This document shows positions 1-64,000 of a stretch of DNA of 64,000 bases, one piece after another. The DNA comes from Taurinivorans muris (lineage in GTDB: Bacteria > Desulfobacterota > Desulfovibrionia > Desulfovibrionales > Desulfovibrionaceae). The position numbers and the translations under genes are program-made. The DNA is taken from the NCBI RefSeq assembly GCF_025232395.1, contig NZ_CP065938.1, positions 2,046,001 to 2,110,000 of the forward strand. Reading direction: 5' to 3'. Below the pieces are notes generated by a model. The model saw nothing but the letters and a program-made list of their open reading frames with translations, had not been told where the DNA came from and searched no databases. How positions within the stretch are numbered: the first letter of the stretch is position 1; every line of letters begins with the position of its first letter.

Positions 1-1
1 C

Positions 2-406
2 GGCGTTATGGAAGTCGACCCGAGCATGGTCTGCAAATACGGCATTGTGGCGGGCAATAAACGTCCGGACGGTATTATTGAAATCACGGATATGGTGGAA
101 AAGCCGAAAGTGGGGGAGGCGCCTTCCAATATGGCGATTATCGGGCGTTATGTTTTGCCTCCGGAAATTTTTGATTATTTGGAAAATGCGAAACCCGGGC
201 ACGGAGGGGAAATTCAGCTGACCGACGCTTTGAATTTGCTGGCGAAAGAAAGGGGCATGCTTGCCGTTCCTGTGAAAGGAAGGCGTTTTGATGCCGGCGA
301 TTTGCTCGACTTTTTGTCTGTCAATATGTATTTCGCTTTGCATGACGGGAATATGAAAGACGCAATGAAAAAGCGTTTGCAAAGTCTTCTTCAGGAATTT
401 GAATAA
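2..406 (+). CDS. galU: UTP-glucose-1-phosphate uridylyltransferase, C-terminal part (gene cut by window edge)
   Basis: This is the 3' end of a nucleotidyltransferase gene whose 5' part lies outside the window; the frame is open from base 2. The visible 134 residues carry the GalU C-terminal signature: VEKP, the Gly-Arg-Tyr-Val-Leu-Pro segment, and GGEIQLTDAL. These lie in the sugar-nucleotide binding half of the family. GalU makes UDP-glucose from UTP and glucose-1-phosphate in the cytoplasm for surface polysaccharide synthesis. The ATG at base 8 is internal and not a start. ychF begins 11 bases downstream, so the two are probably co-transcribed. The catalytic N-terminal half cannot be checked from here. 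Confidence 0.9.
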   Translation, partial: GVMEVDPSMVCKYGIVAGNKRPDGIIEITDMVEKPKVGEAPSNMAIIGRYVLPPEIFDYLENAKPGHGGEIQLTDALNLLAKERGMLAVPVKGRRFDAGDLLDFLSVNMYFALHDGNMKDAMKKRLQSLLQEFE

Positions 407-417
407 CAGGAGAACAT

Positions 418-1521
418 ATGGCTTTAAGTATCGGTATTGTCGGACTTCCGAATGTTGGAAAATCAACGCTGTTCAATGCTCTGACAAAGGCGCAGAACGC
501 TCAGGCGGCTAATTATCCTTTTTGCACCATTGAGCCCAACAAGGCTACGGTTTCCGTTCCGGACAAACGCCTGGAAGCTTTGGCGGAATTGGTGAACCCG
601 CAGAAAATCATTCATGCGACCGTTGATTTTATCGACATTGCGGGATTGGTGAAAGGGGCGAGCAAAGGTGAAGGTCTAGGCAATCAATTTTTAGCCAATA
701 TTCGTGAATGTGCGGCGATTTTACATGTTGTGCGCTGTTTTGAAGATGAGAACATCACCCATGTGGACGGTTCGGTCAATCCTCTCCGCGATGCGGAAAC
801 CATTGAAACGGAACTTATTATTGCCGATATCCAAACCGTGACAAGAAAAATCGAGCGCCTTGCGAAACAGGTGAAAGCGGATAAGGAAGCCGGAAAAAGT
901 TTGGAAGAATGCAAACGTCTTGCGGACTTTCTGAATGAGGGCAATAAGGCGAGCCAATTCGACATTCCGGAACATAATGAGCATTTCAAACAAGTTTGGC
1001 ATGAACTGAGCCTTTTGACAGCGAAAAAAATGATTTATTGCGCCAATGTGGACGAAGAAGGGCTTGAAGAAGAATCCGCGCATGTGAAAGCTTTGAAAGA
1101 AGCCGCTCAAAAACAAGGCTGTGAAGCTGTGGTCGTTTGCGCGAATTTAGAGGCGGAACTGCAGGGGCTTTCAGCTGAAGAACAGGCGGAAATGCTGAGT
1201 TCCTACGGAATTTCGGAAAGCTCCCTTGTCAACGTTGTCCGCACGGGATATCGTACGCTCGGGCTTTGCAGTTATTTTACGGCAGGTCCGCAGGAAGTGC
1301 GGGCATGGACGTTTAAGCAAGGCTGGAAAGCTCCCCAATGCGCGGGTGTCATTCACACGGATTTTGAAAAGGGTTTTATTCGGGCGGAAGTGATTTCCTA
1401 TGCCGATTATGTGAAGTTTAAATCCGAAGCTGCCTGCAGAAGTGCGGGCGTATTGCGGGTTGAGGGCAAAGAGTATGCCGTGCAGGACGGCGACGTCATG
1501 CATTTTCTCTTCAATGTTTAA
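418..1521 (+). CDS. ychF: Redox-regulated ribosome-binding ATPase YchF (Obg-like)
   Basis: A 367-residue protein, the usual YchF length. The G1/P-loop GLPNVGKST is at residues 9-17, a DIAG G3 motif follows near residue 70, and the G4 position reads NVDE (about residue 206) instead of NKxD. That change is the family hallmark and explains its preference for ATP over GTP. A coiled-coil region fills the middle and a TGS domain the last 85 residues. YchF is a cytosolic P-loop ATPase that binds ribosomes and is linked to the oxidative-stress response. A clear AGGAG sits 5 bases before the ATG. It lies between galU and the siroheme decarboxylase gene with short gaps. Confidence 0.96.
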   Translation: MALSIGIVGLPNVGKSTLFNALTKAQNAQAANYPFCTIEPNKATVSVPDKRLEALAELVNPQKIIHATVDFIDIAGLVKGASKGEGLGNQFLANIRECAAILHVVRCFEDENITHVDGSVNPLRDAETIETELIIADIQTVTRKIERLAKQVKADKEAGKSLEECKRLADFLNEGNKASQFDIPEHNEHFKQVWHELSLLTAKKMIYCANVDEEGLEEESAHVKALKEAAQKQGCEAVVVCANLEAELQGLSAEEQAEMLSSYGISESSLVNVVRTGYRTLGLCSYFTAGPQEVRAWTFKQGWKAPQCAGVIHTDFEKGFIRAEVISYADYVKFKSEAACRSAGVLRVEGKEYAVQDGDVMHFLFNV

Positions 1522-1551
1522 CCGCATGGTTTTTTGATAAGGGGAGCTGTT

Positions 1552-2028
1552 GTGAATTTTACGGAAAAAGAACGCAAGGTCCTGAGCATTGTGCAGTCGG
1601 ATTTGCCTGATACGCTGACTCCCTATGCGGATATTGCAAAGGAAGCCGGGCTTTGCGAAGAGGAAGTGCTCGCCCTTTTGCAAAGGCTTAAAGAGGACGG
1701 CACCATACGCCGTTTCGGCGCAAGCATAAAACATCAGAAAACAGGGTATAACCATAATGCTATGGTGGCATGGAAAATCGACGAGGACAACGTTGACGGG
1801 GCGGCAAAGTATGCGGCGCAAAGTTCACGCATTTCGCACTGTTATTACCGTCCAAGTTCCGCTCCTGATTGGCAGTATACGTTTTTTACCATGATACACG
1901 GCAGAACCATGCAGGAATGTTACGATGTCGTTGAAGAACTGCGTCAAAACACTTGTCTTGACGAATATGCGGTTTTGGAAAGCATTAAAGAATTGAAAAA
2001 AATCTCCATGACGTATTTTGATGATTAA
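1552..2028 (+). CDS. Siroheme decarboxylase subunit (AhbA/AhbB family, Lrp-like fold)
   Basis: About 158 residues with an N-terminal winged helix ([15 protein letters not shown], then [16 protein letters not shown]) and an AsnC/Lrp-like ligand domain, the architecture of the NirD/AhbA/AhbB family. In sulfate reducers and archaea the AhbA-AhbB pair removes two acetate side chains of siroheme to give 12,18-didecarboxysiroheme, on the alternative route to heme. Being next to hemL supports a tetrapyrrole role. I chose GTG 1552 because GGGGAG lies 5 bases before it; an upstream TTG at 1534 has no such site. Which of the two subunits this is cannot be decided by eye, and the partner is not in the window. 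Confidence 0.82.
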
Positions 2029-2040
2029 AAAGGAAACGGT

Positions 2041-3315
2041 ATGAATATTGAAAGATCAGAAGAACTCTTTGCAAAAGCGAACAAACTTATTCCCGGAGGG
2101 GTGAACAGCCCCGTGCGTGCGTGCCGCAACGTGCATTGCGCCCCTTTGTTTATCGAGTCTGCAAAAGGTTCGCATATCAGAACTGTTGACGGTATGGATT
2201 TTATTGATTTTATCGGCTCATGGGGACCCATGCTTTTGGGGCATGCCCATGCGGACGTGGACAAAGCCGTCTGCGAGGCGGCGAAACGCGGCACAAGTTA
2301 CGGCGCCCCCACGGAAATAGAAGTTTTGCTTGCGGAGAAAGTCTGCAAAGCTCTTCCGTCCTGCGATATGGTGCGCATGGTCAATTCCGGCACGGAGGCG
2401 ACAATGAGCGCCCTGCGTCTTGCCCGTGCCGTGACAGGCAGGAATAAATTGGTGAAAATCATTGGCGGCTACCACGGGCACGGCGATGCGTTTTTGGCAA
2501 GCGCCGGTTCCGGGCTTGCGACGTTTTCAATTCCCGGAACGCCAGGAGTTCCGGAATCGACCGTGCAGGACACTCTGCTTGTGCCTTACAACGATTTGGA
2601 GGCGGCTAAGGAAATTTTTGAGAAATACGGCAATGAGATCGCCGCGTTTTTTGTGGAGCCTTGTGCCGGCAATATGGGACTTGTTTTGCCAGTCGCCGGG
2701 TACTTGCAGGGTTTGCGTGATCTTTGCACAAAATACGGGGCTCTGCTTGTTTTTGATGAAGTCATTACCGGTTTCAGGGTATCCTATCAGGGAGCTCAGG
2801 GACGGTTCGGCGTTATGCCTGATTTGACCACCATGGGCAAAATCATTGGCGGTGGTTTGCCAGTCGGCGCTTATGGCGGCAAGGCGGAATATATGCAGCG
2901 CATTGCTCCTGCGGGTGATGTGTATCAGGCGGGAACGCTTTCAGGCAATCCGCTTGCCATGGCGGCAGGTCTTGCGACTTTGGATATTCTTGAAAAAGCC
3001 GATTATGCAGGGTTGGAACAGCGCGTGCTCGCTTTTGTGAAAGAGCTTGCGGGTATTTTGGAGAAAAAAGGATTAAGTGTGCAATATCAGCATATTGCTT
3101 CTATGTTTACACTTTTCTTTACGGATAAGCCTGTACGCAATTTTGCTGATGTCGAAAACGCTTCCACGGCAATTTTTGAAAGCTATTATAAGCAAATGCG
3201 TGAAATGGGCATTTTTCTTTCCCCTTCCGCGTTTGAAACCGCAATGGTTTCTTTCGCCCATACCGACGATGATTTCAATAAGACCCTTGATTGCGCAAAG
3301 AAATTGAAATTTTAA
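2041..3315 (+). CDS. hemL: Glutamate-1-semialdehyde 2,1-aminomutase
   Basis: A 424-residue fold-type I PLP enzyme. It moves the amino group of glutamate-1-semialdehyde to give 5-aminolevulinate, the precursor of all tetrapyrroles in C5-pathway bacteria. Visible signatures are the N-terminal [11 protein letters not shown], the cofactor region FDEVITGFR, and the Schiff-base lysine in [17 protein letters not shown]. The length matches the family (about 425). It starts 12 bases after the siroheme decarboxylase gene, so early and late steps of the siroheme-dependent heme route are likely co-expressed. A rho-independent terminator follows. Confidence 0.97.
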
Positions 3316-3336
3316 ATCTTATAAACAACACTCATG

Positions 3337-3368
3337 AAAAAAGACAAGCTGCTGCTTGTCTTTTTTTT
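3337..3368 (+). terminator. Rho-independent terminator after hemL
   Basis: Inverted repeat AAAAAAGACAAGC / GCTTGTCTTTTTT with a four-base loop, running into a tract of eight T. It closes the galU-ychF-hemL run. Confidence 0.88.
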
Positions 3369-3461
3369 GGCATTGTCCGCCCTTATCTGTTCCGTATAAG
3401 TGTGAGGGGGAGCAGGAGGAGGAAAGACGATAAATAAAGAGCTACTGTTTCCCATGCGTTA

Positions 3462-5438
3462 TCAATCGTAAAAACTATCGTCTTCGGGATGTATGGCTGT
3501 GCCCATCAAAATACCGTGCTGCCGCAGCCGTTCGGCGTCGGTTTTGGCGACAAAGATGGTTTTTCCCTGTGAGTCGCATTCGGCATAATACATTGCGGTC
3601 GCAACCGTTCCCGGCGTCGGAATAAAGCATTGCACCTGCCTTGGCTTCCAATTTCTTTCTTTGAGCCAAGAGGCGAGTTCCCTCATGTTCTCATCGGTGC
3701 ACCCCGGAAACCCGCTTAAAAGGTATGGAATAACATATTGTTCCTTATTGATTTTTTTGCAGTACCCATAAAACGCCTGTAAAAACGTTTCAAATTTGTC
3801 CATGCCGGGTTTACGCATAAGCTTTAGCACGTTTTCAGAACAATGTTCAGGGGCGACTTTGAGCTGTCCTCCCGTAAATTCTCCGGCATAGCTTTCAAGA
3901 GCTTTTTTTTGGGTCAGAGCTAAATCGAAACGCACGCCGCTTGCGATACGCACATTTTTAATGTTGCTGATTTTTTTAACTTTTCTGAGCAAAGCAAGAT
4001 GTTTTTCTTGGTCGACAAGAAAATGGGGGCAAAGATCGGGGGTCAGGCAGGAAGCACGTCCGCACTTGAAATTTTTGCCTTGCGTTTTTGCTTTTTCTTC
4101 CAAGGCGCAGGAGGCTTGCCACATATTGGCGGACGGTCCGCCTATGTCGCTGATTGAACCGTCGAAGCCCTTGGAACCGGCAATATTCCGCGCTTCATCA
4201 AGCAGGGATTTTTCGCTGCGGGAAGCGATTTTTCTGCCCTGGTGCAAAGCGAGGGAGCAAAAGGAACATCCTCCTCCGCAGCCTCTGTGGCTCGTCATGC
4301 TTGTTTTCATCATGCTTTCGGCGGGGATTTTTCCTTGATAGCGGGGGTGGGCTTTGCGCTGGAAAGGAAGCGCATAGAGCAGATCCAGCTCTTCCGTGCC
4401 GAGCCTTCGTGCTGGCTTTTCAACCAGCACGGCTCTGTCCCTGTCAAAAGCTTGAACAAGGCAATGGTCTGCATGGTGGATATGCTTTTCGCTCTCAAGC
4501 GTCGCTTCCAACAATAATTTGGGAGAATGCAGAATGTCATCGTGAGAGGGCAGAATAACGGTGTTTTCAGGTAAGCGGACAATCTCTTCCGTTTTGATTA
4601 TCCGGCATGTTCCGTCAATATTTTTGAGAACCTGCTGCCACGGCTTTTTGTCCTTGGCTTTTTGCAGCACGGGGCTGTCCCAGGAAAGTTCGGGGTGTTT
4701 CTGGTAAAAATCACGAAGTCTGACGGCGATTTCAAGCAGGGCTTTCTCGCCCATTCCGTAAACAGCCAAATCGAGTTTTGCGTCCGCAAGGATTGATTTT
4801 CTGAGGCTGTCAGACCAAAAATCATAATGGCTGAGCCTGCGCAGGCTTGCCTCAATCCCCCCCGCTATAACCGGAAGGTATGGAAATGCCTGTTTTATAA
4901 GGGAAGTGTAAACGGTCACGGCTCTATTCGGTCTTGCTCCGCATTGTCCGTTCGGGGTATAGGCGTCATCATGGCGTTTTTTGCGAAAGGCTGTGTAATG
5001 GGCGAGCATGCTGTCCACGGCACCTGCGCTGATGCCGGCAAAAAGACGGGGGCGTCCCATCGCTTGGATTTTTTCGATGATTGCGGGGTCTTTCCAGTCG
5101 GGTTGGGTGATAATGCCGACTTTGAAGCCGTAATGCTCCAGATAGCGCCCAAGCAAAGCCGCCGCGAAAGCGGGATGGTCAATATACGCGTCACCGGAAA
5201 CAAGCAAAATGTCCAGCTCGTCCCAACCTTTCAAGCGCATGTCTTCACGGCACAAAGGAAGGAATTTTTCGCAGGCTTCAGGAGGCTGCCGCGTTTGAAT
5301 TTTATTTTGTTTCGCCGGAAAATTGCGTGTTTTTTCTTTCATGGGGCGTGAATTTTGAGGAACGGCGTTTCCGTTTCGGGAATTTTTTTGGGAGTACTTT
5401 TTTCTTTTTTGTTGATAATTATTAATTTTTTCCTGCAT
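3462..5438 (-). CDS. YgiQ-family radical SAM protein
   Basis: A 658-residue UPF0313/YgiQ protein. The radical-SAM cluster motif C-x3-C-x2-C appears as GCGGGCSFCS near residue 386, in the order typical of YgiQ: N-terminal B12-binding-like domain (DILLVSGDAYIDHPAF), radical SAM barrel, then a conserved C-terminal extension (KPRQVQCFIPTPGTVATAMYY). The first 70 residues are a Lys/Asn/Gln-rich tail not shared by the core family, so the true start could be internal. The reaction catalysed by this family has not been established to my knowledge. The gene stands alone, convergent with hemL and divergent from livK. Confidence 0.9.
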   Translation of the reverse strand: MQEKINNYQQKRKKYSQKNSRNGNAVPQNSRPMKEKTRNFPAKQNKIQTRQPPEACEKFLPLCREDMRLKGWDELDILLVSGDAYIDHPAFAAALLGRYLEHYGFKVGIITQPDWKDPAIIEKIQAMGRPRLFAGISAGAVDSMLAHYTAFRKKRHDDAYTPNGQCGARPNRAVTVYTSLIKQAFPYLPVIAGGIEASLRRLSHYDFWSDSLRKSILADAKLDLAVYGMGEKALLEIAVRLRDFYQKHPELSWDSPVLQKAKDKKPWQQVLKNIDGTCRIIKTEEIVRLPENTVILPSHDDILHSPKLLLEATLESEKHIHHADHCLVQAFDRDRAVLVEKPARRLGTEELDLLYALPFQRKAHPRYQGKIPAESMMKTSMTSHRGCGGGCSFCSLALHQGRKIASRSEKSLLDEARNIAGSKGFDGSISDIGGPSANMWQASCALEEKAKTQGKNFKCGRASCLTPDLCPHFLVDQEKHLALLRKVKKISNIKNVRIASGVRFDLALTQKKALESYAGEFTGGQLKVAPEHCSENVLKLMRKPGMDKFETFLQAFYGYCKKINKEQYVIPYLLSGFPGCTDENMRELASWLKERNWKPRQVQCFIPTPGTVATAMYYAECDSQGKTIFVAKTDAERLRQHGILMGTAIHPEDDSFYD

Positions 5439-5566
5439 ATTTTGCTCTTTTTATGATTTTGCTATAAATAGTTTTTATTTTATTACAGTTAGTTACATAA
5501 ATAATTTGCAAATGTGACTAATTTTACAAAAATGTAAAAATATTTTTTAAAATTTAACCTTTTTTA

Positions 5567-5596
5567 TTGACAATGCCGTTTGAAGTGTGGCATATT
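5567..5596 (+). promoter_or_regulatory. Putative sigma-70 promoter of the liv operon
   Basis: TTGACA at 5567-5572 and CATATT at 5591-5596, 18 bases apart, follow a strongly A/T-rich stretch (5440-5566) that could act as an UP element. It lies about 65 bases before the livK start. Confidence 0.5.
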
Positions 5597-5661
5597 CACC
5601 ACACAGTCTACTGTATCTTTTTTGAGTTTTCAAAAAAAAGCAGCATTTTATGGGAGGATAT

Positions 5662-6783
5662 ATGTCCAAAGTATTTTTAAAGGGTGTGTTGACAGCTTTT
5701 TTGGGAGCTGTGTTGACTTGCGGTTCTGCTTTTGCCGCCGATACGATTAAAATCGGTGTTCCGGGCGCTCATTCCGGCGAACTTGCTTCTTATGGTTTAC
5801 CAACGCTTAATGCTGTAAATCTCGTCGCTGACGAATACAACGCCAAGGGCGGCATTCTCGGCAAGCAAGTAGAAGTTATTGCTTTTGACGACGCTTGTAA
5901 AGCAGAAATTGCTACCAACGCCGCGACAAAACTTATTTCTGACGGTGTTGTCGGTGTTATCGGACATATTTGTTCCCCTGCCGGTAAAGCCGCAATGCCT
6001 TTATATAACAACGCCAAAGTGATTTCCATTTCAGGTTCCATCACCTCTCCCGCAATGACATTGAGCGGAGAAAACCCTTATTTCTTCCGTACCGTGGCTA
6101 ACGACACCGCTTCCGCGATTGTCGGCGCAGGCTATGTCATCAACAATCTTAAAGCGAAGAAAGTCGCCATTCTTCATGACAACAGCGAATACGGCAAAGG
6201 TTATGCGGAACAGGCTGCCGATTACCTGAAGAAAAACAGCGATATCGAAATCGTTCTTTTTGAAGCTATCACTCCAGGTGCCGCCGATTATTCTTCCGTT
6301 ATCCGCAAAGTGCGCCGTGTTGATGCGGACGTGTTGATGTGGGGCGGTTATTACCCTGAAGCTTCAAAACTTCTTTCCAATATGAACAGTTTGGATGCTG
6401 TTATTCCCATGATCGGTCCTGACGGATTGAAAGACTTGGGCTTTGTTGAATTGGCAGGCGCTGACGCCGAAAATGTTTACGCATCCGGTCCTACCGACAC
6501 TTCTTCAAACCCCGTAAGCAAATACTATGCGGAAAAACATATGGCAAAATACGGCTCAACTCCCGGCGCATTTTTTGATAACGCCGTTTCAGCGGCTCTT
6601 GCGCTCATGAATGCCATTGAAAAAGCGGGAACAACCGATTCCGCCAAAGTGATTGACGCATTGCATAAAGAAGAAATTGAAACTGCTGTCGGTTCCATTC
6701 ACTTTGACGAACATGGTGACGCTGTCGGTGTCGGCATGTCCATTTATCAAATCCAAAACGGTCAATATGTTGAAATGAAATAA
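5662..6783 (+). CDS. livK: Branched-chain amino acid ABC transporter, periplasmic binding protein
   Basis: A 373-residue type-I periplasmic binding protein of the LivJ/LivK family. The N-terminus is a Sec signal peptide (basic MSKVFLKG, a hydrophobic core, then cleavage after AFA), and the mature protein starts with the typical DTIKIGVPGAHSGELASYG. It captures leucine/isoleucine/valine or a related amino acid in the periplasm for the LivHMGF permease downstream. ATG 5662 is chosen because GGGAGGA overlaps the more upstream ATG 5650 and is well spaced only for 5662. A hairpin separates it from livH, which would let the binding protein be made in excess over the membrane parts. Substrate is inferred from family only. 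Confidence 0.9.
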   Translation: MSKVFLKGVLTAFLGAVLTCGSAFAADTIKIGVPGAHSGELASYGLPTLNAVNLVADEYNAKGGILGKQVEVIAFDDACKAEIATNAATKLISDGVVGVIGHICSPAGKAAMPLYNNAKVISISGSITSPAMTLSGENPYFFRTVANDTASAIVGAGYVINNLKAKKVAILHDNSEYGKGYAEQAADYLKKNSDIEIVLFEAITPGAADYSSVIRKVRRVDADVLMWGGYYPEASKLLSNMNSLDAVIPMIGPDGLKDLGFVELAGADAENVYASGPTDTSSNPVSKYYAEKHMAKYGSTPGAFFDNAVSAALALMNAIEKAGTTDSAKVIDALHKEEIETAVGSIHFDEHGDAVGVGMSIYQIQNGQYVEMK

Positions 6784-6817
6784 TTATTTTATAAAATTTT
6801 TATACGATGATTGTTCG

Positions 6818-6852
6818 GGCTTATTTCCTAAAAGGCTTTTGGGAAATAAGCC
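6818..6852 (+). terminator. Intercistronic hairpin livK-livH (partial terminator or mRNA-stabilising stem)
   Basis: Perfect 11-base inverted repeat GGCTTATTTCC / GGAAATAAGCC with no following T tract. Such stems after binding-protein genes usually protect the upstream message or cause partial termination. Confidence 0.5.
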
Positions 6853-6895
6853 TATCCGTATCTAATAAGCCTAGCAATGAATAAAGTTGAACTAT

Positions 6896-7804
6896 ATGGA
6901 TTGGCAGTATTTTTTAGAAATTTTGTTTAGCGGTCTGACTCGTGGAAGTATTTACGCCTTGATAGCTCTCGGATATACCATGGTTTACGGTATTATCGAG
7001 CTTATTAACTTCGCTCATGGTGAAATTTATATGCTTGGGGCGTTTACGGCTTTTATTGTAGCTGGAATTCTGGGCTCAATGGGATTTTCTGCCAGTGCGA
7101 TTCTTGTTATTGCTGCTTTTGTCGCGATTATTTGGTGCGTGGCGTATGGCTACACCATGGAAAAAATCGCTTATAAGCCTCTTCGCGGACAATCCCGCTT
7201 GGCTCCTCTTATTTCCGCTATCGGTATGTCCATCTTTTTGCAAAACTATGTGCAGCTGGCGCAAACGGCGGAATTTTTACGTTTCCCCATCCGCATGCCC
7301 CGTGTTGAATTTTTGGATGTTCTTGGCGGAATTTTGCGTTCTTCCGATTTCGTAATTCTTGTGACAAGCGCTTTCATCATGGTCTGTCTTTCTGTTTTCA
7401 TCCGTTATACGAAACTTGGCAAGGCTATGCGCGCCACAGCTCAAAATAGAAAAATGGCAATGCTTTTAGGCATTGATGCAGATAAAATCATTTCTTTAAC
7501 GTTCATTGTCGGTTCCGGACTTGCCGCTCTCGGCGGTACGCTTATTGCGACCCATACCATGCAGGTGGGCTTCGGTATCGGTTTCATCGCCGGCATGAAA
7601 GCGTTCACCGCCGCTGTTTTGGGCGGTATCGGCTCAATTCCAGGAGCCATGCTTGGCGGGCTTGTTCTCGGTCTTGCCGAAAGCTTCACAACAGGGTATT
7701 TCGCAGGCGATTACGAAGATGTGCTCGCTTTTGTGTTGCTTGTCCTCATTTTGATTTTCCGTCCTTCCGGAATTCTTGGGAAAGCTAAAGTTCAAAAGGT
7801 TTAG
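6896..7804 (+). CDS. livH: Branched-chain amino acid ABC transporter permease LivH
   Basis: About 302 residues, very hydrophobic, with the LivH family signature GSIYALIALGYTMVYGIIELINFAHGEIYMLGAF at the start and the cytoplasmic coupling region AQNRKMAMLLGID in the second half. It forms the inner-membrane channel with LivM. ATG 6896 (MDWQYFLEIL) is preferred; an in-frame TTG at 6887 is possible, and neither has a strong ribosome binding site. The spacing to livM is 8 bases. Confidence 0.92.
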   Translation: MDWQYFLEILFSGLTRGSIYALIALGYTMVYGIIELINFAHGEIYMLGAFTAFIVAGILGSMGFSASAILVIAAFVAIIWCVAYGYTMEKIAYKPLRGQSRLAPLISAIGMSIFLQNYVQLAQTAEFLRFPIRMPRVEFLDVLGGILRSSDFVILVTSAFIMVCLSVFIRYTKLGKAMRATAQNRKMAMLLGIDADKIISLTFIVGSGLAALGGTLIATHTMQVGFGIGFIAGMKAFTAAVLGGIGSIPGAMLGGLVLGLAESFTTGYFAGDYEDVLAFVLLVLILIFRPSGILGKAKVQKV

Positions 7805-7812
7805 GAGAAAAT

Positions 7813-9039
7813 ATGTTTACCCCGAAACGTCTTATCCGTTCTGCGTTGATCAGCATATGGTTTATGATTTTGGTCTTTCCTATCGTAGGAATTAGAATTA
7901 TTAAACGCGCTCCTGAATTTTTTTACGACAGGGTCCTTGTCATCGGTGCTATCACTTTTGTGCTTGCCGTCTTATGGTCTTGGTATTTTGAAGTATACAA
8001 GGACAGGGATTTAAGCAAAGGGATTTCTTCGCAGGTTTCCCGAAAATTTTCCGCTTTGTCTGAAAAAATCACCAATGATAAGAATACCGCTTTAAAATTA
8101 ATTCTTGTCCTTTTCATTGTGTTCATGATTTTGCCGGTGTTTACTTCGATGTATCAAACAACCGTGTATTCGCTTGCTTTTCTCTATGTCATGCTCGCCC
8201 TCGGACTGAATATTGTCGTGGGTATCGCGGGGCAGCTTGTGCTCGGTTATGCCGCCTTTTACGCTGTCGGTGCGTATACGTACGCCTTATTGAACCAATA
8301 CCTCGGCTTGGGATTTTGGACATGTCTGCCCATAGCAGGCTTTATCACCGTTATCGCGGGCTTGCTTCTCGCTTTTCCGGTGCTCAGGCTCCGCGGGGAC
8401 TATTTGGCGATTGTCACCTTGGGATTTGGTGAAATTGTAAGACTTTTGCTTATCAACTGGGCGAACTTCACAGGAGGAAACCGCGGAATTGCGAATATTC
8501 CAAGACCCGGTTTGTTCGGTTTGGAACTCAGCCCGGAAGCTTCCACGATTTATATTTATTATTTATGTCTTTTTGCCGCCATTATCACCATTATCATTGT
8601 GGCAAGGCTTATCAATTCCCGTGTGGGACTTGCGCTGCAAGCGTTGAGAGAAGATGAAATCGCCAGTGAGGCGATGGGAATCGACCTTCGGAAAATCAAA
8701 CTCTCCGCTTTTGCTTTGGGTTCTTGCTGGGCAGGTTTTGCAGGGGTGCTTTTCGCCGCCCGAAATTCCTATATCAATCCTACCAGTTTTACGTTTATGG
8801 ATTCCGCCATGATTTTAAGCATGGTTGTTTTAGGCGGTATGGGTTCCATTGTGGGAGTGGCGCTTGCAGCCCTTGTTTTGACGCTTTTGCCGGAATATTT
8901 GCGCGCTTTTTCAGAATACCGCATGCTTATTTTCGGTTTGCTCATGGTTACCATGATGGTATTCCGTCCGCAGGGCATTATTCCGCCTGCCAAGAGAAAA
9001 TATTATCCAACTGCTTTGCAGAATGAAGAAAATAGTTGA
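7813..9039 (+). CDS. livM: Branched-chain amino acid ABC transporter permease LivM
   Basis: A 408-residue inner-membrane permease of the LivM family. The N-terminal 100 residues hold two extra hydrophobic segments and a charged loop, as in longer LivM proteins. The core shows LGLNIVVGIAGQLVLGYAAFYAVGAY and the coupling segment ALREDEIASEAMGID. A good AGGAG precedes the ATG, and the stop lies 7 bases before the preferred livG start. Confidence 0.93.
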   Translation: MFTPKRLIRSALISIWFMILVFPIVGIRIIKRAPEFFYDRVLVIGAITFVLAVLWSWYFEVYKDRDLSKGISSQVSRKFSALSEKITNDKNTALKLILVLFIVFMILPVFTSMYQTTVYSLAFLYVMLALGLNIVVGIAGQLVLGYAAFYAVGAYTYALLNQYLGLGFWTCLPIAGFITVIAGLLLAFPVLRLRGDYLAIVTLGFGEIVRLLLINWANFTGGNRGIANIPRPGLFGLELSPEASTIYIYYLCLFAAIITIIIVARLINSRVGLALQALREDEIASEAMGIDLRKIKLSAFALGSCWAGFAGVLFAARNSYINPTSFTFMDSAMILSMVVLGGMGSIVGVALAALVLTLLPEYLRAFSEYRMLIFGLLMVTMMVFRPQGIIPPAKRKYYPTALQNEENS

Positions 9040-9046
9040 GGATATT

Positions 9047-9847
9047 ATGCATACTGATCAAAAACCGATTTTAGAAGTGAAGTCTTTATCCAAAAACTTT
9101 GGCGGGCTCCGTGCATTGAATGATGTGGATATGCATATTCTTCCTAAGGAAATAGTGGCATTAATCGGTCCCAACGGTGCCGGAAAGACAACGTTTTTCA
9201 ACTGTGTGACAGGAATTTACGTCCCTACGGAAGGGGAAGTCTGGGCAGGCCGCGAAGGGCATGAGAATAAGAAATTGAATGGGATTGTTCCGCATGAAAT
9301 CACCAAATACGGGCTTGCGAGAACGTTCCAAAACATTCGTTTGTTTTCTTCCATGACAGTGCTTGAAAATGTCATGGTCGGCAGGCACACGCGGACAAAA
9401 GCGGGTATTGTCAACGCAATTTTCAGAGGCGGCGCCTTTAAGAAAGAAGAACAGGATACGGTGGACAGGGGCTACGAGCTCTTGAAAGAAGTGGGGCTTG
9501 AAAAGCATTGGAAAGACGAAGCCTGCAATCTTCCTTACGGTGCGCAGCGCCGCTTGGAAATCGCCAGAGCTTTGGCGACAGAACCGTTCCTTTTGTTTTT
9601 GGACGAACCTGCCGCCGGCATGAACCCGCAGGAAACCGTGGAACTGAAAGAACTTGTTTTGCGTATCCGTGAAAAATTCAATCTTTCCATTTTATTGATA
9701 GAACACGATATGGGCATGGTCATGTCTTTATCCGACAGAATTTACGTCATGGAATACGGTTCCCGTATCGCAGCCGGAACGCCTGATGAGATACGCCATA
9801 ATCCGCAAGTTATCCGTGCATATTTAGGAGAGTCAGAAGATGCTTGA
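9047..9847 (+). CDS. livG: Branched-chain amino acid ABC transporter ATP-binding protein LivG
   Basis: About 266 residues. Walker A GPNGAGKTT, the LivG-specific GLARTFQNIRLF Q-loop stretch, an ABC signature that reads LPYGAQRRLEIARAL in place of LSGGQ (usual for LivG), and Walker B LLFLDEPAAGMNP are all present. It energises import at the cytoplasmic face with LivF. ATG 9047 is chosen because TGAGG (9037-9041, overlapping the livM stop) is well placed for it; an upstream ATG at 9023 would overlap livM by 17 bases. It overlaps livF by 8 bases, implying translational coupling. Confidence 0.93.
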   Translation: MHTDQKPILEVKSLSKNFGGLRALNDVDMHILPKEIVALIGPNGAGKTTFFNCVTGIYVPTEGEVWAGREGHENKKLNGIVPHEITKYGLARTFQNIRLFSSMTVLENVMVGRHTRTKAGIVNAIFRGGAFKKEEQDTVDRGYELLKEVGLEKHWKDEACNLPYGAQRRLEIARALATEPFLLFLDEPAAGMNPQETVELKELVLRIREKFNLSILLIEHDMGMVMSLSDRIYVMEYGSRIAAGTPDEIRHNPQVIRAYLGESEDA

Positions 9848-10544
9848 GCTTAAAAATATTTTTACGTTTTACGGGAACATCCCTGCTCTTCGTGATGTAA
9901 GCTTAACTGTGAACGAAGGGGAAATCGTCAGTTTGATCGGCGCCAACGGCGCGGGCAAAAGCACGACGCTTATGACCATTTGCGGCGGTATCAGACCGAG
10001 AAGCGGCGAAATCTTCTATAATAAGAAACCTATCCATGTGCTGGCTCCCAATGAAATCGTAAAATTGGGCATAAGTCAGGTTCCGGAGGGACGGCTTATT
10101 TTTCCGGACCTTACCGTGCAGGAGAATTTGGAATTGGGCGCTTTTTTAAGAAATGACAAAGCGCAGATAAAAGAAGACATGGAATATATTTTTTCGCTTT
10201 TTCCTATCCTTGCCCAACGGTACAAGCAGGCGGGAGGCACGCTTTCAGGCGGTGAACAGCAAATGCTCGCCATTTCAAGGGCTCTTATGGGCAGACCGAA
10301 ACTCCTTTTGCTTGACGAGCCTTCACTCGGCTTGGCGCCTATCATTATTCAGCAGATTTTTCAAATCATTCAGAGAATCAACAGCCGCGGCACAACGGTT
10401 TTCTTGGTGGAACAAAATGCGAACCAAGCTCTGAAAATCGCCGACAGGGCGTATGTGATGGAGAACTGCAAAATTGTCAAGGAAGATAAGGCGGATAATT
10501 TGTTAAAAGACGATTCTGTAAGAAAAGCCTATTTAGGTATGTGA
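9840..10544 (+). CDS. livF: Branched-chain amino acid ABC transporter ATP-binding protein LivF
   Basis: A 234-residue ABC ATPase with Walker A GANGAGKST, signature LSGGEQQMLAISRAL, and Walker B LLLLDEPSLGLAP followed by the LivF tail VFLVEQNANQALKIADRAYVME. It is the second nucleotide-binding subunit of the Liv importer. Its start overlaps livG, and the response-regulator gene starts one base after its stop, so the six genes form one operon. Confidence 0.94.
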   Translation: MLELKNIFTFYGNIPALRDVSLTVNEGEIVSLIGANGAGKSTTLMTICGGIRPRSGEIFYNKKPIHVLAPNEIVKLGISQVPEGRLIFPDLTVQENLELGAFLRNDKAQIKEDMEYIFSLFPILAQRYKQAGGTLSGGEQQMLAISRALMGRPKLLLLDEPSLGLAPIIIQQIFQIIQRINSRGTTVFLVEQNANQALKIADRAYVMENCKIVKEDKADNLLKDDSVRKAYLGM

Positions 10545-10545
10545 T

Positions 10546-11940
10546 ATGGCAGGGCATATTCTTGTTGTTGACGATGAAGAAGGGGTGCGCTTTTCTCTCC
10601 GCGGAATACTGGAGGATGAAAATTACACTGTTTCGGAGGCCGATAGCGGAGAAAACGCCCTTTTGTTTTTGGAAAACAACCTTGTCGACCTTGTTTTTTT
10701 GGATATTTGGCTGACAGGCATTGACGGGCTTGAAACTCTCAAGCGTGCGAAAGAATTGTATCCGCAAATTCCTTTCATCATGATATCCGGGCATGGAAAT
10801 GTGGAAACCGCCGTGCAGGCTTTACGTCTGGGCGCCCATGATTTTGTGGAAAAGCCGCTCAGTCTTGAAAAAATTCTGCTGAGTGTCCGCCATGCGCTTG
10901 AAATGAAAGAGCTTAAGCAGGAAAACAGCCTTTTGCGTCAAGCTGTGCATAATGACTATGAAGTTCCCATGGTTGCAAATTCAAAAGTCATGCGTGCTTT
11001 CATGCGTGATTTGATGAAAGTCGCCCCGACGGACGCATGGGTGTTGATTACCGGTGAAAACGGCACGGGCAAAGAACTTGCCGCGCGGACTTTGCATAGG
11101 AACAGCAAACAAAAAGACAGACCCTTCATTGCGGTGAATTGTGCCGCCATTCCGGAAGAACTCATCGAAAGCGAGCTTTTCGGGCATGAAAAGGGAGCGT
11201 TCACCGGTGCCGACTCCACAAAAATCGGCAAATTTGAATTAGCCAACAATGGAATTTTGTTCTTGGACGAAATCGGCGATATGAGCTTGAGGACACAGGC
11301 GAAAATTTTGCGTATTTTGCAGGAGCAGTGTTTCGAGCGCGTGGGCGGCACAAAAAATATCAAAGTGCAGGTACGCGTCATTGCGGCAACCAATAAGGAT
11401 TTGGAGAAAGCCATTGCGGACGGCGAGTTCCGCCAAGACCTGTATTACCGTCTGCGGGTTTTTCCCTTATCTGTTCCGCCGCTTCGGGAGCGAAAAGAAG
11501 ATATGCCGCTTCTCATAGAAACGCTTTTGCACGCGGTTGAAAAAAAATATTCCATGAAAGCCCCGGTTTTTACAAAAGAAGCGGTGCAGGTTTTGGAAGA
11601 ATGGTCCTGGCCCGGAAATGTGCGCGAGCTTATGCATTTGCTTGAGCGTTTGACCGTGCTGTACAGCGGCAGGCAAGTGGATTATGTTTCACTTCCTTTG
11701 GAAATGCTTGAAAACGTGGGCAAAGGACAAACGGCGCAAAGAATGGAAGATGCCTTGGCAACGGATAAGACTTTGCAAAAAATGCTCGAGCTTGACTATA
11801 AAACGGCAAAATCAGCTTTTGAGGAATATTATTTGACCCGCAAGCTTGAGGAAGCGGGGGGAAATGTGAGCAGACTGTCGGAACTTATCGGGCTTGAGCG
11901 GAGCAATATCCATAAGAAATTGAAAAACATAAATGAATGA
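10546..11940 (+). CDS. Sigma-54-dependent response regulator (NtrC/NtrX type)
   Basis: 464 residues in three parts. The receiver domain (1-120) has acidic residues DDEE at 9-12 and phospho-acceptor Asp53 in FLDIWLTG. The AAA+ domain (about 140-375) has Walker A GENGTGKE near 170 and the sigma-54 contact loop GAFTGA near 218. The C-terminal Fis-type helix-turn-helix ends LERSNIHKKLK. The DIWLTGIDGLETL stretch resembles NtrX. It should activate RpoN promoters when phosphorylated. No histidine kinase lies nearby, so its partner is unknown. Position one base after livF suggests a link to amino-acid or nitrogen supply, which is inference. Confidence 0.9.
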   Translation: MAGHILVVDDEEGVRFSLRGILEDENYTVSEADSGENALLFLENNLVDLVFLDIWLTGIDGLETLKRAKELYPQIPFIMISGHGNVETAVQALRLGAHDFVEKPLSLEKILLSVRHALEMKELKQENSLLRQAVHNDYEVPMVANSKVMRAFMRDLMKVAPTDAWVLITGENGTGKELAARTLHRNSKQKDRPFIAVNCAAIPEELIESELFGHEKGAFTGADSTKIGKFELANNGILFLDEIGDMSLRTQAKILRILQEQCFERVGGTKNIKVQVRVIAATNKDLEKAIADGEFRQDLYYRLRVFPLSVPPLRERKEDMPLLIETLLHAVEKKYSMKAPVFTKEAVQVLEEWSWPGNVRELMHLLERLTVLYSGRQVDYVSLPLEMLENVGKGQTAQRMEDALATDKTLQKMLELDYKTAKSAFEEYYLTRKLEEAGGNVSRLSELIGLERSNIHKKLKNINE

Positions 11941-11944
11941 AGTA

Positions 11945-11953
11945 TGGTATAAT
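11945..11953 (+). promoter_or_regulatory. Possible extended -10 promoter for the homocysteine biosynthesis gene
   Basis: TGGTATAAT matches the extended -10 consensus (TGnTATAAT) exactly, just after the response-regulator stop and 22 bases before the next ATG. No good -35 box is seen at the normal distance. Confidence 0.4.
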
Positions 11954-11974
11954 TGATAAAAGGTAGTGCTTGGT

Positions 11975-13132
11975 ATGAAAACTATTGCAGAAATCAATGA
12001 AAGGATTAAGCAGGGCAGAGCCGTCGTATTGACGGCGGAGGAAATGACAAAAGCCGTCAAGGAAATGGGAGCGGAAAAAGCAGCAAAGGAAATCGATGTT
12101 GTCACTACGGGAACATTTTCTCCCATGTGTTCTTCCGGCATGCTTTTCAATATAGGGCAAACGGAAGCGCCGACTCTCCGCGCAAGCAAGATGTGGCTCA
12201 ATGACGTGCCTTGCCATGCCGGGCTTGCCGCTGTCGACGGTTTTGTCGGGGCAACGGAAATGCGCGAGGGTGACCCGCTGAATCAGGTTTATCCCGGAGA
12301 ATTTCACTATGGCGGAGCGCATGTCATTGAAGATTTAATTGCGGGACGGAAGGTGAAACTCCGCTGTGAAAGTTATACGACGGACTGTTATCCCAAAAAA
12401 TCCTTTGAGCGCGAAATCACCATTCACGATTTGAAATATGCGCATATGCTCAATCCCCGCAACTGTTACCAAAATTATAATGTGGCGGTGAATGAGAACG
12501 CCCACAAGACGCTCTATACCTATATGGGGGCGCTGAAGCCGCACTTGCAGAACGCTAATTTTGCGACATCGGGCGAGCTTTCTCCGCTTTTCAACGACCC
12601 GTATTTTAAAACTATCGGTTTGGGCACCCGTATTTTCTTGGGCGGCGGAATCGGTTATGTCATCGGTTCAGGCACGCAGCATGTTCCAAATCCGAAGCGC
12701 ACGGAAAAAGGCGTTCCCATGTCCGCTTCCGGAACGCTTATGGTGAAAGGCGATATGAAAGCCATGTCCGACAGGTATGTCAGAGCCCATTCTCTGTTCG
12801 GATACGGAGTAAGCCTCGCTGTCGGCATAGGTATTCCCATTCCCGTTTTAAATGCGGAAATAGCGCAATACACCGGTGTCGGCAACGAAGATATTTTGAT
12901 GCCTGTAAAAGATTATTCCCTCGATTATCAAAACTGCAGTTCGCGTGTCATCAAACATGTGAGTTATGCGGAGCTTATAAGCGGTTCTATCGATATCGAC
13001 GGAAAAAAAGTGCCGACACATCCGCTTACTTCCTATCAGCGTTCTTTGGAAATAGCCGAAGAGCTGAAAAAGCGGATAGAAAAAGGAGCATTTTTATTAA
13101 CCCAGCCGGTGGAAAATATTGAAGCGTATTAA
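11975..13132 (+). CDS. Homocysteine biosynthesis protein (COG1900/DUF39, aspartate-semialdehyde sulfur transfer)
   Basis: About 385 residues matching the DUF39 family from start to end. Conserved stretches are GTFSPMCSSGMLFNIGQ near the N-terminus, LNDVPCHAGLAAVDGFVGATE, and the glycine-rich RIFLGGGIGYVIGSGTQH. Members of this family in methanogens and sulfate reducers convert aspartate semialdehyde plus sulfide (or a protein persulfide) to homocysteine, replacing the O-acylhomoserine route; conserved cysteines are thought to carry the sulfur. The methanogen partner, a NIL-domain ferredoxin, is not adjacent here. ATG 11975 is preferred over GTG 11966, which lies too close to AAAGG. Confidence 0.85.
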   Translation: MKTIAEINERIKQGRAVVLTAEEMTKAVKEMGAEKAAKEIDVVTTGTFSPMCSSGMLFNIGQTEAPTLRASKMWLNDVPCHAGLAAVDGFVGATEMREGDPLNQVYPGEFHYGGAHVIEDLIAGRKVKLRCESYTTDCYPKKSFEREITIHDLKYAHMLNPRNCYQNYNVAVNENAHKTLYTYMGALKPHLQNANFATSGELSPLFNDPYFKTIGLGTRIFLGGGIGYVIGSGTQHVPNPKRTEKGVPMSASGTLMVKGDMKAMSDRYVRAHSLFGYGVSLAVGIGIPIPVLNAEIAQYTGVGNEDILMPVKDYSLDYQNCSSRVIKHVSYAELISGSIDIDGKKVPTHPLTSYQRSLEIAEELKKRIEKGAFLLTQPVENIEAY

Positions 13133-13140
13133 AAAAAATC

Positions 13141-13169
13141 TTGACAAGCGAAAAAGAAGGGAATAATTA
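13141..13169 (+). promoter_or_regulatory. Promoter of the aromatic amino acid operon
   Basis: A perfect TTGACA at 13141-13146 is followed by A/T-rich -10 candidates (AATAAT 13162-13167 or TAATTA 13164-13169). Transcription from here would begin about 25 bases before the leader peptide gene. Confidence 0.55.
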
Positions 13170-13198
13170 AATAATTAATTCAAATGAGGAATTAAAGA

Positions 13199-13294
13199 AT
13201 GAATAACACTATGCATAACCAAGCAACGTTCAACAGCTTTTACTTTAGCTATTATTATGGAGAAAGTGCCTGTGGTTATGGGTATTGTGTTTAG
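13199..13294 (+). CDS. Phe/Tyr-rich leader peptide of the aromatic operon
   Basis: A 31-codon reading frame with a good ribosome binding site (GAGGA, 8 bases before the ATG). It encodes a peptide with three Phe and six Tyr; residues 10-20 read TFNSFYFSYYY and two more Tyr follow at 27 and 29. It is followed 22 bases later by a terminator and then by genes for ADH synthase, DHQ synthase II and prephenate dehydratase. This is the arrangement of a classical attenuation leader such as pheL. Ribosome stalling at Phe or Tyr codons, when charged tRNA is scarce, would favour read-through into the biosynthetic genes. Function is inferred from composition and position. Confidence 0.82.
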   Translation: MNNTMHNQATFNSFYFSYYYGESACGYGYCV

Positions 13295-13316
13295 TCATAT
13301 CTAAAAAAATACTATG

Positions 13317-13350
13317 AAAACCACGGCACATTAGGTCCGTGGTTTTTTTT
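13317..13350 (+). terminator. Attenuator (terminator arm) of the aromatic operon leader
   Basis: AAAACCACGG (13317-13326) pairs with CCGTGGTTTT (13337-13346) and runs into eight T. A competing partner lies inside the leader gene: GTGGTT at 13272-13277, with CC at 13269-13270, is complementary to AACCACGG of the 5' arm. An antiterminator can therefore form when that stretch is left free. Confidence 0.85.
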
Positions 13351-13404
13351 ATTTTCTGAAAAACGTCACGGATGAAATAAAATGCTGTGGAAAAGGAGAT
13401 TGTT

Positions 13405-14205
13405 ATGAGTATCGGTAAAAAAATTCGTTTGGAACGCATTTTCAATCGTGAAACGAACCGCTGTATTATTGTTCCCATGGACCATGGTGTTTCTGTCGGT
13501 CCATGCCAGGGGCTTGTCAACATGCGTGAAACCGTGCAGGATATGTCTGTCGGCGGAGCGGACGCCGTGCTTATGCACAAAGGTTTGGTGCGCTGCGGGC
13601 ATAGAACGAGCGGAAAGGATTTGGGGCTTATCGTGCATTTATCCGCTTCAACGGATTTATCTCCCCATGCCAATTCAAAAACTTTGGTCGCAACGGTTGA
13701 AGAAGCTATCCGTCTCGGAGCGGACGCCGTATCCATTCATGTAAATATCGGTGATGAATTGGAACGTGAAATGCTTGCTCAAATGGGAAGAGTGAGCGAG
13801 GCGACCGAAAGATGGGGTATGCCGCTTCTTGCCATGGTATATGCCCGCGGTCCGAAAATTCAAAATTCCTATGATCCGGATTTGATCGCCCACTGCGCAA
13901 GGGTCGGGGTCGAACTTGGCGCCGATGTCGTAAAAGTTCCTTACTCCGGCGATATGGACAGTTTCGCCCATGTTGTTGAATCTTGCTGCATTCCTGTTGT
14001 CATCGCAGGCGGGGCGAAAATGAATTCCACAAAAGACTTTTTGCAGGTTGTGCATGATTCCGTAAAAGCGGGCGGAGCGGGTTTATCTGTCGGACGCAAT
14101 GTTTTCCAACATCCGAACAGACGTCAGCTGCTTCATGTTTTGCGCGGTGTCGTGCATGAAGGCTGGACCATGGAAAAAGCCTTGCAGGAAATGGGAGAAG
14201 AATAA
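13405..14205 (+). CDS. 2-amino-3,7-dideoxy-D-threo-hept-6-ulosonate (ADH) synthase
   Basis: About 266 residues of the class I (Schiff-base) aldolase family of archaeal AroA'/FbaB type. The N-terminal [22 protein letters not shown] is diagnostic, and the likely catalytic lysine sits in [10 protein letters not shown]. It joins aspartate semialdehyde to a 6-deoxy-5-ketofructose phosphate-type donor to start the DAHP-independent route to 3-dehydroquinate known from methanogens and Desulfovibrio. ATG 13405 follows AAAAGGAGA; the in-frame GTG at 13387 has no such site. It overlaps the next gene by one base and lies under the Phe/Tyr attenuator. Confidence 0.9.
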
Positions 14206-15191
14206 TGAAACGTACTGTTTTTGCTGAAATTTCGCCCTTTGATAAGGATGCCGTTTTGCTTGCTCTTGAGGCCGGTGTCGACGGTATTGTTACGGAAGAC
14301 GCTCATATCGAAGAAATCAAGGGCTTGGCAAGAGTACAGTTTCTAGGCATGTCAGGCGTCAAATGCTTTGCCTTGGATAAAAAGGAAGACGAACTCGCGT
14401 ATGAGAACGCCGTGCGCCAAAATCCCGCTGTTTTGCATACGTTGACGAAATTTGAAATCATTCCGGTGGAAAATCTTTTGGCGAAACCTGACATCGCGCA
14501 GAATATTTGCCTGACTGTCAATTCCTATGCCGAAGCGAAGCTCGCTTTTGGAATTTTGGAACGGGGCGTTGAAAAAATCATCGTTTCCGGGCAGGGTTTG
14601 GCTGATATCCGAAAAATAATGGAATTAGCCCAAACCGGCGGCGAAACCATGCAGCTTGAAGCCGCCGTGATTACCAAAATCCAGACTGTGGGTTTGGGGC
14701 ACAGGGTTTGCGTTGACACGCTGTCCGTGCTTGAAACGGGGCAGGGCATGCTGTGCGGCAATTCTTCCGCTTTCACCTTTTTGGTCCATGCGGAAACGGA
14801 AGATAACGAATACGTCAATTCAAGACCGTTTCGGGTCAATGCGGGCGGCGTGCATGCCTACGCCATGATGCCCAATGATAAGACCAGTTATTTGCAGGAA
14901 CTCCGTTCAGGTTCGGAAGTGCTTGTCGTGGATAAAAACGGACACTGCAAAAGTGCCGTTGTCGGAAGGGTGAAAATTGAAGTGCGACCCATGCTTATGG
15001 TTGAAGCAAAAACAAAGGACGGCAAAACAGGCGGTATTTTCCTGCAAAACGCGGAAACTATCCGTTTGGTCGGAAAAAACGGCAAACCTGTGAGCGTTGT
15101 TTCCCTCAAAGAGGGGGATGAGGTTTTATGCCATTTGGATTGTGCAGGACGCCATTTTGGCATGCGTGTTGAAGAAAATATTACGGAATGA
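14205..15191 (+). CDS. 3-dehydroquinate synthase II (archaeal AroB' type)
   Basis: 328 residues of the 3-dehydroquinate synthase II family, unrelated to bacterial AroB. It oxidatively deaminates and cyclises ADH to 3-dehydroquinate with NAD. Family features visible are the N-terminal barrel half (VDGIVTEDAHIEEIKGLARV), the central GHRVCVDTLSVLETGQGMLCGNSS, and RPFRVNAGGVHAYAMMPNDKTSYLQEL in the second half. The length matches archaeal homologues. Its ATG overlaps the stop of the ADH synthase gene (TAATG), so the two steps are translated together. Confidence 0.93.
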   Translation: MKRTVFAEISPFDKDAVLLALEAGVDGIVTEDAHIEEIKGLARVQFLGMSGVKCFALDKKEDELAYENAVRQNPAVLHTLTKFEIIPVENLLAKPDIAQNICLTVNSYAEAKLAFGILERGVEKIIVSGQGLADIRKIMELAQTGGETMQLEAAVITKIQTVGLGHRVCVDTLSVLETGQGMLCGNSSAFTFLVHAETEDNEYVNSRPFRVNAGGVHAYAMMPNDKTSYLQELRSGSEVLVVDKNGHCKSAVVGRVKIEVRPMLMVEAKTKDGKTGGIFLQNAETIRLVGKNGKPVSVVSLKEGDEVLCHLDCAGRHFGMRVEENITE

Positions 15192-15194
15192 CGA

Positions 15195-16307
15195 ATGGAC
15201 ACCGAAGCATTAACAATATTGCGAAAAGAAATAGACTTGCTGGATGGCGCTCTTTTGGATTTACTCCAAAAAAGAGCGTATTTAAGCAAGCAAGTTGCAA
15301 AAGCGAAACAGGGCGGAACAATTTTTTATCCTTTGCGGGAGAAAGAAATCGTAGCAAAATTGCAGGAACTCAATCTTTCTGCGTCGGGTGAAGAGAAAAA
15401 GCAGGTTTTGCCGTCTGAAAGCATCAGGCATATTTGGACGGAGATTTTTTCTTGCTCTCGTTCATTGCAGCAAAAAACATCGTTGGCTTTTTTGGGACCT
15501 GCGGGTACTTTTTCTCATTTTGCAGGTTTGGAACTCATGGGAAAAAGTCTGAATTTTGTGCCCTGCCATGATTTTAATGCTATTTTTGCGAAAGTGCATG
15601 CCGGAGAAGTGCGGTACGGGCTTGTGCCTTTGGAAAATTCTTTGCAGGGAACTGTTGGGCAATGCCTTGATTTATTTGAAGAATATCCTGTATCCATTGT
15701 TGCGGAGCATTACAGCGGCATTTGCCAGTGTTTGCTTTCCAAACAGCAGGATATGCGGCGTATTGAAGTAATTTATTCACACCCGCAGGCGCTTATGCAA
15801 AGTCACGAGTTCTTGCGGACCCATTGCCCCAATGCGCGGCTTGTGGAAATGAGTTCGACGGCGGAGGCGGCAAAACGGGCAGTGACGGAAGAAAATGCGG
15901 CGACTGTCGGGCATGAGGGGCTTGCGGAGCTTTGCGGGGAAAATGTTCCTTTCCATGTTTTGGCAAAAGACATCGCAGGCAGCAAAGAAAATATCACCCG
16001 CTTCGCTTTGATTGCGAAAGAGCAAAATTCGGGTGTGTTCAGAAAGCCCAAAACTTCTTTCACCTTTACCGTTGTTGATAAGGCGGGGGCTTTGTCGCAG
16101 GTTTTGCAGATTTTGCATAAAGCGGACATCAACCTGTCAAAATTGGAATCCCGTCCTTCGTATCATGCCGTGCCGGGCAGCGCATGGCAATACCGCTTTT
16201 TTGCGGATGCGCAAGCTGATTTACGGGAAAAGCCGGAGCTTACGCTTGCTTTGAAAGAATTTTGTTATGACATCCGTATACTCGGAGTGTACGAGAATTT
16301 GCTCTGA
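15195..16307 (+). CDS. pheA: Bifunctional chorismate mutase / prephenate dehydratase
   Basis: 370 residues in three domains. An AroQ-type chorismate mutase covers 1-90 (LRKEIDLLDGALLDLLQKRAYLSKQVAKAK), prephenate dehydratase about 95-275 (FLGPAGTFSH at its start, the catalytic Thr-Arg-Phe in NITRFALIA), and a C-terminal ACT domain follows from 285 with GALSQVL and KLESRP. The last two motifs form the phenylalanine site in feedback-inhibited enzymes. It makes phenylpyruvate from chorismate. It starts 3 bases after the DHQ synthase gene and shares the attenuated transcript. In other Desulfovibrio aroA, tyrA and trp genes often follow; here the biotin genes do. Confidence 0.95.
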   Translation: MDTEALTILRKEIDLLDGALLDLLQKRAYLSKQVAKAKQGGTIFYPLREKEIVAKLQELNLSASGEEKKQVLPSESIRHIWTEIFSCSRSLQQKTSLAFLGPAGTFSHFAGLELMGKSLNFVPCHDFNAIFAKVHAGEVRYGLVPLENSLQGTVGQCLDLFEEYPVSIVAEHYSGICQCLLSKQQDMRRIEVIYSHPQALMQSHEFLRTHCPNARLVEMSSTAEAAKRAVTEENAATVGHEGLAELCGENVPFHVLAKDIAGSKENITRFALIAKEQNSGVFRKPKTSFTFTVVDKAGALSQVLQILHKADINLSKLESRPSYHAVPGSAWQYRFFADAQADLREKPELTLALKEFCYDIRILGVYENLL

Positions 16308-16322
16308 ACGTGGTGATATGCA

Positions 16323-17675
16323 ATGGATAAGCAAGATTGGATCGCAGATGATTTAAAATATGTTTGGCACCCTTTTACCCAAATGAAGCAATACGAAGGG
16401 GATGAAAAACCTATTTGCATCGTGAAAGGCGAGGGTATTTATATTGAAGATATTGACGGCAACCGGTATATGGATTCCGTTTCCTCCTGGTGGGTAAACA
16501 GTTTGGGGCATGCCCAGCCGCGGCTCGCAAAAGCGCTTTATGAGCAGGCTTGCGCCATTGAACAGGTCATTTTTGCGGGCTTTACGCATAAGCCCGCAAT
16601 TTCTTTGGCGAAGAAACTCATCACGTTAGTCAATAACAGGCTTAAGCATGTTTTTTATTCCGACAACGGTTCGACAGCCATAGAAGTGGCTTTGAAAATG
16701 GCGTATCAATATTGGCAGCTGAAAGGAAAGGCTTCCAAAAAGAAGTTCATCGCTTTTGAAAATGCCTATCACGGCGATACCCTGGGCGCTGTTTCCGTGG
16801 GTGGTATCGATATGTATCATAAAGTGTACCGCCCGCTTTTATTTGATATAATCAGGGAAAAAAGTCCTTATTGCTATCGCTGCCCATGCGGGAAAGAGAA
16901 AGAGCACTGCCGGCTTGAATGCTTGCAGGGCGTTGAAGAAATATTAAAAGCGCGGCATGATGAAATTGCCGCCGTAATCATAGAACCTCTCATTCAAGCC
17001 GCAGGGGGTATGATTATGTATAAGGCGGAGTATCTGACGAAGCTTCGTGAACTTTGCGATGCATATCGGGTGCTTTTGATTGACGATGAAGTTGCCATGG
17101 GCTTTTACCGCACGGGAAAACTGTATGCTTACGAGCACGCCGGCATAGTTCCTGATATCGTGTGTTCCGCGAAAGCCCTTACCGCAGGCTTTTTGCCTTT
17201 GGCGGTGACGCTTTGCACGGACGAACTGTATTACGCTTTTTACGATGAGGATAAGGACGGGCTGAAAACCTTTTACCATGGGCACAGTTTTACTGCCAAT
17301 CCCTTGGCTTGCGCTGTCGCCAATGAAAATCTCGCCATATTGCAGGAAATGAATATGGAAGAATATTTAAAACCGAAAATTCTGGCTTTTAAAAGAGGCC
17401 TGGAAAAATTTCGGAATTATCCGCATGTCGGGGATATCCGGCAGTGGGGCATGGTCAGCGCCGTTGAAATCGTCAAAGACAAGCGCACAAAAGAATGCTT
17501 CGCCTATGAGGAACAAATCGGCAAAAAAATTTATTCGGCGGGATTACGACGCGGAGTATTGCTCCGTCCCATGTGGAATTGCATGTATTTCATGCCTCCT
17601 TATGTGATAACGGAGGAAGAAATCGATAGTTTGCTGCGGCTTGCATACGACTCCATGCGCGAGGTGCTCGGCTGA
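16323..17675 (+). CDS. bioA: Adenosylmethionine-8-amino-7-oxononanoate aminotransferase
   Basis: 450 residues, class III aminotransferase. WHPFTQMKQY at the N-terminus and SSWWVNSLGHAQP are BioA signatures, and the PLP lysine is in CSAKALTAGFLPLA (about residue 283). It uses S-adenosylmethionine as amino donor to convert KAPA to DAPA in biotin synthesis. Residues 180-200 hold an extra Cys-rich insertion (YCYRCPCGKEKEHCRLEC) that looks like a metal-binding knuckle. bioD starts at its stop codon. Confidence 0.95.
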   Translation: MDKQDWIADDLKYVWHPFTQMKQYEGDEKPICIVKGEGIYIEDIDGNRYMDSVSSWWVNSLGHAQPRLAKALYEQACAIEQVIFAGFTHKPAISLAKKLITLVNNRLKHVFYSDNGSTAIEVALKMAYQYWQLKGKASKKKFIAFENAYHGDTLGAVSVGGIDMYHKVYRPLLFDIIREKSPYCYRCPCGKEKEHCRLECLQGVEEILKARHDEIAAVIIEPLIQAAGGMIMYKAEYLTKLRELCDAYRVLLIDDEVAMGFYRTGKLYAYEHAGIVPDIVCSAKALTAGFLPLAVTLCTDELYYAFYDEDKDGLKTFYHGHSFTANPLACAVANENLAILQEMNMEEYLKPKILAFKRGLEKFRNYPHVGDIRQWGMVSAVEIVKDKRTKECFAYEEQIGKKIYSAGLRRGVLLRPMWNCMYFMPPYVITEEEIDSLLRLAYDSMREVLG

Positions 17676-18376
17676 TGCTTAAAACATTTGCGGGCAAAAG
17701 CCTTTTTATCACAGGAACGGATACCGATGTCGGCAAAAGTGTTATTACGGCTGCCCTTGCCCTTTGTTTGGAGAAAATGGGGTATGATGTTGCCGTGTAC
17801 AAGCCTTTGCAGAGCGGGGCATATTTTGAAAAAGACGGTCTTATTGCTCCTGATCTTGCTTTTGTGCGGAAATTTTCAAAAACAATAGCTTGCAAGTGTT
17901 CCTATTTGCTTGAAGGGGAATGTTCGCCGGCTCTCGCCATGAAGCTCGCCCGTGTCCCTTTTTCGCTCGATACCATAAAAGCGGATTTCACAGCTTTGCG
18001 GAAAGAGCATGATATCGTGCTTGTGGAAGGGGCGGGCGGTCTGCTTTGTCCCGTAAGTTTTGAAAACAAGCTTGCTATGGCTGACATCATACAATATCTT
18101 GCTTTGCCTTGCCTTATTGTCGCCCGTTCAGGCCTTGGCACCATCAACCATTGTCTTTTGACGGAGAAAATCGCCAAACAATACGGTTTGCACGTTAATG
18201 CTTTTCTTTTGAACAGGTTTCCGAAAAAAGCGGCTGAAACGGCAACGCAATATGTCTGTGAAGAATTGGCGCGGTATACCGATACGCCGGTTGTGCGTGC
18301 TGAAGAATTATCGCAATTGACTGCGGAAAATTTAGCCGGAATTTTTCAGGATAAGATAGAGCGGGTGATAGGTTAA
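17675..18376 (+). CDS. bioD: Dethiobiotin synthetase
   Basis: 233 residues. The P-loop reads GTDTDVGKSVITAALA near residue 12, VYKPLQSGA supplies the substrate-binding lysine, and LVEGAGGLLCPV is the second family motif. The enzyme carboxylates DAPA with CO2 and ATP. It overlaps bioA by one base, and its last 45 bases overlap the 3' end of bioC on the other strand. Confidence 0.95.
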   Translation: MLKTFAGKSLFITGTDTDVGKSVITAALALCLEKMGYDVAVYKPLQSGAYFEKDGLIAPDLAFVRKFSKTIACKCSYLLEGECSPALAMKLARVPFSLDTIKADFTALRKEHDIVLVEGAGGLLCPVSFENKLAMADIIQYLALPCLIVARSGLGTINHCLLTEKIAKQYGLHVNAFLLNRFPKKAAETATQYVCEELARYTDTPVVRAEELSQLTAENLAGIFQDKIERVIG

Positions 18377-19051
18377 TTTGTTTTGAAATTTTTTATCATA
18401 TTGTTTTAATTGTTCTTTTTTTATTAGCACATGGGTCATTCCGCCCACGCCGGTATTCTTTATGTGCCGCAACACGCTTATTGTATCCGGAAAGCGCATT
18501 TCTTCTGTTTCTTCTGAAAAATGCATTAATCGACAGGGGTGAATGACAGCATTTATTTCACTGCCGTTTAGGTATGTTAATCCCACATTAAAAACTTCCC
18601 GTATTTCCTGAAAATTTTTTTCACCGAAAAACGCCAATGCCAATGTTCCGTCAGGATTTAAACGCCGCATGCAGGTTCGTATGAGGGCGGCAGGGTTTTT
18701 GCTCCATTGGATTGCCGCATTGGAAAGGATTAAATCGAAATTCCGTGTCGGTTCATAATCTTGCAGCATATCCATGTCAAAGACCGTGTAGAGCAGTTTC
18801 GGGAATTTATTTTGCAGTAACTCGCCGTATTCCGGAACAATATCAAGGGCATGGTATTGTTCAAAAGAGCATTTCGCATAAATGTGCTTTGTCAGCGTGC
18901 CTGTGCCGCACCCGATTTCTAAAATGATTTTATAGGAATTGCCAAGCATTGAGGCTAATTTTTCCGCCATGTTCCTTTGAATGAAAGCATTGTCTTCATA
19001 GGTGGAACGGCTTTCATAAAAATTTTTCCGTATTGTGTTCAGCTTAAGCAT
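18332..19051 (-). CDS. bioC: Malonyl-[acyl-carrier protein] O-methyltransferase
   Basis: 239 residues, class I SAM methyltransferase with motif I EIGCGTGTLT near residue 45 and the BioC N-terminal FYESRSTYEDNAFIQRNMAEKL. It methylates the free carboxyl of malonyl-ACP so that the fatty-acid machinery can build pimeloyl-ACP methyl ester. Its start overlaps the bioG stop by 8 bases (ATGCTTAA). The 3' end runs 45 bases into the 3' end of bioD on the opposite strand. Confidence 0.9.
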   Translation of the reverse strand: MLKLNTIRKNFYESRSTYEDNAFIQRNMAEKLASMLGNSYKIILEIGCGTGTLTKHIYAKCSFEQYHALDIVPEYGELLQNKFPKLLYTVFDMDMLQDYEPTRNFDLILSNAAIQWSKNPAALIRTCMRRLNPDGTLALAFFGEKNFQEIREVFNVGLTYLNGSEINAVIHPCRLMHFSEETEEMRFPDTISVLRHIKNTGVGGMTHVLIKKEQLKQYDKKFQNKLTYHPLYLILKNSG

Positions 19052-19670
19052 CGAGTATTTCCTGCCAGCATGAAAAGAGGTGGAAAGGGTAGTGTTTGCA
19101 GTTGAGTGAAATAATTTTTTTTGCGTTTTTTGACCAATGCTTTTCTTGGGCTTTGGGCGGAAAAATGCTGTCTTGGCTAGCTATGAAAGCGCAGTCGAAA
19201 AAGGTAGCTTTTGGTAAATCATAACCTTGTATCGCAATAAGTTCTTGCCGCAATTCTGTTGCGGAACGGCTCGTATCCATGGCGAAACCGATTTTTTTGG
19301 AAAACAGGGGAAGCGTTTTTTCGGAAAAACTGTCGATGGTGAGGGTATAGATTTTTGGCGCTATTCCTTCGCCTGCGTCTATGGGATTTCCGGTGCCGCA
19401 AAAAGCAATTTTTTTTGTAAAGGGAAGCTGCAGCAGACTGCTCATATAAACGCCCATGGACCACGCAATCAAATAGATTTTTGCATAACCGGAAAAATTA
19501 GATTGCGGCACTTCCCTATTTTGATAATCAAAAAAATGCAGACAATCGAATGCGCGGGTTCGGGCGTTTTCCGCCGTCAAATGCTCAATACTTTTGCTTG
19601 TCATGCCCCAGCCGTTGAAAAAAAGGATAAGGCTGTCGCTTTTGTTTTGCGTTAACCATTCACAGCGCAT
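19044..19670 (-). CDS. bioG: Pimeloyl-[acyl-carrier protein] methyl ester esterase, BioG type
   Basis: About 208 residues of the DUF452/BioG alpha/beta hydrolase family: ILFFNGWGMTSKSIEHL at the start, the nucleophile serine in LIAWSMGVYMSS, and a C-terminal HYPFHLFSCWQEIL carrying the likely catalytic histidine. It releases pimeloyl-ACP from its methyl ester, ending the BioC cycle. I chose the internal Met (MRCEWLTQNKSD); a further 20 upstream residues in the same frame would be read inside bioF and do not resemble the family. The gene is flanked by bioF and bioC on the same strand. Confidence 0.87.
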   Translation of the reverse strand: MRCEWLTQNKSDSLILFFNGWGMTSKSIEHLTAENARTRAFDCLHFFDYQNREVPQSNFSGYAKIYLIAWSMGVYMSSLLQLPFTKKIAFCGTGNPIDAGEGIAPKIYTLTIDSFSEKTLPLFSKKIGFAMDTSRSATELRQELIAIQGYDLPKATFFDCAFIASQDSIFPPKAQEKHWSKNAKKIISLNCKHYPFHLFSCWQEILDA

Positions 19671-20791
19671 TCGTATGCTTCCATTTCTGAAAAAAGACGA
19701 GCCAGTTCTTCCTTCGGCATATCGGCGCAAAGGGAAAGGCGTAAGCGGGCAGTGTGCAAAGGGACGGTGGGAGGGCGGACAGGCAAGACAAAAAAGCCTT
19801 TTTTCCGCAAATGGTTCGCCATATTGACAGCATCTTCATTTTCTCCGATGACGGCGGGCACAATGTGGGAAGAAAGTGAAAATTCCGAAAGAAGTTTTTT
19901 GAGTTTTTTCTGTTGTTCCAAAATATGGGTAAAATTTTGCGTCAGCAGAAATTCCGTCCATAAAACCTGTATGGGGGCAAGGGCTGTTGAAAAAATAAAC
20001 GTTGGGGCATGATTGATGAGTTTGTCAATAATCTTTTTGTCAGCAACGCAAAAAGCGCCTTGCGAGCCAAGGGCTTTTCCAAGAGCCGCCATGACAATAT
20101 CGATATGGGGAAGAACATTTTTTTCTTCCGTGCACAAGCCTTGGGCGTTTTCGCCTAAAACACCTGTTCCGTGCGCTTCGTCAAGCATGAGCAGGCATTG
20201 ATATTTTTCTTTGAGGCTGATTAAATCGTTCAAAGAGGCTTTGTCTCCGTCCATGGAAAAAACCGATTCGGAAACAATCAATGCGTTTTTATAGGAAGAA
20301 CGGTGCTTTTTGAGCAAGTCCTCAAGGTGACCGCAGTCCAAATGCTTGTAGCGAAAATAATCCGCATCGCTTTGGCGTATGCCGGCAAGTATGCTGTTAT
20401 GATTGAGTTTGTCGGAAAAAATGCAGTCGCCTTTTTGCATTAATCCCGTGATGATGCCTAAATTGGCGTGATAGCCGGAATTGAAAAGAAGGGCGGATTC
20501 TTTTTCAAACCACTTTGCCAAAAATGTTTCCAAACGCGTATACGGGGCGGTATTTCCGCTTAAAAGGCGGGAAGAGGAAGAGGAAAAAAGGGCTTCCCGG
20601 TACAGATTTTTTGTAAAGGGATTTTGTTTTTTCAGAATTTGTTCAAGAAAACTGTTCCGCAGGTGTTCATTCGTACCGATATTCAAATAGTCGTTGGAGG
20701 AAAAATTGAGGTATTTTTTTTCGTTTCCGAAGATGTAAATTTCTTGTCTGTGTGTTGTGGGGGAAAGTGTTCTTATTGTGCTTGCGTCCAT
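19652..20791 (-). CDS. bioF: 8-amino-7-oxononanoate synthase
   Basis: 379 residues of the alpha-oxoamine synthase family. NFSSNDYLNIG, the hydrophobic SGYHANLGIITGLM, LMLDEAHGTGVLG (cofactor aspartate) and the Schiff-base lysine in MAALGKALGSQGAF are all in place. It condenses pimeloyl-ACP with alanine to KAPA. It heads the bioF-bioG-bioC transcript on the minus strand, convergent with bioA-bioD. bioB is not in the window, and no clear BirA-type operator was seen upstream. Confidence 0.95.
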   Translation of the reverse strand: MDASTIRTLSPTTHRQEIYIFGNEKKYLNFSSNDYLNIGTNEHLRNSFLEQILKKQNPFTKNLYREALFSSSSSRLLSGNTAPYTRLETFLAKWFEKESALLFNSGYHANLGIITGLMQKGDCIFSDKLNHNSILAGIRQSDADYFRYKHLDCGHLEDLLKKHRSSYKNALIVSESVFSMDGDKASLNDLISLKEKYQCLLMLDEAHGTGVLGENAQGLCTEEKNVLPHIDIVMAALGKALGSQGAFCVADKKIIDKLINHAPTFIFSTALAPIQVLWTEFLLTQNFTHILEQQKKLKKLLSEFSLSSHIVPAVIGENEDAVNMANHLRKKGFFVLPVRPPTVPLHTARLRLSLCADMPKEELARLFSEMEAYECAVNG

Positions 20792-20929
20792 GTCTTTTTG
20801 TGCGTTTTCTTTGCGTGCTTGTCAAGAAAAATTAATTGTTCTTGCCCGGTATGCCGTTTTTTTCTTGCTTGGTTATGGTTTTAATGCTAAAGTAATCCTG
20901 CCTTGAAATCTTATAAGGAGTATACACTA

Positions 20930-22351
20930 ATGCCTAAGATGCGTTTTTTATTGCCTTTATTGGCTGTAATGCTTTTGCTTCCGTCTGCTGCCTTCGCGGC
21001 TCATGGACATCCGACCTTTCCAAAGGATTTGGAACTTTATTGGGTAATTCCGTTTGTCTGCATGCTGCTTTCCATTGCTATCGGACCTTTGGCCGTGCCT
21101 CATTTCTGGCATCACCATTTTGGTAAAGTCGCGTTATTCTGGGGGCTCGCTTTTTTGGTTCCTGCAACATTCATACTCGGTTTCGACCTTGTGAGCTTTT
21201 ATGCCGTTGAAACCATTTTGCTTGAATATCTGCCTTTCATCATTCTTTTACTTGCTCTTTTCACTGCCGCAGGCGGTATCCGCTTAAAAGGAACATTGGT
21301 CGGAACTCCTGCCGTCAATACGGGACTTTTGGCTTTCGGTACCATTATCGCCAGCTGGATTGGTACGACAGGCGCCGCAATGCTCCTTATCCGTCCTCTT
21401 CTTCGTGCCAATAAACACCGCAAATACCAGGTGCACCAAGTCGTGTTCTTCATTTTCTTGGTTGCGAATATCGGCGGGTCTTTGACTCCTCTTGGTGATC
21501 CTCCGCTTTTCTTAGGCTTTTTGAAAGGTGTCAGCTTCTTCTGGACAACAGTGCACCTTTTTGTAAAAACCGCATTTATTTCCGTTTTGTTATTGGCGAT
21601 TTATTTTGTCATCGATACCGTTCTTTTCAAAAAAGAAGGTTCTCCGATTCCTGCTTCTTCCGCCAATGCTGAAAAACTCGGCTTGGACGGCAAGATCAAC
21701 CTTTTGTTTGTCGCTTGTATCGTAGGGCTTGTTCTTCTGAGCGGTTCATGGAACCCCGGCGTGACGTTCCATGTATACGGCATTCCTGTCGAATTGCAAA
21801 ACGTTGTCCGTGATTTGTGCTTGCTCGGCGTTGTGTTCTTATCCATGAAGTTTACTTCCAAGGAATGCCGCGAACTCAATGATTTCAACTGGGAACCGAT
21901 TGCGGAAGTCGCAAAGCTCTTTATCGGCATTTTCTTAAGCATGATTCCCGCCCTTGCTATTTTGCGCGCAGGCACTGAAGGCAGCCTTGCAAGCCTTATC
22001 AGCATGGTTTCCGATCCGGCGACAGGCGAACCGCTCAACTATATGTATTTCTGGCTTACCGGTATTTTGTCCTCATTCTTGGACAATGCTCCGACCTACC
22101 TCGTATTCTTCAATACCGCCGGCGGCGACGCCGCATACCTTATGCAGCATGTGGGCACGCTTGCCGCAATTTCCGCCGGTGCGGTATTTATGGGTGCTGT
22201 AACGTATATTGGTAATGCTCCTAACTTTATGGTTCGTTCCATTGCTGAAAACAGCGGCGTGAAGATGCCCAGCTTCTTCGGCTACATGCTTTGGTCCATC
22301 GGTATTTTGTGGCCGATTTTCATTCTTACCACCTTTATTTTCTTTGTATAA
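20930..22351 (+). CDS. Sodium:proton antiporter (NhaD/ArsB-like ion transporter)
   Basis: About 473 residues, strongly hydrophobic with roughly twelve predicted spans. After a leader-like first segment (MRFLLPLLAVMLLLPSAAFA) come GGSLTPLGDPPLFLGFLKG and SSFLDNAPTYLVFFNTAGG, the paired half-repeat motifs of the ion transporter superfamily; NhaD members have the same LGDPPL/DNAPT pattern. A Na+/H+ exchange role in the inner membrane is inferred from family. ATG 20930 follows AAGGAG by 10 bases; an in-frame TTG at 20903 precedes that site. The gene is monocistronic with its own terminator. Confidence 0.8.
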   Translation: MPKMRFLLPLLAVMLLLPSAAFAAHGHPTFPKDLELYWVIPFVCMLLSIAIGPLAVPHFWHHHFGKVALFWGLAFLVPATFILGFDLVSFYAVETILLEYLPFIILLLALFTAAGGIRLKGTLVGTPAVNTGLLAFGTIIASWIGTTGAAMLLIRPLLRANKHRKYQVHQVVFFIFLVANIGGSLTPLGDPPLFLGFLKGVSFFWTTVHLFVKTAFISVLLLAIYFVIDTVLFKKEGSPIPASSANAEKLGLDGKINLLFVACIVGLVLLSGSWNPGVTFHVYGIPVELQNVVRDLCLLGVVFLSMKFTSKECRELNDFNWEPIAEVAKLFIGIFLSMIPALAILRAGTEGSLASLISMVSDPATGEPLNYMYFWLTGILSSFLDNAPTYLVFFNTAGGDAAYLMQHVGTLAAISAGAVFMGAVTYIGNAPNFMVRSIAENSGVKMPSFFGYMLWSIGILWPIFILTTFIFFV

Positions 22352-22400
22352 GAAGATTGATAGAAATGAAAAAGCCGATGTGACGGCTTGAAAAAAAAAC

Positions 22401-22429
22401 GGTATAGTGTGAAACTATACCATTTTTTC
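22401..22429 (+). terminator. Rho-independent terminator after the antiporter gene
   Basis: GGTATAGT / ACTATACC stem with a 5-base loop followed by ATTTTTT. A weaker AAGCCG/CGGCTT stem precedes it at about 22367. Confidence 0.75.
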
Positions 22430-22512
22430 ATAGGTTGTGCGTTTTTTTAAAATGAACATATTTTACAAGAATTATTCATGGGACAATGGTAGACGGAGAG
22501 AAAAGAGGTTGT

Positions 22513-23352
22513 ATGAAGAAAGGAATGCGGACAGCCGTTTATGACAGCGGATTATGCATAGAAGCGTATTGCTTCAATGGTATCGTCCAGCCTTTTCCCA
22601 ACCATTTTCATGAATATTATGTGCTCGGATTGGTTGGGGAAGGGGAACGGCTTTTATTTTGTAACAATAAGAAATCTCAGCTAAAAAAAGGAAGCATTCT
22701 TTTGTTTAATCCCGAAGATACCCATGGGTGCAGGCAAAATGACGAAAGGACCTTTGCATACCGCTGTTTCAATATTTCCCGAAAAAGAATGCTTGAATTA
22801 ACCGAGGAAATTACCGGAAAGCGAAAACTTCCCCTGTTTTCACGAAATGTTTTTTATCATGCTGAAATAATGTATTATTTTTATTCATTGCATGAAAAAA
22901 TAATGAATGGCGCTTCTGATTTTGAAAAAGAAGAGGGAATATTGTTTCTTATTTCCGCATTGATACGGAATTACGGGAGGTTTTGTGAAACTGCTTTGCC
23001 TGAATGCGGGGAACAAGTCAAAAAAGCATGTGAATTTATGCGGGAACAGTATGGCGGGCGGATTAGTTTGGAAGAACTATGCCGGCATGCGGGATTGAGC
23101 AAATCAACCTTACTGCGGGCTTTCATAAAGGAAAAAGGAATTTCACCGTATCGGTATTTGGAGGCCGTGCGCGTCAATGAAGCAAAAATATTATTGGAAA
23201 AAGGAATACCGCCCGCAGATGTCGCCTGTCAAACCGGATTTTTTGACCAAAGCCATTTCACGCATTATTTTAACAAGCTTATCGGAATCAGTCCCGGTGC
23301 GTATCACGGAATTTTTTCCGGCATAGGCAAAAGAGGCAGACATGACGGATAA
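22513..23352 (+). CDS. AraC-family transcriptional regulator
   Basis: About 279 residues. The N-terminal half is a cupin-type sensing domain (PFPNHFHEYYVLGLVGEGERLL, then KKGSILLFNPEDTHGC). The C-terminal 100 residues hold two helix-turn-helix motifs (LEELCRHAGLSKSTLLRAFIKEKG, then DVACQTGFFDQSHFTHYFNKLIGISPGAY). ATG 22513 is chosen from GAGG five bases upstream. The EamA transporter gene overlaps its 3' end by 11 bases, so it probably controls that exporter; the ligand is unknown. Confidence 0.88.
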   Translation: MKKGMRTAVYDSGLCIEAYCFNGIVQPFPNHFHEYYVLGLVGEGERLLFCNNKKSQLKKGSILLFNPEDTHGCRQNDERTFAYRCFNISRKRMLELTEEITGKRKLPLFSRNVFYHAEIMYYFYSLHEKIMNGASDFEKEEGILFLISALIRNYGRFCETALPECGEQVKKACEFMREQYGGRISLEELCRHAGLSKSTLLRAFIKEKGISPYRYLEAVRVNEAKILLEKGIPPADVACQTGFFDQSHFTHYFNKLIGISPGAYHGIFSGIGKRGRHDG

Positions 23353-24232
23353 AAGCAAGATAATCGGGCACTTGGCTGCTGTGTTCACAATCATCATATG
23401 GGGAACGACATTCATTTCAACAAAAATTCTTTTGGAAGGTTTCCTGCCTGTTGAAATTTTATTTTTCCGCTTTGTAATAGGGTATACCGCATTATTGCTA
23501 TTGTATCCGAAAAAATTGAAAGTAACGAACCGTAAGCACGAACCGGTCTTTGTTTTTGCCGGATTATGCGGAATATGCCTGTATTATTTATTGGAAAATA
23601 TTGCATTGACCTTTACGTTTGCTTCCAATGTCGGCGTTATCATGTCCACGGCACCTTTTTTCACAGCGATTTTATCACATCTGTTTTTTATTTCAGAAGA
23701 AAAATTGCGGCTGCGTTTTTTTATCGGTTTTGTTTGCGCAATGGTCGGAATAATTTTTATCAGTTATAACGGAATGAAATTCACTCTTGATCCTTTAGGG
23801 GATTTTCTCGCTCTCAGCGCGGCTCTTGTTTGGGCATGCTATTCACTTTTAGTCAGAAAAATCAGCAAGATGGGGTATCCTGTTTTTCTTTCCACAAGAA
23901 GGACGTTTTTTTATGGAATCATATTTATGATACCGGCAGCGTGGTTTTCGGATTTTCGTTTGGATTTGTTTCGTTTCACGCATTCCATCTATTTATTTAA
24001 TATGATATTCTTAGGTCTCGGGGCTTCGGCGTTCTGTTTTGTGACTTGGAATTTTGCAGTCAGGGAATTGGGGACGGTAAAAACCAGCGTTTATATTTAT
24101 TTGGTTCCGGTGATAACCGTTTTCACTTCCGCGCTTGTTTTAAAAGAGCGATTGACGGCATTAATGGGAATAGGCGCGGCATTGACCTTGGCAGGCTTGA
24201 TTTTATCGGAACAAAAAGCCGGAAAAAAATAA
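23342..24232 (+). CDS. EamA/DMT-family transporter
   Basis: 296 residues with about ten hydrophobic segments in two EamA repeats, starting GHLAAVFTIIIWGTTFISTKILLEG. The family exports small metabolites such as amino acids or takes up nucleotide-sugar-like compounds; the substrate cannot be predicted. Overlap with the AraC gene places both on one transcript. Confidence 0.85.
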   Translation: MTDKSKIIGHLAAVFTIIIWGTTFISTKILLEGFLPVEILFFRFVIGYTALLLLYPKKLKVTNRKHEPVFVFAGLCGICLYYLLENIALTFTFASNVGVIMSTAPFFTAILSHLFFISEEKLRLRFFIGFVCAMVGIIFISYNGMKFTLDPLGDFLALSAALVWACYSLLVRKISKMGYPVFLSTRRTFFYGIIFMIPAAWFSDFRLDLFRFTHSIYLFNMIFLGLGASAFCFVTWNFAVRELGTVKTSVYIYLVPVITVFTSALVLKERLTALMGIGAALTLAGLILSEQKAGKK

Positions 24233-24295
24233 TTTCACAGATAATCTCAGGGCACGGTGAAAAGCGTGTTCGTACGGGGTGAAATTTATTTTTTT
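24223..24295. terminator. Long-range inverted repeat between convergent EamA and folE2 genes
   Basis: AAAAAAATAATTTCAC (24223-24238) and GTGAAATTTATTTTTTT (24279-24295) are complementary except for one bulge and enclose about 40 bases. Both orientations end in a T tract, so it may stop transcription from both sides. Confidence 0.35.
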
Positions 24296-24301
24296 CAACA
24301 G

Positions 24302-25108
24302 TTATTTTTTTTCAATCATGGCGAAGGCATTATGCCCATGAATGGATTCACAGCTTTCCACAATGACGGTATACCATTCCACATGTTCATGCTTATCCAG
24401 TTGATAGGCGACTGTCCGCACCACGTCTTCCACAAAATAGGCATTTTCATAGGCTTGCTCCGTGACAAATTTTTCATCAGGGCGTTTTAAAACGGCATAA
24501 ATCGGGGCGGAACCGGCTTGTTCGGCGATATGGACAAATTCTTCTATCCAAGAAAATTTGGAAAGTTTGATGTGCATTTTGATATAGGTGCGCTGCCCGT
24601 GCGCTCCGTATTTGCTGATGGCTTTGGAACAAGGGCAGACTGTTGTCACGGGCACTTCTATTTCAATAAGAAAAGCGGGCTTGTCCCATGTTTTATCCCA
24701 TTCGCCCGTAAAGCGGCATTGATAAGAAACAGGCGCGGCGGCATGGCTTACCGGGGCTTTTTTGGTGATAAAATAAGGAAAATTGAAACTGAGATAGGCT
24801 TTTTGGGCATTGAGCTTGTTCCGCACTTGTTCAAGCAGGTTTTTGAGCGAGGCGTAATCAAGCTTTTCTTCCGAGTTTTCCCGCCATTCTTCAAGCGCTT
24901 CTATAAATCGGCTCATGTGCGTGCCTTTGAAGTCAGCCGGCAAATCCACACTCATATCAACTTTTGCAATACTGTGCTGTTTTTCGTTGGCAAGGTCGCG
25001 GACGACAAGAGGAATATGGAAGTCTTTTATTCCGACTTTATCAATGGCCAAAGGGTGTTTCGCCTTTGTGCTTTGTATATCTTCCAAAGGAGCGCAGTAA
25101 TTTTTCAT
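24302..25108 (-). CDS. folE2: GTP cyclohydrolase I, type IB (FolE2)
   Basis: 268 residues of the COG1469 family. The motif VCPCSKAISKYGAHGQRTYI carries the catalytic cysteine and is diagnostic for FolE2. It opens GTP to 7,8-dihydroneopterin triphosphate for folate and related pterins or queuosine. FolE2 can use metals other than zinc, unlike FolE1. It lies 8 bases downstream of nikR and ends the five-gene minus-strand run, so its expression is tied to a metal-sensing gene. Confidence 0.94.
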   Translation of the reverse strand: MKNYCAPLEDIQSTKAKHPLAIDKVGIKDFHIPLVVRDLANEKQHSIAKVDMSVDLPADFKGTHMSRFIEALEEWRENSEEKLDYASLKNLLEQVRNKLNAQKAYLSFNFPYFITKKAPVSHAAAPVSYQCRFTGEWDKTWDKPAFLIEIEVPVTTVCPCSKAISKYGAHGQRTYIKMHIKLSKFSWIEEFVHIAEQAGSAPIYAVLKRPDEKFVTEQAYENAYFVEDVVRTVAYQLDKHEHVEWYTVIVESCESIHGHNAFAMIEKK

Positions 25109-25116
25109 AATGAACC

Positions 25117-25587
25117 TTAATTATGATTGTGTTTGCCTGTGTGGCAGTGTTTATCATGCGTATGGCAGGAGTTTGCAAGGGTGTCGATGCTTGTTATGGC
25201 GAGATTCGCTTTTAAAACGCCGCGGGCGGTGGAAAGCTTGTCTGCTAGTTCCTGTACTTTACAGTTTCGTCCTTTTAAAATCATCACTTCAAGGCAGTGG
25301 TGCAGGTCTAAATGCACATGCAGGCTTGTCATCACGATTTCATGGACTTCATGCTGCAGCCCGGTAAGTTTTTTTGATAAATCGCTGTTGTGGTGATCGT
25401 AAATGACGCTGAGCACGCCGCTGACATTAGCGTCGGGATTTGTGTTCGCTTCTTCCTGCAAAGCATTCCGCATGCATTGGCGCAAGGCGTCGGAGCGGTT
25501 GGCAAAGCCTTTTTCTTTGCTGAGAGTGTCAAAAGCTTCCACAAGCGCGGTTTCAATGGAAACGCCGAAGCGTGTGATTTCACTCAT
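25117..25587 (-). CDS. nikR: Nickel-responsive transcriptional regulator NikR
   Basis: 156 residues. A ribbon-helix-helix DNA-binding domain (ITRFGVSIETALVEAFDTL ... RSDALRQCMR) is joined to an ACT-like nickel domain. The square-planar nickel ligands are recognisable: His of GLQHEVHE, both His of LHVHLDLHHC, and that Cys. The last 15 residues add a His-rich tail (CHTHDKHCHTGKHNHN) not present in E. coli NikR, possibly a metal buffer. It normally represses nickel uptake genes. It lies 4 bases after ribF and 8 before folE2. Confidence 0.94.
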   Translation of the reverse strand: MSEITRFGVSIETALVEAFDTLSKEKGFANRSDALRQCMRNALQEEANTNPDANVSGVLSVIYDHHNSDLSKKLTGLQHEVHEIVMTSLHVHLDLHHCLEVMILKGRNCKVQELADKLSTARGVLKANLAITSIDTLANSCHTHDKHCHTGKHNHN

Positions 25588-25591
25588 ATCA

Positions 25592-26578
25592 TCACCTGTT
25601 CGCAGTCAATATGGTTTGAATGTTTTGTTTGTCTTCCGTGAGTTGCCGTATGAGTTCCTCTGCGGAATTGAATTTTTTTTCATTCCGCAGAAAATCATAA
25701 AAAGAAATTTCTATCTCGCAATCATAAATATCCGCGTCAAAGTCAAAAATGAAGGTTTCAATGCTTCGGCAATCATTATTGAATGTCGGATTATAGCCTA
25801 TATTCGTCATTCCGAAAAATTCCGGACTTTGCATATTTTCTGTAAAACGGGGATCGAGGATTTTTACTTTTGTCGCGTAGACCCCGTTTTTAGGCACGAT
25901 AAGCGTATCTTCCAACAAATTGGCAGTTGGAAAGCCTAAAAGTTTTCCTCCTCTGTTGAAACCGTGCTGTACAGTTCCCGACAAATGATACGCATAACCA
26001 AGCATGGCGTTCGCTTTTTTTATATCGGCGGATAGAAGGGCTTCGCGGATTTTGGTGGAGCTGATGATTTCTTTATTTTCCAAAAGCACCGGGGCATGGG
26101 CATAGACGGCGAAACCATATTGTTTCCCAAGTTCTGCAAGTTTTTCTTTTCCCGCTCTGTCCCGTCCTATTTTGAAATCATGCCCGATGAAAAGCATGGC
26201 GATATTGTATTGTCCGGCAAGAAATTCACAAAATTCTTCACTTGTTTTGGCGGCAAACTCTTTTGTGAACGGCAGTTCTTCCACGTTATGCAAAGGAAAA
26301 GCGTTCAAAACGCCGAGCCGTTTTTCATACGTCATGAGCGGAATGTAAAATTTATTGCCCAGCACGCTTGCAGGATGTGGTTTGAACGTCAAAAGGCAGG
26401 AAACGGGATTTGTTTGCATGTCCAAACGGTAATAGGGAATAAGCTCTTGATGTTTTTCAAAAAATTGTTCACGATAGGCGGAAGAAGAGGCAAATTGTAT
26501 TAAATGCTCGATAATATGGCGGTGTCCCAAGTGCACGCCGTCAAAATTGCCGATAGTGAGAATACTGCAAGGTTTCAT
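25592..26578 (-). CDS. ribF: Bifunctional riboflavin kinase / FAD synthetase
   Basis: 328 residues. The N-terminal adenylyltransferase shows GNFDGVHLGHRHII and ISSTKIREALL; the C-terminal kinase shows HGFNRGGKLLGFPTANL and the Thr/Asn pair for Mg-ATP. It makes FMN then FAD in the cytoplasm. A longer than usual loop sits near residues 25-60. It starts one base downstream of the DsbA-like gene and is followed closely by nikR. Confidence 0.94.
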   Translation of the reverse strand: MKPCSILTIGNFDGVHLGHRHIIEHLIQFASSSAYREQFFEKHQELIPYYRLDMQTNPVSCLLTFKPHPASVLGNKFYIPLMTYEKRLGVLNAFPLHNVEELPFTKEFAAKTSEEFCEFLAGQYNIAMLFIGHDFKIGRDRAGKEKLAELGKQYGFAVYAHAPVLLENKEIISSTKIREALLSADIKKANAMLGYAYHLSGTVQHGFNRGGKLLGFPTANLLEDTLIVPKNGVYATKVKILDPRFTENMQSPEFFGMTNIGYNPTFNNDCRSIETFIFDFDADIYDCEIEISFYDFLRNEKKFNSAEELIRQLTEDKQNIQTILTANR

Positions 26579-26579
26579 A

Positions 26580-27362
26580 TTATTTTAAAGAAAACTTCAA
26601 AGCACTTTCCAAAGTGGTTAAATTTTGCGTTCCGACGAGCACGAGATTATTAATGAACAAGTACGGTGTTCCTGTTACCTGGTATTGTTTCGCTTCGCTG
26701 ATATCTTCGTTGATAAGGGCGTCCAGTTCGGCTTTTTTGCTTTCCGCTTCCTTGGCTATGCTTTCCGGATCATAGCCTTGCTGGCGGACGATTTCTTTGA
26801 GGACTTGCAAAGGATTTGCGGCATAGGCTTGTTGATGGACAAAAACCGTATCGTGCAATTGCCATGCTTTTTGGCTGTCTTTTTGATTCATCAAATAGAA
26901 CCAGCGCAGGGCGATTTTGCTGTCGTCATTTTTGGGGTAGGCTTTGAAAACCAATTTTACGTCTTTGTGTTGTTTGATGAACGTTTCGACGGTACCGGCG
27001 GTTTTTTGGCAATAGGTGCATAAGAAATCAGAAAAAACATACAAGGTGTTGGGCGCGTTTTTATCGCCGAGCATGGGGCGTTTTTCGGTCGTAAAATTCT
27101 TTACGATTTTTTTATCCTGCTGCCATTTTGCCTCTAATTCATTGACACGGGCGGATTCGGAGGCGGACGTTATGGTCTGGATGAATTTGCTGTCGTTCTC
27201 TTTCATGATGTCAAAAAGAATTTCCGGATTTTCTTTCAATACTTCGATGAGCATGGCTTTAAACGCTTCTTTGTCCGCCGCAGTTGCTGAAAAAGCCGTT
27301 GATATGACAAGATTTGACAATAAAGCCATTGCCAAAAGCGTGGTGATGAAAAATTTTCTCAT
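26580..27362 (-). CDS. Periplasmic DsbA-family thioredoxin-fold protein
   Basis: 260 residues with a signal peptide (MRKFFITTLLAMALLSNLV, cleavage near TAFSA), an alpha-helical N-terminal region (about 30-95), then a DsbA-like domain. Its redox motif is FLCTYCQKTAG and the cis-Pro loop is VTGTPYLFINN. This layout resembles ScsC/Com1-type DsbA proteins, where the N-terminal part mediates oligomerisation. It probably oxidises or isomerises disulfides in the periplasm. It lies between the HMGL-like gene and ribF on one transcript. Confidence 0.85.
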   Translation of the reverse strand: MRKFFITTLLAMALLSNLVISTAFSATAADKEAFKAMLIEVLKENPEILFDIMKENDSKFIQTITSASESARVNELEAKWQQDKKIVKNFTTEKRPMLGDKNAPNTLYVFSDFLCTYCQKTAGTVETFIKQHKDVKLVFKAYPKNDDSKIALRWFYLMNQKDSQKAWQLHDTVFVHQQAYAANPLQVLKEIVRQQGYDPESIAKEAESKKAELDALINEDISEAKQYQVTGTPYLFINNLVLVGTQNLTTLESALKFSLK

Positions 27363-27400
27363 AATTGTTCTCTGTTTTTTATCTGCAATTCTTTGGGGTT

Positions 27401-29233
27401 TTATTCTTCCATGTTCTCCGCCCGTTCTGCCGCTTCAAGTTCGGCTTCACGGATAAGGATTTCTTCCAGTTGTATATCCGCCGAGATGACGCCCGTGATA
27501 TCGTCGTTTTCGTTGGTGACCGCCATGGAAACGGTGATGATCAGTTTGCCTGTGTATTGGGATTGGTATAAATCGCTGATGTGCAGCTTACCTGTGCTGA
27601 TAGGCGCTTTAAACCATTCACGGCCGGAATAGTCATAACCTTTTTTCGGTAAATTGCCGTATTTTTCCTGATAGCTCGGATCAGTGATGACTGCTTCCAA
27701 AAGCTCCCCTTTGATATTGTTCAGAGTCAGGAATTGAATGAACGGATACTGTTCGACAAAAAGGTTCATGGCTTTGATTGTTTCTTCGTTTCCGCTTTCG
27801 GCGACGCAGACGCCGGCAAGCTTCGTAATGATATGGGCTGCAAGGCGGCCTGCGAGGCGTTTGATTTTTTGCAGTTCTGTCACAAAAAGTTCCGGCAGGT
27901 ACCGTTTGGTCAGCACAAGCATTTCTTGCGTGGAGAATGATGTGTTGCGTCCTTCTTCATAGGCTTTCATGATTTCATTGTAAAGCTTGCCTATGGCTGG
28001 GTGCTGTTTGCTGATTTGGTTTTCCCCTTCCAGTTTGAAGTGGTGGTTCACCCAATAGGCGACGCCCGCTTTGCCCGCTTTATCCGTAATGATAATCGGA
28101 ACAGGACGTCCCAAAATCGTTTTCGTATCGAAAATATTGTAAATTTCCTCATTTTTTGCCAAACCGTCAATATGCACGCCTGCTGCCGTCGCGTTAAATT
28201 CCGCCCCCACAAAAGGATAGTTCGGCGGAATTTTATATTCAAGTTCATTTTCAAAAAATTCGGCGATTTCGGAAATGACTGCCGTATCTGCTGCTTCGTC
28301 CTGTCCTGTTAAGGAAATATATTCTATGACAAGGGCTTCGATGGGCGTGTTGCCTGTTCTTTCGCCGAAGCCGAGCAATGCTCCGTTTACGGCTCCGCAG
28401 CCGTAGAGCCAAGCCGTCACTCCGTTGACAAGGACTTTATGGAAATCATTGTGTCCATGCCATTCAAGCCATTCTCCGGGAACGCCCGCCTCATCCGTAA
28501 ACGCGCGCACAATGCGCTGAACGGAACGGGGAAGCGCCGCTCCGCCATAAGGAACGCCAAAGCCCATGGTATCGCATAATCTGATTTTGACGGGCATGGA
28601 TGCCTGCTTTGACAATTCCATGAGTTTACCTGCAAAAGGAAGGCAAAAGCCGTAAATATCCGCCCTTGTGATGTCTTCAAAGTGGCAGCGAGGTACAATG
28701 CCCCATGCAAGGGCTTGTTCCACAAGCTTTAAATAATCATTCATGGCTGTTGTTCGGTTTTTGCCGAGCTTCAGATAAAGGTGGTAATCGGAAACACTGG
28801 TCAGCATGCCCACTTCATCGAATTCCATATCCCGGGCGATTTTCAAATCATCGATATTCGCCCTTATCCAGCCTGTTATACGCGGAAAACGGTATCCTCT
28901 CGCCCGGCAGGTATCGATGGCTTTTCTGTCTTTTTGGGAATACATGAAAAATTCGGAGGCTTGTATGAGTCCGCTTTTTCCGCCTAATTTATGCAGCAAA
29001 TCGAACATGCGCGCTATCTGCTTTACGCTGTAAGGCGGGCGCGCTTGCTGCCCGTCACGGAATGTTGTGTCTGTAATGAAAAAAGGATTGGCGGGACGGG
29101 GAGGAATGGTGACATCATCAAATTCGATGCGGCCGATTTTGGAATAAGGGAATACTTCGCGGTAAAGCTGTGGGTGTTCACGCTCTTCCATTAAGAGAGT
29201 TCTGGAAGCGCTTTTTTTATAAATAATGGACAT
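27401..29233 (-). CDS. HMGL-like (2-isopropylmalate/homocitrate synthase family) protein fused to a PDC-type sensor domain
   Basis: 610 residues. Residues about 45-330 form an HMGL TIM barrel with FITDTTFRDGQQ, the metal-binding HGHND and GFGERTGNTPIEAL, all catalytic positions of the LeuA/homocitrate synthase class. Then comes a linker (330-460). The C-terminal 140 residues read like a PDC/Cache fold (SGREWFKAPISTGKLHISD, ITVSMAVTNENDDITG, then an acidic helical tail). No signal peptide or membrane span is seen, so the Cache-like part would be cytosolic. Relatives in Desulfovibrio carry misleading names such as histone-lysine N-methyltransferase. The acceptor keto acid is not predictable; the fused domain suggests ligand control. 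Confidence 0.75.
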   Translation of the reverse strand: MSIIYKKSASRTLLMEEREHPQLYREVFPYSKIGRIEFDDVTIPPRPANPFFITDTTFRDGQQARPPYSVKQIARMFDLLHKLGGKSGLIQASEFFMYSQKDRKAIDTCRARGYRFPRITGWIRANIDDLKIARDMEFDEVGMLTSVSDYHLYLKLGKNRTTAMNDYLKLVEQALAWGIVPRCHFEDITRADIYGFCLPFAGKLMELSKQASMPVKIRLCDTMGFGVPYGGAALPRSVQRIVRAFTDEAGVPGEWLEWHGHNDFHKVLVNGVTAWLYGCGAVNGALLGFGERTGNTPIEALVIEYISLTGQDEAADTAVISEIAEFFENELEYKIPPNYPFVGAEFNATAAGVHIDGLAKNEEIYNIFDTKTILGRPVPIIITDKAGKAGVAYWVNHHFKLEGENQISKQHPAIGKLYNEIMKAYEEGRNTSFSTQEMLVLTKRYLPELFVTELQKIKRLAGRLAAHIITKLAGVCVAESGNEETIKAMNLFVEQYPFIQFLTLNNIKGELLEAVITDPSYQEKYGNLPKKGYDYSGREWFKAPISTGKLHISDLYQSQYTGKLIITVSMAVTNENDDITGVISADIQLEEILIREAELEAAERAENMEE

Positions 29234-29269
29234 ATTTTTTCCTTGTTGTGTAAAATGAGAATAATGTGT

Positions 29270-29299
29270 ATACTAAACCTTTTTCACCTAAGAAGTCAA
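29270..29299 (-). promoter_or_regulatory. Putative promoter of the HMGL-dsb-ribF-nikR-folE2 operon
   Basis: On the minus strand TTGACT (29299-29294) and TAGTAT (29275-29270) are 18 bases apart, about 37 bases before the HMGL-like start codon. It is back to back with the CGGC-gene promoter. Confidence 0.45.
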
Positions 29300-29329
29300 A
29301 GCCTTGTGCATAAAAAAAATTTTTGGATA

Positions 29330-29358
29330 TTGACTTTGCTGTTCATAAAGACTAATAA
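29330..29358 (+). promoter_or_regulatory. Putative promoter of the CGGC-domain gene
   Basis: TTGACT at 29330-29335 and TAATAA at 29353-29358 with a 17-base spacer, 25 bases before the start codon; AGGAGA precedes the ATG. Confidence 0.5.
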
Positions 29359-29382
29359 GAAATTCTTATAGGAGACTGTATT

Positions 29383-29742
29383 ATGAAAAAATTAGGTATT
29401 ATTCGTTGCCAGCAGACAGAGGATATGTGTCCCGGAACACGGGATTTCACAACAGCGAAAGAAGGGTCTGGATCTCTTGCGGAAAGCGGTATCGGTCAAT
29501 GTGAGGTTGTCGGTTTTGTGAGCTGCGGCGGCTGTCCGGGCAAAAAAGCCGTGACACGCGCTGCAATGCTTAAAGAACGCGGTGCGGAAGTCATTATGCT
29601 TGCTTCCTGTATCGGAAAAGGAACTCCCATCGGTTTTCCCTGTCCCAATAAAGGGCTTATGGTCAAAGCCATTAAAGCGAAACTTGGCGAGGATTTTCCC
29701 GTGCTTGAATACAGCCATGAAGCTTCTGCGAAAAAATGCTGA
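29383..29742 (+). CDS. CGGC domain protein (small cysteine-rich, putative metal-binding)
   Basis: 119 residues with eight cysteines. The family-naming CGGC is in VGFVSCGGCPGKKAV (about 47-50), with further Cys in RCQQTEDMC near the start, LASCIGKG and GFPCPNKG, and a C-terminal Cys. The fold resembles a flavodoxin-like or metal/redox domain, common in anaerobes, with no agreed function. The gene is monocistronic, divergent from the HMGL operon and preceded by a clear promoter and ribosome binding site. Confidence 0.8.
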   Translation: MKKLGIIRCQQTEDMCPGTRDFTTAKEGSGSLAESGIGQCEVVGFVSCGGCPGKKAVTRAAMLKERGAEVIMLASCIGKGTPIGFPCPNKGLMVKAIKAKLGEDFPVLEYSHEASAKKC

Positions 29743-30020
29743 TTTTGGTTCTTGCTTTTAACTTCCCGCTTTTACGGGGATGATTTTTATCTTTGCTGTC
29801 GTTATCGGTCATTTTCTTTACCGCAGCAGTTAAAGCGAAAACGTTTTTTTTCACATTTTTTTTTAGCGGTTTTGTCTTGCGTGAGTGTTTCATGTGTGAA
29901 TAATGAATGGCAATATGGCACAAGTATCGCATCATTGCTTGTTTTTTCCGTGTTATCAAAACGTCGTACGTGAAATTTTGCGTTTAGGGATTTGGGGGAA
30001 TTATTTCCCCAAAAAAATGA
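29743..30020. other. Intergenic region between CGGC gene and qrcD, no convincing gene
   Basis: Two short overlapping frames occur here on opposite strands (29752-29973 plus, up to 29959 minus). Neither has a ribosome binding site or recognisable domain. The stretch after 29980 leads into the qrc terminator. Confidence 0.5.
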
Positions 30021-30049
30021 AAAAGCCTAGTATGTTTTACTAGGCTTTT
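30021..30049 (-). terminator. Rho-independent terminator of the qrc operon (works in both directions)
   Basis: AAAAGCCTAGTA / TACTAGGCTTTT stem with a 5-base loop. Read on the minus strand it continues into T-rich sequence ending in TTTTTTT. Confidence 0.8.
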
Positions 30050-30071
30050 GATTTAAGTAGTCAATAATTTC

Positions 30072-31319
30072 TTATTTCTTATTGAGTTCCGCTTCTTGCG
30101 GGAAGAGCGGGCAGTAACGGTACGTTACGGCAATGGTGATAATGGCGTAACCGAGGACAAGGGCGAACGCTCCCCATTCAGCCCAGTTTGCCCAATACCA
30201 GCGCCATTCCTCAAAAGGCATGACAGGAATGCCGAGGGCTTGTACTGTCATGACAAAGCGGTTGAGAACAATGCTGAAGCAAGTAACAAAACAGCCTAAG
30301 TAGAAAAATGCCGGAATTTTTCTGAGAGCAGGCAAAGCCATGCAGACAATGCCGATGACAAGGGCGATGTGTTCGGCATAGAACCATACGGAACTGTAAA
30401 CAAAGCCGGTAAACATCTGTTCAAAGGTCAGTCCGCTTCTTGGGAGAATATCATTCACCCATGCGTAGGAATCGAGGAATTTGCCGATTGTGTAGACAAT
30501 AAGCATTGTTCCGCCGATTTTGCCCATCAATTGTTTTATTTTCCAGGAAACGAGTTTTTTGCTGGTGATTTTTTCCATAAGGGTGACCATAAGGACGGAG
30601 AACATCGGACCGGCGCTTACGGCAGAAAGAAGATAGAGGAAGAAAGTCCAAGGCCAAATGAAGAAACCGTCGCGGAAAATATAGGGACGTCCGAAAAGCA
30701 CGCCGTACATGCCGCCCAGACTGCCCTGGTGGAATGTGGAGAGGAACGCTCCGATACCGGCAAAAAGAGGCATATACACGTGGAAATTGTGGGCAAGGTG
30801 TTGGATGAATGTATTTTTTTCAAATAAGCGTTGTTCAAGAATAAGGGGAATGTATTCAATGATAAGAACAATGCAGTAGCAGGTGATACAGAAAATAACT
30901 TCCGTAAGCATGGAGTGGACGTTCGGATACCAGTAACCGAACCACGCGCGGATCGGCTGTCCGATATCGAGCACCAAGATGAGCATTGCGCCCGTATAGC
31001 AGAGAAAACCGACAACAGCCGTAAAGCTTACGATGTTTTTGAGTTCGTCGATGTTCAAAATATAACGGAGCAGGCCGGTAAAGAAAGCTCCTGCCCCAAG
31101 GGCGATGACCGCAAGGTCCAAAGTGATCCATAAGCCGAAACCGAATTTGTCATCAAGACCGGTTGTGCCGAGACCTTGATATAAAACAACAAAAGCGGCA
31201 ATAACACCCCAAATGAGCAATGCGGTCGGAATCAGCATAAAAAGGGAGAATTGCGTAAAAGAGCAGCGTTCACACCCTTTAGGAAAAAGGGCATTATCTA
31301 TTGGTTTGCTATAATCCAT
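30072..31319 (-). CDS. qrcD: Menaquinone reductase, integral membrane subunit QrcD
   Basis: 415 residues of the NrfD/PsrC family with about ten membrane spans; the N-terminus starts near GCERCSFTQFSLFMLIPTALLIWG. In Desulfovibrio the Qrc complex takes electrons from periplasmic type I cytochrome c3 and reduces menaquinone, which feeds the sulfite/APS reductase side through QmoABC and DsrMKJOP. QrcD holds the quinone site. It is last in the qrcABCD operon, 15 bases after qrcC. Confidence 0.93.
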   Translation of the reverse strand: MDYSKPIDNALFPKGCERCSFTQFSLFMLIPTALLIWGVIAAFVVLYQGLGTTGLDDKFGFGLWITLDLAVIALGAGAFFTGLLRYILNIDELKNIVSFTAVVGFLCYTGAMLILVLDIGQPIRAWFGYWYPNVHSMLTEVIFCITCYCIVLIIEYIPLILEQRLFEKNTFIQHLAHNFHVYMPLFAGIGAFLSTFHQGSLGGMYGVLFGRPYIFRDGFFIWPWTFFLYLLSAVSAGPMFSVLMVTLMEKITSKKLVSWKIKQLMGKIGGTMLIVYTIGKFLDSYAWVNDILPRSGLTFEQMFTGFVYSSVWFYAEHIALVIGIVCMALPALRKIPAFFYLGCFVTCFSIVLNRFVMTVQALGIPVMPFEEWRWYWANWAEWGAFALVLGYAIITIAVTYRYCPLFPQEAELNKK

Positions 31320-31334
31320 AATTTATTCCTTTTC

Positions 31335-32132
31335 CTAGTGAGAGTTATTGAGAAGAACCCGTTCGGGACTGCCCGTTTCTTCATGTCCAAGGTAGTTGTC
31401 ACCCAAACGGCGCACCCATTCCCGTTTGCTCATGTAGTAAACCTGAGGGTCGGTGCCCAGGCGTTCGAGCAGGCGGAATGCGTAAGGGCTCTGCTTGAGT
31501 TCGTAAACACGGTGTTCGGGATTGTTGAGGTCTCCAAAAACAATAGCTCCGTTAGGGCAGGCTTCCGTGCAAGCGGTTTGGTATGCTTCTTCCGGGAGCG
31601 CGAGAGGGTCTTCGCCGTTGGCGATAGCCTTATCCTTAGCTTTCATGAGGCGTTGGTGGCAGAAACTGCATTTTTCGACAACGCCGCGGGGACGGGTGGA
31701 TACGTCGGGACTAAGGGCTTCTTTTAAATCACCGGGCCAATAAGGGTCGAACCAGTTGAAATACCGTGCATGATAAGGGCAGCTCGCCATACAGTAACGG
31801 CAGCCGATGCAGCGGGGGGTGACTTGGCTCACAATGCCGCCTTCTTCGTTTTTATCTGTCGCCACAACCGGGCAGACAGTAACGCAGGAAGGATTGCCGC
31901 ACTGCATGCAAGGGCGGGGGAGGAACACGGTTTCATGTTCCGGGTATTCTTTGTTATTGGAAAGTCTGTATACTTTGAGCCAGTTTAAAGCGCGGAGCTT
32001 ATTGCCGGCGTCTTCCTGCGGCGCAACATTATTTTCGGCTTGGCAAGACATCATGCATGCACCACAGCCTGTGCATTTGTCAAGGTCGATAACCATGCCA
32101 TAGCGGACAGCGAAATCTTTAAAATGTGCCAT
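31335..32132 (-). CDS. qrcC: Menaquinone reductase, iron-sulfur subunit QrcC
   Basis: 265 residues, DmsB/PsrB-like, with cysteine clusters CTGCGACMMSC, CMQCGNPSCVTVCP, CIGCRYCMASCP and a final CSFC ... CTEACP set. This supports several Fe-S clusters that conduct electrons from the heme subunit to the quinone site. No signal peptide is visible, as expected if it is exported with the Tat substrate QrcB. It lies 3 bases after qrcB. Confidence 0.93.
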   Translation of the reverse strand: MAHFKDFAVRYGMVIDLDKCTGCGACMMSCQAENNVAPQEDAGNKLRALNWLKVYRLSNNKEYPEHETVFLPRPCMQCGNPSCVTVCPVVATDKNEEGGIVSQVTPRCIGCRYCMASCPYHARYFNWFDPYWPGDLKEALSPDVSTRPRGVVEKCSFCHQRLMKAKDKAIANGEDPLALPEEAYQTACTEACPNGAIVFGDLNNPEHRVYELKQSPYAFRLLERLGTDPQVYYMSKREWVRRLGDNYLGHEETGSPERVLLNNSH

Positions 32133-32135
32133 GTT

Positions 32136-34178
32136 TTACCCCTTCACCACGTTCACAGCGCTCAGCCATACAGGTAGGTCGGAGCCTGCTTCCATATCTA
32201 TTTGGGTGATTTCTAAGATATTGTTTCCCTTGTTTACTGAAAATCTGTCGAATCCGGTATGTCCGAGTCCCGCCATGACAGCAACGACATCAGGCATGAC
32301 GCCTTCATAGAACCGCACAAGAACGGGCATACTGCCGTTTTTCGTTTCAAGCACGGCTTTTTGTTTGTCGGCAAGTCCGAGTTTTTGAGCTGTCGCCTTA
32401 TTCATTTGCGCAACGCACAGACCGTCTTGCAGCTGGTACTCCGTAATGGCTCTGTTCGCATAAGGAGGAATGCCGGTGCTTGGATTGCCTGCCGCAGAGT
32501 TTATATAAGTATGAAGAGCGATTTCGGAAAGAGGCGCTTTGGCCTGTTTGCTGTGAAGAGGCATGAAATTGAGCGTTGGAACGGAAAAATCATGGAAAGC
32601 TTCCTGATATGTGTCACCGCTTTCAAGATATTCTTTGAAATCCGCATGCAGGGCGTTGGCACGCATTTCAAGCAGGGACGGAATATCGTTCACGCCTAAG
32701 GAAAGCCCGAGTTCGTCCGCAAGGGCGAGGATGAGTTCGCCGACAGGACGTGCTTGGTAGCGGGGGGCTGTCACGGGTTTTGCAAGTGTCCAGTTGATAT
32801 TTCCGGAGCCGTATGGAGTGTAAACATCGTCAAAACGTTCCAAGCCATGGGCTGCCGGAAGAACGAGGTCGCATTCCGCACAGGTTTCGTTCCAATGGGC
32901 CGCAAAGCAAACCGTATAATCGATTTTTGCAAGGCATTCCTTTACTTGCGCGTCTTTTGAAAGCGCATAAACAGGGTTTGCGTCATTGATGAAAAGCAGT
33001 TTAGGCGCATTTGCCATGCCGTTTGCGATTTGCATGGAATAGGCGACAAAATTGCGCGCAAAAATATCGGAATAGCGCTGTGCGGAGGGTAAAAGCGGTT
33101 CTCTTTCAGGCAAGGCCACCATGCCGCCGTCTTGATTTATGCGTCCGAGAACGGCGTTGATGGCGATGGCGAGCATGTGCACAGTTGAACCTAAGCTTTG
33201 TCCTTCCGTTGTTCCTGCAAAAACAAGAGGACGGTTTGCGTTTTTGAGAGCGGAAACAAGTTTTTTCATTTGTTCCGTATCGGTTCCGCAGGCTTTGCCT
33301 GCCTCTTCGATGCTGTAACGGCTTGCAAGAGCGGAAAGGCTCGAATCAGCCATGATATTATTTTTGATGAGTTCGGAAAGAACAGCGCCGAGGAAAATTT
33401 CTTCAGTGCCGGGTTTTACCGGAAGCCATGTGTCTGCGACAACGGCGGTGTTATTTTGCATCGCTCCCGCATAATAAATGGCTTGCTCCGCATTTTCTCC
33501 GGTCGGGTGCGTTTCTTTGAACACAGCCCTGTTGTGGGCAACTGTTCCCCAGCTGTCCATGAAATTCGCTCCGACAGCCAAAATGCAGTCGCTGTTTGCA
33601 ATGTCATAGCCTAAGCTGCCGGAACCGCCAACCGTATTCCAAGCAACGGCGGCGGCTTGTTCATCGCTCGGCATGAAGAAGAAATCCCGGGATCCGTTTT
33701 CTGCGGTAAAAGCTGAAAAAATATCGTTTAAAGAAGAAGAGCTGTCAGAAGTTAAAAAAGCCAGACTTCCTTGTGCGTTCCGTGTTTTTTCCTTGAGAAT
33801 GCTTTCGGCATCTTCCCATGATGTATAGGCGTAACCGCCGTCAGGCCCGCGCTTTAACGGACGTTTTATGCGAGATTCCGCGTAAAGGAGCTGTGCTTCT
33901 GAAGCTGCCAGAGGAGTAAGCCCGCCGGCGGAATAGGCATTGTCTTTGTTTCCGCTTGTGTTGATAACCCTTCCGTCCACAACACGGACTTTCAGCGGTG
34001 TTCCGTCAAGTTTGGAAACAGTGGCAACAGATAAATCTTCACCGTTTTGCAGGCGGGGTATCCAGCCCCAGTTTTGCGTCCAATAGGCAAGGTCATAAAG
34101 GGTTGTCCAAATTGCTGGAGAGGCTGCAAGACCTACTGTTCCACCAAGAGCAAATTTTAAAAATCCACGTCTTTGCAT
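32136..34178 (-). CDS. qrcB: Menaquinone reductase, molybdopterin-oxidoreductase-like subunit QrcB
   Basis: 680 residues with a Tat-type leader (MQRRGFLKFALGGTVGLAASP) and the fold of the DMSO reductase superfamily, including FINDANPVYALS. The segment where catalytic members bear an N-terminal Fe-S cluster has no Cys motif. D. vulgaris QrcB is reported to lack a molybdenum cofactor and to act as a structural or electron-transfer part; the missing motif fits that. It lies between qrcA and qrcC. Confidence 0.92.
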   Translation of the reverse strand: MQRRGFLKFALGGTVGLAASPAIWTTLYDLAYWTQNWGWIPRLQNGEDLSVATVSKLDGTPLKVRVVDGRVINTSGNKDNAYSAGGLTPLAASEAQLLYAESRIKRPLKRGPDGGYAYTSWEDAESILKEKTRNAQGSLAFLTSDSSSSLNDIFSAFTAENGSRDFFFMPSDEQAAAVAWNTVGGSGSLGYDIANSDCILAVGANFMDSWGTVAHNRAVFKETHPTGENAEQAIYYAGAMQNNTAVVADTWLPVKPGTEEIFLGAVLSELIKNNIMADSSLSALASRYSIEEAGKACGTDTEQMKKLVSALKNANRPLVFAGTTEGQSLGSTVHMLAIAINAVLGRINQDGGMVALPEREPLLPSAQRYSDIFARNFVAYSMQIANGMANAPKLLFINDANPVYALSKDAQVKECLAKIDYTVCFAAHWNETCAECDLVLPAAHGLERFDDVYTPYGSGNINWTLAKPVTAPRYQARPVGELILALADELGLSLGVNDIPSLLEMRANALHADFKEYLESGDTYQEAFHDFSVPTLNFMPLHSKQAKAPLSEIALHTYINSAAGNPSTGIPPYANRAITEYQLQDGLCVAQMNKATAQKLGLADKQKAVLETKNGSMPVLVRFYEGVMPDVVAVMAGLGHTGFDRFSVNKGNNILEITQIDMEAGSDLPVWLSAVNVVKG

Positions 34179-34195
34179 GTTCGATCCCCTTTCCC

Positions 34196-34831
34196 TTATT
34201 TATGGCACACAAAACAAGCATTGCTTGCGTTGGTTGTTCCATAGTGTCCCGGATTTGCGTGACAAGCTTCACATTCAGGCATTTTCATAGTGTTTACAGA
34301 ATACGTTGAAATTCTATTTTCTTTGTATACCGGAGGCGTGGTTGTGGAAGCGACATCAAGGTGGCAAATATTGCAGAATTGCTGCGTCGTTTCAAACTCC
34401 GTATGGCAATTTGCACAGCGCTCTAAAGAATGGACCGCGTGGCTGAAGAACACGTTGTCGGGCTGTTTTTGGTAAACAAGCCATTCGTTGCGGATTTCTC
34501 TGCCTTTTTTGACATATTCATCAATAAAACGTTTCTCTTCCGCGCTTTCTGAAACAGCTTCCTCATGGCAAGCCGCACAGGAAGCGGTGTTCGGCAAACC
34601 GTTAAATGAACCGTCTTCCCTGATAAAGTGGCATTCTTCGCAAGCCATGCCTGCATTTTCAATATGCACTACGTGATTGAATTGAATAGGCTGTTTCTTT
34701 TCTTCGAGCTTGATTGCGGGAATGACAGACCAACCAATTACAAGAGCTAAAACAAGACCAACAAGAAAAGGTCCAAAGCCACACCCGCAACATTTTTTTG
34801 CAGGTTTTACTTCTTTACTTTTGTCCTCCAT
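34196..34831 (-). CDS. qrcA: Menaquinone reductase, multiheme cytochrome c subunit QrcA
   Basis: About 211 residues with one N-terminal membrane anchor (GFGPFLVGLVLALVIGWSVIPAI) and six CxxCH heme sites: CEECH, CAACH, CANCH, CNICH, CEACH and CFVCH. It is the entry point for electrons from periplasmic cytochrome c3. The start MEDKSKEVKP is chosen because GAGGAT precedes it; 36 extra upstream codons in frame do not look like the family. Before the anchor lies a KKCCGCGFG run. It is the first gene of qrcABCD. Confidence 0.92.
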   Translation of the reverse strand: MEDKSKEVKPAKKCCGCGFGPFLVGLVLALVIGWSVIPAIKLEEKKQPIQFNHVVHIENAGMACEECHFIREDGSFNGLPNTASCAACHEEAVSESAEEKRFIDEYVKKGREIRNEWLVYQKQPDNVFFSHAVHSLERCANCHTEFETTQQFCNICHLDVASTTTPPVYKENRISTYSVNTMKMPECEACHANPGHYGTTNASNACFVCHK

Positions 34832-35090
34832 CGGTATCCTCATCTTCTTGAAGTATGTTTCTAAGCCATACAAAAGCATGGCAAAAATTTTAAGACACCT
34901 TATAGTATTTTTCAAAATATTGCAATAGACAATATCCAAAAATGATTTTTTTAATTAAGAGGATAATAGCGTGATATGCATACGTTGAATTTTTTGCTTG
35001 TGGGTGGATTTCAAATAAGAAAATGATAGAATTTAAATGAAAGAGAGAAATGATTTGTTTGCATATGATGATTTGCCGTAATTTAAAAGA
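34832..35090. other. Upstream region of qrcA, AT-rich, no gene
   Basis: This stretch holds the qrc promoter region; a weak minus-strand TATAAG with a poor -35 is visible near 34890-34930. No reading frame or structured element stands out. Confidence 0.4.
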
Positions 35091-35118
35091 AAAAGCAAAC
35101 TGATGACAGTTTGCTTTT
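35091..35118 (-). terminator. Rho-independent terminator of the truncated cysteine desulfidase gene
   Basis: AAAAGCAAACTG / CAGTTTGCTTTT with a 4-base loop; read on the minus strand it ends in TTTTTCTTTT. Confidence 0.75.
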
Positions 35119-35157
35119 TGAAGATTGTTTAGCGGACAATAGCGTCTGCCGGGGCGT

Positions 35158-35850
35158 TTAACAAATGGTTTTTTGTTCTTTTTTTATTTTCCAAACAAAT
35201 TCATCCGTATGGTTCATTGTTTCTTTTTGCAGACGATAAATATTGTCAATCGTTACATCGGCCGATTCATGGACAATGCCTTCCGTCGGACCTGTGGATA
35301 TTCCTTGTTCCGCTAAAAGCATGGCATGGAGGGTTGCGAAAAGCCCCGTATAAGCTCTGAATGCGCAGCTTGGTTTTGCACCGTCGCAAATAATTCCGGC
35401 TTGGTTGCCAAGCGATGTGCGGACAATAGCATTTAATACCTCGGCTGAACCGCCTCTCAAATATGCGACCCCGCAGGCAGCGGCTGAAGGAGCAACGCCG
35501 CCGCAATAGCATTCCGGCGATAGGTGTGCGTATTCATGGGAACGGTAATCAAGATAAATGTTGATTAGATTGGATAAGGTTACCGCACGGATGATTTTTT
35601 CCTCGGATTCTTTTCTCCATTCTCCGGCAGCCATGGGAGCCATGGTACAGATAATGCCTTGGTTGCCGCTGCCGGTATTGCTCATCGCTGTATAGCCGGT
35701 ACCGCCCATGCGGGCGTCAAGGCCTGCGATTGTCCATGCCAATGTATAATTGAATTCATCTTTGGCAACAAGCCCTTTTTCCATGTTTTGCAGTAAAACG
35801 CGGCCGCACTGCATACCGAGGGGATTGTCTATGCCGTCCTGGCAAATGCT
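35158..35850 (-). pseudogene. L-cysteine desulfidase family (CyuA/YhaM, UPF0597), 5'-truncated remnant
   Basis: The open frame encodes only the C-terminal half of a protein that is normally about 430 residues. Preserved motifs are NMEKGLVAKDE, DARMGGTGYTAMSNTGSGNQGI, CDGAKPSCAF and TGPTEGIVHESADVTI. Homology can be followed a few codons upstream of the first ATG (DGIDNPLGMQCGR). Beyond that the sequence no longer resembles the family and an in-frame TAA lies at 35941-35943. The N-terminal part with the conserved ALGCTEP cysteine is absent, so no active Fe-S enzyme that releases sulfide from cysteine is expected. The break lies about 350 bases from tRNA-Ser, which suggests loss during an insertion or deletion at that site. 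Confidence 0.8.
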
Positions 35851-36160
35851 GATTTGTGTTTGTTTTGTCCGGCGATAGCCGCTATGTTCATATGCTGCGA
35901 TAATTGTTTTGCTTTCAATAACAGTATTGCAGCATATTTTTTATAAAAAAATGAGCGGTTGATTTTGATATGGTATTGCGGAATGATTTGTGCTTTATGG
36001 AGGTTAAATTTTATCATAGTTGTTAAACAGCAGTATTAATCCATGCTGTTATTCCATAATGCGGTAAGTTAGAATAGATTTATTGCATGCGTTATGGTGT
36101 GGCTTCTTTTTATGAAAGTGGAATGGAAGGTGTTTTTGGAAATAGTATTGATTTTTTTGC
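35851..36160. other. AT-rich stretch between truncated gene and tRNA-Ser
   Basis: No gene with a start, ribosome binding site and recognisable product is seen. It is probably what remains of the missing 5' half of the cysteine desulfidase locus or foreign flanking DNA. Confidence 0.4.
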
Positions 36161-36189
36161 TTGACAAAATAAATATTGTGCAGTAGAAA
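36161..36189 (+). promoter_or_regulatory. Promoter of tRNA-Ser
   Basis: TTGACA at 36161-36166 and TAGAAA at 36184-36189, 17 bases apart, end 16 bases before the mature tRNA. Confidence 0.6.
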
Positions 36190-36205
36190 AACTTTCTGCT
36201 CTTAT

Positions 36206-36300
36206 GGAAAGGTGTCCGAGTCGGCCGAAGGAGCTCGCCTGCTAAGTGAGTATACGGGCTAAAACCTGTATCCAGGGTTCAAATCCCTGCCTTTCCGCCA
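36206..36300 (+). tRNA. tRNA-Ser (anticodon GCU), CCA encoded
   Basis: A 95-base class II tRNA. The acceptor stem GGAAAGG pairs with CCTTTCC, the anticodon stem-loop is CTCGC-CTGCTAA-GTGAG with anticodon GCT, a long variable arm follows, the T loop is GGTTCAAATCC, and CCA is encoded. It reads AGC/AGU serine codons. It is flanked by a truncated gene on one side and a possibly foreign ung on the other; tRNA-Ser genes are frequent integration sites. No second copy of the tRNA 3' end was spotted nearby. Confidence 0.97.
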
Positions 36301-36345
36301 TTTTTTTATAAGATATTGATTTGTCAAATCAGTATTTTCAAATTC

Positions 36346-36396
36346 AGCCTTGATTGTTCATGTGGTGCATTTCACCGGTACAATCAAGGCTTTTTT
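36346..36396 (+). terminator. Rho-independent terminator after tRNA-Ser
   Basis: AGCCTTGATTGT (36346-36357) pairs with ACAATCAAGGCT (36380-36391), followed by TTTTTT. Confidence 0.85.
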
Positions 36397-36785
36397 ATGC
36401 TCAAGATCAGTCCTCAAAATCCGCGGCAGGAATTTAAACACCGGCTTACGGTTCTTATCCGCTTTTTAGAAACGGGGTATTTCATTTTTCGTATTTCTGC
36501 TCCTAACTATTTGTATTCGTTACTTAATCACAGTGAATTGCGAAAATCCTTAGGCATGAAAGGTTAAGAAAAGCTCGTTCTCATATTTTGACAAACAGCA
36601 CAGATACGGCAAGATAAATAGGTTGTGCCTGCCGTAAATCACGTAAGGAATTTTGTTTAATAAAATTGGCGAATTATACTGAATTGAAAGAACGTGGCTT
36701 TTTGTTGGGGCACTTTCCGGTTGCCGGTGATCACATTATGTGATAAAACTTAACAAAATAATCAAAAGGGAAGGGGGGCTGTTTG
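36397..36785. other. Region before ung without a confident gene
   Basis: An open frame from 36397 to 36567 reads KISPQNPRQEFKHRLTVLIR and on to a Lys-Gly end, but it has no ribosome binding site and no family I recognise. It may be a fragment of foreign DNA. GGGAAGGGGGG just before 36786 is the ribosome binding site of ung. Confidence 0.35.
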
Positions 36786-37457
36786 ATGGTACGAATCGGA
36801 AATGACTGGGATGAGTTGCTGAAAGGTGAATTTGATAAAGAGTATTACCTCAAATTAAGACAATTTTTAATTCAGGAATACAAGGAACGAACGATTTTTC
36901 CGGATAAGTATGATATTTTTAATGCGCTCAAATATACTCCGTTTACGAATATAAAGGCGGTCATTCTCGGTCAGGACCCCTACCACGGCAAGGGGCAGGC
37001 TCACGGTCTCTGCTTTTCTGTAAAGAAAGGCGTGTGTGCTCCGCCTTCTTTGGTAAATATCTATAAGGAAATTCAATCCGATCTCGGGATTGCTCCCCCT
37101 CATCATGGAGAATTAACTAGCTGGACAAAACAGGGGGTACTCATGCTTAACACTGTGCTGACTGTTCGGCAGGGAAATCCAAACAGTCATAAGGGAAAAG
37201 GCTGGGAAATCTTTACAGATCGGGTCATTACCCTATTAAACGGTCATCCTGAGCCAATCGTTTTTTTGCTTTGGGGAAACAATGCCCGTTCTAAAAAGGC
37301 GCTGATCACCAATCCGAATCATAAAATTCTGGAATCGGTGCACCCAAGTCCCTACTCTGCGGCAAGCGGATTTTTCGGCTGCAAACACTTCTCCCTGGCG
37401 AATAAGTTTTTAGTTTCCGTTGGCAGAGAACCGATCAATTGGAAAATTGAGGATTAA
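36786..37457 (+). CDS. ung: Uracil-DNA glycosylase (family 1)
   Basis: About 223 residues. The catalytic water-activating motif GQDPYHGKGQAHGLCFSV, the LLWGNNA strand and the DNA-minor-groove loop HPSPYSAASGFFG are complete. It removes uracil from DNA to start base excision repair. The N-terminal FDKEYYLKLRQFL and TIFPDKYDIFNALKYTPF read like Clostridia homologues, which, with its position next to tRNA-Ser, hints at transfer; that is inference. ATG 36786 follows a very strong purine-rich site. Confidence 0.93.
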   Translation: MVRIGNDWDELLKGEFDKEYYLKLRQFLIQEYKERTIFPDKYDIFNALKYTPFTNIKAVILGQDPYHGKGQAHGLCFSVKKGVCAPPSLVNIYKEIQSDLGIAPPHHGELTSWTKQGVLMLNTVLTVRQGNPNSHKGKGWEIFTDRVITLLNGHPEPIVFLLWGNNARSKKALITNPNHKILESVHPSPYSAASGFFGCKHFSLANKFLVSVGREPINWKIED

Positions 37458-37570
37458 AATAGAAAATTGCCCATTTTGAAACCAAGCCTGAATTATACAG
37501 TTCCATTTTATATCTGTTAGACGCACATCTTGATCTGTAAACCCAATAATATTCAATTCCCCTATGCAGA

Positions 37571-37597
37571 AAAGGCGGCAGTAAAAACTGCCGCCTT
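37571..37597. terminator. Terminator between convergent ung and cupin genes
   Basis: AAAGGCGGCAGT / ACTGCCGCCTT with a 4-base loop. On the minus strand it runs into TTTTCTG, so it mainly serves the activase-GRE-cupin operon. Confidence 0.7.
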
Positions 37598-37599
37598 GT

Positions 37600-37962
37600 T
37601 TACTGCGGGAAGCTGCAAATATAACTTTTTCTGATAAAATCTTTCACATACCATGTGTTTTTAATTCCATACGGTATGAAGATTGTATCACCGGCTTTTA
37701 TATGGAATTGTTTTCCGTTTTCCGTTTCTACGATTGCTTCACCTTCCAAAACGGTGCACATTTCATTGGATGTATGAGCCGGAATGACAAAAGCTCCTCC
37801 TTGGCAAGTCCAAAATCCGGAATGGATTTTTTGGTCTTCGCTGATAAAACATTTCCATAAGCGGGTTTTGGGATTGCCTTCCACAATAAATTGTTTGTCA
37901 ATTTCTTTTTCAGTTTCCTCTAACGCATTGTTGGGGTCAAATAAAACAAGTGTGTTATTCAT
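37600..37962 (-). CDS. Cupin_3-type small protein of the glycyl radical enzyme operon
   Basis: 120 residues forming one double-stranded beta-helix: KCFISEDQKIHSGFWTCQGG, PAHTSNEMCTVLEGEAIVETE and GDTIFIPYGIKNTWYV. The pattern is that of the DUF861/EutQ-like cupin group rather than a sugar isomerase; the first motif has only one His, so metal binding is uncertain. It starts 9 bases after the GRE gene and ends the operon. It may bind or rearrange the GRE product, or serve as a sensor; neither can be shown. Confidence 0.75.
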   Translation of the reverse strand: MNNTLVLFDPNNALEETEKEIDKQFIVEGNPKTRLWKCFISEDQKIHSGFWTCQGGAFVIPAHTSNEMCTVLEGEAIVETENGKQFHIKAGDTIFIPYGIKNTWYVKDFIRKSYICSFPQ

Positions 37963-37970
37963 GGCAATTC

Positions 37971-40352
37971 CTATAATTCATGGGCGGTTCTGCTTAAAAT
38001 ATCTTCTTGAATTTCTTTGCTTAATTCAACAAAATATGCACTGTATCCGGCAACCCGGACAAGCAGGCTTTTGTATTCTTCCGGATTAAGCTGCGCTTTT
38101 CTCAATATGGTATGGTTTACCACATTGAATTGGACGTGGAACACGTTCAGGTCGATGAATGTTTTGATGAAAGCGGAAAGCCGTGATTTTCCTTCCGCAC
38201 CATTAACAATGGCGGGAGTAAGTTTTATATTGAGCAATGTTCCGCCGTCGATACATTCATGCGGCAATTTACTTAAAGATTGGATAATTGCAGTAGGTCC
38301 GAGCTTATCTTGACCTTGTGAGGGCGAACAACCGTCAGCAAGAGGTTTCCATGCCCGGCGTCCTGAAGGCAGCGCGGCAACGGACATGCCTTGCGGTACG
38401 TTTGAGGAAACAGGATAAAGGGCAGGGAGTTTTTTATTTCCAAGCATGCCCTTATATGATTCCGCTTTTTCAATGATACGGGCGGTCAATTCAGAAACAA
38501 TCAAATCCGCCCTGTCGTCGTTGTTGCCCCATTTGGGAGCCGCAAGCAGTTTTTTTTGAAGATTTTCATATCCAACGAAATCGTTTTTAATAGCTTCGGC
38601 AAGGTCTTTCATCGTATATGCCTTATCATGGAAAATAACCTGTCTGACAGCAGCAAGGGAATCGATGAAGTCCGCCACCCCGTTCGCATTCATTCCGGGA
38701 CCTGTGTTAAATTCGGCGCCGCCATGGCTTATGTCTTGTCCTTTTTCAAGGCAGTTGACCGTAAACATGGAAGCCACCGGCACGGGAAGGTAATGATAAT
38801 GCAAATATTCCAAGGTATTTTGCGAAGTTGAGAATTGTTTGAGCAAATATTCAACCTGGGCGTAAACGGCATTTTCAAATTCTTCTATTGTGGTGAATGT
38901 TGAAGCGTCACCGGTTTGAAGACCGATTTGTTTACCTGTTTTTAAATGAACGCCGTTGGTAATTGCAAATTCAACGGCACTGCCGAGATTATAATGTCCG
39001 GCGGAACTCCATTGGAAATGTCTTCCGGCAAGCTGTGCTTCAACACAGCCGATAGGAGCCCAATCTCTTGCCATATGGGCAGGAATGCCTTTTTTAAGAA
39101 GCATTTTATAACCGACTTCATCATTGAAAATTGCAGGGAAACCGGAACCGGTTTGGATCAACTCGGCAATTTTCAGGAAAAATTCTTCCGGATTTTTTTT
39201 GCTTATTCTGACGGAAATGGAGGGCTGCACCATTTGCACGTCAATAGCTGCCTGCAGGAACATATAACTAAGGGGATTCACAGCATCGTTGCCGTATTTG
39301 TCAACGCCGCCGACAGCGATATTTTGGAACGCGCAAAAACCTGAATAGTGTTTTGCGGCTCCTTCATTCCAATACCAAATTTGTTCACCGGTTTTCACAT
39401 AGAAGGCTTCAATAATTTCAAGCAGTTCTTCATCTGACGTGCCTTGTTCTTTTTCATAGGTATAGAATGGAAGAAGGTATTGGTCCAAAAGTCCCGGAGA
39501 ATATCCGCCGGCATTTCCTTCAATGAAAAGTCCGACAAAAACAAAGTAAACAAGCTGCATAGCTTCCATGAATGTTTTAGGTGCTTTTTCTGCGAGATTG
39601 TCACAGGTTTGCGCAATTTTTTTTAAATCGGCAATCCTTTCTTCTTCGTCTGCGTGTTCAAGCAAACGTCTTGCTTCGTCAGCATACCGTTTTGACAAGA
39701 TCGTAAAGCCTTCGCAGCAAATTATGACGGAACGCCAAAATTCAGCTTTTTCAAAGTTTTTGATGTCGTTGAAATCAAGCGCGGCAAGATTTTTTTCCGC
39801 TTTTTCTTTTATCCCGATAAAACCAAGGGGAAGAATGATCTGCGGAAAGGCCGGAACCATATCGCCGGGGGTGCATTCGGTTTTAACGTCGTTGTCTATG
39901 ACTCCGCCGACGGAAACGATGTTGAAAACGTCCTGAGGCGCTAATGAATTCCAATGATCCCGCAATGTTTTGCCTTTCCAATAAGGATAAATTTCTTCAC
40001 GGTAAATTTTTTTTTGTTCTTCAGTGACCTGATACGGGTCTTGAGGGCGGGTGCTCATGGTTTCAAGCTCATCAATTATCCAGTTATTGGATAATTCCGG
40101 ACATACGTGGATGGAGCGGGCGACCGCACCGGCATTGCCGACGATAAGTTCGCGCGGCTGAATGGTGACTGTTTTGGTTTTGCAGTGTTCCCTGAAAGCT
40201 TTCGCCCGGCGAATGATCATGGATTCGCCTTCGCTTTCTTTGAAAATACGTGTTTTTGAGAGGGCGCCTTCAATGCAAACGCACGGTTTGTGAGTGAAGA
40301 ATTGATTTTTTAAAAATTGGATTCTATCCTTTAGATCGGGTAATTGGCACAT
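37971..40352 (-). CDS. Glycyl radical enzyme of unassigned substrate
   Basis: 793 residues with the complete GRE signature. The thiyl-radical loop is WAPIGCVEAQ (Cys436, Glu438) and the glycyl radical motif near the C-terminus is RVAGYSAYF (Gly769) followed by QEDILSRT. The C-x-E loop is shared by eliminases and lyases such as diol dehydratases, CutC, isethionate and DHPS sulfolyases, HypD and some decarboxylases, and excludes pyruvate formate-lyase, which has Cys-Cys. After CVE the usual Pro of the CutC and diol-dehydratase loops is Ala here, followed by LAGRHFQWSSAGHYNLGSAV. The protein is cytosolic, oxygen-sensitive and needs the activase encoded upstream. AGGAGG precedes the start. The substrate is unknown to me. 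Confidence 0.88.
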   Translation of the reverse strand: MCQLPDLKDRIQFLKNQFFTHKPCVCIEGALSKTRIFKESEGESMIIRRAKAFREHCKTKTVTIQPRELIVGNAGAVARSIHVCPELSNNWIIDELETMSTRPQDPYQVTEEQKKIYREEIYPYWKGKTLRDHWNSLAPQDVFNIVSVGGVIDNDVKTECTPGDMVPAFPQIILPLGFIGIKEKAEKNLAALDFNDIKNFEKAEFWRSVIICCEGFTILSKRYADEARRLLEHADEEERIADLKKIAQTCDNLAEKAPKTFMEAMQLVYFVFVGLFIEGNAGGYSPGLLDQYLLPFYTYEKEQGTSDEELLEIIEAFYVKTGEQIWYWNEGAAKHYSGFCAFQNIAVGGVDKYGNDAVNPLSYMFLQAAIDVQMVQPSISVRISKKNPEEFFLKIAELIQTGSGFPAIFNDEVGYKMLLKKGIPAHMARDWAPIGCVEAQLAGRHFQWSSAGHYNLGSAVEFAITNGVHLKTGKQIGLQTGDASTFTTIEEFENAVYAQVEYLLKQFSTSQNTLEYLHYHYLPVPVASMFTVNCLEKGQDISHGGAEFNTGPGMNANGVADFIDSLAAVRQVIFHDKAYTMKDLAEAIKNDFVGYENLQKKLLAAPKWGNNDDRADLIVSELTARIIEKAESYKGMLGNKKLPALYPVSSNVPQGMSVAALPSGRRAWKPLADGCSPSQGQDKLGPTAIIQSLSKLPHECIDGGTLLNIKLTPAIVNGAEGKSRLSAFIKTFIDLNVFHVQFNVVNHTILRKAQLNPEEYKSLLVRVAGYSAYFVELSKEIQEDILSRTAHEL

Positions 40353-40374
40353 TGTATCCTCCTGTTTACTATGC

Positions 40375-41298
40375 TTAGAATTGGCATAGTGCTTTAATTG
40401 AATTTAATTTTTCTCTTATAAATTGAACTTGCCGGCTTAATGTTTCTTTTGGCGCCGGGGCAATATCGGTTAATTGGTAACCGATTTGCATCATATCGTA
40501 TTTGTTGCTGCCCAACCTATGGTAGGGCAATATTTCAAAGGTGACATCCCTCGGCAGATTGTTTAAAAAATCTGCATATCGCGCCAAATGGTTTTCATCA
40601 TCATTAATAGTTGGGATCAATGGAAGGCGGATAGTGATAGGGGGTGTTGTTTCTTTTAAAATTTTTATGAGGTTTTCAATAATCAATGTATTGGATTGAC
40701 CAGTTATTTCGCGATGTTTTTCATCGTCAACATGTTTTATGTCATAAAAACACATGTCAAGCCGGGATAGAATTTCTTTTACATGCTCATACGGGGCGAA
40801 GCCTGATGTTTCGGCAGCCGTGTGAATATTGAGTGTTTTACATTGTTTTATCAATTCGCTGACAAACTGGTAGTGCATAAGCATTTCCCCGCCTGAAAAC
40901 GTTACCCCTCCATTTGTGTTTTGGTAAAATAAGATGTCTTTTTTTATGATATTGAATAGTGCCGCGGTGTCATATTCATCTCCTATGGTTTGAAGAGCGT
41001 CCGCAGGGCAATGCTCCTTACATTCTTTGCAGGCGGTGCAAAGATTTTTATCAATGCGAACCATAGGGAGTTTTTGTGAAGTATCCATTGACAGGGCATT
41101 TTGTTTACAGGCTGCGATACATTTTCCACAGCGCAGGCAATTGTCTTTTTTATAAATCAATTCACGCCTTGGGGTTTGTGTTGTCGGATTGGAACACCAG
41201 AGGCATTTTAAAGGGCAGCCTTTAAAAAATACCGTTGTTCGGGTTCCGGGACCGTCGTGAAGGCTGAAATGCTGTATGTTTTCGATTATGGCTTTCAT
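40375..41298 (-). CDS. Glycyl radical enzyme activating enzyme (radical SAM)
   Basis: About 307 residues. IENIQHFSLHDGPGTRTTVFFKGCPLKCLWCSNP carries the SAM-cluster CxxxCxxC and the family start. A ferredoxin-like insert with two clusters (CLRCGKCIAAC and CTACKECKEHC) follows, as in activases of C-x-E type GREs; GGVTFSGGEML is the SAM-binding strand. It abstracts hydrogen from the GRE Gly. The internal Met is chosen because GGAG lies just upstream of it and inside the longer frame. It is first in the activase-GRE-cupin operon, directly below the promoter and operator. Confidence 0.93.
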   Translation of the reverse strand: MKAIIENIQHFSLHDGPGTRTTVFFKGCPLKCLWCSNPTTQTPRRELIYKKDNCLRCGKCIAACKQNALSMDTSQKLPMVRIDKNLCTACKECKEHCPADALQTIGDEYDTAALFNIIKKDILFYQNTNGGVTFSGGEMLMHYQFVSELIKQCKTLNIHTAAETSGFAPYEHVKEILSRLDMCFYDIKHVDDEKHREITGQSNTLIIENLIKILKETTPPITIRLPLIPTINDDENHLARYADFLNNLPRDVTFEILPYHRLGSNKYDMMQIGYQLTDIAPAPKETLSRQVQFIREKLNSIKALCQF

Positions 41299-41317
41299 AG
41301 AAATCTCCATAACAATT

Positions 41318-41334
41318 GTTTTATTATTTGAAAC
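41318..41334. promoter_or_regulatory. Palindromic operator upstream of the GRE activase (IclR regulon site 1)
   Basis: On the minus strand this reads GTTTCAAATAATAAAAC, two mismatches from the perfect palindrome GTTTCATATAATGAAAC found at 42400-42419. It lies between the -10 box and the activase start codon. Confidence 0.65.
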
Positions 41335-41342
41335 TTTATTTC

Positions 41343-41371
41343 ATTATTGTATACATAAAAAGAAATGTCAA
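41343..41371 (-). promoter_or_regulatory. Promoter of the activase-GRE-cupin operon
   Basis: Minus-strand TTGACA (41371-41366), 17-base spacer, AATAAT (41348-41343). The block GTATACAATAATGAAAT around the -10 is nearly identical to GTATGCAATAATGAAAT before the SDR gene. Confidence 0.65.
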
Positions 41372-41514
41372 TATTAAAAAATTATCTTTTTTTTAGAAAT
41401 AGGTGCTGGATTAAAAGATTGTTTATGATTTTTAATGATAAAATCTTTCTGGCTTTTTTTTATTTCTTGGATTAAAATAAATGGGTAAAGGGTTTGAGAA
41501 TGAAAGGAGATGGT

Positions 41515-42288
41515 ATGGCGAAAAAGAAACCTACGTATTTGCAGACATTGAGCAAAGGGATACAGGTTCTTGAATATTTGGTTGAGCATAACAGCACAAC
41601 CGTAACAAGTATGGCAAAAAATTTATCGCTTCAGAAAAGCGCCAGTTATCGTTTTTTAAATACTTTTAAATTGCATGGTTATGTTGTTCAAGATGACTCC
41701 AATAATTATATTTTAACGGATAGGATTAAAAAATTGGGGAGCGGAATCATTCCCAAAATTGAACTTCATAATATTTTTGTTGATATTTTAAATTCCATTG
41801 CCTTAAAATTCCATGCTCCTGCCGATATTATCAGCAATCTTGGCGTTTGGAACGGAAACGACATAACGTATTTGGCGCAAAACAACAATACGACATACAG
41901 TCAGTTTCATGAGGGCGGGCACGTTCCGGCTTATTGTTCCGCTCTTGGCAAAGCTGTTTTTTCATTAATGCCTCTTCCTGACATAGAAAAATATATGGAG
42001 AAAACGAATTTTGAGCAGTTTACGGTTCATACGACTAAAAAAGAAAATTTTTTGCAGGAATTGGAATTAACAAGGGCGCGGGGATATTCAATCATGAATG
42101 ACGAGCTTTGTGTCGGGCTCAAAGGGGTCGGAATCCCCATTGTGATTGAAGGACAGCCTGTTCAGTACGCATTAAGTCTGACAAGGACGATTTATGGGGA
42201 TGCTGCAAAGTTTTATGAAGATGCGGTACCATTACTGCAGGAAGCCTCGGAAGAGATCATGGGGTATTTGGAGTTAAAATTATTTTAA
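41515..42288 (+). CDS. IclR-family transcriptional regulator
   Basis: About 257 residues. The N-terminal winged helix-turn-helix (TLSKGIQVLEYLVEHNSTTVTSMAKNLSLQKSASYRFLNTFKLHGYV) is followed by an IclR effector domain (GHVPAYCSALGKAVFSLMP, YSIMNDELCVGLKGVGIPI). The GRE operon diverges from it and the SDR-TRAP genes follow, so it is the obvious local regulator. A palindrome shared by three nearby promoters is its likely binding site. ATG 41515 is set by AAAGGAGA 41503-41510. Confidence 0.9.
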   Translation: MAKKKPTYLQTLSKGIQVLEYLVEHNSTTVTSMAKNLSLQKSASYRFLNTFKLHGYVVQDDSNNYILTDRIKKLGSGIIPKIELHNIFVDILNSIALKFHAPADIISNLGVWNGNDITYLAQNNNTTYSQFHEGGHVPAYCSALGKAVFSLMPLPDIEKYMEKTNFEQFTVHTTKKENFLQELELTRARGYSIMNDELCVGLKGVGIPIVIEGQPVQYALSLTRTIYGDAAKFYEDAVPLLQEASEEIMGYLELKLF

Positions 42289-42321
42289 CCATATTCAATT
42301 GCTTGAGATTATTTGTAAAAG

Positions 42322-42353
42322 AACCGCCAATTCTGCAATTTGGCGGTTTTTTT
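42322..42353 (+). terminator. Rho-independent terminator after the IclR gene
   Basis: AACCGCCAA / TTGGCGGTT followed by TTTTTT. It isolates the regulator from the SDR transcript. Confidence 0.85.
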
Positions 42354-42363
42354 ACTTAATAGG

Positions 42364-42393
42364 TTGACAAAAAAACATATTGTATGCAATAAT
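42364..42393 (+). promoter_or_regulatory. Promoter of the SDR gene
   Basis: TTGACA at 42364-42369 and AATAAT at 42388-42393, 18 bases apart, directly followed by a palindromic operator. Confidence 0.65.
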
Positions 42394-42396
42394 GAA

Positions 42397-42423
42397 ATTA
42401 TGTTTCATATAATGAAACATAAT
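42397..42423. promoter_or_regulatory. Perfect 27-base palindromic operator (IclR regulon site 2)
   Basis: ATTATGTTTCAT and ATGAAACATAAT are exact inverted copies around ATA. Overlap with the start region of transcription suggests repression. Confidence 0.75.
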
Positions 42424-42505
42424 CGGAGCTTTTATTTAATTTTTGACAAATCATTTTTGTTGAAGATCCAAAACAATCATTGCATGAAATGCAGAGGAGT
42501 TTAAA

Positions 42506-43321
42506 ATGGATTTTGACCGTATCGCAGTAGTTACCGGCGGCAGCAGGGGGATTGGCAAAGCCGTTGCCCGTGAATTGGTTGAATGTGGCTATCAAGTCAT
42601 CTTGATTGCACGGAGTATGAAAAATTTGGAAGCGGCCAAAGAGGAATTTATGAGAGCTTATTCCCTTTCTGGTAAAAATTCACCAGAGCTTCTTGCTCTT
42701 GATCTTCTTGATGAGAAAAAAGTGACGGAAGCTGCGGAACATATTGTTTCAAAGTATGGGCGGGTCGATTTGTTGTTTAATGGGGCAGGAATAAGTATTC
42801 CCGGAACATTGGAACAAGATGTTGAAACGTTCGATACCTTGTTTGCGGTAAATCTGCGGGCGCCGTTTTTGTTGATGAAAGCCATTATTCCTCTTATGGT
42901 GAAACAAGGCGGGGGCAGAATTATCAATATGGCGTCACGAAACGGCAAAGTCGCTGTTTCCAAGTTAGGCGGATATTCCGCCTCAAAATTCGGCTTGATG
43001 GGGCTTGATGAATCGCTTTACCGCGAATTTTCATCTCAGGGAATCAGTATCACTACCGTTTGTCCCGGCTGGGTGAATACGGATATGGCTGCCGGTGAAG
43101 GTGGATCAATGCCTCCGGAAAAAATGATACAGCCTGAAGATATTGCCAAAACGGTGCGTTGGTTATTGTCGATGACACCGTCCGTAAGGGTTATGGATGT
43201 CTTATTGGAATGCGCCGGTGACGTTGAAAAAAGAGCGTCGGTTGAACTTGCCAAATTATATGAGCTTCGCAGCAGGCATAGGGAAGAATTTGATTCAATC
43301 ATTGTTGACGGTTCAAAGTAA
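42506..43321 (+). CDS. Short-chain dehydrogenase/reductase of the GRE cluster
   Basis: 271 residues, classical SDR: nucleotide motif TGGSRGIG near residue 10, NGAG near residue 90, catalytic Ser in NMASRNGK and YSASK, then VCPGWVNTDM. It interconverts an alcohol and a carbonyl with NAD(P)H in the cytosol. The C-terminal tail (SVELAKLYELRSRHREEFDS) is longer than in minimal SDRs. The shared operator links it to the GRE operon. It could reduce the aldehyde or ketone released by the GRE, or oxidise the imported substrate first. Confidence 0.88.
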   Translation: MDFDRIAVVTGGSRGIGKAVARELVECGYQVILIARSMKNLEAAKEEFMRAYSLSGKNSPELLALDLLDEKKVTEAAEHIVSKYGRVDLLFNGAGISIPGTLEQDVETFDTLFAVNLRAPFLLMKAIIPLMVKQGGGRIINMASRNGKVAVSKLGGYSASKFGLMGLDESLYREFSSQGISITTVCPGWVNTDMAAGEGGSMPPEKMIQPEDIAKTVRWLLSMTPSVRVMDVLLECAGDVEKRASVELAKLYELRSRHREEFDSIIVDGSK

Positions 43322-43383
43322 GAGTTTTTATTTCGGATAGTATGAAAAGACAATGAAAATCGCAGGGTAAAATTTAAAAGAGC

Positions 43384-43411
43384 TTGACAAAAAAATAACA
43401 ATGTGTTAAGT
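43384..43411 (+). promoter_or_regulatory. Putative promoter of the TRAP operon
   Basis: A perfect TTGACA at 43384-43389; the -10 is weak (TTAAGT at 43406-43411). The palindrome follows 17 bases later. Confidence 0.45.
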
Positions 43412-43427
43412 TCTAATTATAAAAAAA

Positions 43428-43447
43428 GTGTTTCATATAATAAAACA
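43428..43447. promoter_or_regulatory. Palindromic operator upstream of dctP (IclR regulon site 3)
   Basis: The core GTTTCATATAATAAAAC (43430-43446) differs from the perfect site at one base. Confidence 0.68.
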
Positions 43448-43479
43448 AAAATATTACTCTTCTAAGAAAGGAGAATGTT

Positions 43480-44505
43480 ATGAAATCTATGCTTAAAAAA
43501 GTATTAATAATGCTTGCTGTGATAAGCATGGCAATGGTTTCTTCCGGAATTGCGAGGGCAGCCCAAGAAGTTAAATTCTTATTTCCGGAACCGACGAGCT
43601 CCGCATTGACCTATCCCGAAGGGCAAATGCTGGGCGTTTATTGCGGCGCTTTTGATTTTCATATGAAAGAGCTGCCTGTATTGCGAGGCAGGTATGCCGC
43701 CCGCTGGGTAGGCGATTTATATAAATCTCCTGAAGATGTTTTAAATGCTGTTGCGATGGGTGCCGGGCAATTCACGTATACGACCCCGTATTTTATTGAG
43801 CAATTCGACCCTGAGTGGCGTGTTTTATTAACTCCGGGCTTGGTTAAGGATATGAGCCATTTTATCCGTATCATGAACACTCCCGAATGGAAAGCGAAGC
43901 AGGAAGAGCTTGCAAAAAACAAGGGGTTCCGTATCTTGAAATGGCCTACGACCATGGGTAATTTCTTTGTTTATACAAACAAGGGTCCCATTGAGAAGGT
44001 TGAAGACCTGAAGGGGGTAAAAATTCGCTATGCAGGACAGCAAACCTTTGGCAATGCGTTTAAAAAACTTGGAATTATCGGTGTTGCGATGCCTTATTCC
44101 GAAGTCGTATCCAGTTTGCAGACCAATATGATCGACGGTCATATCGATAATATTTTTGCGTATGAATATTATGACATGCCAAGAACGTGCAAGTATGTCA
44201 TCTCCCATCATTTCGGACCGATGCCGTTGGCTTTGGTTGTCAATAGCGCATGGTGGGATGCTTTGCCGGAAAAAGAAAGAAAGGCTATGGAGTATGTTGT
44301 CAACGTTGTGGATTGCCAAGCTTATTTTGATAATAATGAAGCGGCTGTCATTGAATGGTGGGATAATAATCCCAAGGGAGAAGTTATCAGATTCACTCCC
44401 GAAGAACTGCAAAATGGAATAAGCTTTTGGAAGAAGCCAATGCTGATTTATTGCAGTCTGTTGACCCGAAATTGCTCGATGCGATCCGCCGCACAAGATA
44501 ATTGA
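43480..44505 (+). CDS. dctP: TRAP transporter solute-binding protein, 3' frameshifted
   Basis: A 341-residue DctP-family periplasmic binding protein with a signal peptide (MKSMLKKVLIMLAVISMAMV, cleavage after ARA). DLKGVKIRYAG carries the arginine that binds a carboxylate (or sulfonate) in this family; MPYSEVVSSLQTNMIDG is also typical. The last 22 residues look wrong. After EELQNGI the present frame gives SFWKKPMLIYC, while the next frame gives LLEEANADLLQSVDPKLLDA and stops at 44499-44501, a normal DctP ending. One A appears lost in AATAAGCTT near 44420. The fold probably survives because only the terminal helix changes. A sequencing error is possible. Confidence 0.88.
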   Translation: MKSMLKKVLIMLAVISMAMVSSGIARAAQEVKFLFPEPTSSALTYPEGQMLGVYCGAFDFHMKELPVLRGRYAARWVGDLYKSPEDVLNAVAMGAGQFTYTTPYFIEQFDPEWRVLLTPGLVKDMSHFIRIMNTPEWKAKQEELAKNKGFRILKWPTTMGNFFVYTNKGPIEKVEDLKGVKIRYAGQQTFGNAFKKLGIIGVAMPYSEVVSSLQTNMIDGHIDNIFAYEYYDMPRTCKYVISHHFGPMPLALVVNSAWWDALPEKERKAMEYVVNVVDCQAYFDNNEAAVIEWWDNNPKGEVIRFTPEELQNGISFWKKPMLIYCSLLTRNCSMRSAAQDN

Positions 44506-44556
44506 GAAAGCCGCCGCTGTCTTCGGATAACGGCGGCGCAGAAAAAGGATATGTTT

Positions 44557-45072
44557 ATGCCGCATTCCGAAAATAAAACAATTATAAAGAAAATAAAAAA
44601 TTATTGGTATAAATTTTGGGCATTGGTCTTTTTTTTAGGGGTAAGCATAAATTTCACAGAGATTGTTTGCAGGACTGTTTTTAATTTTTCGGTCGATTTG
44701 ATGTATGATTTGCCTGTATGGCTTACCATTTGGTCCGTAATGATGTTGGCTGGACCTATTTTGCCGGATGGTGAACATGTTTCCGTCGATATGGTCCGTG
44801 ACAGGCTGTCAGGTACGCCCAAAAAAATTCTGGAAGCAATCAATATCGTTATCTGCATTATTTTTGGTGCGGTTATCACCTACGGCGGTTATCTCGTGAC
44901 AAGCCAGTATTATAAATTCAATATGAATATCATACGGATAGTGTCTGTGCCCCGTTGGCTTGTTGAAAGCTGCATTCCGATTGGCATGGCGCTGTTCACC
45001 GTATTTGCGGTGATACGGTTTTTCAATGTGATAAGGGAAAAAGACACACAAAAACAAGAAAACGAATATTGA
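44557..45072 (+). CDS. dctQ: TRAP transporter small membrane subunit
   Basis: About 171 residues with four hydrophobic segments and the DctQ signature LPVWLTIWSVMMLAGPILPDGEHVSVDMV. It joins DctM in the inner membrane. ATG 44557 is preferred over 44551, which lies too close to AAGGAT. It ends 8 bases before dctM. Confidence 0.9.
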   Translation: MPHSENKTIIKKIKNYWYKFWALVFFLGVSINFTEIVCRTVFNFSVDLMYDLPVWLTIWSVMMLAGPILPDGEHVSVDMVRDRLSGTPKKILEAINIVICIIFGAVITYGGYLVTSQYYKFNMNIIRIVSVPRWLVESCIPIGMALFTVFAVIRFFNVIREKDTQKQENEY

Positions 45073-45080
45073 GGTGATAT

Positions 45081-46364
45081 ATGGGAATTGTTGATTATAT
45101 CGCTATTGTTTCCATTGCGATACTGTTTTTGTGCGGCACTCCGCTTTCTGTGACATTTGGTATCGGTTCTGTCGTCATCATGCTCCACACTATGAATGTG
45201 CCGTTAGCCAATGTTTCGCAAGTCTTTTTTACGACAATGAGCTCCTATCCCATGCTTGCCATGCCGTTCTTCATCTTGGCGGGCAATCTTATTCTTTGGG
45301 GCGGGGGAATGACAAACCTCCGTGATTTTATGAACAGGATGGTTGGCCATTTACCGGGAGGCATGGCTGTCGCGATATGTGTTTTTGCGGCGTTTTTAGG
45401 TTCTATTTCAGGTTCAGCAACTGCCTGCCTTGCTATCATCGGAACGATTTTTGTGCCTATGATGGCTCATTCCGGTTATTCAAGGGCATTCGCTTCGGGA
45501 CTTGCCGTAACGTCAGCCGGGCTTGGCGCAGTTATTCCTCCCAGTGTCTTCATGATTGTTTTCGGAGCAAGCAACCGTGTATCTGTTTCTGATTTGTTTG
45601 CGGCGGGGGTCGGACCGGGGCTTTTGGCTGCGTTTCTCATGTGTGTGACGTCCGTCATCATTTCAAAGAAGCGCGGCTATCGTTCGGAAGTAAGGGCGAC
45701 AAGCAGGGAAAAGTTTGAAGCGTTCAGGAAAGCATTTTTCATTCTGCTTATGCCTGTGATTGTTTTAGGCGGTATTTATTCTGGAATTTTCAGTCCCACC
45801 CAAGCCGCTTCTGTGGCTTGTTTTTATTCTTTGTTGATTGGAATTTTCGTTTATAAGGGAATTACTTTCCAAGTATTCATGCATTCCGTTGTTGAAACGG
45901 TAAAACTCAGCAGCATGATTTATTTTTTGGTCATTGGCGGTGATTTGTTCGGCAGAGTTTTGGGATATATCGGTGTTCCGCAAATGATTTCACAATTTGT
46001 CATTGATTTGCAGCTGGGACCCGTCACGTTTCTTATAGTTGTTCAAGCCTTGCTTTTGGTAATGGGCTTCTTTTTTTCAAGCTTTCCTATGGTTGTCATT
46101 GTGCTGCCATTGTTTTTGCCCAGTGTTTTTAATTTGGGGATTGACCCTGCCCTTTACGGCGCGCTTGCTGTTTTTTGTTCCATCATAGGTGAGGTTACCC
46201 CTCCTATGGGACCGCAGCTTTGGATTGCCGCGCCTATCTGCAAGGAAAAGATCGGCAATATCATGCGGGAAAGCTGGGTTTTTCTCGGCGTGCAAATATT
46301 GACATTAATTATTGTGACGGTATGCCCTCAACTATCGTTGTTTCTTGTAAACGTATTGCGGTAA
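45081..46364 (+). CDS. dctM: TRAP transporter large membrane subunit
   Basis: 427 residues, about twelve spans, with the DctM motifs MLAMPFFILAGNL, FAAFLGSISGSATACLAIIG and AVIPPSVFMIVFG. It is the sodium-driven channel that takes substrate from DctP. It ends the TRAP operon; AAAAAGGGGCTTTTTTT follows as a weak terminator. Confidence 0.94.
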   Translation: MGIVDYIAIVSIAILFLCGTPLSVTFGIGSVVIMLHTMNVPLANVSQVFFTTMSSYPMLAMPFFILAGNLILWGGGMTNLRDFMNRMVGHLPGGMAVAICVFAAFLGSISGSATACLAIIGTIFVPMMAHSGYSRAFASGLAVTSAGLGAVIPPSVFMIVFGASNRVSVSDLFAAGVGPGLLAAFLMCVTSVIISKKRGYRSEVRATSREKFEAFRKAFFILLMPVIVLGGIYSGIFSPTQAASVACFYSLLIGIFVYKGITFQVFMHSVVETVKLSSMIYFLVIGGDLFGRVLGYIGVPQMISQFVIDLQLGPVTFLIVVQALLLVMGFFFSSFPMVVIVLPLFLPSVFNLGIDPALYGALAVFCSIIGEVTPPMGPQLWIAAPICKEKIGNIMRESWVFLGVQILTLIIVTVCPQLSLFLVNVLR

Positions 46365-46585
46365 CCTTGTTAACATATGAAAAAGGGGCTTTTTTTATGG
46401 TTGGAGATATTGAACTACTGTAATATGATGGTTTTTTCAATTTTTTTTTTTTACATTGATACCTTAAGCTTGACTTCTCTTAATTCTTCTCTTTGTTTTT
46501 TCATGGAATAAAAAAATTCCTTCCTTTATCAAATGAGTTATTGAAAACCGACCGTTCGCACAAGCAATCAAAAGCGGCATTCAGG

Positions 46586-46620
46586 AACACATCCTTTTTT
46601 AGGGATGTGTTTTTTTTTGT
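46586..46620 (+). terminator. Strong rho-independent terminator with no obvious upstream gene
   Basis: AACACATCC / GGATGTGTT followed by nine T. It lies about 220 bases after dctM. Confidence 0.75.
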
Positions 46621-46745
46621 TTTTAACACAGTGTGTTGTGAAATAACCATGAAAAGCGAATTGGTCTTTTATGGGACTGTCTGAACAATAATCATCACAC
46701 TGTTATAATGCGGAATATCTTTTGATAGTGAGAAAATTTGCTTGC

Positions 46746-46761
46746 TATATATATATATATA
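46746..46761. repeat. (TA)8 dinucleotide tract upstream of the amidohydrolase gene
   Basis: Eight TA units 107 bases before the start codon. Such tracts can change length by slippage and alter promoter spacing. Confidence 0.7.
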
Positions 46762-46867
46762 GGTTAGACAAGAGAAAAGGCGGGTTGTGCATATTTGCTG
46801 TCTGTTGTCATTATTCGTTTCATTGATGTTTTTTTCTGTTGTTTCACAATAAAAAATGGGGGGGAGT

Positions 46868-48472
46868 ATGTTTGTTCAGCAAAAGACGATTTTCGTAAAC
46901 GGTGTGATTAAAACTATGGATTTAAATAATCCGGAAGTTGAAGCGGTTTGCGTAAGCGCCGGAAAAATTGAAGCATTGGGCAAAAAAAGCGAAATTTTGG
47001 AATATGTGAAAAATGTTCCGCATGAAGTGATAGATTTGCAGGGAAAAGTCGCTTATCCCGGTTTTATCGATACCCATAGCCATTTGGATATGTGCGCATT
47101 GGCATTGGAACGGGTTTCCTGCGATTTGAGTCTTAAAACAATCGATACCGTTATCAATAAATTAAAAGAAAAAGCTCATGCAACCCCCAAGGGCGAGTGG
47201 GTTATCGGCTATTGTTACGACGATACCGGACTGCAGGACAACAGGCATTTGGATAAGCATGATTTGGATAAGGTAAGTACGGAACATCCTGTCATTGTTT
47301 TCCATATTTCAACACATCTTGGTTATATCAATAGCTATGCGATTAAAAAATTAGGAATAACAAAAAACAATAAGGTTGAGGGCGGGGAATATGTTATCGG
47401 CGAAGACGGCGAACCTACGGGTTTGCTATTAGAATTCGCCTTTTTTGAAACCATAGCATATTTGCCCGAACCGACAGAAGAGCGTTTAAAAGAATTAATC
47501 GAACAAGCGGTTCATAACTATAACGCTGTTGGCATCACCACATTCCATGTGGGGGGTATCGGGCTTAGCGCCAATCCGGAAAAAACAATGCGCTGTTTTT
47601 TGGATTTGGAAAGACAGGGAAAATTGACCGCCCGCGCATATTTGCATTTCATGCCCGGCGTTATGGAAACATTCGCCCAATACGGCTTATGGAATTTTGG
47701 AAGCGACTACCTGAAATTCGGGGGATTGAAATATTTTACCGATGGCTCGATTCAGGCTTTCACCGCCGCATTAAGCGAAGATTATTATTCAAAACCGGGA
47801 TATAAGGGCAGCGTTTTATTCCCTCAGGAAGAAATTGACGCAATTATTGAAAAATATCATTTGATGGGTGTTCAAGTCGCTGTTCATACCAATGGAGATC
47901 AAGCTTCAGAAGGGGTTATCCAAGCCTTTGAAAAGGCGTATGAAAAGTCGCCTGTACGATTAAACCACTTGCTTATTCACGCTCAAACCGTCCGGGAAGA
48001 TCAGCTGGACCGCATGAAAGCCATAGGAATAATACCGTTGTTTTTTGGACAGCATATTTCTGTTTGGGGCGACAGGCACGCAAGTATTTTCTTGGGACCG
48101 GAACGTACCGGTCGCATGAATCCGGCAGGTTCCGCCGTCCGCCGCGATATGCCGTTTTCCCTGCATTCCGACAGTCCCGTTCTTCCTATCATGGTTCTTG
48201 AAAGTATCAATACGGCGGTAAACAGAAAAAGCAGCGGCGGAAAAATTTACGGTGAAGATCAAAAAATCACTCCATATCAAGCGCTGCAGGCGTATACGAC
48301 TCACGCGGCTCTTTGCTGTTTGTCGGAAAATGACAGAGGAGCCTTAAAAGCGGGATATTACGCCGATATGGTTGTTCTTGAACGTGATATTGAAAAAATT
48401 GCTCCCGAAACTATCATCGATACGAAAATTTGCATGACTGTTTGCGGCGGAAAGATTGTTTATAAAGCATAA
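46868..48472 (+). CDS. YtcJ-type metal-dependent amidohydrolase
   Basis: About 534 residues of the amidohydrolase_3 family. PGFIDTHSHLDM holds the metal-binding HxH; further ligands lie in HLLIHAQTV and SLHSDSPV, and the C-terminal composite domain ends with KICMTVCGGKIVY. Relatives include N-substituted formamide deformylase and many of unknown substrate. It is cytosolic, with no signal peptide. ATG 46868 is set by GGGGGGGAG. A symporter gene follows 29 bases later, suggesting import and hydrolysis of one compound, perhaps an N-acyl or formyl amine. Confidence 0.85.
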   Translation: MFVQQKTIFVNGVIKTMDLNNPEVEAVCVSAGKIEALGKKSEILEYVKNVPHEVIDLQGKVAYPGFIDTHSHLDMCALALERVSCDLSLKTIDTVINKLKEKAHATPKGEWVIGYCYDDTGLQDNRHLDKHDLDKVSTEHPVIVFHISTHLGYINSYAIKKLGITKNNKVEGGEYVIGEDGEPTGLLLEFAFFETIAYLPEPTEERLKELIEQAVHNYNAVGITTFHVGGIGLSANPEKTMRCFLDLERQGKLTARAYLHFMPGVMETFAQYGLWNFGSDYLKFGGLKYFTDGSIQAFTAALSEDYYSKPGYKGSVLFPQEEIDAIIEKYHLMGVQVAVHTNGDQASEGVIQAFEKAYEKSPVRLNHLLIHAQTVREDQLDRMKAIGIIPLFFGQHISVWGDRHASIFLGPERTGRMNPAGSAVRRDMPFSLHSDSPVLPIMVLESINTAVNRKSSGGKIYGEDQKITPYQALQAYTTHAALCCLSENDRGALKAGYYADMVVLERDIEKIAPETIIDTKICMTVCGGKIVYKA

Positions 48473-48501
48473 AACCAATAAAAAAATAGAGAGGGGCTTT
48501 T

Positions 48502-49974
48502 ATGATTGAAGGATTTTCTTGGTATTTAAGCTACATAGTCGTTTATTTTGCGATTATGTTCGGTATCGGGTTTTACTATTTTATGAAAGTGAAATCAGCT
48601 GACGATTATCTTATCGGTGGCTGGAATATGGGCTTTTGGCCTATTGTCGGCACGGTTATCAGCACATGGTGCGGCGCGTCCGTATTTATCGGCACGGTAG
48701 GACTTGCGTTTAATGTCGGTATGTCCGCATACCTTCGTTTTTCTTTCGCAAGCATTTTCTTCACTCTTCTTTTGATTATCGTGTTCGGCAAGTGTTTGAG
48801 AAGACAAAGGCTCTATACCTTGGCTGACCTTTTCGGACAGCGTTTCGGTCCTAAAGTGGGTATCATTCCCTCTATTTTGTCCGCATTCATTTATGCCATT
48901 CCGACAACAGCGATGCAGTATATCGCAATGAACACCATTTGGACGACTATTTTCGGTTTGGACCCGACTACTGGGCTTATCCTTTCCACGGCGCTTATTT
49001 TTGCTTTTACCGTTTTGGGCGGTTTGCCGGGAACCATCATTACCGATGCGCTGCAGGCGATCATCATTGTGACAGGCATTATTATTCTTACCATGGCAAC
49101 CGTAAAATTTGCAGGCGGCTTTGAACATATCATAGAAGTGACCCCTCCAGAATATTTATCACCGGCGGGACCGTTCGGTTATCAGGAAGTATTTTTATAT
49201 TTCTTGTCTGTGGGACCTTTTTATTTGATGTGGCAATCAAGCTGGCAGCGTATTTTTGCCGCCAAAACAGAAAAAATTTCTTTTAGAGCGAACGTGACGG
49301 CTGTTTTGATTTGTTCATTCATTTTATTGATGCCCTGCATTATCGGCGTTGCTTCACGTTTATTTTTACCGGCGGATATCAATGGTGACATGATCTTTTC
49401 AAGGGTGGTGAAAGATTTGCTTCCTCCTTATATCGGCGGATTTATTTATTGCGCGCTTCTCGCCGCTCTTGTGACGGGTGCGGATTCGTTTATCCTGCAA
49501 GGCAGTTCAAGCTTGACCCACGACCTGTACAGAAGATTGATCAATCCCGATGCAACCAATAAGCAAATTTTGTTTGTATCGCGTATTACCGTGTTGTTTG
49601 TTGCTCTTGCCGCATTCATCGTTGCAATGTATTTCAGCGGTATTCTGGCTATTTACCAATGGGTGCTGCGTCTTACGGCGACAACGCTCGTTCTTCCTTT
49701 CCTCGCAACCATGTTTGTAAAGAGAACGACAAAAACCGGTGTTTTGTGCGGCATGGTCGGCGGATTGGTTTCAACGTTAATCTGGCCTTTGCTCGGCATA
49801 ACTTTCGACCAAACGATTTTCGGTTTCCTGTTCAGTTTCTTGGGGCTTTTCTTCGGTTCAATGCTAAGCAAGCATTCTCCGGAAGAGTTTCCTGCTGCCG
49901 TGATGTGGGAAAATCTGCCATGTGCAAATGCGGAACCGGAATGCAACTCCGTTTATGCTGACAAGTTAGATTGA
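48502..49974 (+). CDS. Sodium:solute symporter (SSS family)
   Basis: 490 residues and about thirteen spans. The SSS features are VKSADDYLIGG after the first span, STWCGASVFIGTVGLAFNVG, and YALLAALVTGADSFILQGSS-like sequence (AALVTGADSFI) near residue 325. It is an inner-membrane Na+-coupled importer. The SSS family carries pantothenate, proline, sugars, urea and others; substrate is unknown. It forms a two-gene unit with the amidohydrolase and ends at tandem terminators. Confidence 0.9.
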   Translation: MIEGFSWYLSYIVVYFAIMFGIGFYYFMKVKSADDYLIGGWNMGFWPIVGTVISTWCGASVFIGTVGLAFNVGMSAYLRFSFASIFFTLLLIIVFGKCLRRQRLYTLADLFGQRFGPKVGIIPSILSAFIYAIPTTAMQYIAMNTIWTTIFGLDPTTGLILSTALIFAFTVLGGLPGTIITDALQAIIIVTGIIILTMATVKFAGGFEHIIEVTPPEYLSPAGPFGYQEVFLYFLSVGPFYLMWQSSWQRIFAAKTEKISFRANVTAVLICSFILLMPCIIGVASRLFLPADINGDMIFSRVVKDLLPPYIGGFIYCALLAALVTGADSFILQGSSSLTHDLYRRLINPDATNKQILFVSRITVLFVALAAFIVAMYFSGILAIYQWVLRLTATTLVLPFLATMFVKRTTKTGVLCGMVGGLVSTLIWPLLGITFDQTIFGFLFSFLGLFFGSMLSKHSPEEFPAAVMWENLPCANAEPECNSVYADKLD

Positions 49975-50004
49975 TTGTTTGATTGAACTGAAAATTCATT
50001 GATG

Positions 50005-50042
50005 AAAAGATTGTTTTCTTGTATGGGGAAACAATCTTTTTT
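50005..50042 (+). terminator. First of two tandem terminators after the symporter
   Basis: AAAAGATTGTTT / AAACAATCTTTT stem with a 12-base loop, then TT. Confidence 0.7.
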
Positions 50043-50066
50043 CGTCGGATAATGACGTTATGAAAA

Positions 50067-50103
50067 AAAAGCCCGATACGTTTCATGAAGATCGGGCTTT
50101 TTG
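50067..50103 (+). terminator. Second tandem terminator after the symporter
   Basis: AAAAGCCCGAT / ATCGGGCTTTTT with a 13-base loop. It marks the right edge of the catabolic region. Confidence 0.78.
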
Positions 50104-50157
50104 CTTTTAATATAACAAGTTAATTATAAAAATTAACTGGTTAATTTAAAAATGATT

Positions 50158-50955
50158 TTATCTTGCGACGGTGGCGAAGACCAGCCGTTTTCCTATGTTT
50201 TTCAAGGAAGTGCTGTAAAGGACGAACAGGGCTTTTCCTTTTATCCGGTGGGCGGTCAGGAATGTAAGGGTTTTTGTGTCTTGGGTTTCAAACTGTTCAT
50301 CTTCTTTCACATGAATATCTTTTTCCTTATCATGTTCAATAAGCAGTAAGTTGTCTGGAACAATGAATTTTTTAATAGGGAATGAGGCGATTTTAGCCAG
50401 TTCGTTCCCGTTTCTGTATAAAATACCGTCATTAAATTCCAAAACATCGCCTGCAACGGCTTTGACAACCCCCAAGCGTTCCTCGAAATTATCCGTGTAA
50501 AAAATGACGGAATCGTTGTAATGGTGTCCGATAAGGGGAATTTTTTCTTGAACGACAACGATATCGTTTTCGCCCACATGGGCAAAATCCTGCTGCACTT
50601 TATAAAATTTTACCGGAGTATTGAAGATCAGAAAAATTGTTGAGAGCATGAAAACAAGAAAGAAAAACATTTCTGAAGCCATATCCTGCACCATGATTTC
50701 TTTTTTGGGTTTTCTCGCTTCCAACAAGCCTATGGTGAGTCCGTAAAGAAGGGCGATGGCGTGAACAATGATATAGAGGTAGAGGGTGAGGATGATGAAG
50801 CGGACAGGCATGAATGCAAGGAAAAAAGCGTAAAACACAAGTAAAAATCCGATGAGGAGAGCATGTTTGGCTTTTCCTACACATAATAATGAAGCTCCGG
50901 GCCAACATAAACCGAGCAAAAAAGCCCAAATCGTGCTAAGCTGTCGTTCCTGCAT
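50158..50955 (-). CDS. Membrane protein with an S26 (signal peptidase I)-like domain
   Basis: 265 residues. The first 130 hold several hydrophobic spans (WAFLLGLCWPGASLLCVGKAKHALLIGF ... MFFFLVFMLSTIFLIF). The rest resembles the S26 beta fold: ENDIVVVQEK, VKAVAGDVLEFNDGILYRNGNEL and KKFIVPDNLLLIEHD. The usual catalytic serine segment (S-M-x-P-T) is not present, so it may not be an active peptidase. It lies 8 bases after the cysE-like gene. Function is unknown. Confidence 0.6.
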   Translation of the reverse strand: MQERQLSTIWAFLLGLCWPGASLLCVGKAKHALLIGFLLVFYAFFLAFMPVRFIILTLYLYIIVHAIALLYGLTIGLLEARKPKKEIMVQDMASEMFFFLVFMLSTIFLIFNTPVKFYKVQQDFAHVGENDIVVVQEKIPLIGHHYNDSVIFYTDNFEERLGVVKAVAGDVLEFNDGILYRNGNELAKIASFPIKKFIVPDNLLLIEHDKEKDIHVKEDEQFETQDTKTLTFLTAHRIKGKALFVLYSTSLKNIGKRLVFATVAR

Positions 50956-50963
50956 GAAAACTC

Positions 50964-51899
50964 CTAGGCATGTCCTTTTAACGGTTCGCCTTCTTTTGCT
51001 TTTGAGCCGTGGCTCTGCACTATTTTTTCACCGGCAGCCACGCTTTTGGTGAGCCATACGTTGCCGCCGATAACAGCGCCCTCGCCGATGGTGATGCGTC
51101 CTAAAATGGAAGCGCCGGCATAAACGGTCACATTGTTTTCCAAAATCGGGTGGCGGGCTATTCCTTTAACCAGCGTGCCGTCATCTGCTTTGTCAAAGGA
51201 AAAAGCGCCCAATGTCACACCTTGGTAAATACGGCAGTTAGAACCTATGATACAGGTTTCGCCGATAACGACGCCGGTACCGTGGTCGATAAAGAAACGT
51301 TCGCCTATGCTCGCTCCGGGGTGAATATCAATTCCGGTATGGGAATGCGCCATTTCGGAAATCATTCTCGGAATGATGGGCACATTCAGTTTGTACAGTT
51401 CGTGGGCGATACGGTGGTGGGTCATGACAAGCATTGACGGATAGCAGAAAATGGTTTCTCCGGGGCTTACCGCTGCGGGGTCGCCCTCATAGGCGGCTTG
51501 CGCGTCCAGAGCGAGCAGGCGGCGGATTTCAGGCAATTTTTCCATAAATTGCATGGCGATTTCTGCGGAGGCCTTTTCACAGCCTCTTTTGTCTTTGGAA
51601 TAATCGGCGCAAGCGAAACAGCCGCCGCGGCGTATTTGTTCCGTAAGAAGCCGGTAGGTGCTGTCAAGACTTGCCGTGATATGGTAGCCGAGTGATTCGA
51701 TATGGACTTGCGATGGTCCAAAATATCCCGGAAAAACAATAGCTTTAATGCGGCTTACAATTTCTTTTAATGCTTCATGAGAGGGCATGGGATGTTCGCA
51801 TTCTCCGCAATGGAGCACGTTTTTCAGTGAATCCATGTCGCAGAGTTTTTGCGCGATAGTATCAATCTTTGCTATTCTTGTAGCTTTTATGGGTTCCAT
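50964..51899 (-). CDS. cysE: Serine O-acetyltransferase (EpsC/SrpH type)
   Basis: About 311 residues. The C-terminal left-handed beta helix has hexapeptide repeats with HSHTGIDIHPGASIGERFFIDHGTGVVIGETCIIG and the catalytic His/Asp pair, then IYQGVTLGA and ARHPILENNVTVYAGASILG. The longer N-terminal helical domain is typical of the EpsC branch. It acetylates serine with acetyl-CoA for cysteine synthesis. AAGGAA sets the start at MEPIKATRIAK; 32 upstream in-frame codons are not family-like. Confidence 0.92.
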   Translation of the reverse strand: MEPIKATRIAKIDTIAQKLCDMDSLKNVLHCGECEHPMPSHEALKEIVSRIKAIVFPGYFGPSQVHIESLGYHITASLDSTYRLLTEQIRRGGCFACADYSKDKRGCEKASAEIAMQFMEKLPEIRRLLALDAQAAYEGDPAAVSPGETIFCYPSMLVMTHHRIAHELYKLNVPIIPRMISEMAHSHTGIDIHPGASIGERFFIDHGTGVVIGETCIIGSNCRIYQGVTLGAFSFDKADDGTLVKGIARHPILENNVTVYAGASILGRITIGEGAVIGGNVWLTKSVAAGEKIVQSHGSKAKEGEPLKGHA

Positions 51900-51960
51900 A
51901 TGGTATTTCCTTAAAAAGAATATGATCAGATTAAAATATTTTATAAAAAAAAGCAAGAAA

Positions 51961-54859
<2,899 letters not shown>

Positions 54860-54902
54860 TCACTTTTTGGGTATTGCAAGCATGCCGCAAAAAAGCAATT
54901 AT

Positions 54903-54935
54903 GGAAAAAGCCTCACAAAACTGCAAGGCTTTTCC
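54903..54935 (-). terminator. Terminator of the rimP-nusA-ylxR-infB operon
   Basis: On the minus strand GGAAAAGCCT pairs with AGGCTTTTTCC (one bulged base) shortly after the infB stop; further T residues follow. Confidence 0.6.
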
Positions 54936-54955
54936 GTTGGTTATTGAGAAAGGTT

Positions 54956-57900
54956 TTAGTCAAGGGTCGCGGCTTCTTCAATCATTTCAAAACATTCCAG
55001 AACATCAGCTGTTTTGATGTCATTGAAGTTTTCAAGACCGATACCGCATTCAAAACCTTTGGCGACTTCTTTCACGTCGTCTTTCACGCGGCGGAGAGAA
55101 GCGATTTTACCTGTGTAAACAACAACGCCGTCACGCAGAAGCCTGATGCCGCCGTTGCGCTGCATTTTGCCGTCCGTGACCATGCAGCCGGCGATGACGC
55201 CGATTTTCGGCACACTGAATGTTTGGCGGATTTCCGCTTGTCCCAAGTAAACTTCTTTGCTTACAGGCGCGAGCATGCCCGCCATGGCGCTTTTGATTTC
55301 TTCCACAAGCTTGTAAATGATATCGTAGAAACGAATATCGACGCCTTCCCGTTCCGCAACTTCTTTCACTTTCGCAGTCGGGCGGACGTTAAAGCCTAAA
55401 ATAATGGCATGGGAAGCCGCCGCAAGCATGATGTCCGTTTCCGTGATAGCTCCTGCGCCGCTATGGATGACGGAAATGCGGACTTTGTCCGTGCCCAGTT
55501 TGACAAGCGCGTCGGTAATGGCTTCAAGAGAGCCTTGAACGTCGGCTTTGAGGACAAGATTAAGAACCTTCGCTTCACTGTCGTTCGGCGTGCTTGCAAG
55601 GAACGTTTCAAGGGTAACGCGTGATTGTTTCGCAAGTTCTTTTTCGCGTTGTTTGATAGCACGGGATTCCGCAATACGGCGGGCGGCTTTTTCATCAGCC
55701 AGGCAAATAAATTCCTCGCCTGCTTCCGGCACGCCGTCAAAACCTTGAATTTCAACAGGAATGGATGGTCCTGCTTCTTTCACCTTTTTGCCCTGATCGT
55801 TGAAAAACGCACGCACACGACCGGCAAAAACGCCGCAGACAAAAGCATCGCCTTGTTTGAGCGTTCCTTCTTGGATAAGAACCGTCGCCACAGGACCGCG
55901 TCCTTTGTCAAGTTTCGCTTCGACAACACGACCGCGGGCTGGTTTATTCGGATTTGCTTTCAATTCCAAAATTTCCGCTTGCAGGGCGATAAGTTCCAAG
56001 AGTTCGTCAAGTCCTTGTCCTGTTTTTGCGGAAACATAGCCGACAACGGTATCGCCGCCCCATGTTTCTGCCTGCAGTCCGAGAGAGGCGAGTTCCTGCA
56101 GCACTCTGTCGGGATTTGCGGATTCCTTGTCAATTTTGTTTACGGCGACGAGAATGGGAACGCCGGCCGCTTTTGAGTGGTTTATGGCTTCGCGGGTTTG
56201 TTCCATAACACCGTCATCCGCTGCGACAACAAGGACGACAAGGTCGGTGACTTGCGCCCCGCGCGCACGCATGGCTGTGAACGCTTCGTGTCCCGGAGTA
56301 TCTAAAAACACAATGTCTCCGCGTTTGGTTTTTACATGGTATGCGCCGATATGCTGGGTTATGCCGCCTGCTTCGCCGCTGGTGACGCTGGTTTTGCGGA
56401 TGGCGTCAAGCAGGGAGGTCTTGCCGTGGTCGACGTGTCCCATAATGGTTACGACAGGAGGACGGGGAAGCAAGCTTTCCGGGCTGTCGATTTCGGCAGG
56501 AACAAGGTAGTTTTCTTCGGAGAAGCCCACTTTTTCCACTTCATAGCCAAATTCGGAGGCGACAAGAGTAGCCGTGTCGAGGTCGAGAGAACTGTTGATA
56601 GTCGCCATAACGCCAAGATTGAATAAAACCTTGATGATTTCATTGGATTTTAAACTCATTTGGTGGGCTAAATCCGCAACACGGATAGCTTCTTCAAAAC
56701 GGACTTTCCGCTTTGTGGCTTTCATGGGCTGTGTCGTAGGCTGCACCGCCTGCTGTTTGTTTTTGCTCTTTTTGGAACGGTTGCGGTAGCGTACCGTTTC
56801 TTCGTCGTCCAGCATGAACGCATTGGCATTGTTACTGCGGCGGCGGAAATTATCGCCTGTTTCCGTTTGGCTGAATTCGACAGTGCGGCGATTTTTATTG
56901 CGTTTTTTGCGGCTTTGCTCGTTTTCAATCTGCGGCATGAACGCATCGTTCATTTTGAAAGAAGGGGACTTGTTTTGTTTTGGACGGGCCGTTTGCTGCG
57001 GCGCGTCCTTATCCTTGTCCATGCCTTGGAAACGGGGGTTGTCGCGTCTTTGGGGCGCATTGGCATTGCGCGGTCTGTCGTCCCCTTGACGGCGTTCACC
57101 GCGGTTTCTGTCATTTCTGTTGTCAGCGCGGGGAGCCCTGTCATTGCGGGAATTTCTGTCGCCTCTGTTTTCGTTTCTGTCGCTACGGTTCGGGCGTTCC
57201 GCTCTTTCAATGATACGGGCGCCTTGTTCCGGACGGGAAATGACACGTACTTGGGAAATATCTTTTTTGGCTTCCGGCGCTTCAGTTTTCTTTGTGCCGA
57301 CAGGGGGTAGAATGCTTTTTGTCGCGGTATTGTCCGGCACAGCTGACACAAGCGGAGCTTTTTTCGCTTCCCTTGGACGGGTATCTTCTTTCGGGGCTGT
57401 TTTTTGTTCCGTTTTAGGCTTATCTTGCTTTGTTTCCGTTTGGACAGCTTCTTTTACGGTTTCAGCCACGGTTTCAGCTTTAACTTCGGTTTTGTTTTCC
57501 GCCGCTGCTTCAGCGTTGTCTTCAGCTTTTGCTTCTGCTTTCTTGACTTGTTCAGTTTTTGCAGGAGTGATGATTTTTGCAGGGGTATCAATAACTTTTT
57601 TCGTTTTTGCCGCTTTCGCCGTTTTGGGTTTTTCTGCTTTTACGTCGTTTGCTTCCGCGTCTTTTTCCGCAGGTTTGGCGCTTGCTTTTCCTGCTGTTTT
57701 ACCGGCGGTTTTGCCGCTTGTTTTTTCAGCCGTTTTGGAACCTTTTTCGGTTTTTTCGGTTTGTTCGTCAGCAGCTGTTTTTTGAGCGTCAGCTTTTGCT
57801 TCGGCAGGCTTTTTCTCTTCTTTTTTGGTTTCCGCTTTTGCCGGTTCTGTTTTGCGGCGGCGAACAATGACTCCGGACTCGGTTTCACGCTGTTCTATTT

Positions 57901-58066
57901 TGTCGTTGGCGTGAGCCTGTCTGTATTCTTTTATTTTTTGCACGTCATCTTCTGTCAGCGTTGACTTTGTTGCTTCAATATTGAGCTTGCTGCAGTCTTT
58001 TTGCAGCTCTTTCACATTTATACCAAGTTCTTGAGCTAAATCTTTTATTTTCATTTTTTCACTCAT
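54956..58066 (-). CDS. infB: Translation initiation factor IF-2
   Basis: About 1036 residues. An N-terminal IF2_N motif ([26 protein letters not shown]) is followed by a 400-residue low-complexity Lys/Ala/Glu then Arg/Asn/Asp-rich linker. A second IF2_N ([22 protein letters not shown] region) and the G domain with [17 protein letters not shown] and NKID come next, then domains II-IV. It brings initiator tRNA to the 30S subunit. The start [10 protein letters not shown] is the family start; 30 further upstream codons overlap ylxR and are rejected. The large reading frames antisense to the linker are composition artefacts. Confidence 0.96.
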
Positions 58067-58070
58067 AATC

Positions 58071-58310
58071 TTATGCCCCTTTACGCTTGCGACGGATAGA
58101 GCCTTTTTGGGTAATTTTTTGTTGGCATTCTTCTGAGGAACAAACATAATAGCCACGCCCTTCTTTTGTTTGGGCTAAATCCACCTCAAGTGTTCCCCCA
58201 TACTGTTCCTCGTTTTCTCGGGAAAACACGTAACGTATACTGTCTTTTTTGGCAAATTTCTTTCTGCAAAATACACACATTCGCATCGGTATATGTTTTT
58301 CTTTTTTCAT
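58071..58310 (-). CDS. ylxR: YlxR-family RNA-binding protein
   Basis: About 79 residues of the DUF448/YlxR family, with the diagnostic [22 protein letters not shown] and a basic C-terminus (SIRRKRKGA). It is found between nusA and infB in most bacteria and is thought to bind RNA or RNase P. The start is uncertain: Met at 58310 is used, while a start at 58346 would overlap nusA by 11 bases. infB begins 4 bases after its stop. Confidence 0.88.
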
Positions 58311-58335
58311 TTTGCCAAAAAAGCAGGTTGAACCG

Positions 58336-59586
58336 TTATTCTTCATTACCCTCGATCACGGGGGTAAGGAAACTGATCGCTGAACGAAGTTCCGCAATAC
58401 GGTTTTGGGTTAATGATAATTTTTCGGAAATTTCTTCATCGCTTGCATTGCGCAAATCGTCTAAATTCTGGAAACCGGCTTTTATCAATTGTTCGACACT
58501 GATTTCAGCAACACTGGCAATTTGTTCCAAGCCGCGGCCGATTCCATTGGCTTCCTTATAGCGTGTTTCGGAGAAAATATCAATTTTCCAACCTAAAAGC
58601 TTAGCCGCAAGCTTTACGTTTTGTCCTTTGCGTCCTATGGCATTGGTAAGCTGTTCGTCCGGAACGGTTACTTCAAGCAGGTTTTCAGCTTCGTCCACGA
58701 CAATTTTCGTAATGACGGCTGGTGCCAAGGCGTTTTTCGCATATACCGTGATGTCTTGGTTCCAAACGACGATGTCAATGCGTTCGCCATGGAGCTCCTG
58801 CACGATATTTTGAATGCGTGAGCCGCGTACACCGACACAGGCGCCTACCGGGTCGACATCCCTGTCACGTGTGAGGACTGCGACTTTAGCACGGGAGCCG
58901 GGGTCGCGGGCAACCCCCATGATTTGGACTGTTCCGTCGTCAACTTCCGGAACTTCCAAGCGGAATAAGGCTGCGAGGTAATCCCTGTGGGCGCGGGAAA
59001 TAATGACTTGCGGACCTCTTCCGTCTTTTTTTACATCAATGATGAGAGCTTGGGTGCGTTCGCCGCGTTTATTGTGTTCTTTGGGGATTTGTTCGTCCTT
59101 GGGCAGGAGCGCTTCTGTTCTGCCAAGATTGATAATCCAGCCGCCCTTGTCACGGCGCTGGGTTATTCCGCTGACAATTTCGCCGATACGGTCTTTGTAT
59201 TCATTATAAATTTGTTCTTGTTCGGCATCACGCATGCGCTGAATAATGACCTGTTTGGCGGATTGCGCCGCAATTCTGCCAAGGTCGTCAATTTTCATGC
59301 GGAAGCCCATTTCATCATCCAAACCAACAGAGGGATCGTGTTCACGAGCTTCGGCAAGAGTGATTTGCGTCAATTCGTTTTCAACTTCTTCCACAACGAT
59401 TTTAAATTGATAAATATCAATTTCTCCCGTGTCTTCATTGAAACGGACTTCGACATCCAAATCATCGCCGTATCTGCGTTCAACGGAAGTCCTTACTGCG
59501 TCTTCCAAGGTTGTGATCAGCTGTGCCCGATCAATGCCTTTGTCTTTGCTGATTTGATCAATCGCTTTTTTTAATTCCAAATTCAT
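58336..59586 (-). CDS. nusA: Transcription termination/antitermination factor NusA
   Basis: 416 residues: an N-terminal RNA polymerase-binding domain (MNLELKKAIDQISKDKGIDRAQL ... TSVERRYGDDLDVEVRFNEDTGEIDIY), an S1 domain (RIGEIVSGITQRRDKGGWIINLG), two KH domains (DPVGACVGVRGSRIQNIVQELHGERIDIV, NAIGRKGQNVKLAAKLLGWKIDI) and one C-terminal helical repeat. It controls RNA polymerase pausing, termination and antitermination. It lies in the standard rimP-nusA-ylxR-infB order. Confidence 0.97.
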   Translation of the reverse strand: MNLELKKAIDQISKDKGIDRAQLITTLEDAVRTSVERRYGDDLDVEVRFNEDTGEIDIYQFKIVVEEVENELTQITLAEAREHDPSVGLDDEMGFRMKIDDLGRIAAQSAKQVIIQRMRDAEQEQIYNEYKDRIGEIVSGITQRRDKGGWIINLGRTEALLPKDEQIPKEHNKRGERTQALIIDVKKDGRGPQVIISRAHRDYLAALFRLEVPEVDDGTVQIMGVARDPGSRAKVAVLTRDRDVDPVGACVGVRGSRIQNIVQELHGERIDIVVWNQDITVYAKNALAPAVITKIVVDEAENLLEVTVPDEQLTNAIGRKGQNVKLAAKLLGWKIDIFSETRYKEANGIGRGLEQIASVAEISVEQLIKAGFQNLDDLRNASDEEISEKLSLTQNRIAELRSAISFLTPVIEGNEE

Positions 59587-59602
59587 GTGTTAGCCTCCGC
59601 AT

Positions 59603-60265
59603 TTATTTGCGTGAATTTGTTTTGCTGAGAGTAGTTTCCGGAAAAACATGTATCAAATGGGCTTTTTTTACATTTTCCCAATCAATGACGCATTCTGTTC
59701 CGTTCGGAGAATCCAAAGTCAGGGTGAATGCATTTGCTTGGACGCTTTTCAATGTTCCGGTGAATTTTCTTCTGTTTTCAAAATCCTTGTGTGCTGTTTC
59801 AAGGGTAATATCAAGAGGGTGTCCTATGTAAGGACGCAATTGGCTTATTTCAAAAAACGTCCGTTCAAGACCCGGAGATGAAACTTCCAAAATCCATGCG
59901 TCGGCAAAAATGTCCTCAACTTCCAGGCTGAGTCCCACAAGACGGGAAATTTCAGCGCAGTCGTCAATATTGACACCGGATTCTTCGGAAAGATTTTCTT
60001 CGGCTTCTTCTTGATTTTTTTGCCGTGCCATGGGGTGGACAGATTTTTGTCTGCTTTTTTCTTCGCGGGTGAGCGGTTTTATGAATGGAATACTTTTATT
60101 CTCCCATGGGGTGTCAACAAAAATCCGCACGACAGGACGGGTTCCGCTGCCAAGAAGTTCAATTCCCCAAATATTCAGATTGAAACTTTTTGCGGCAACA
60201 GCGGCAGCTTCCCGGACAATGTCCAGCAGCTTCGCCCTTCCGATATTTTTTTCTTCCGGTTTCAT
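59603..60265 (-). CDS. rimP: Ribosome maturation factor RimP
   Basis: About 220 residues, longer than E. coli RimP (about 150) because of a charged insert (residues 65-105, KPLTREEKSRQKSVHPMARQ then Glu-rich). Family motifs are WGIELLGSGTRPVVRIFVD, GVNIDDCAEISRLVGLSLEVED and WILEVSSPGLERTF. It helps assemble the 30S subunit. The start at 60265 is set by AAGGAAA. A longer frame reaching upstream would read through the leader terminator. Confidence 0.92.
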   Translation of the reverse strand: MKPEEKNIGRAKLLDIVREAAAVAAKSFNLNIWGIELLGSGTRPVVRIFVDTPWENKSIPFIKPLTREEKSRQKSVHPMARQKNQEEAEENLSEESGVNIDDCAEISRLVGLSLEVEDIFADAWILEVSSPGLERTFFEISQLRPYIGHPLDITLETAHKDFENRRKFTGTLKSVQANAFTLTLDSPNGTECVIDWENVKKAHLIHVFPETTLSKTNSRK

Positions 60266-60286
60266 GCTTTTCCTTATTTTTTGCAA

Positions 60287-60316
60287 TAAAAAAAGGGAGG
60301 CCAAATAAGACCACCC
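60287..60316 (-). terminator. Leader terminator (possible attenuator) before rimP
   Basis: On the minus strand GGGTGGTC pairs with GGCCTCCC (one mismatch, one wobble) and is followed at once by TTTTTTT, 21 bases before the rimP start and downstream of the likely promoter. Smaller stems (GTTGCAT/ATGCAAC, ACGG/CCGT) precede it in the leader. Confidence 0.6.
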
Positions 60317-60401
60317 GGCTATATACCAATAAATTTCGTCTGTATATAACAGGTTGCATAAATGCAACATTGAAAACGGCAAAACCGTATTCAACGAGAT
60401 T

Positions 60402-60430
60402 TATTTATATTGATTTTTTATAACTGTCAA
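60402..60430 (-). promoter_or_regulatory. Promoter of the rimP-nusA-infB operon
   Basis: Minus-strand TTGACA (60430-60425), 17-base spacer, TAAATA (60407-60402). It gives a leader of about 130 bases. Confidence 0.6.
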
Positions 60431-60466
60431 GCATTTTTTATTAATTTGAATTTTCAGCGGTTAAAT

Positions 60467-60497
60467 AAAAAAGGCATGCGGAAAACCGCATGCCTTT
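60467..60497 (-). terminator. Terminator of the YeiH-type exporter gene
   Basis: GGCATGCGG / CCGCATGCC with a 4-base loop; on the minus strand it runs into TTTTTTATTTAA. Confidence 0.85.
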
Positions 60498-60518
60498 ATG
60501 GTTTAGGCTAACCGTTCA

Positions 60519-62252
60519 TTATTGCAAAAGGGAAGCCTTGATTTCCGGGAATGCGAGGTCGAACATGATCCAAGCCATGAGAATGGTCAGGCAGATATTG
60601 AATGTTTGACCGCAAACGTAAAGAATGAATGGCTTTCCGCCCTTGAAGTATACCGCAAGTTCACGGAAGTTGGTAGCAAGACCGACGGAGATAAACGCGA
60701 GAGCGAAGTACCATCCGCGAAGACCCTTGGTTACATCGACAACACCCTTGTCAATGATGGAGTAAGCAAGGTCTGAGCCATAGCTTGCGCTCATGAAGGA
60801 AAGAAGGATGGACAAGCCTAAGAAGCCAAGAACGAACTTAGGGAATCTGTGCCAAATTTCCATTGGGCTGACTTTGCCATCGGCAGTTTGTTCTACTCTT
60901 GTTGTGAAGTAAATAGCAACGAAGAATGCGGTCACACCGATAAGCACGTTTTGGATCATCTTAATGGTAGCTGCAACTTGCATTGCTGTATCGCCAAGGA
61001 AAGCTCCTGCAGCGGCAACAGCACCGGTTGAGTCGATAGTACCGCCGATCCATGCACCGCCAAGAACCGGGTCAAGGCCGATAGCCTTGATGAGAGCCGG
61101 CATAGCGATCATCATGATTGCCGTAAAGGTGAGTGAAAGACCAACGGCAAGGGTAAGTTCTTCTTTTTTAGCGCGACAGGCTGCAGCTGTTGCGATAGCG
61201 GCGGAAGTACCGCAAACGGACATATCTGCAGAAATCGTGATGTTCAATGTCTTGGATTCCATTTTTAATATCTTTTGACCGAAGATATAAGTGGAAATAA
61301 GAACGATAGGCGTTACGATCCAGGCAACGAAGATACCGGGAATACCGATGGCTACGATTTTTGTGAAGAGAACTTCACCACCGAGAAGAACAAGACCGGT
61401 TTTGATGTAGTATTCAACTTGAACGGCAGGCATCATCCATTTTGGAGTTTTAATTGTGTTGGCGATAAGCATACCGAGAACGATAGACCAAATTTCAGCA
61501 TTCAATCCGTAGTAGCTCATGCCTGCGTGTTTACCCAAAATGTTAGCGATTACGCAGAGAATGAATACGCCGACAAAACCGATAAGGAACTTCGCAACGC
61601 TGAATCCCATGAAGAAGATACCGATACTCATGATAAGGGCGATACCGATACCAAGCATAATCATTTTAGGGAAAAGATTATAAGGTTTTGCCAATTTTTC
61701 CTGAAGTTTTGAAGAAGCTTTGTCAGCTTTTTGCCAAGCGGTGATCGCTTCTTCCGCTTCAGCATTGAGCTGTGCATTTTGGTAGTTAGCTTCCTGAGCC
61801 AAGGTATCGGCAGTGACGGCAAGTTCTTTTGCGGCAGCTGCAGCAGCTTTGGCTTCATTTACTTTATCCATTTTGTCAGCATTCAAAGCGTCAGCTTGTT
61901 CTTTTGAAAGAACCATGGAATCCAAAGGATTGCCGCTCCATTTTTTAGGGGTTGCAAAATAAGATTTAAATTCTTTCATTGCAGGCAAAGAACCACCCAT
62001 AATTGCTTTTTTAGCTTTTTTAGCTTCGACTAAAGCAACAGTATCGTATGGTTTTGCTTTTTCTACTGAAATGATGTCATTCTGAGCTTGGATTTTTTGC
62101 ACGAAATCAGATTTTGAAGGAAGGATTAAAAACATTGCAAAGAATGCGATGGCTAAACCAACCCAAATTGCCCAATAGTCTTCTTTCTTCCAAAGATCAG
62201 ACCAACTACTTTTCGCTCTGTCTATAACGATGCTTTCATCATGTTGAGACAT
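60519..62252 (-). CDS. YeiH-type putative sulfate/sulfite exporter with a coiled-coil insert
   Basis: 577 residues, while typical YeiH/UPF0324 proteins have about 340. One span ([20 protein letters not shown]) is followed by about 140 hydrophilic residues (50-190) rich in Ala, Glu and Lys with heptad character. Then comes the UPF0324 core: [51 protein letters not shown] and [20 protein letters not shown]. The family is named from sequence as a sulfate exporter, and taurine- or sulfonate-degrading bacteria use it in that sense; no direct proof exists for this protein. It is monocistronic, with AAGGAGAG before the ATG. Confidence 0.83.
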
Positions 62253-62585
62253 ACGACTCTCCTTGTTAAAATTTCCCTAATAAAATTTGTAAAGCACAAT
62301 TTTATCGTTGTCATCATCTTATCCTTTTTTGAGATTATTGCAAGTATATATTTTCACATATTTTAACTTTTTTTATATTTTTTGTGTTTAATCAAATTAA
62401 ATGATAAAAAATTTTATAAAATCAACATATTAATTCTGTAATGGAATGACTGCGCATAAATGAAAATTCGGGACTATGTTTTGAACGTTGCTTTTTCACA
62501 CATTATTTTTTATGTTGGAAACGGTTTTCATTTTATTGGGGTTTTGGGGATAAGATATTTTTCACAATAGGGAATGAAGGGTTTT
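62253..62585. other. Divergent AT-rich intergenic region, promoters of exporter and prmC
   Basis: No reading frame or strong hairpin is seen. Long A/T tracts around 62340-62440 suggest promoter or protein-binding DNA, but I cannot single out boxes with confidence. Confidence 0.4.
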
Positions 62586-63566
62586 ATGGAAACGTTTTCA
62601 ATCCATTTCATTATTTCGGAATATGCCAAGGAACTTTTCGCCTGTTTGCAGGCAAAAGGGAAAAATTCCTTTGATTGCGGCATGGAACGGTTAGCCGACG
62701 CGGCAAATGAAGTGTATCATCTTTTGTCTTTTGTGTTGGAAAAAGATAAGGTTTTTCTTTTATCCCATAAGGAATACGAACTGACGGCATCGGAGCGTGA
62801 AACGTTTTTAACTTGTTTTGAAAGAAGAAAAAATGGCGAGCCGTTGGCATATATTGTCGGGCGGAAAGAATTTTACGGGTATGATTTTCTTGTGGATAAT
62901 TCAACGCTTATTCCGCGTCCCGATACGGAAATTTTAGTGGATGAGGCGATAAAATTCTATTATTTCCAAAAAGACAATGAGAATACTTCGGAAAAAACGT
63001 GCGCAATATCAAATTTTCAAATTGTTGACTTGGGAACAGGCACCGGCTGTATTTTATTATCCGTATTAAAAGAATGCGGAAACGCCTGCGGCGTCGGAAT
63101 CGATATAAACCCAAAAGCCGTGGAACTTGCGCGAAAAAATGCCGAAAATCTGGGTCTGCAAGAAAAATGCGCTTTTTTTACGGCTGATTTTACGGATACG
63201 AATTTTTCTGAAAAGCTTGAACTCGAGATTTTGCATACAGCTAAAATCGACTGTCTTACCAGCAATCCTCCTTATATTCCTGATTATGAATATGAGATAT
63301 TGGATAAGGGGGTAAAAGGATATGAACCCAAAACAGCCCTTGTTTCAGGCAATTCTCTTGCAGGAATACAAGGATTGTATCATGCGGAAAAAATTCTTGC
63401 TTTGGGTGAAAAAATTCTTCGGAAAGGCGGTTTGATATTGCTTGAGCATGGTTATGACCAAGGGCGGGCTTTGCGGGAACTATGTTCTTCTTATGCATTT
63501 TTTGAAATAAAAACGCTGTATGATTTTGGAAACAATGCACGGGCGCTTTATGCTATTAAAAGCTGA
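62586..63566 (+). CDS. prmC: Peptide chain release factor N5-glutamine methyltransferase
   Basis: About 326 residues of the HemK/PrmC family. The N-terminal helical domain ends at GEPLAYIVGRKEFYGYDF, the RPDTEILVDEA segment opens the SAM domain, motif I is VDLGTGTGCI, and the catalytic NPPYIPDYEYE binds the glutamine side chain. It methylates the GGQ glutamine of RF1 and RF2. ATG 62586 is preferred because AAGG lies 5 bases upstream; an ATG at 62574 is poorly spaced. prfA is not in the window. Confidence 0.94.
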   Translation: METFSIHFIISEYAKELFACLQAKGKNSFDCGMERLADAANEVYHLLSFVLEKDKVFLLSHKEYELTASERETFLTCFERRKNGEPLAYIVGRKEFYGYDFLVDNSTLIPRPDTEILVDEAIKFYYFQKDNENTSEKTCAISNFQIVDLGTGTGCILLSVLKECGNACGVGIDINPKAVELARKNAENLGLQEKCAFFTADFTDTNFSEKLELEILHTAKIDCLTSNPPYIPDYEYEILDKGVKGYEPKTALVSGNSLAGIQGLYHAEKILALGEKILRKGGLILLEHGYDQGRALRELCSSYAFFEIKTLYDFGNNARALYAIKS

Positions 63567-63591
63567 AAGGCGGGAAAATATCCCGCCTTTC
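63565..63591. terminator. Bidirectional terminator between prmC and flgM
   Basis: GAAAGGCGGGA / TCCCGCCTTTC with a 5-base loop between convergent genes. Confidence 0.7.
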
Positions 63592-63611
63592 GTTAAACCG
63601 TTTGTGAAAAT

Positions 63612-63941
63612 TTAGTTCGCTAAAAGCAATTCCTTGTGCGCAAAAAGGTCTTTTACAATGGCTTTTGCCGTATCCATACTATTAAATTCGTACGTACCGT
63701 TTGCAATCATGGTTTTGAGGCGCTGAACCTTATCCGTACGAATATCAGGTGTTTCAAGAGCTTCAATTTTCGCCAGCGCATGATATTTTGCGTCTTCGGA
63801 AAGAGAAACCGTATCCTGAGCCGGCTGCGTATTCGGCAAAATGCTTTTTGTTTCTTCCTGCTTTGCAATTTTACTTGCGGAAGAAATTTCATTCAAGCCG
63901 ATGGGATATGTTTCAAATCCGTTGTTATTGCTTATCTTCAT
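63612..63941 (-). CDS. flgM: Anti-sigma-28 factor FlgM
   Basis: About 109 residues. The C-terminal half is a FlgM domain (DTVSLSEDAKYHALAKIEAL then RTDKVQRLKTMIANGTYEFNSMDTAKAIVKDL) which binds the flagellar sigma factor FliA until the hook is complete and FlgM is exported. The N-terminal half is disordered-looking, as usual. GGAGG sets the start at MKISNNNGF. It implies that the organism is flagellated. Further flagellar genes probably lie beyond the window edge. Confidence 0.9.
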   Translation of the reverse strand: MKISNNNGFETYPIGLNEISSASKIAKQEETKSILPNTQPAQDTVSLSEDAKYHALAKIEALETPDIRTDKVQRLKTMIANGTYEFNSMDTAKAIVKDLFAHKELLLAN

Positions 63942-64000
63942 AAGAACCTCCATAGCCGTTCACTGAAGAAAACGGAAGTCCAAGTTGGCGCTTTTAGTAT

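Follow-up and report, generated by a model that had tools for sequence, protein, structure and literature searches.

A conserved leader with Phe and Tyr codons and the layout of a transcription attenuator precedes the aromatic operon of Taurinivorans muris

How is aromatic amino acid synthesis controlled where the pathway is entered without a DAHP synthase? The stretch of the Taurinivorans muris genome analysed here (the window; 64,000 nucleotides) contains an operon that begins with genes of the archaeal-type entry route and is preceded by a short reading frame and a terminator, and an earlier note on the sequence had proposed that these form a Phe/Tyr attenuator. Our analysis indicates that this is a genuine and conserved attenuator of the classical type, a class of mechanism that is already known. 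We put the probability that it is a ribosome-mediated transcription attenuator, which would sense charged tRNA-Phe and tRNA-Tyr, at roughly 0.92. It is one form of a leader found throughout the Desulfovibrionales. Codons for Phe, Tyr and Trp are the general rule in that leader; this form has no Trp codon, and its lineage also seems to be without Trp synthesis.

The leader and its alternative structures

The features of the control region, all on the + strand, are as follows:

13141-13168, +, candidate promoter: TTGACA (13141-13146) and an AT-rich -10 AATAAT/ATAATT (13162-13168), spacing 15-16; weak
13186-13190, +, Shine-Dalgarno-like GAGGA, 8 nt 5' of the ATG; read from the sequence
13199-13294, +, leader peptide ORF MNNTMHNQATFNSFYFSYYYGESACGYGYCV, ATG to TAG, 31 codons; homologous leaders in relatives
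13229-13258, +, putative control codons FNSFYFSYYY (3 Phe, 4 Tyr); shuffle test, position conserved in 53 leaders
13266-13277, +, antiterminator 5' arm (segment 2) GUGCC-U-GUGGUU, inside the ORF; covariation and folds
13319-13329, +, segment 3 AACCACGGCAC, common to antiterminator and terminator
13317-13350, +, intrinsic terminator AAAACCACGG...CCGTGGTTTT, stem 13317-13329 with 13335-13346; covariation

The 31-codon frame, its GAGGA site and its three Phe and six Tyr codons were described exactly in the earlier note, and an AGGA-type tract also precedes the leader ATG in the congeners G002, G004 and G003. The leader ORF thus combines a signal for translation initiation with a codon run that matches end products of the operon. 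Dinucleotide shuffling of the region, 2000 times over, never produced a short ORF with seven Phe or Tyr in ten codons, and among the 1499 small ORFs on both strands of the window just three, the leader included, have such a run; the other two (at 29793 and 62308) are TTG-start frames with no evident relation to the leader. Seven of the nine aromatic codons come before the antiterminator arm; the other two, Tyr27 at the edge of the arm and Tyr29 past it, probably play no part in control. The candidate promoter at 13141-13168 is missing from the list produced by a consensus scan. The gene upstream of it (11966-13132) bears a weak likeness to methanogenesis marker 16 (127 bits against a cut-off of 364).

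An intrinsic terminator lies ahead of the first structural gene; it folds at -17.7 kcal/mol (z -4.8) and ends in the expected run of eight T (13343-13350). Its 5' arm can pair alternatively with RNA inside the ORF. The pairing of GTGGTT (13272-13277) with AACCAC that had been proposed is real but was drawn too short, since GTGCC (13266-13270) also pairs with GGCAC (13325-13329), and the helix between 13266-13277 and 13319-13329 comprises 11 bp with one bulged U instead of 6 bp. This antiterminator and the terminator are mutually exclusive, and one antiterminator arm lies within the ORF.

RNA ending at segment 3 adopts the antiterminator fold (-22.3, z -4.7). RNA that is exposed from 13255 or 13266 onward folds at minimum energy as the antiterminator (-29.0 and -24.0, respectively), and RNA exposed only from 13272, 13279, 13290, 13305 or 13310 as the terminator; masking the 5' side of 13266-13277, in a check of the kind suggested earlier, thus switches the structure where expected. 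With 13262-13350 free, the terminator form is narrowly ahead (-25.0; the antiterminator fold of RNA free from 13266 has -24.0). The two forms are then nearly isoenergetic, so the outcome should be kinetic, and segment 3 is transcribed before segment 4. A "1:2" hairpin of CAUAACC (13214-13220) with GGUUAUG (13274-13280) appears in the full-length fold, yet in the window it is at the level of shuffled sequences (P 0.43). A first hairpin reached P<=0.05 against shuffles in only 11 of 79 leaders (mean z -0.6), so the pause or superattenuation arm of the classical scheme is without support.

The ORF, both helices, their conservation and covariation (below) and the operon context are observed, and from them we infer stalling, coupling, termination and a response to amino acids. 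When charged tRNA-Phe or tRNA-Tyr is scarce, a ribosome would stall on FNSFYFSYYY (13229-13258); judged from usual footprint sizes, a ribosome on codons 11-18 would leave 13266 onward free, unlike one that is traversing 13266-13277. The free arm would pair with 13319-13329 as the polymerase makes it, consuming the 5' arm of the terminator, and the polymerase would continue into the ADH synthase, DHQ synthase II and pheA genes, and perhaps bioA. With an ample supply of both amino acids, the ribosome would pass through 13266-13277 to the stop codon (13292-13294), the terminator at 13317-13350 would form and transcription would end.

Conservation, covariation and other explanations

Within the genus the leader is kept in all three other species that have the ADH synthase gene, with its Phe/Tyr run and both hairpins (73% mean column identity); in G003 it is found at some distance upstream, about 500-600 bp from the gene. 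In the family, with hardly an exception, it precedes the ADH synthase-DHQ synthase II-pheA operon. A covariance model, which scores the window's own leader and terminator at 68.2 bits, detects the device in 287 of 297 Desulfovibrionales genomes and 54 of 55 genera; matches in the order are mostly at E 1e-14 or lower, and a handful at the weak end may represent other terminators. The conservation of codons and hairpins on which the earlier note had staked its proposal is thus found in both genus and order. Matches outside the Desulfovibrionales are few and weaker (that of G511 lies just upstream of an ADH synthase gene), and weak phylum-wide matches were not counted as members. Outside the order, G520 has a Phe/Tyr-rich leader, GVFYFYFYYFS, between aroQ and pheA (L304, about 1585-1701, - strand); a similar aromatic leader may therefore occur elsewhere in the phylum.

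Both helices were judged against slid and shuffled controls in an alignment of 53 leaders. Standard pairs fill 95.5% of antiterminator cells (37-43% when slid) and 91.4% of terminator cells (26-62% in controls), and both sides have changed in 4 of 10 antiterminator pairs and 7 of 12 terminator pairs. The two exclusive structures first proposed from a single sequence are thus borne out by compensatory changes in each. Column 139 (A3 alignment) is paired in all 53 antiterminators (as UA, CG, UG or AU) and mismatched in 40 of the 53 terminators, which is not expected of a helix that is kept for termination alone. The conserved mismatch of A3 columns 139 and 157 in the terminator stem may tune the competition between the two structures. 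For 69 of 81 leaders, the pairing between the end of the ORF and the terminator arm ranks with the best 5% of shuffles (L157, L181, L184 and L202 had no terminator parse in this test).

These findings bear on three other explanations. The terminator might simply serve the upstream gene 11966-13132, with the small ORF a product of chance and the true operon promoter further down; that gene does end just 66 bp from the start of the leader ORF, with no terminator listed in the interval. However, the Phe/Tyr run never arose in the shuffles, leader and terminator accompany the aromatic operon across the order, and a plain terminator needs no antiterminator kept by compensatory changes, so we regard this explanation as very improbable. 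A functional small protein of 31 residues is, if anything, slightly less probable still. In its favour, the peptide has a well-conserved tail that might be a protein motif, ACGYGYCV here and ACGR in many relatives, but the reading frame of these nucleotides varies: they are read as GCC TGT GGT (ACG) in most leaders, as CCT GTG GTC (PVV) in L044 and L155, and as TCT GTG GCC (SVA) in L211. This indicates that it is the RNA, rather than the peptide, that is constrained, and the tail bases covary with the terminator arm.

Attenuation through a T-box, a riboswitch or an RNA-binding protein in place of a translating ribosome deserves mention because terminator/antiterminator pairs are known in all such classes. 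We give it about the same very small chance as the upstream-gene terminator: the antiterminator arm lies within a codon-biased ORF, and tRNA genes are the only Rfam matches at gathering score in the window and 15 relatives. The Rfam T-box models do not match this leader, and a T-box-like element, GGTGGCACCGCGG, was seen only before trpE of the congener G001. Ribosome-mediated attenuation by the Phe/Tyr leader is strongly preferred to all three.

The operon and the tryptophan codon

The following genes lie downstream of the terminator:

13405-14205, +, ADH (2-amino-3,7-dideoxy-D-threo-hept-6-ulosonate) synthase: TIGR01949, 395 bits, equivalog cut-off 299
14205-15191, +, 3-dehydroquinate (DHQ) synthase II: NF002628, 441 bits, a little under the equivalog cut-off
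15195-16307, +, pheA, chorismate mutase/prephenate dehydratase: unambiguous by profile, with a score just short of the equivalog cut-off
16323-17675, +, bioA: TIGR00508, 558.8 bits

Profiles agree with the first three assignments made earlier, but the unit may extend further than was then thought, to biotin genes. The bioA gene begins 15 bp after pheA, a site scan listed no terminator-like site between them, and the same order is present in G002 and G004; transcription may read through from pheA, placing bioA on the attenuated transcript. In the region 16323-20791, bioA and bioD (+ strand) directly follow pheA, and more genes of biotin type are found on the - strand.

The genus yielded no class-I DHQ synthase, and the sole DAHP_synth_1 match is a KDO8P synthase, so ADH synthase and DHQ synthase II are the only entry found. 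The search covered class-I DHQ synthase and DAHP_synth_1, and as far as it reached the entry route is, as had been supposed, one without DAHP. The usual operon in relatives is ADH synthase-DHQ synthase II-pheA-aroA-tyrA, often continuing through trpEGDCFBA. Here aroA and tyrA lie together elsewhere in the genome, where no leader was recognised by eye. Tandem duplicate ADH synthase genes stand at the head of the operon in several genera, at L035, L159, L160, L166, L196, L200 and L203.

The leaders of relatives contain Phe, Tyr and generally Trp codons. Every one of the 29 leaders of operons that contain trp genes has a Trp codon, and so do 26 of the 36 leaders of operons without trp genes (L183, L196 and L199, for which the automatic search gave no usable leader, were left out of this count). 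The ten leaders without it include those of the four sampled species of this genus. Neither this genome nor its congeners with ADH synthase have a detectable trpC (PF00218); their TrpB is of a divergent form only, and G004 has none. Tryptophan auxotrophy of the genus is therefore likely, as judged from gene content. A lone divergent trpB (G000:C1:1207262-1208404, L268; about 50% identity) lies in a genome without detectable trpC, which is likely a Trp auxotroph and may salvage indole. Two other genomes whose leaders lack the codon, G070 and G012, are also without trpC, and the remaining four, G010, G007, G023 and G105, have trp genes elsewhere. Where the trp operon of relatives is split off (L256-L265, upstream of trpE), it mostly has its own leader ORF with WW(W) and a terminator. 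The congener G001 is different in having neither ADH synthase nor the attenuator; its trp operon, perhaps acquired, has the T-box-like element mentioned above and a terminator before trpE (L266).

This pattern is consistent with codon content tracking the products of the operon, although the formal test has low power: only 2-5 independent pairs were available for comparing the Trp codon with trp genes. Parsimony gave seven changes of the Trp codon where trp is not in the operon, a state that makes up 58% of the tree length; simple multiplication gives about 0.02 for the seven, a post hoc value that takes all seven as losses. On balance we favour, with some reserve, a single order-wide leader that reads Phe, Tyr and Trp over the archaeal-type aromatic pathway, in which the Trp codon has been kept for as long as the operon includes trp genes and has repeatedly been lost after they were split off under a Trp leader of their own or lost altogether, as in this probably Trp-auxotrophic genus. 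The set of leaders is a natural experiment on how attenuator codons respond to gene loss and operon splitting.

Comparison with known attenuators

The Rfam Phe_leader and Trp_leader models gave no match at gathering score or among permissive matches. His_leader (RF00514) gave a sub-threshold structural match (30.5 bits against a cut-off of 49, E 0.0027), but there is no His run and there are no his genes here, and the match reflects a generic attenuator layout. A literature search found no description of this leader, which older papers on proteobacterial attenuation may mention. The aromatic operon of D. hydrothermalis changes as a block in RNA-seq, with no regulator named (PMC4162548), and the Desulfovibrionales are absent from the main text of a broad survey of premature terminators (PMC2965389). 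The leader provides a definite control device for an aromatic entry that runs without DAHP synthase in the Desulfovibrionales, and the covariance model offers a means of annotating such leaders, which lie outside the coverage of Rfam.

The enterobacterial pheA (pheL) attenuator has a short Phe-rich leader ORF and exclusive antiterminator and terminator structures, with pheA downstream. An aromatic-rich short ORF, exclusive structures and a downstream pheA are present here too, but this leader has Tyr besides Phe (and Trp in relatives) and would govern an operon headed by ADH synthase and DHQ synthase II. Because leaders of the Desulfovibrionales generally have codons for all three aromatic amino acids and the form in this genus is one without Trp, calling the device "pheL-like" is right for its mechanism and for no more than that. 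The same class of mechanism is shared with trpL, and many Desulfovibrionales operons include trpEGDCFBA and have Trp codons in their leaders; the present leader differs from trpL in having no Trp codon, in the location of segment 2 inside the ORF and in a "1:2" hairpin that is without support, and its relatives read three amino acids. The leaders of the thr and ilv operons are also multivalent, with codons for several of the amino acids that the operon makes; these are Thr and Ile or the branched-chain amino acids there, and the aromatic triad, or a pair of it, in the leaders described here.
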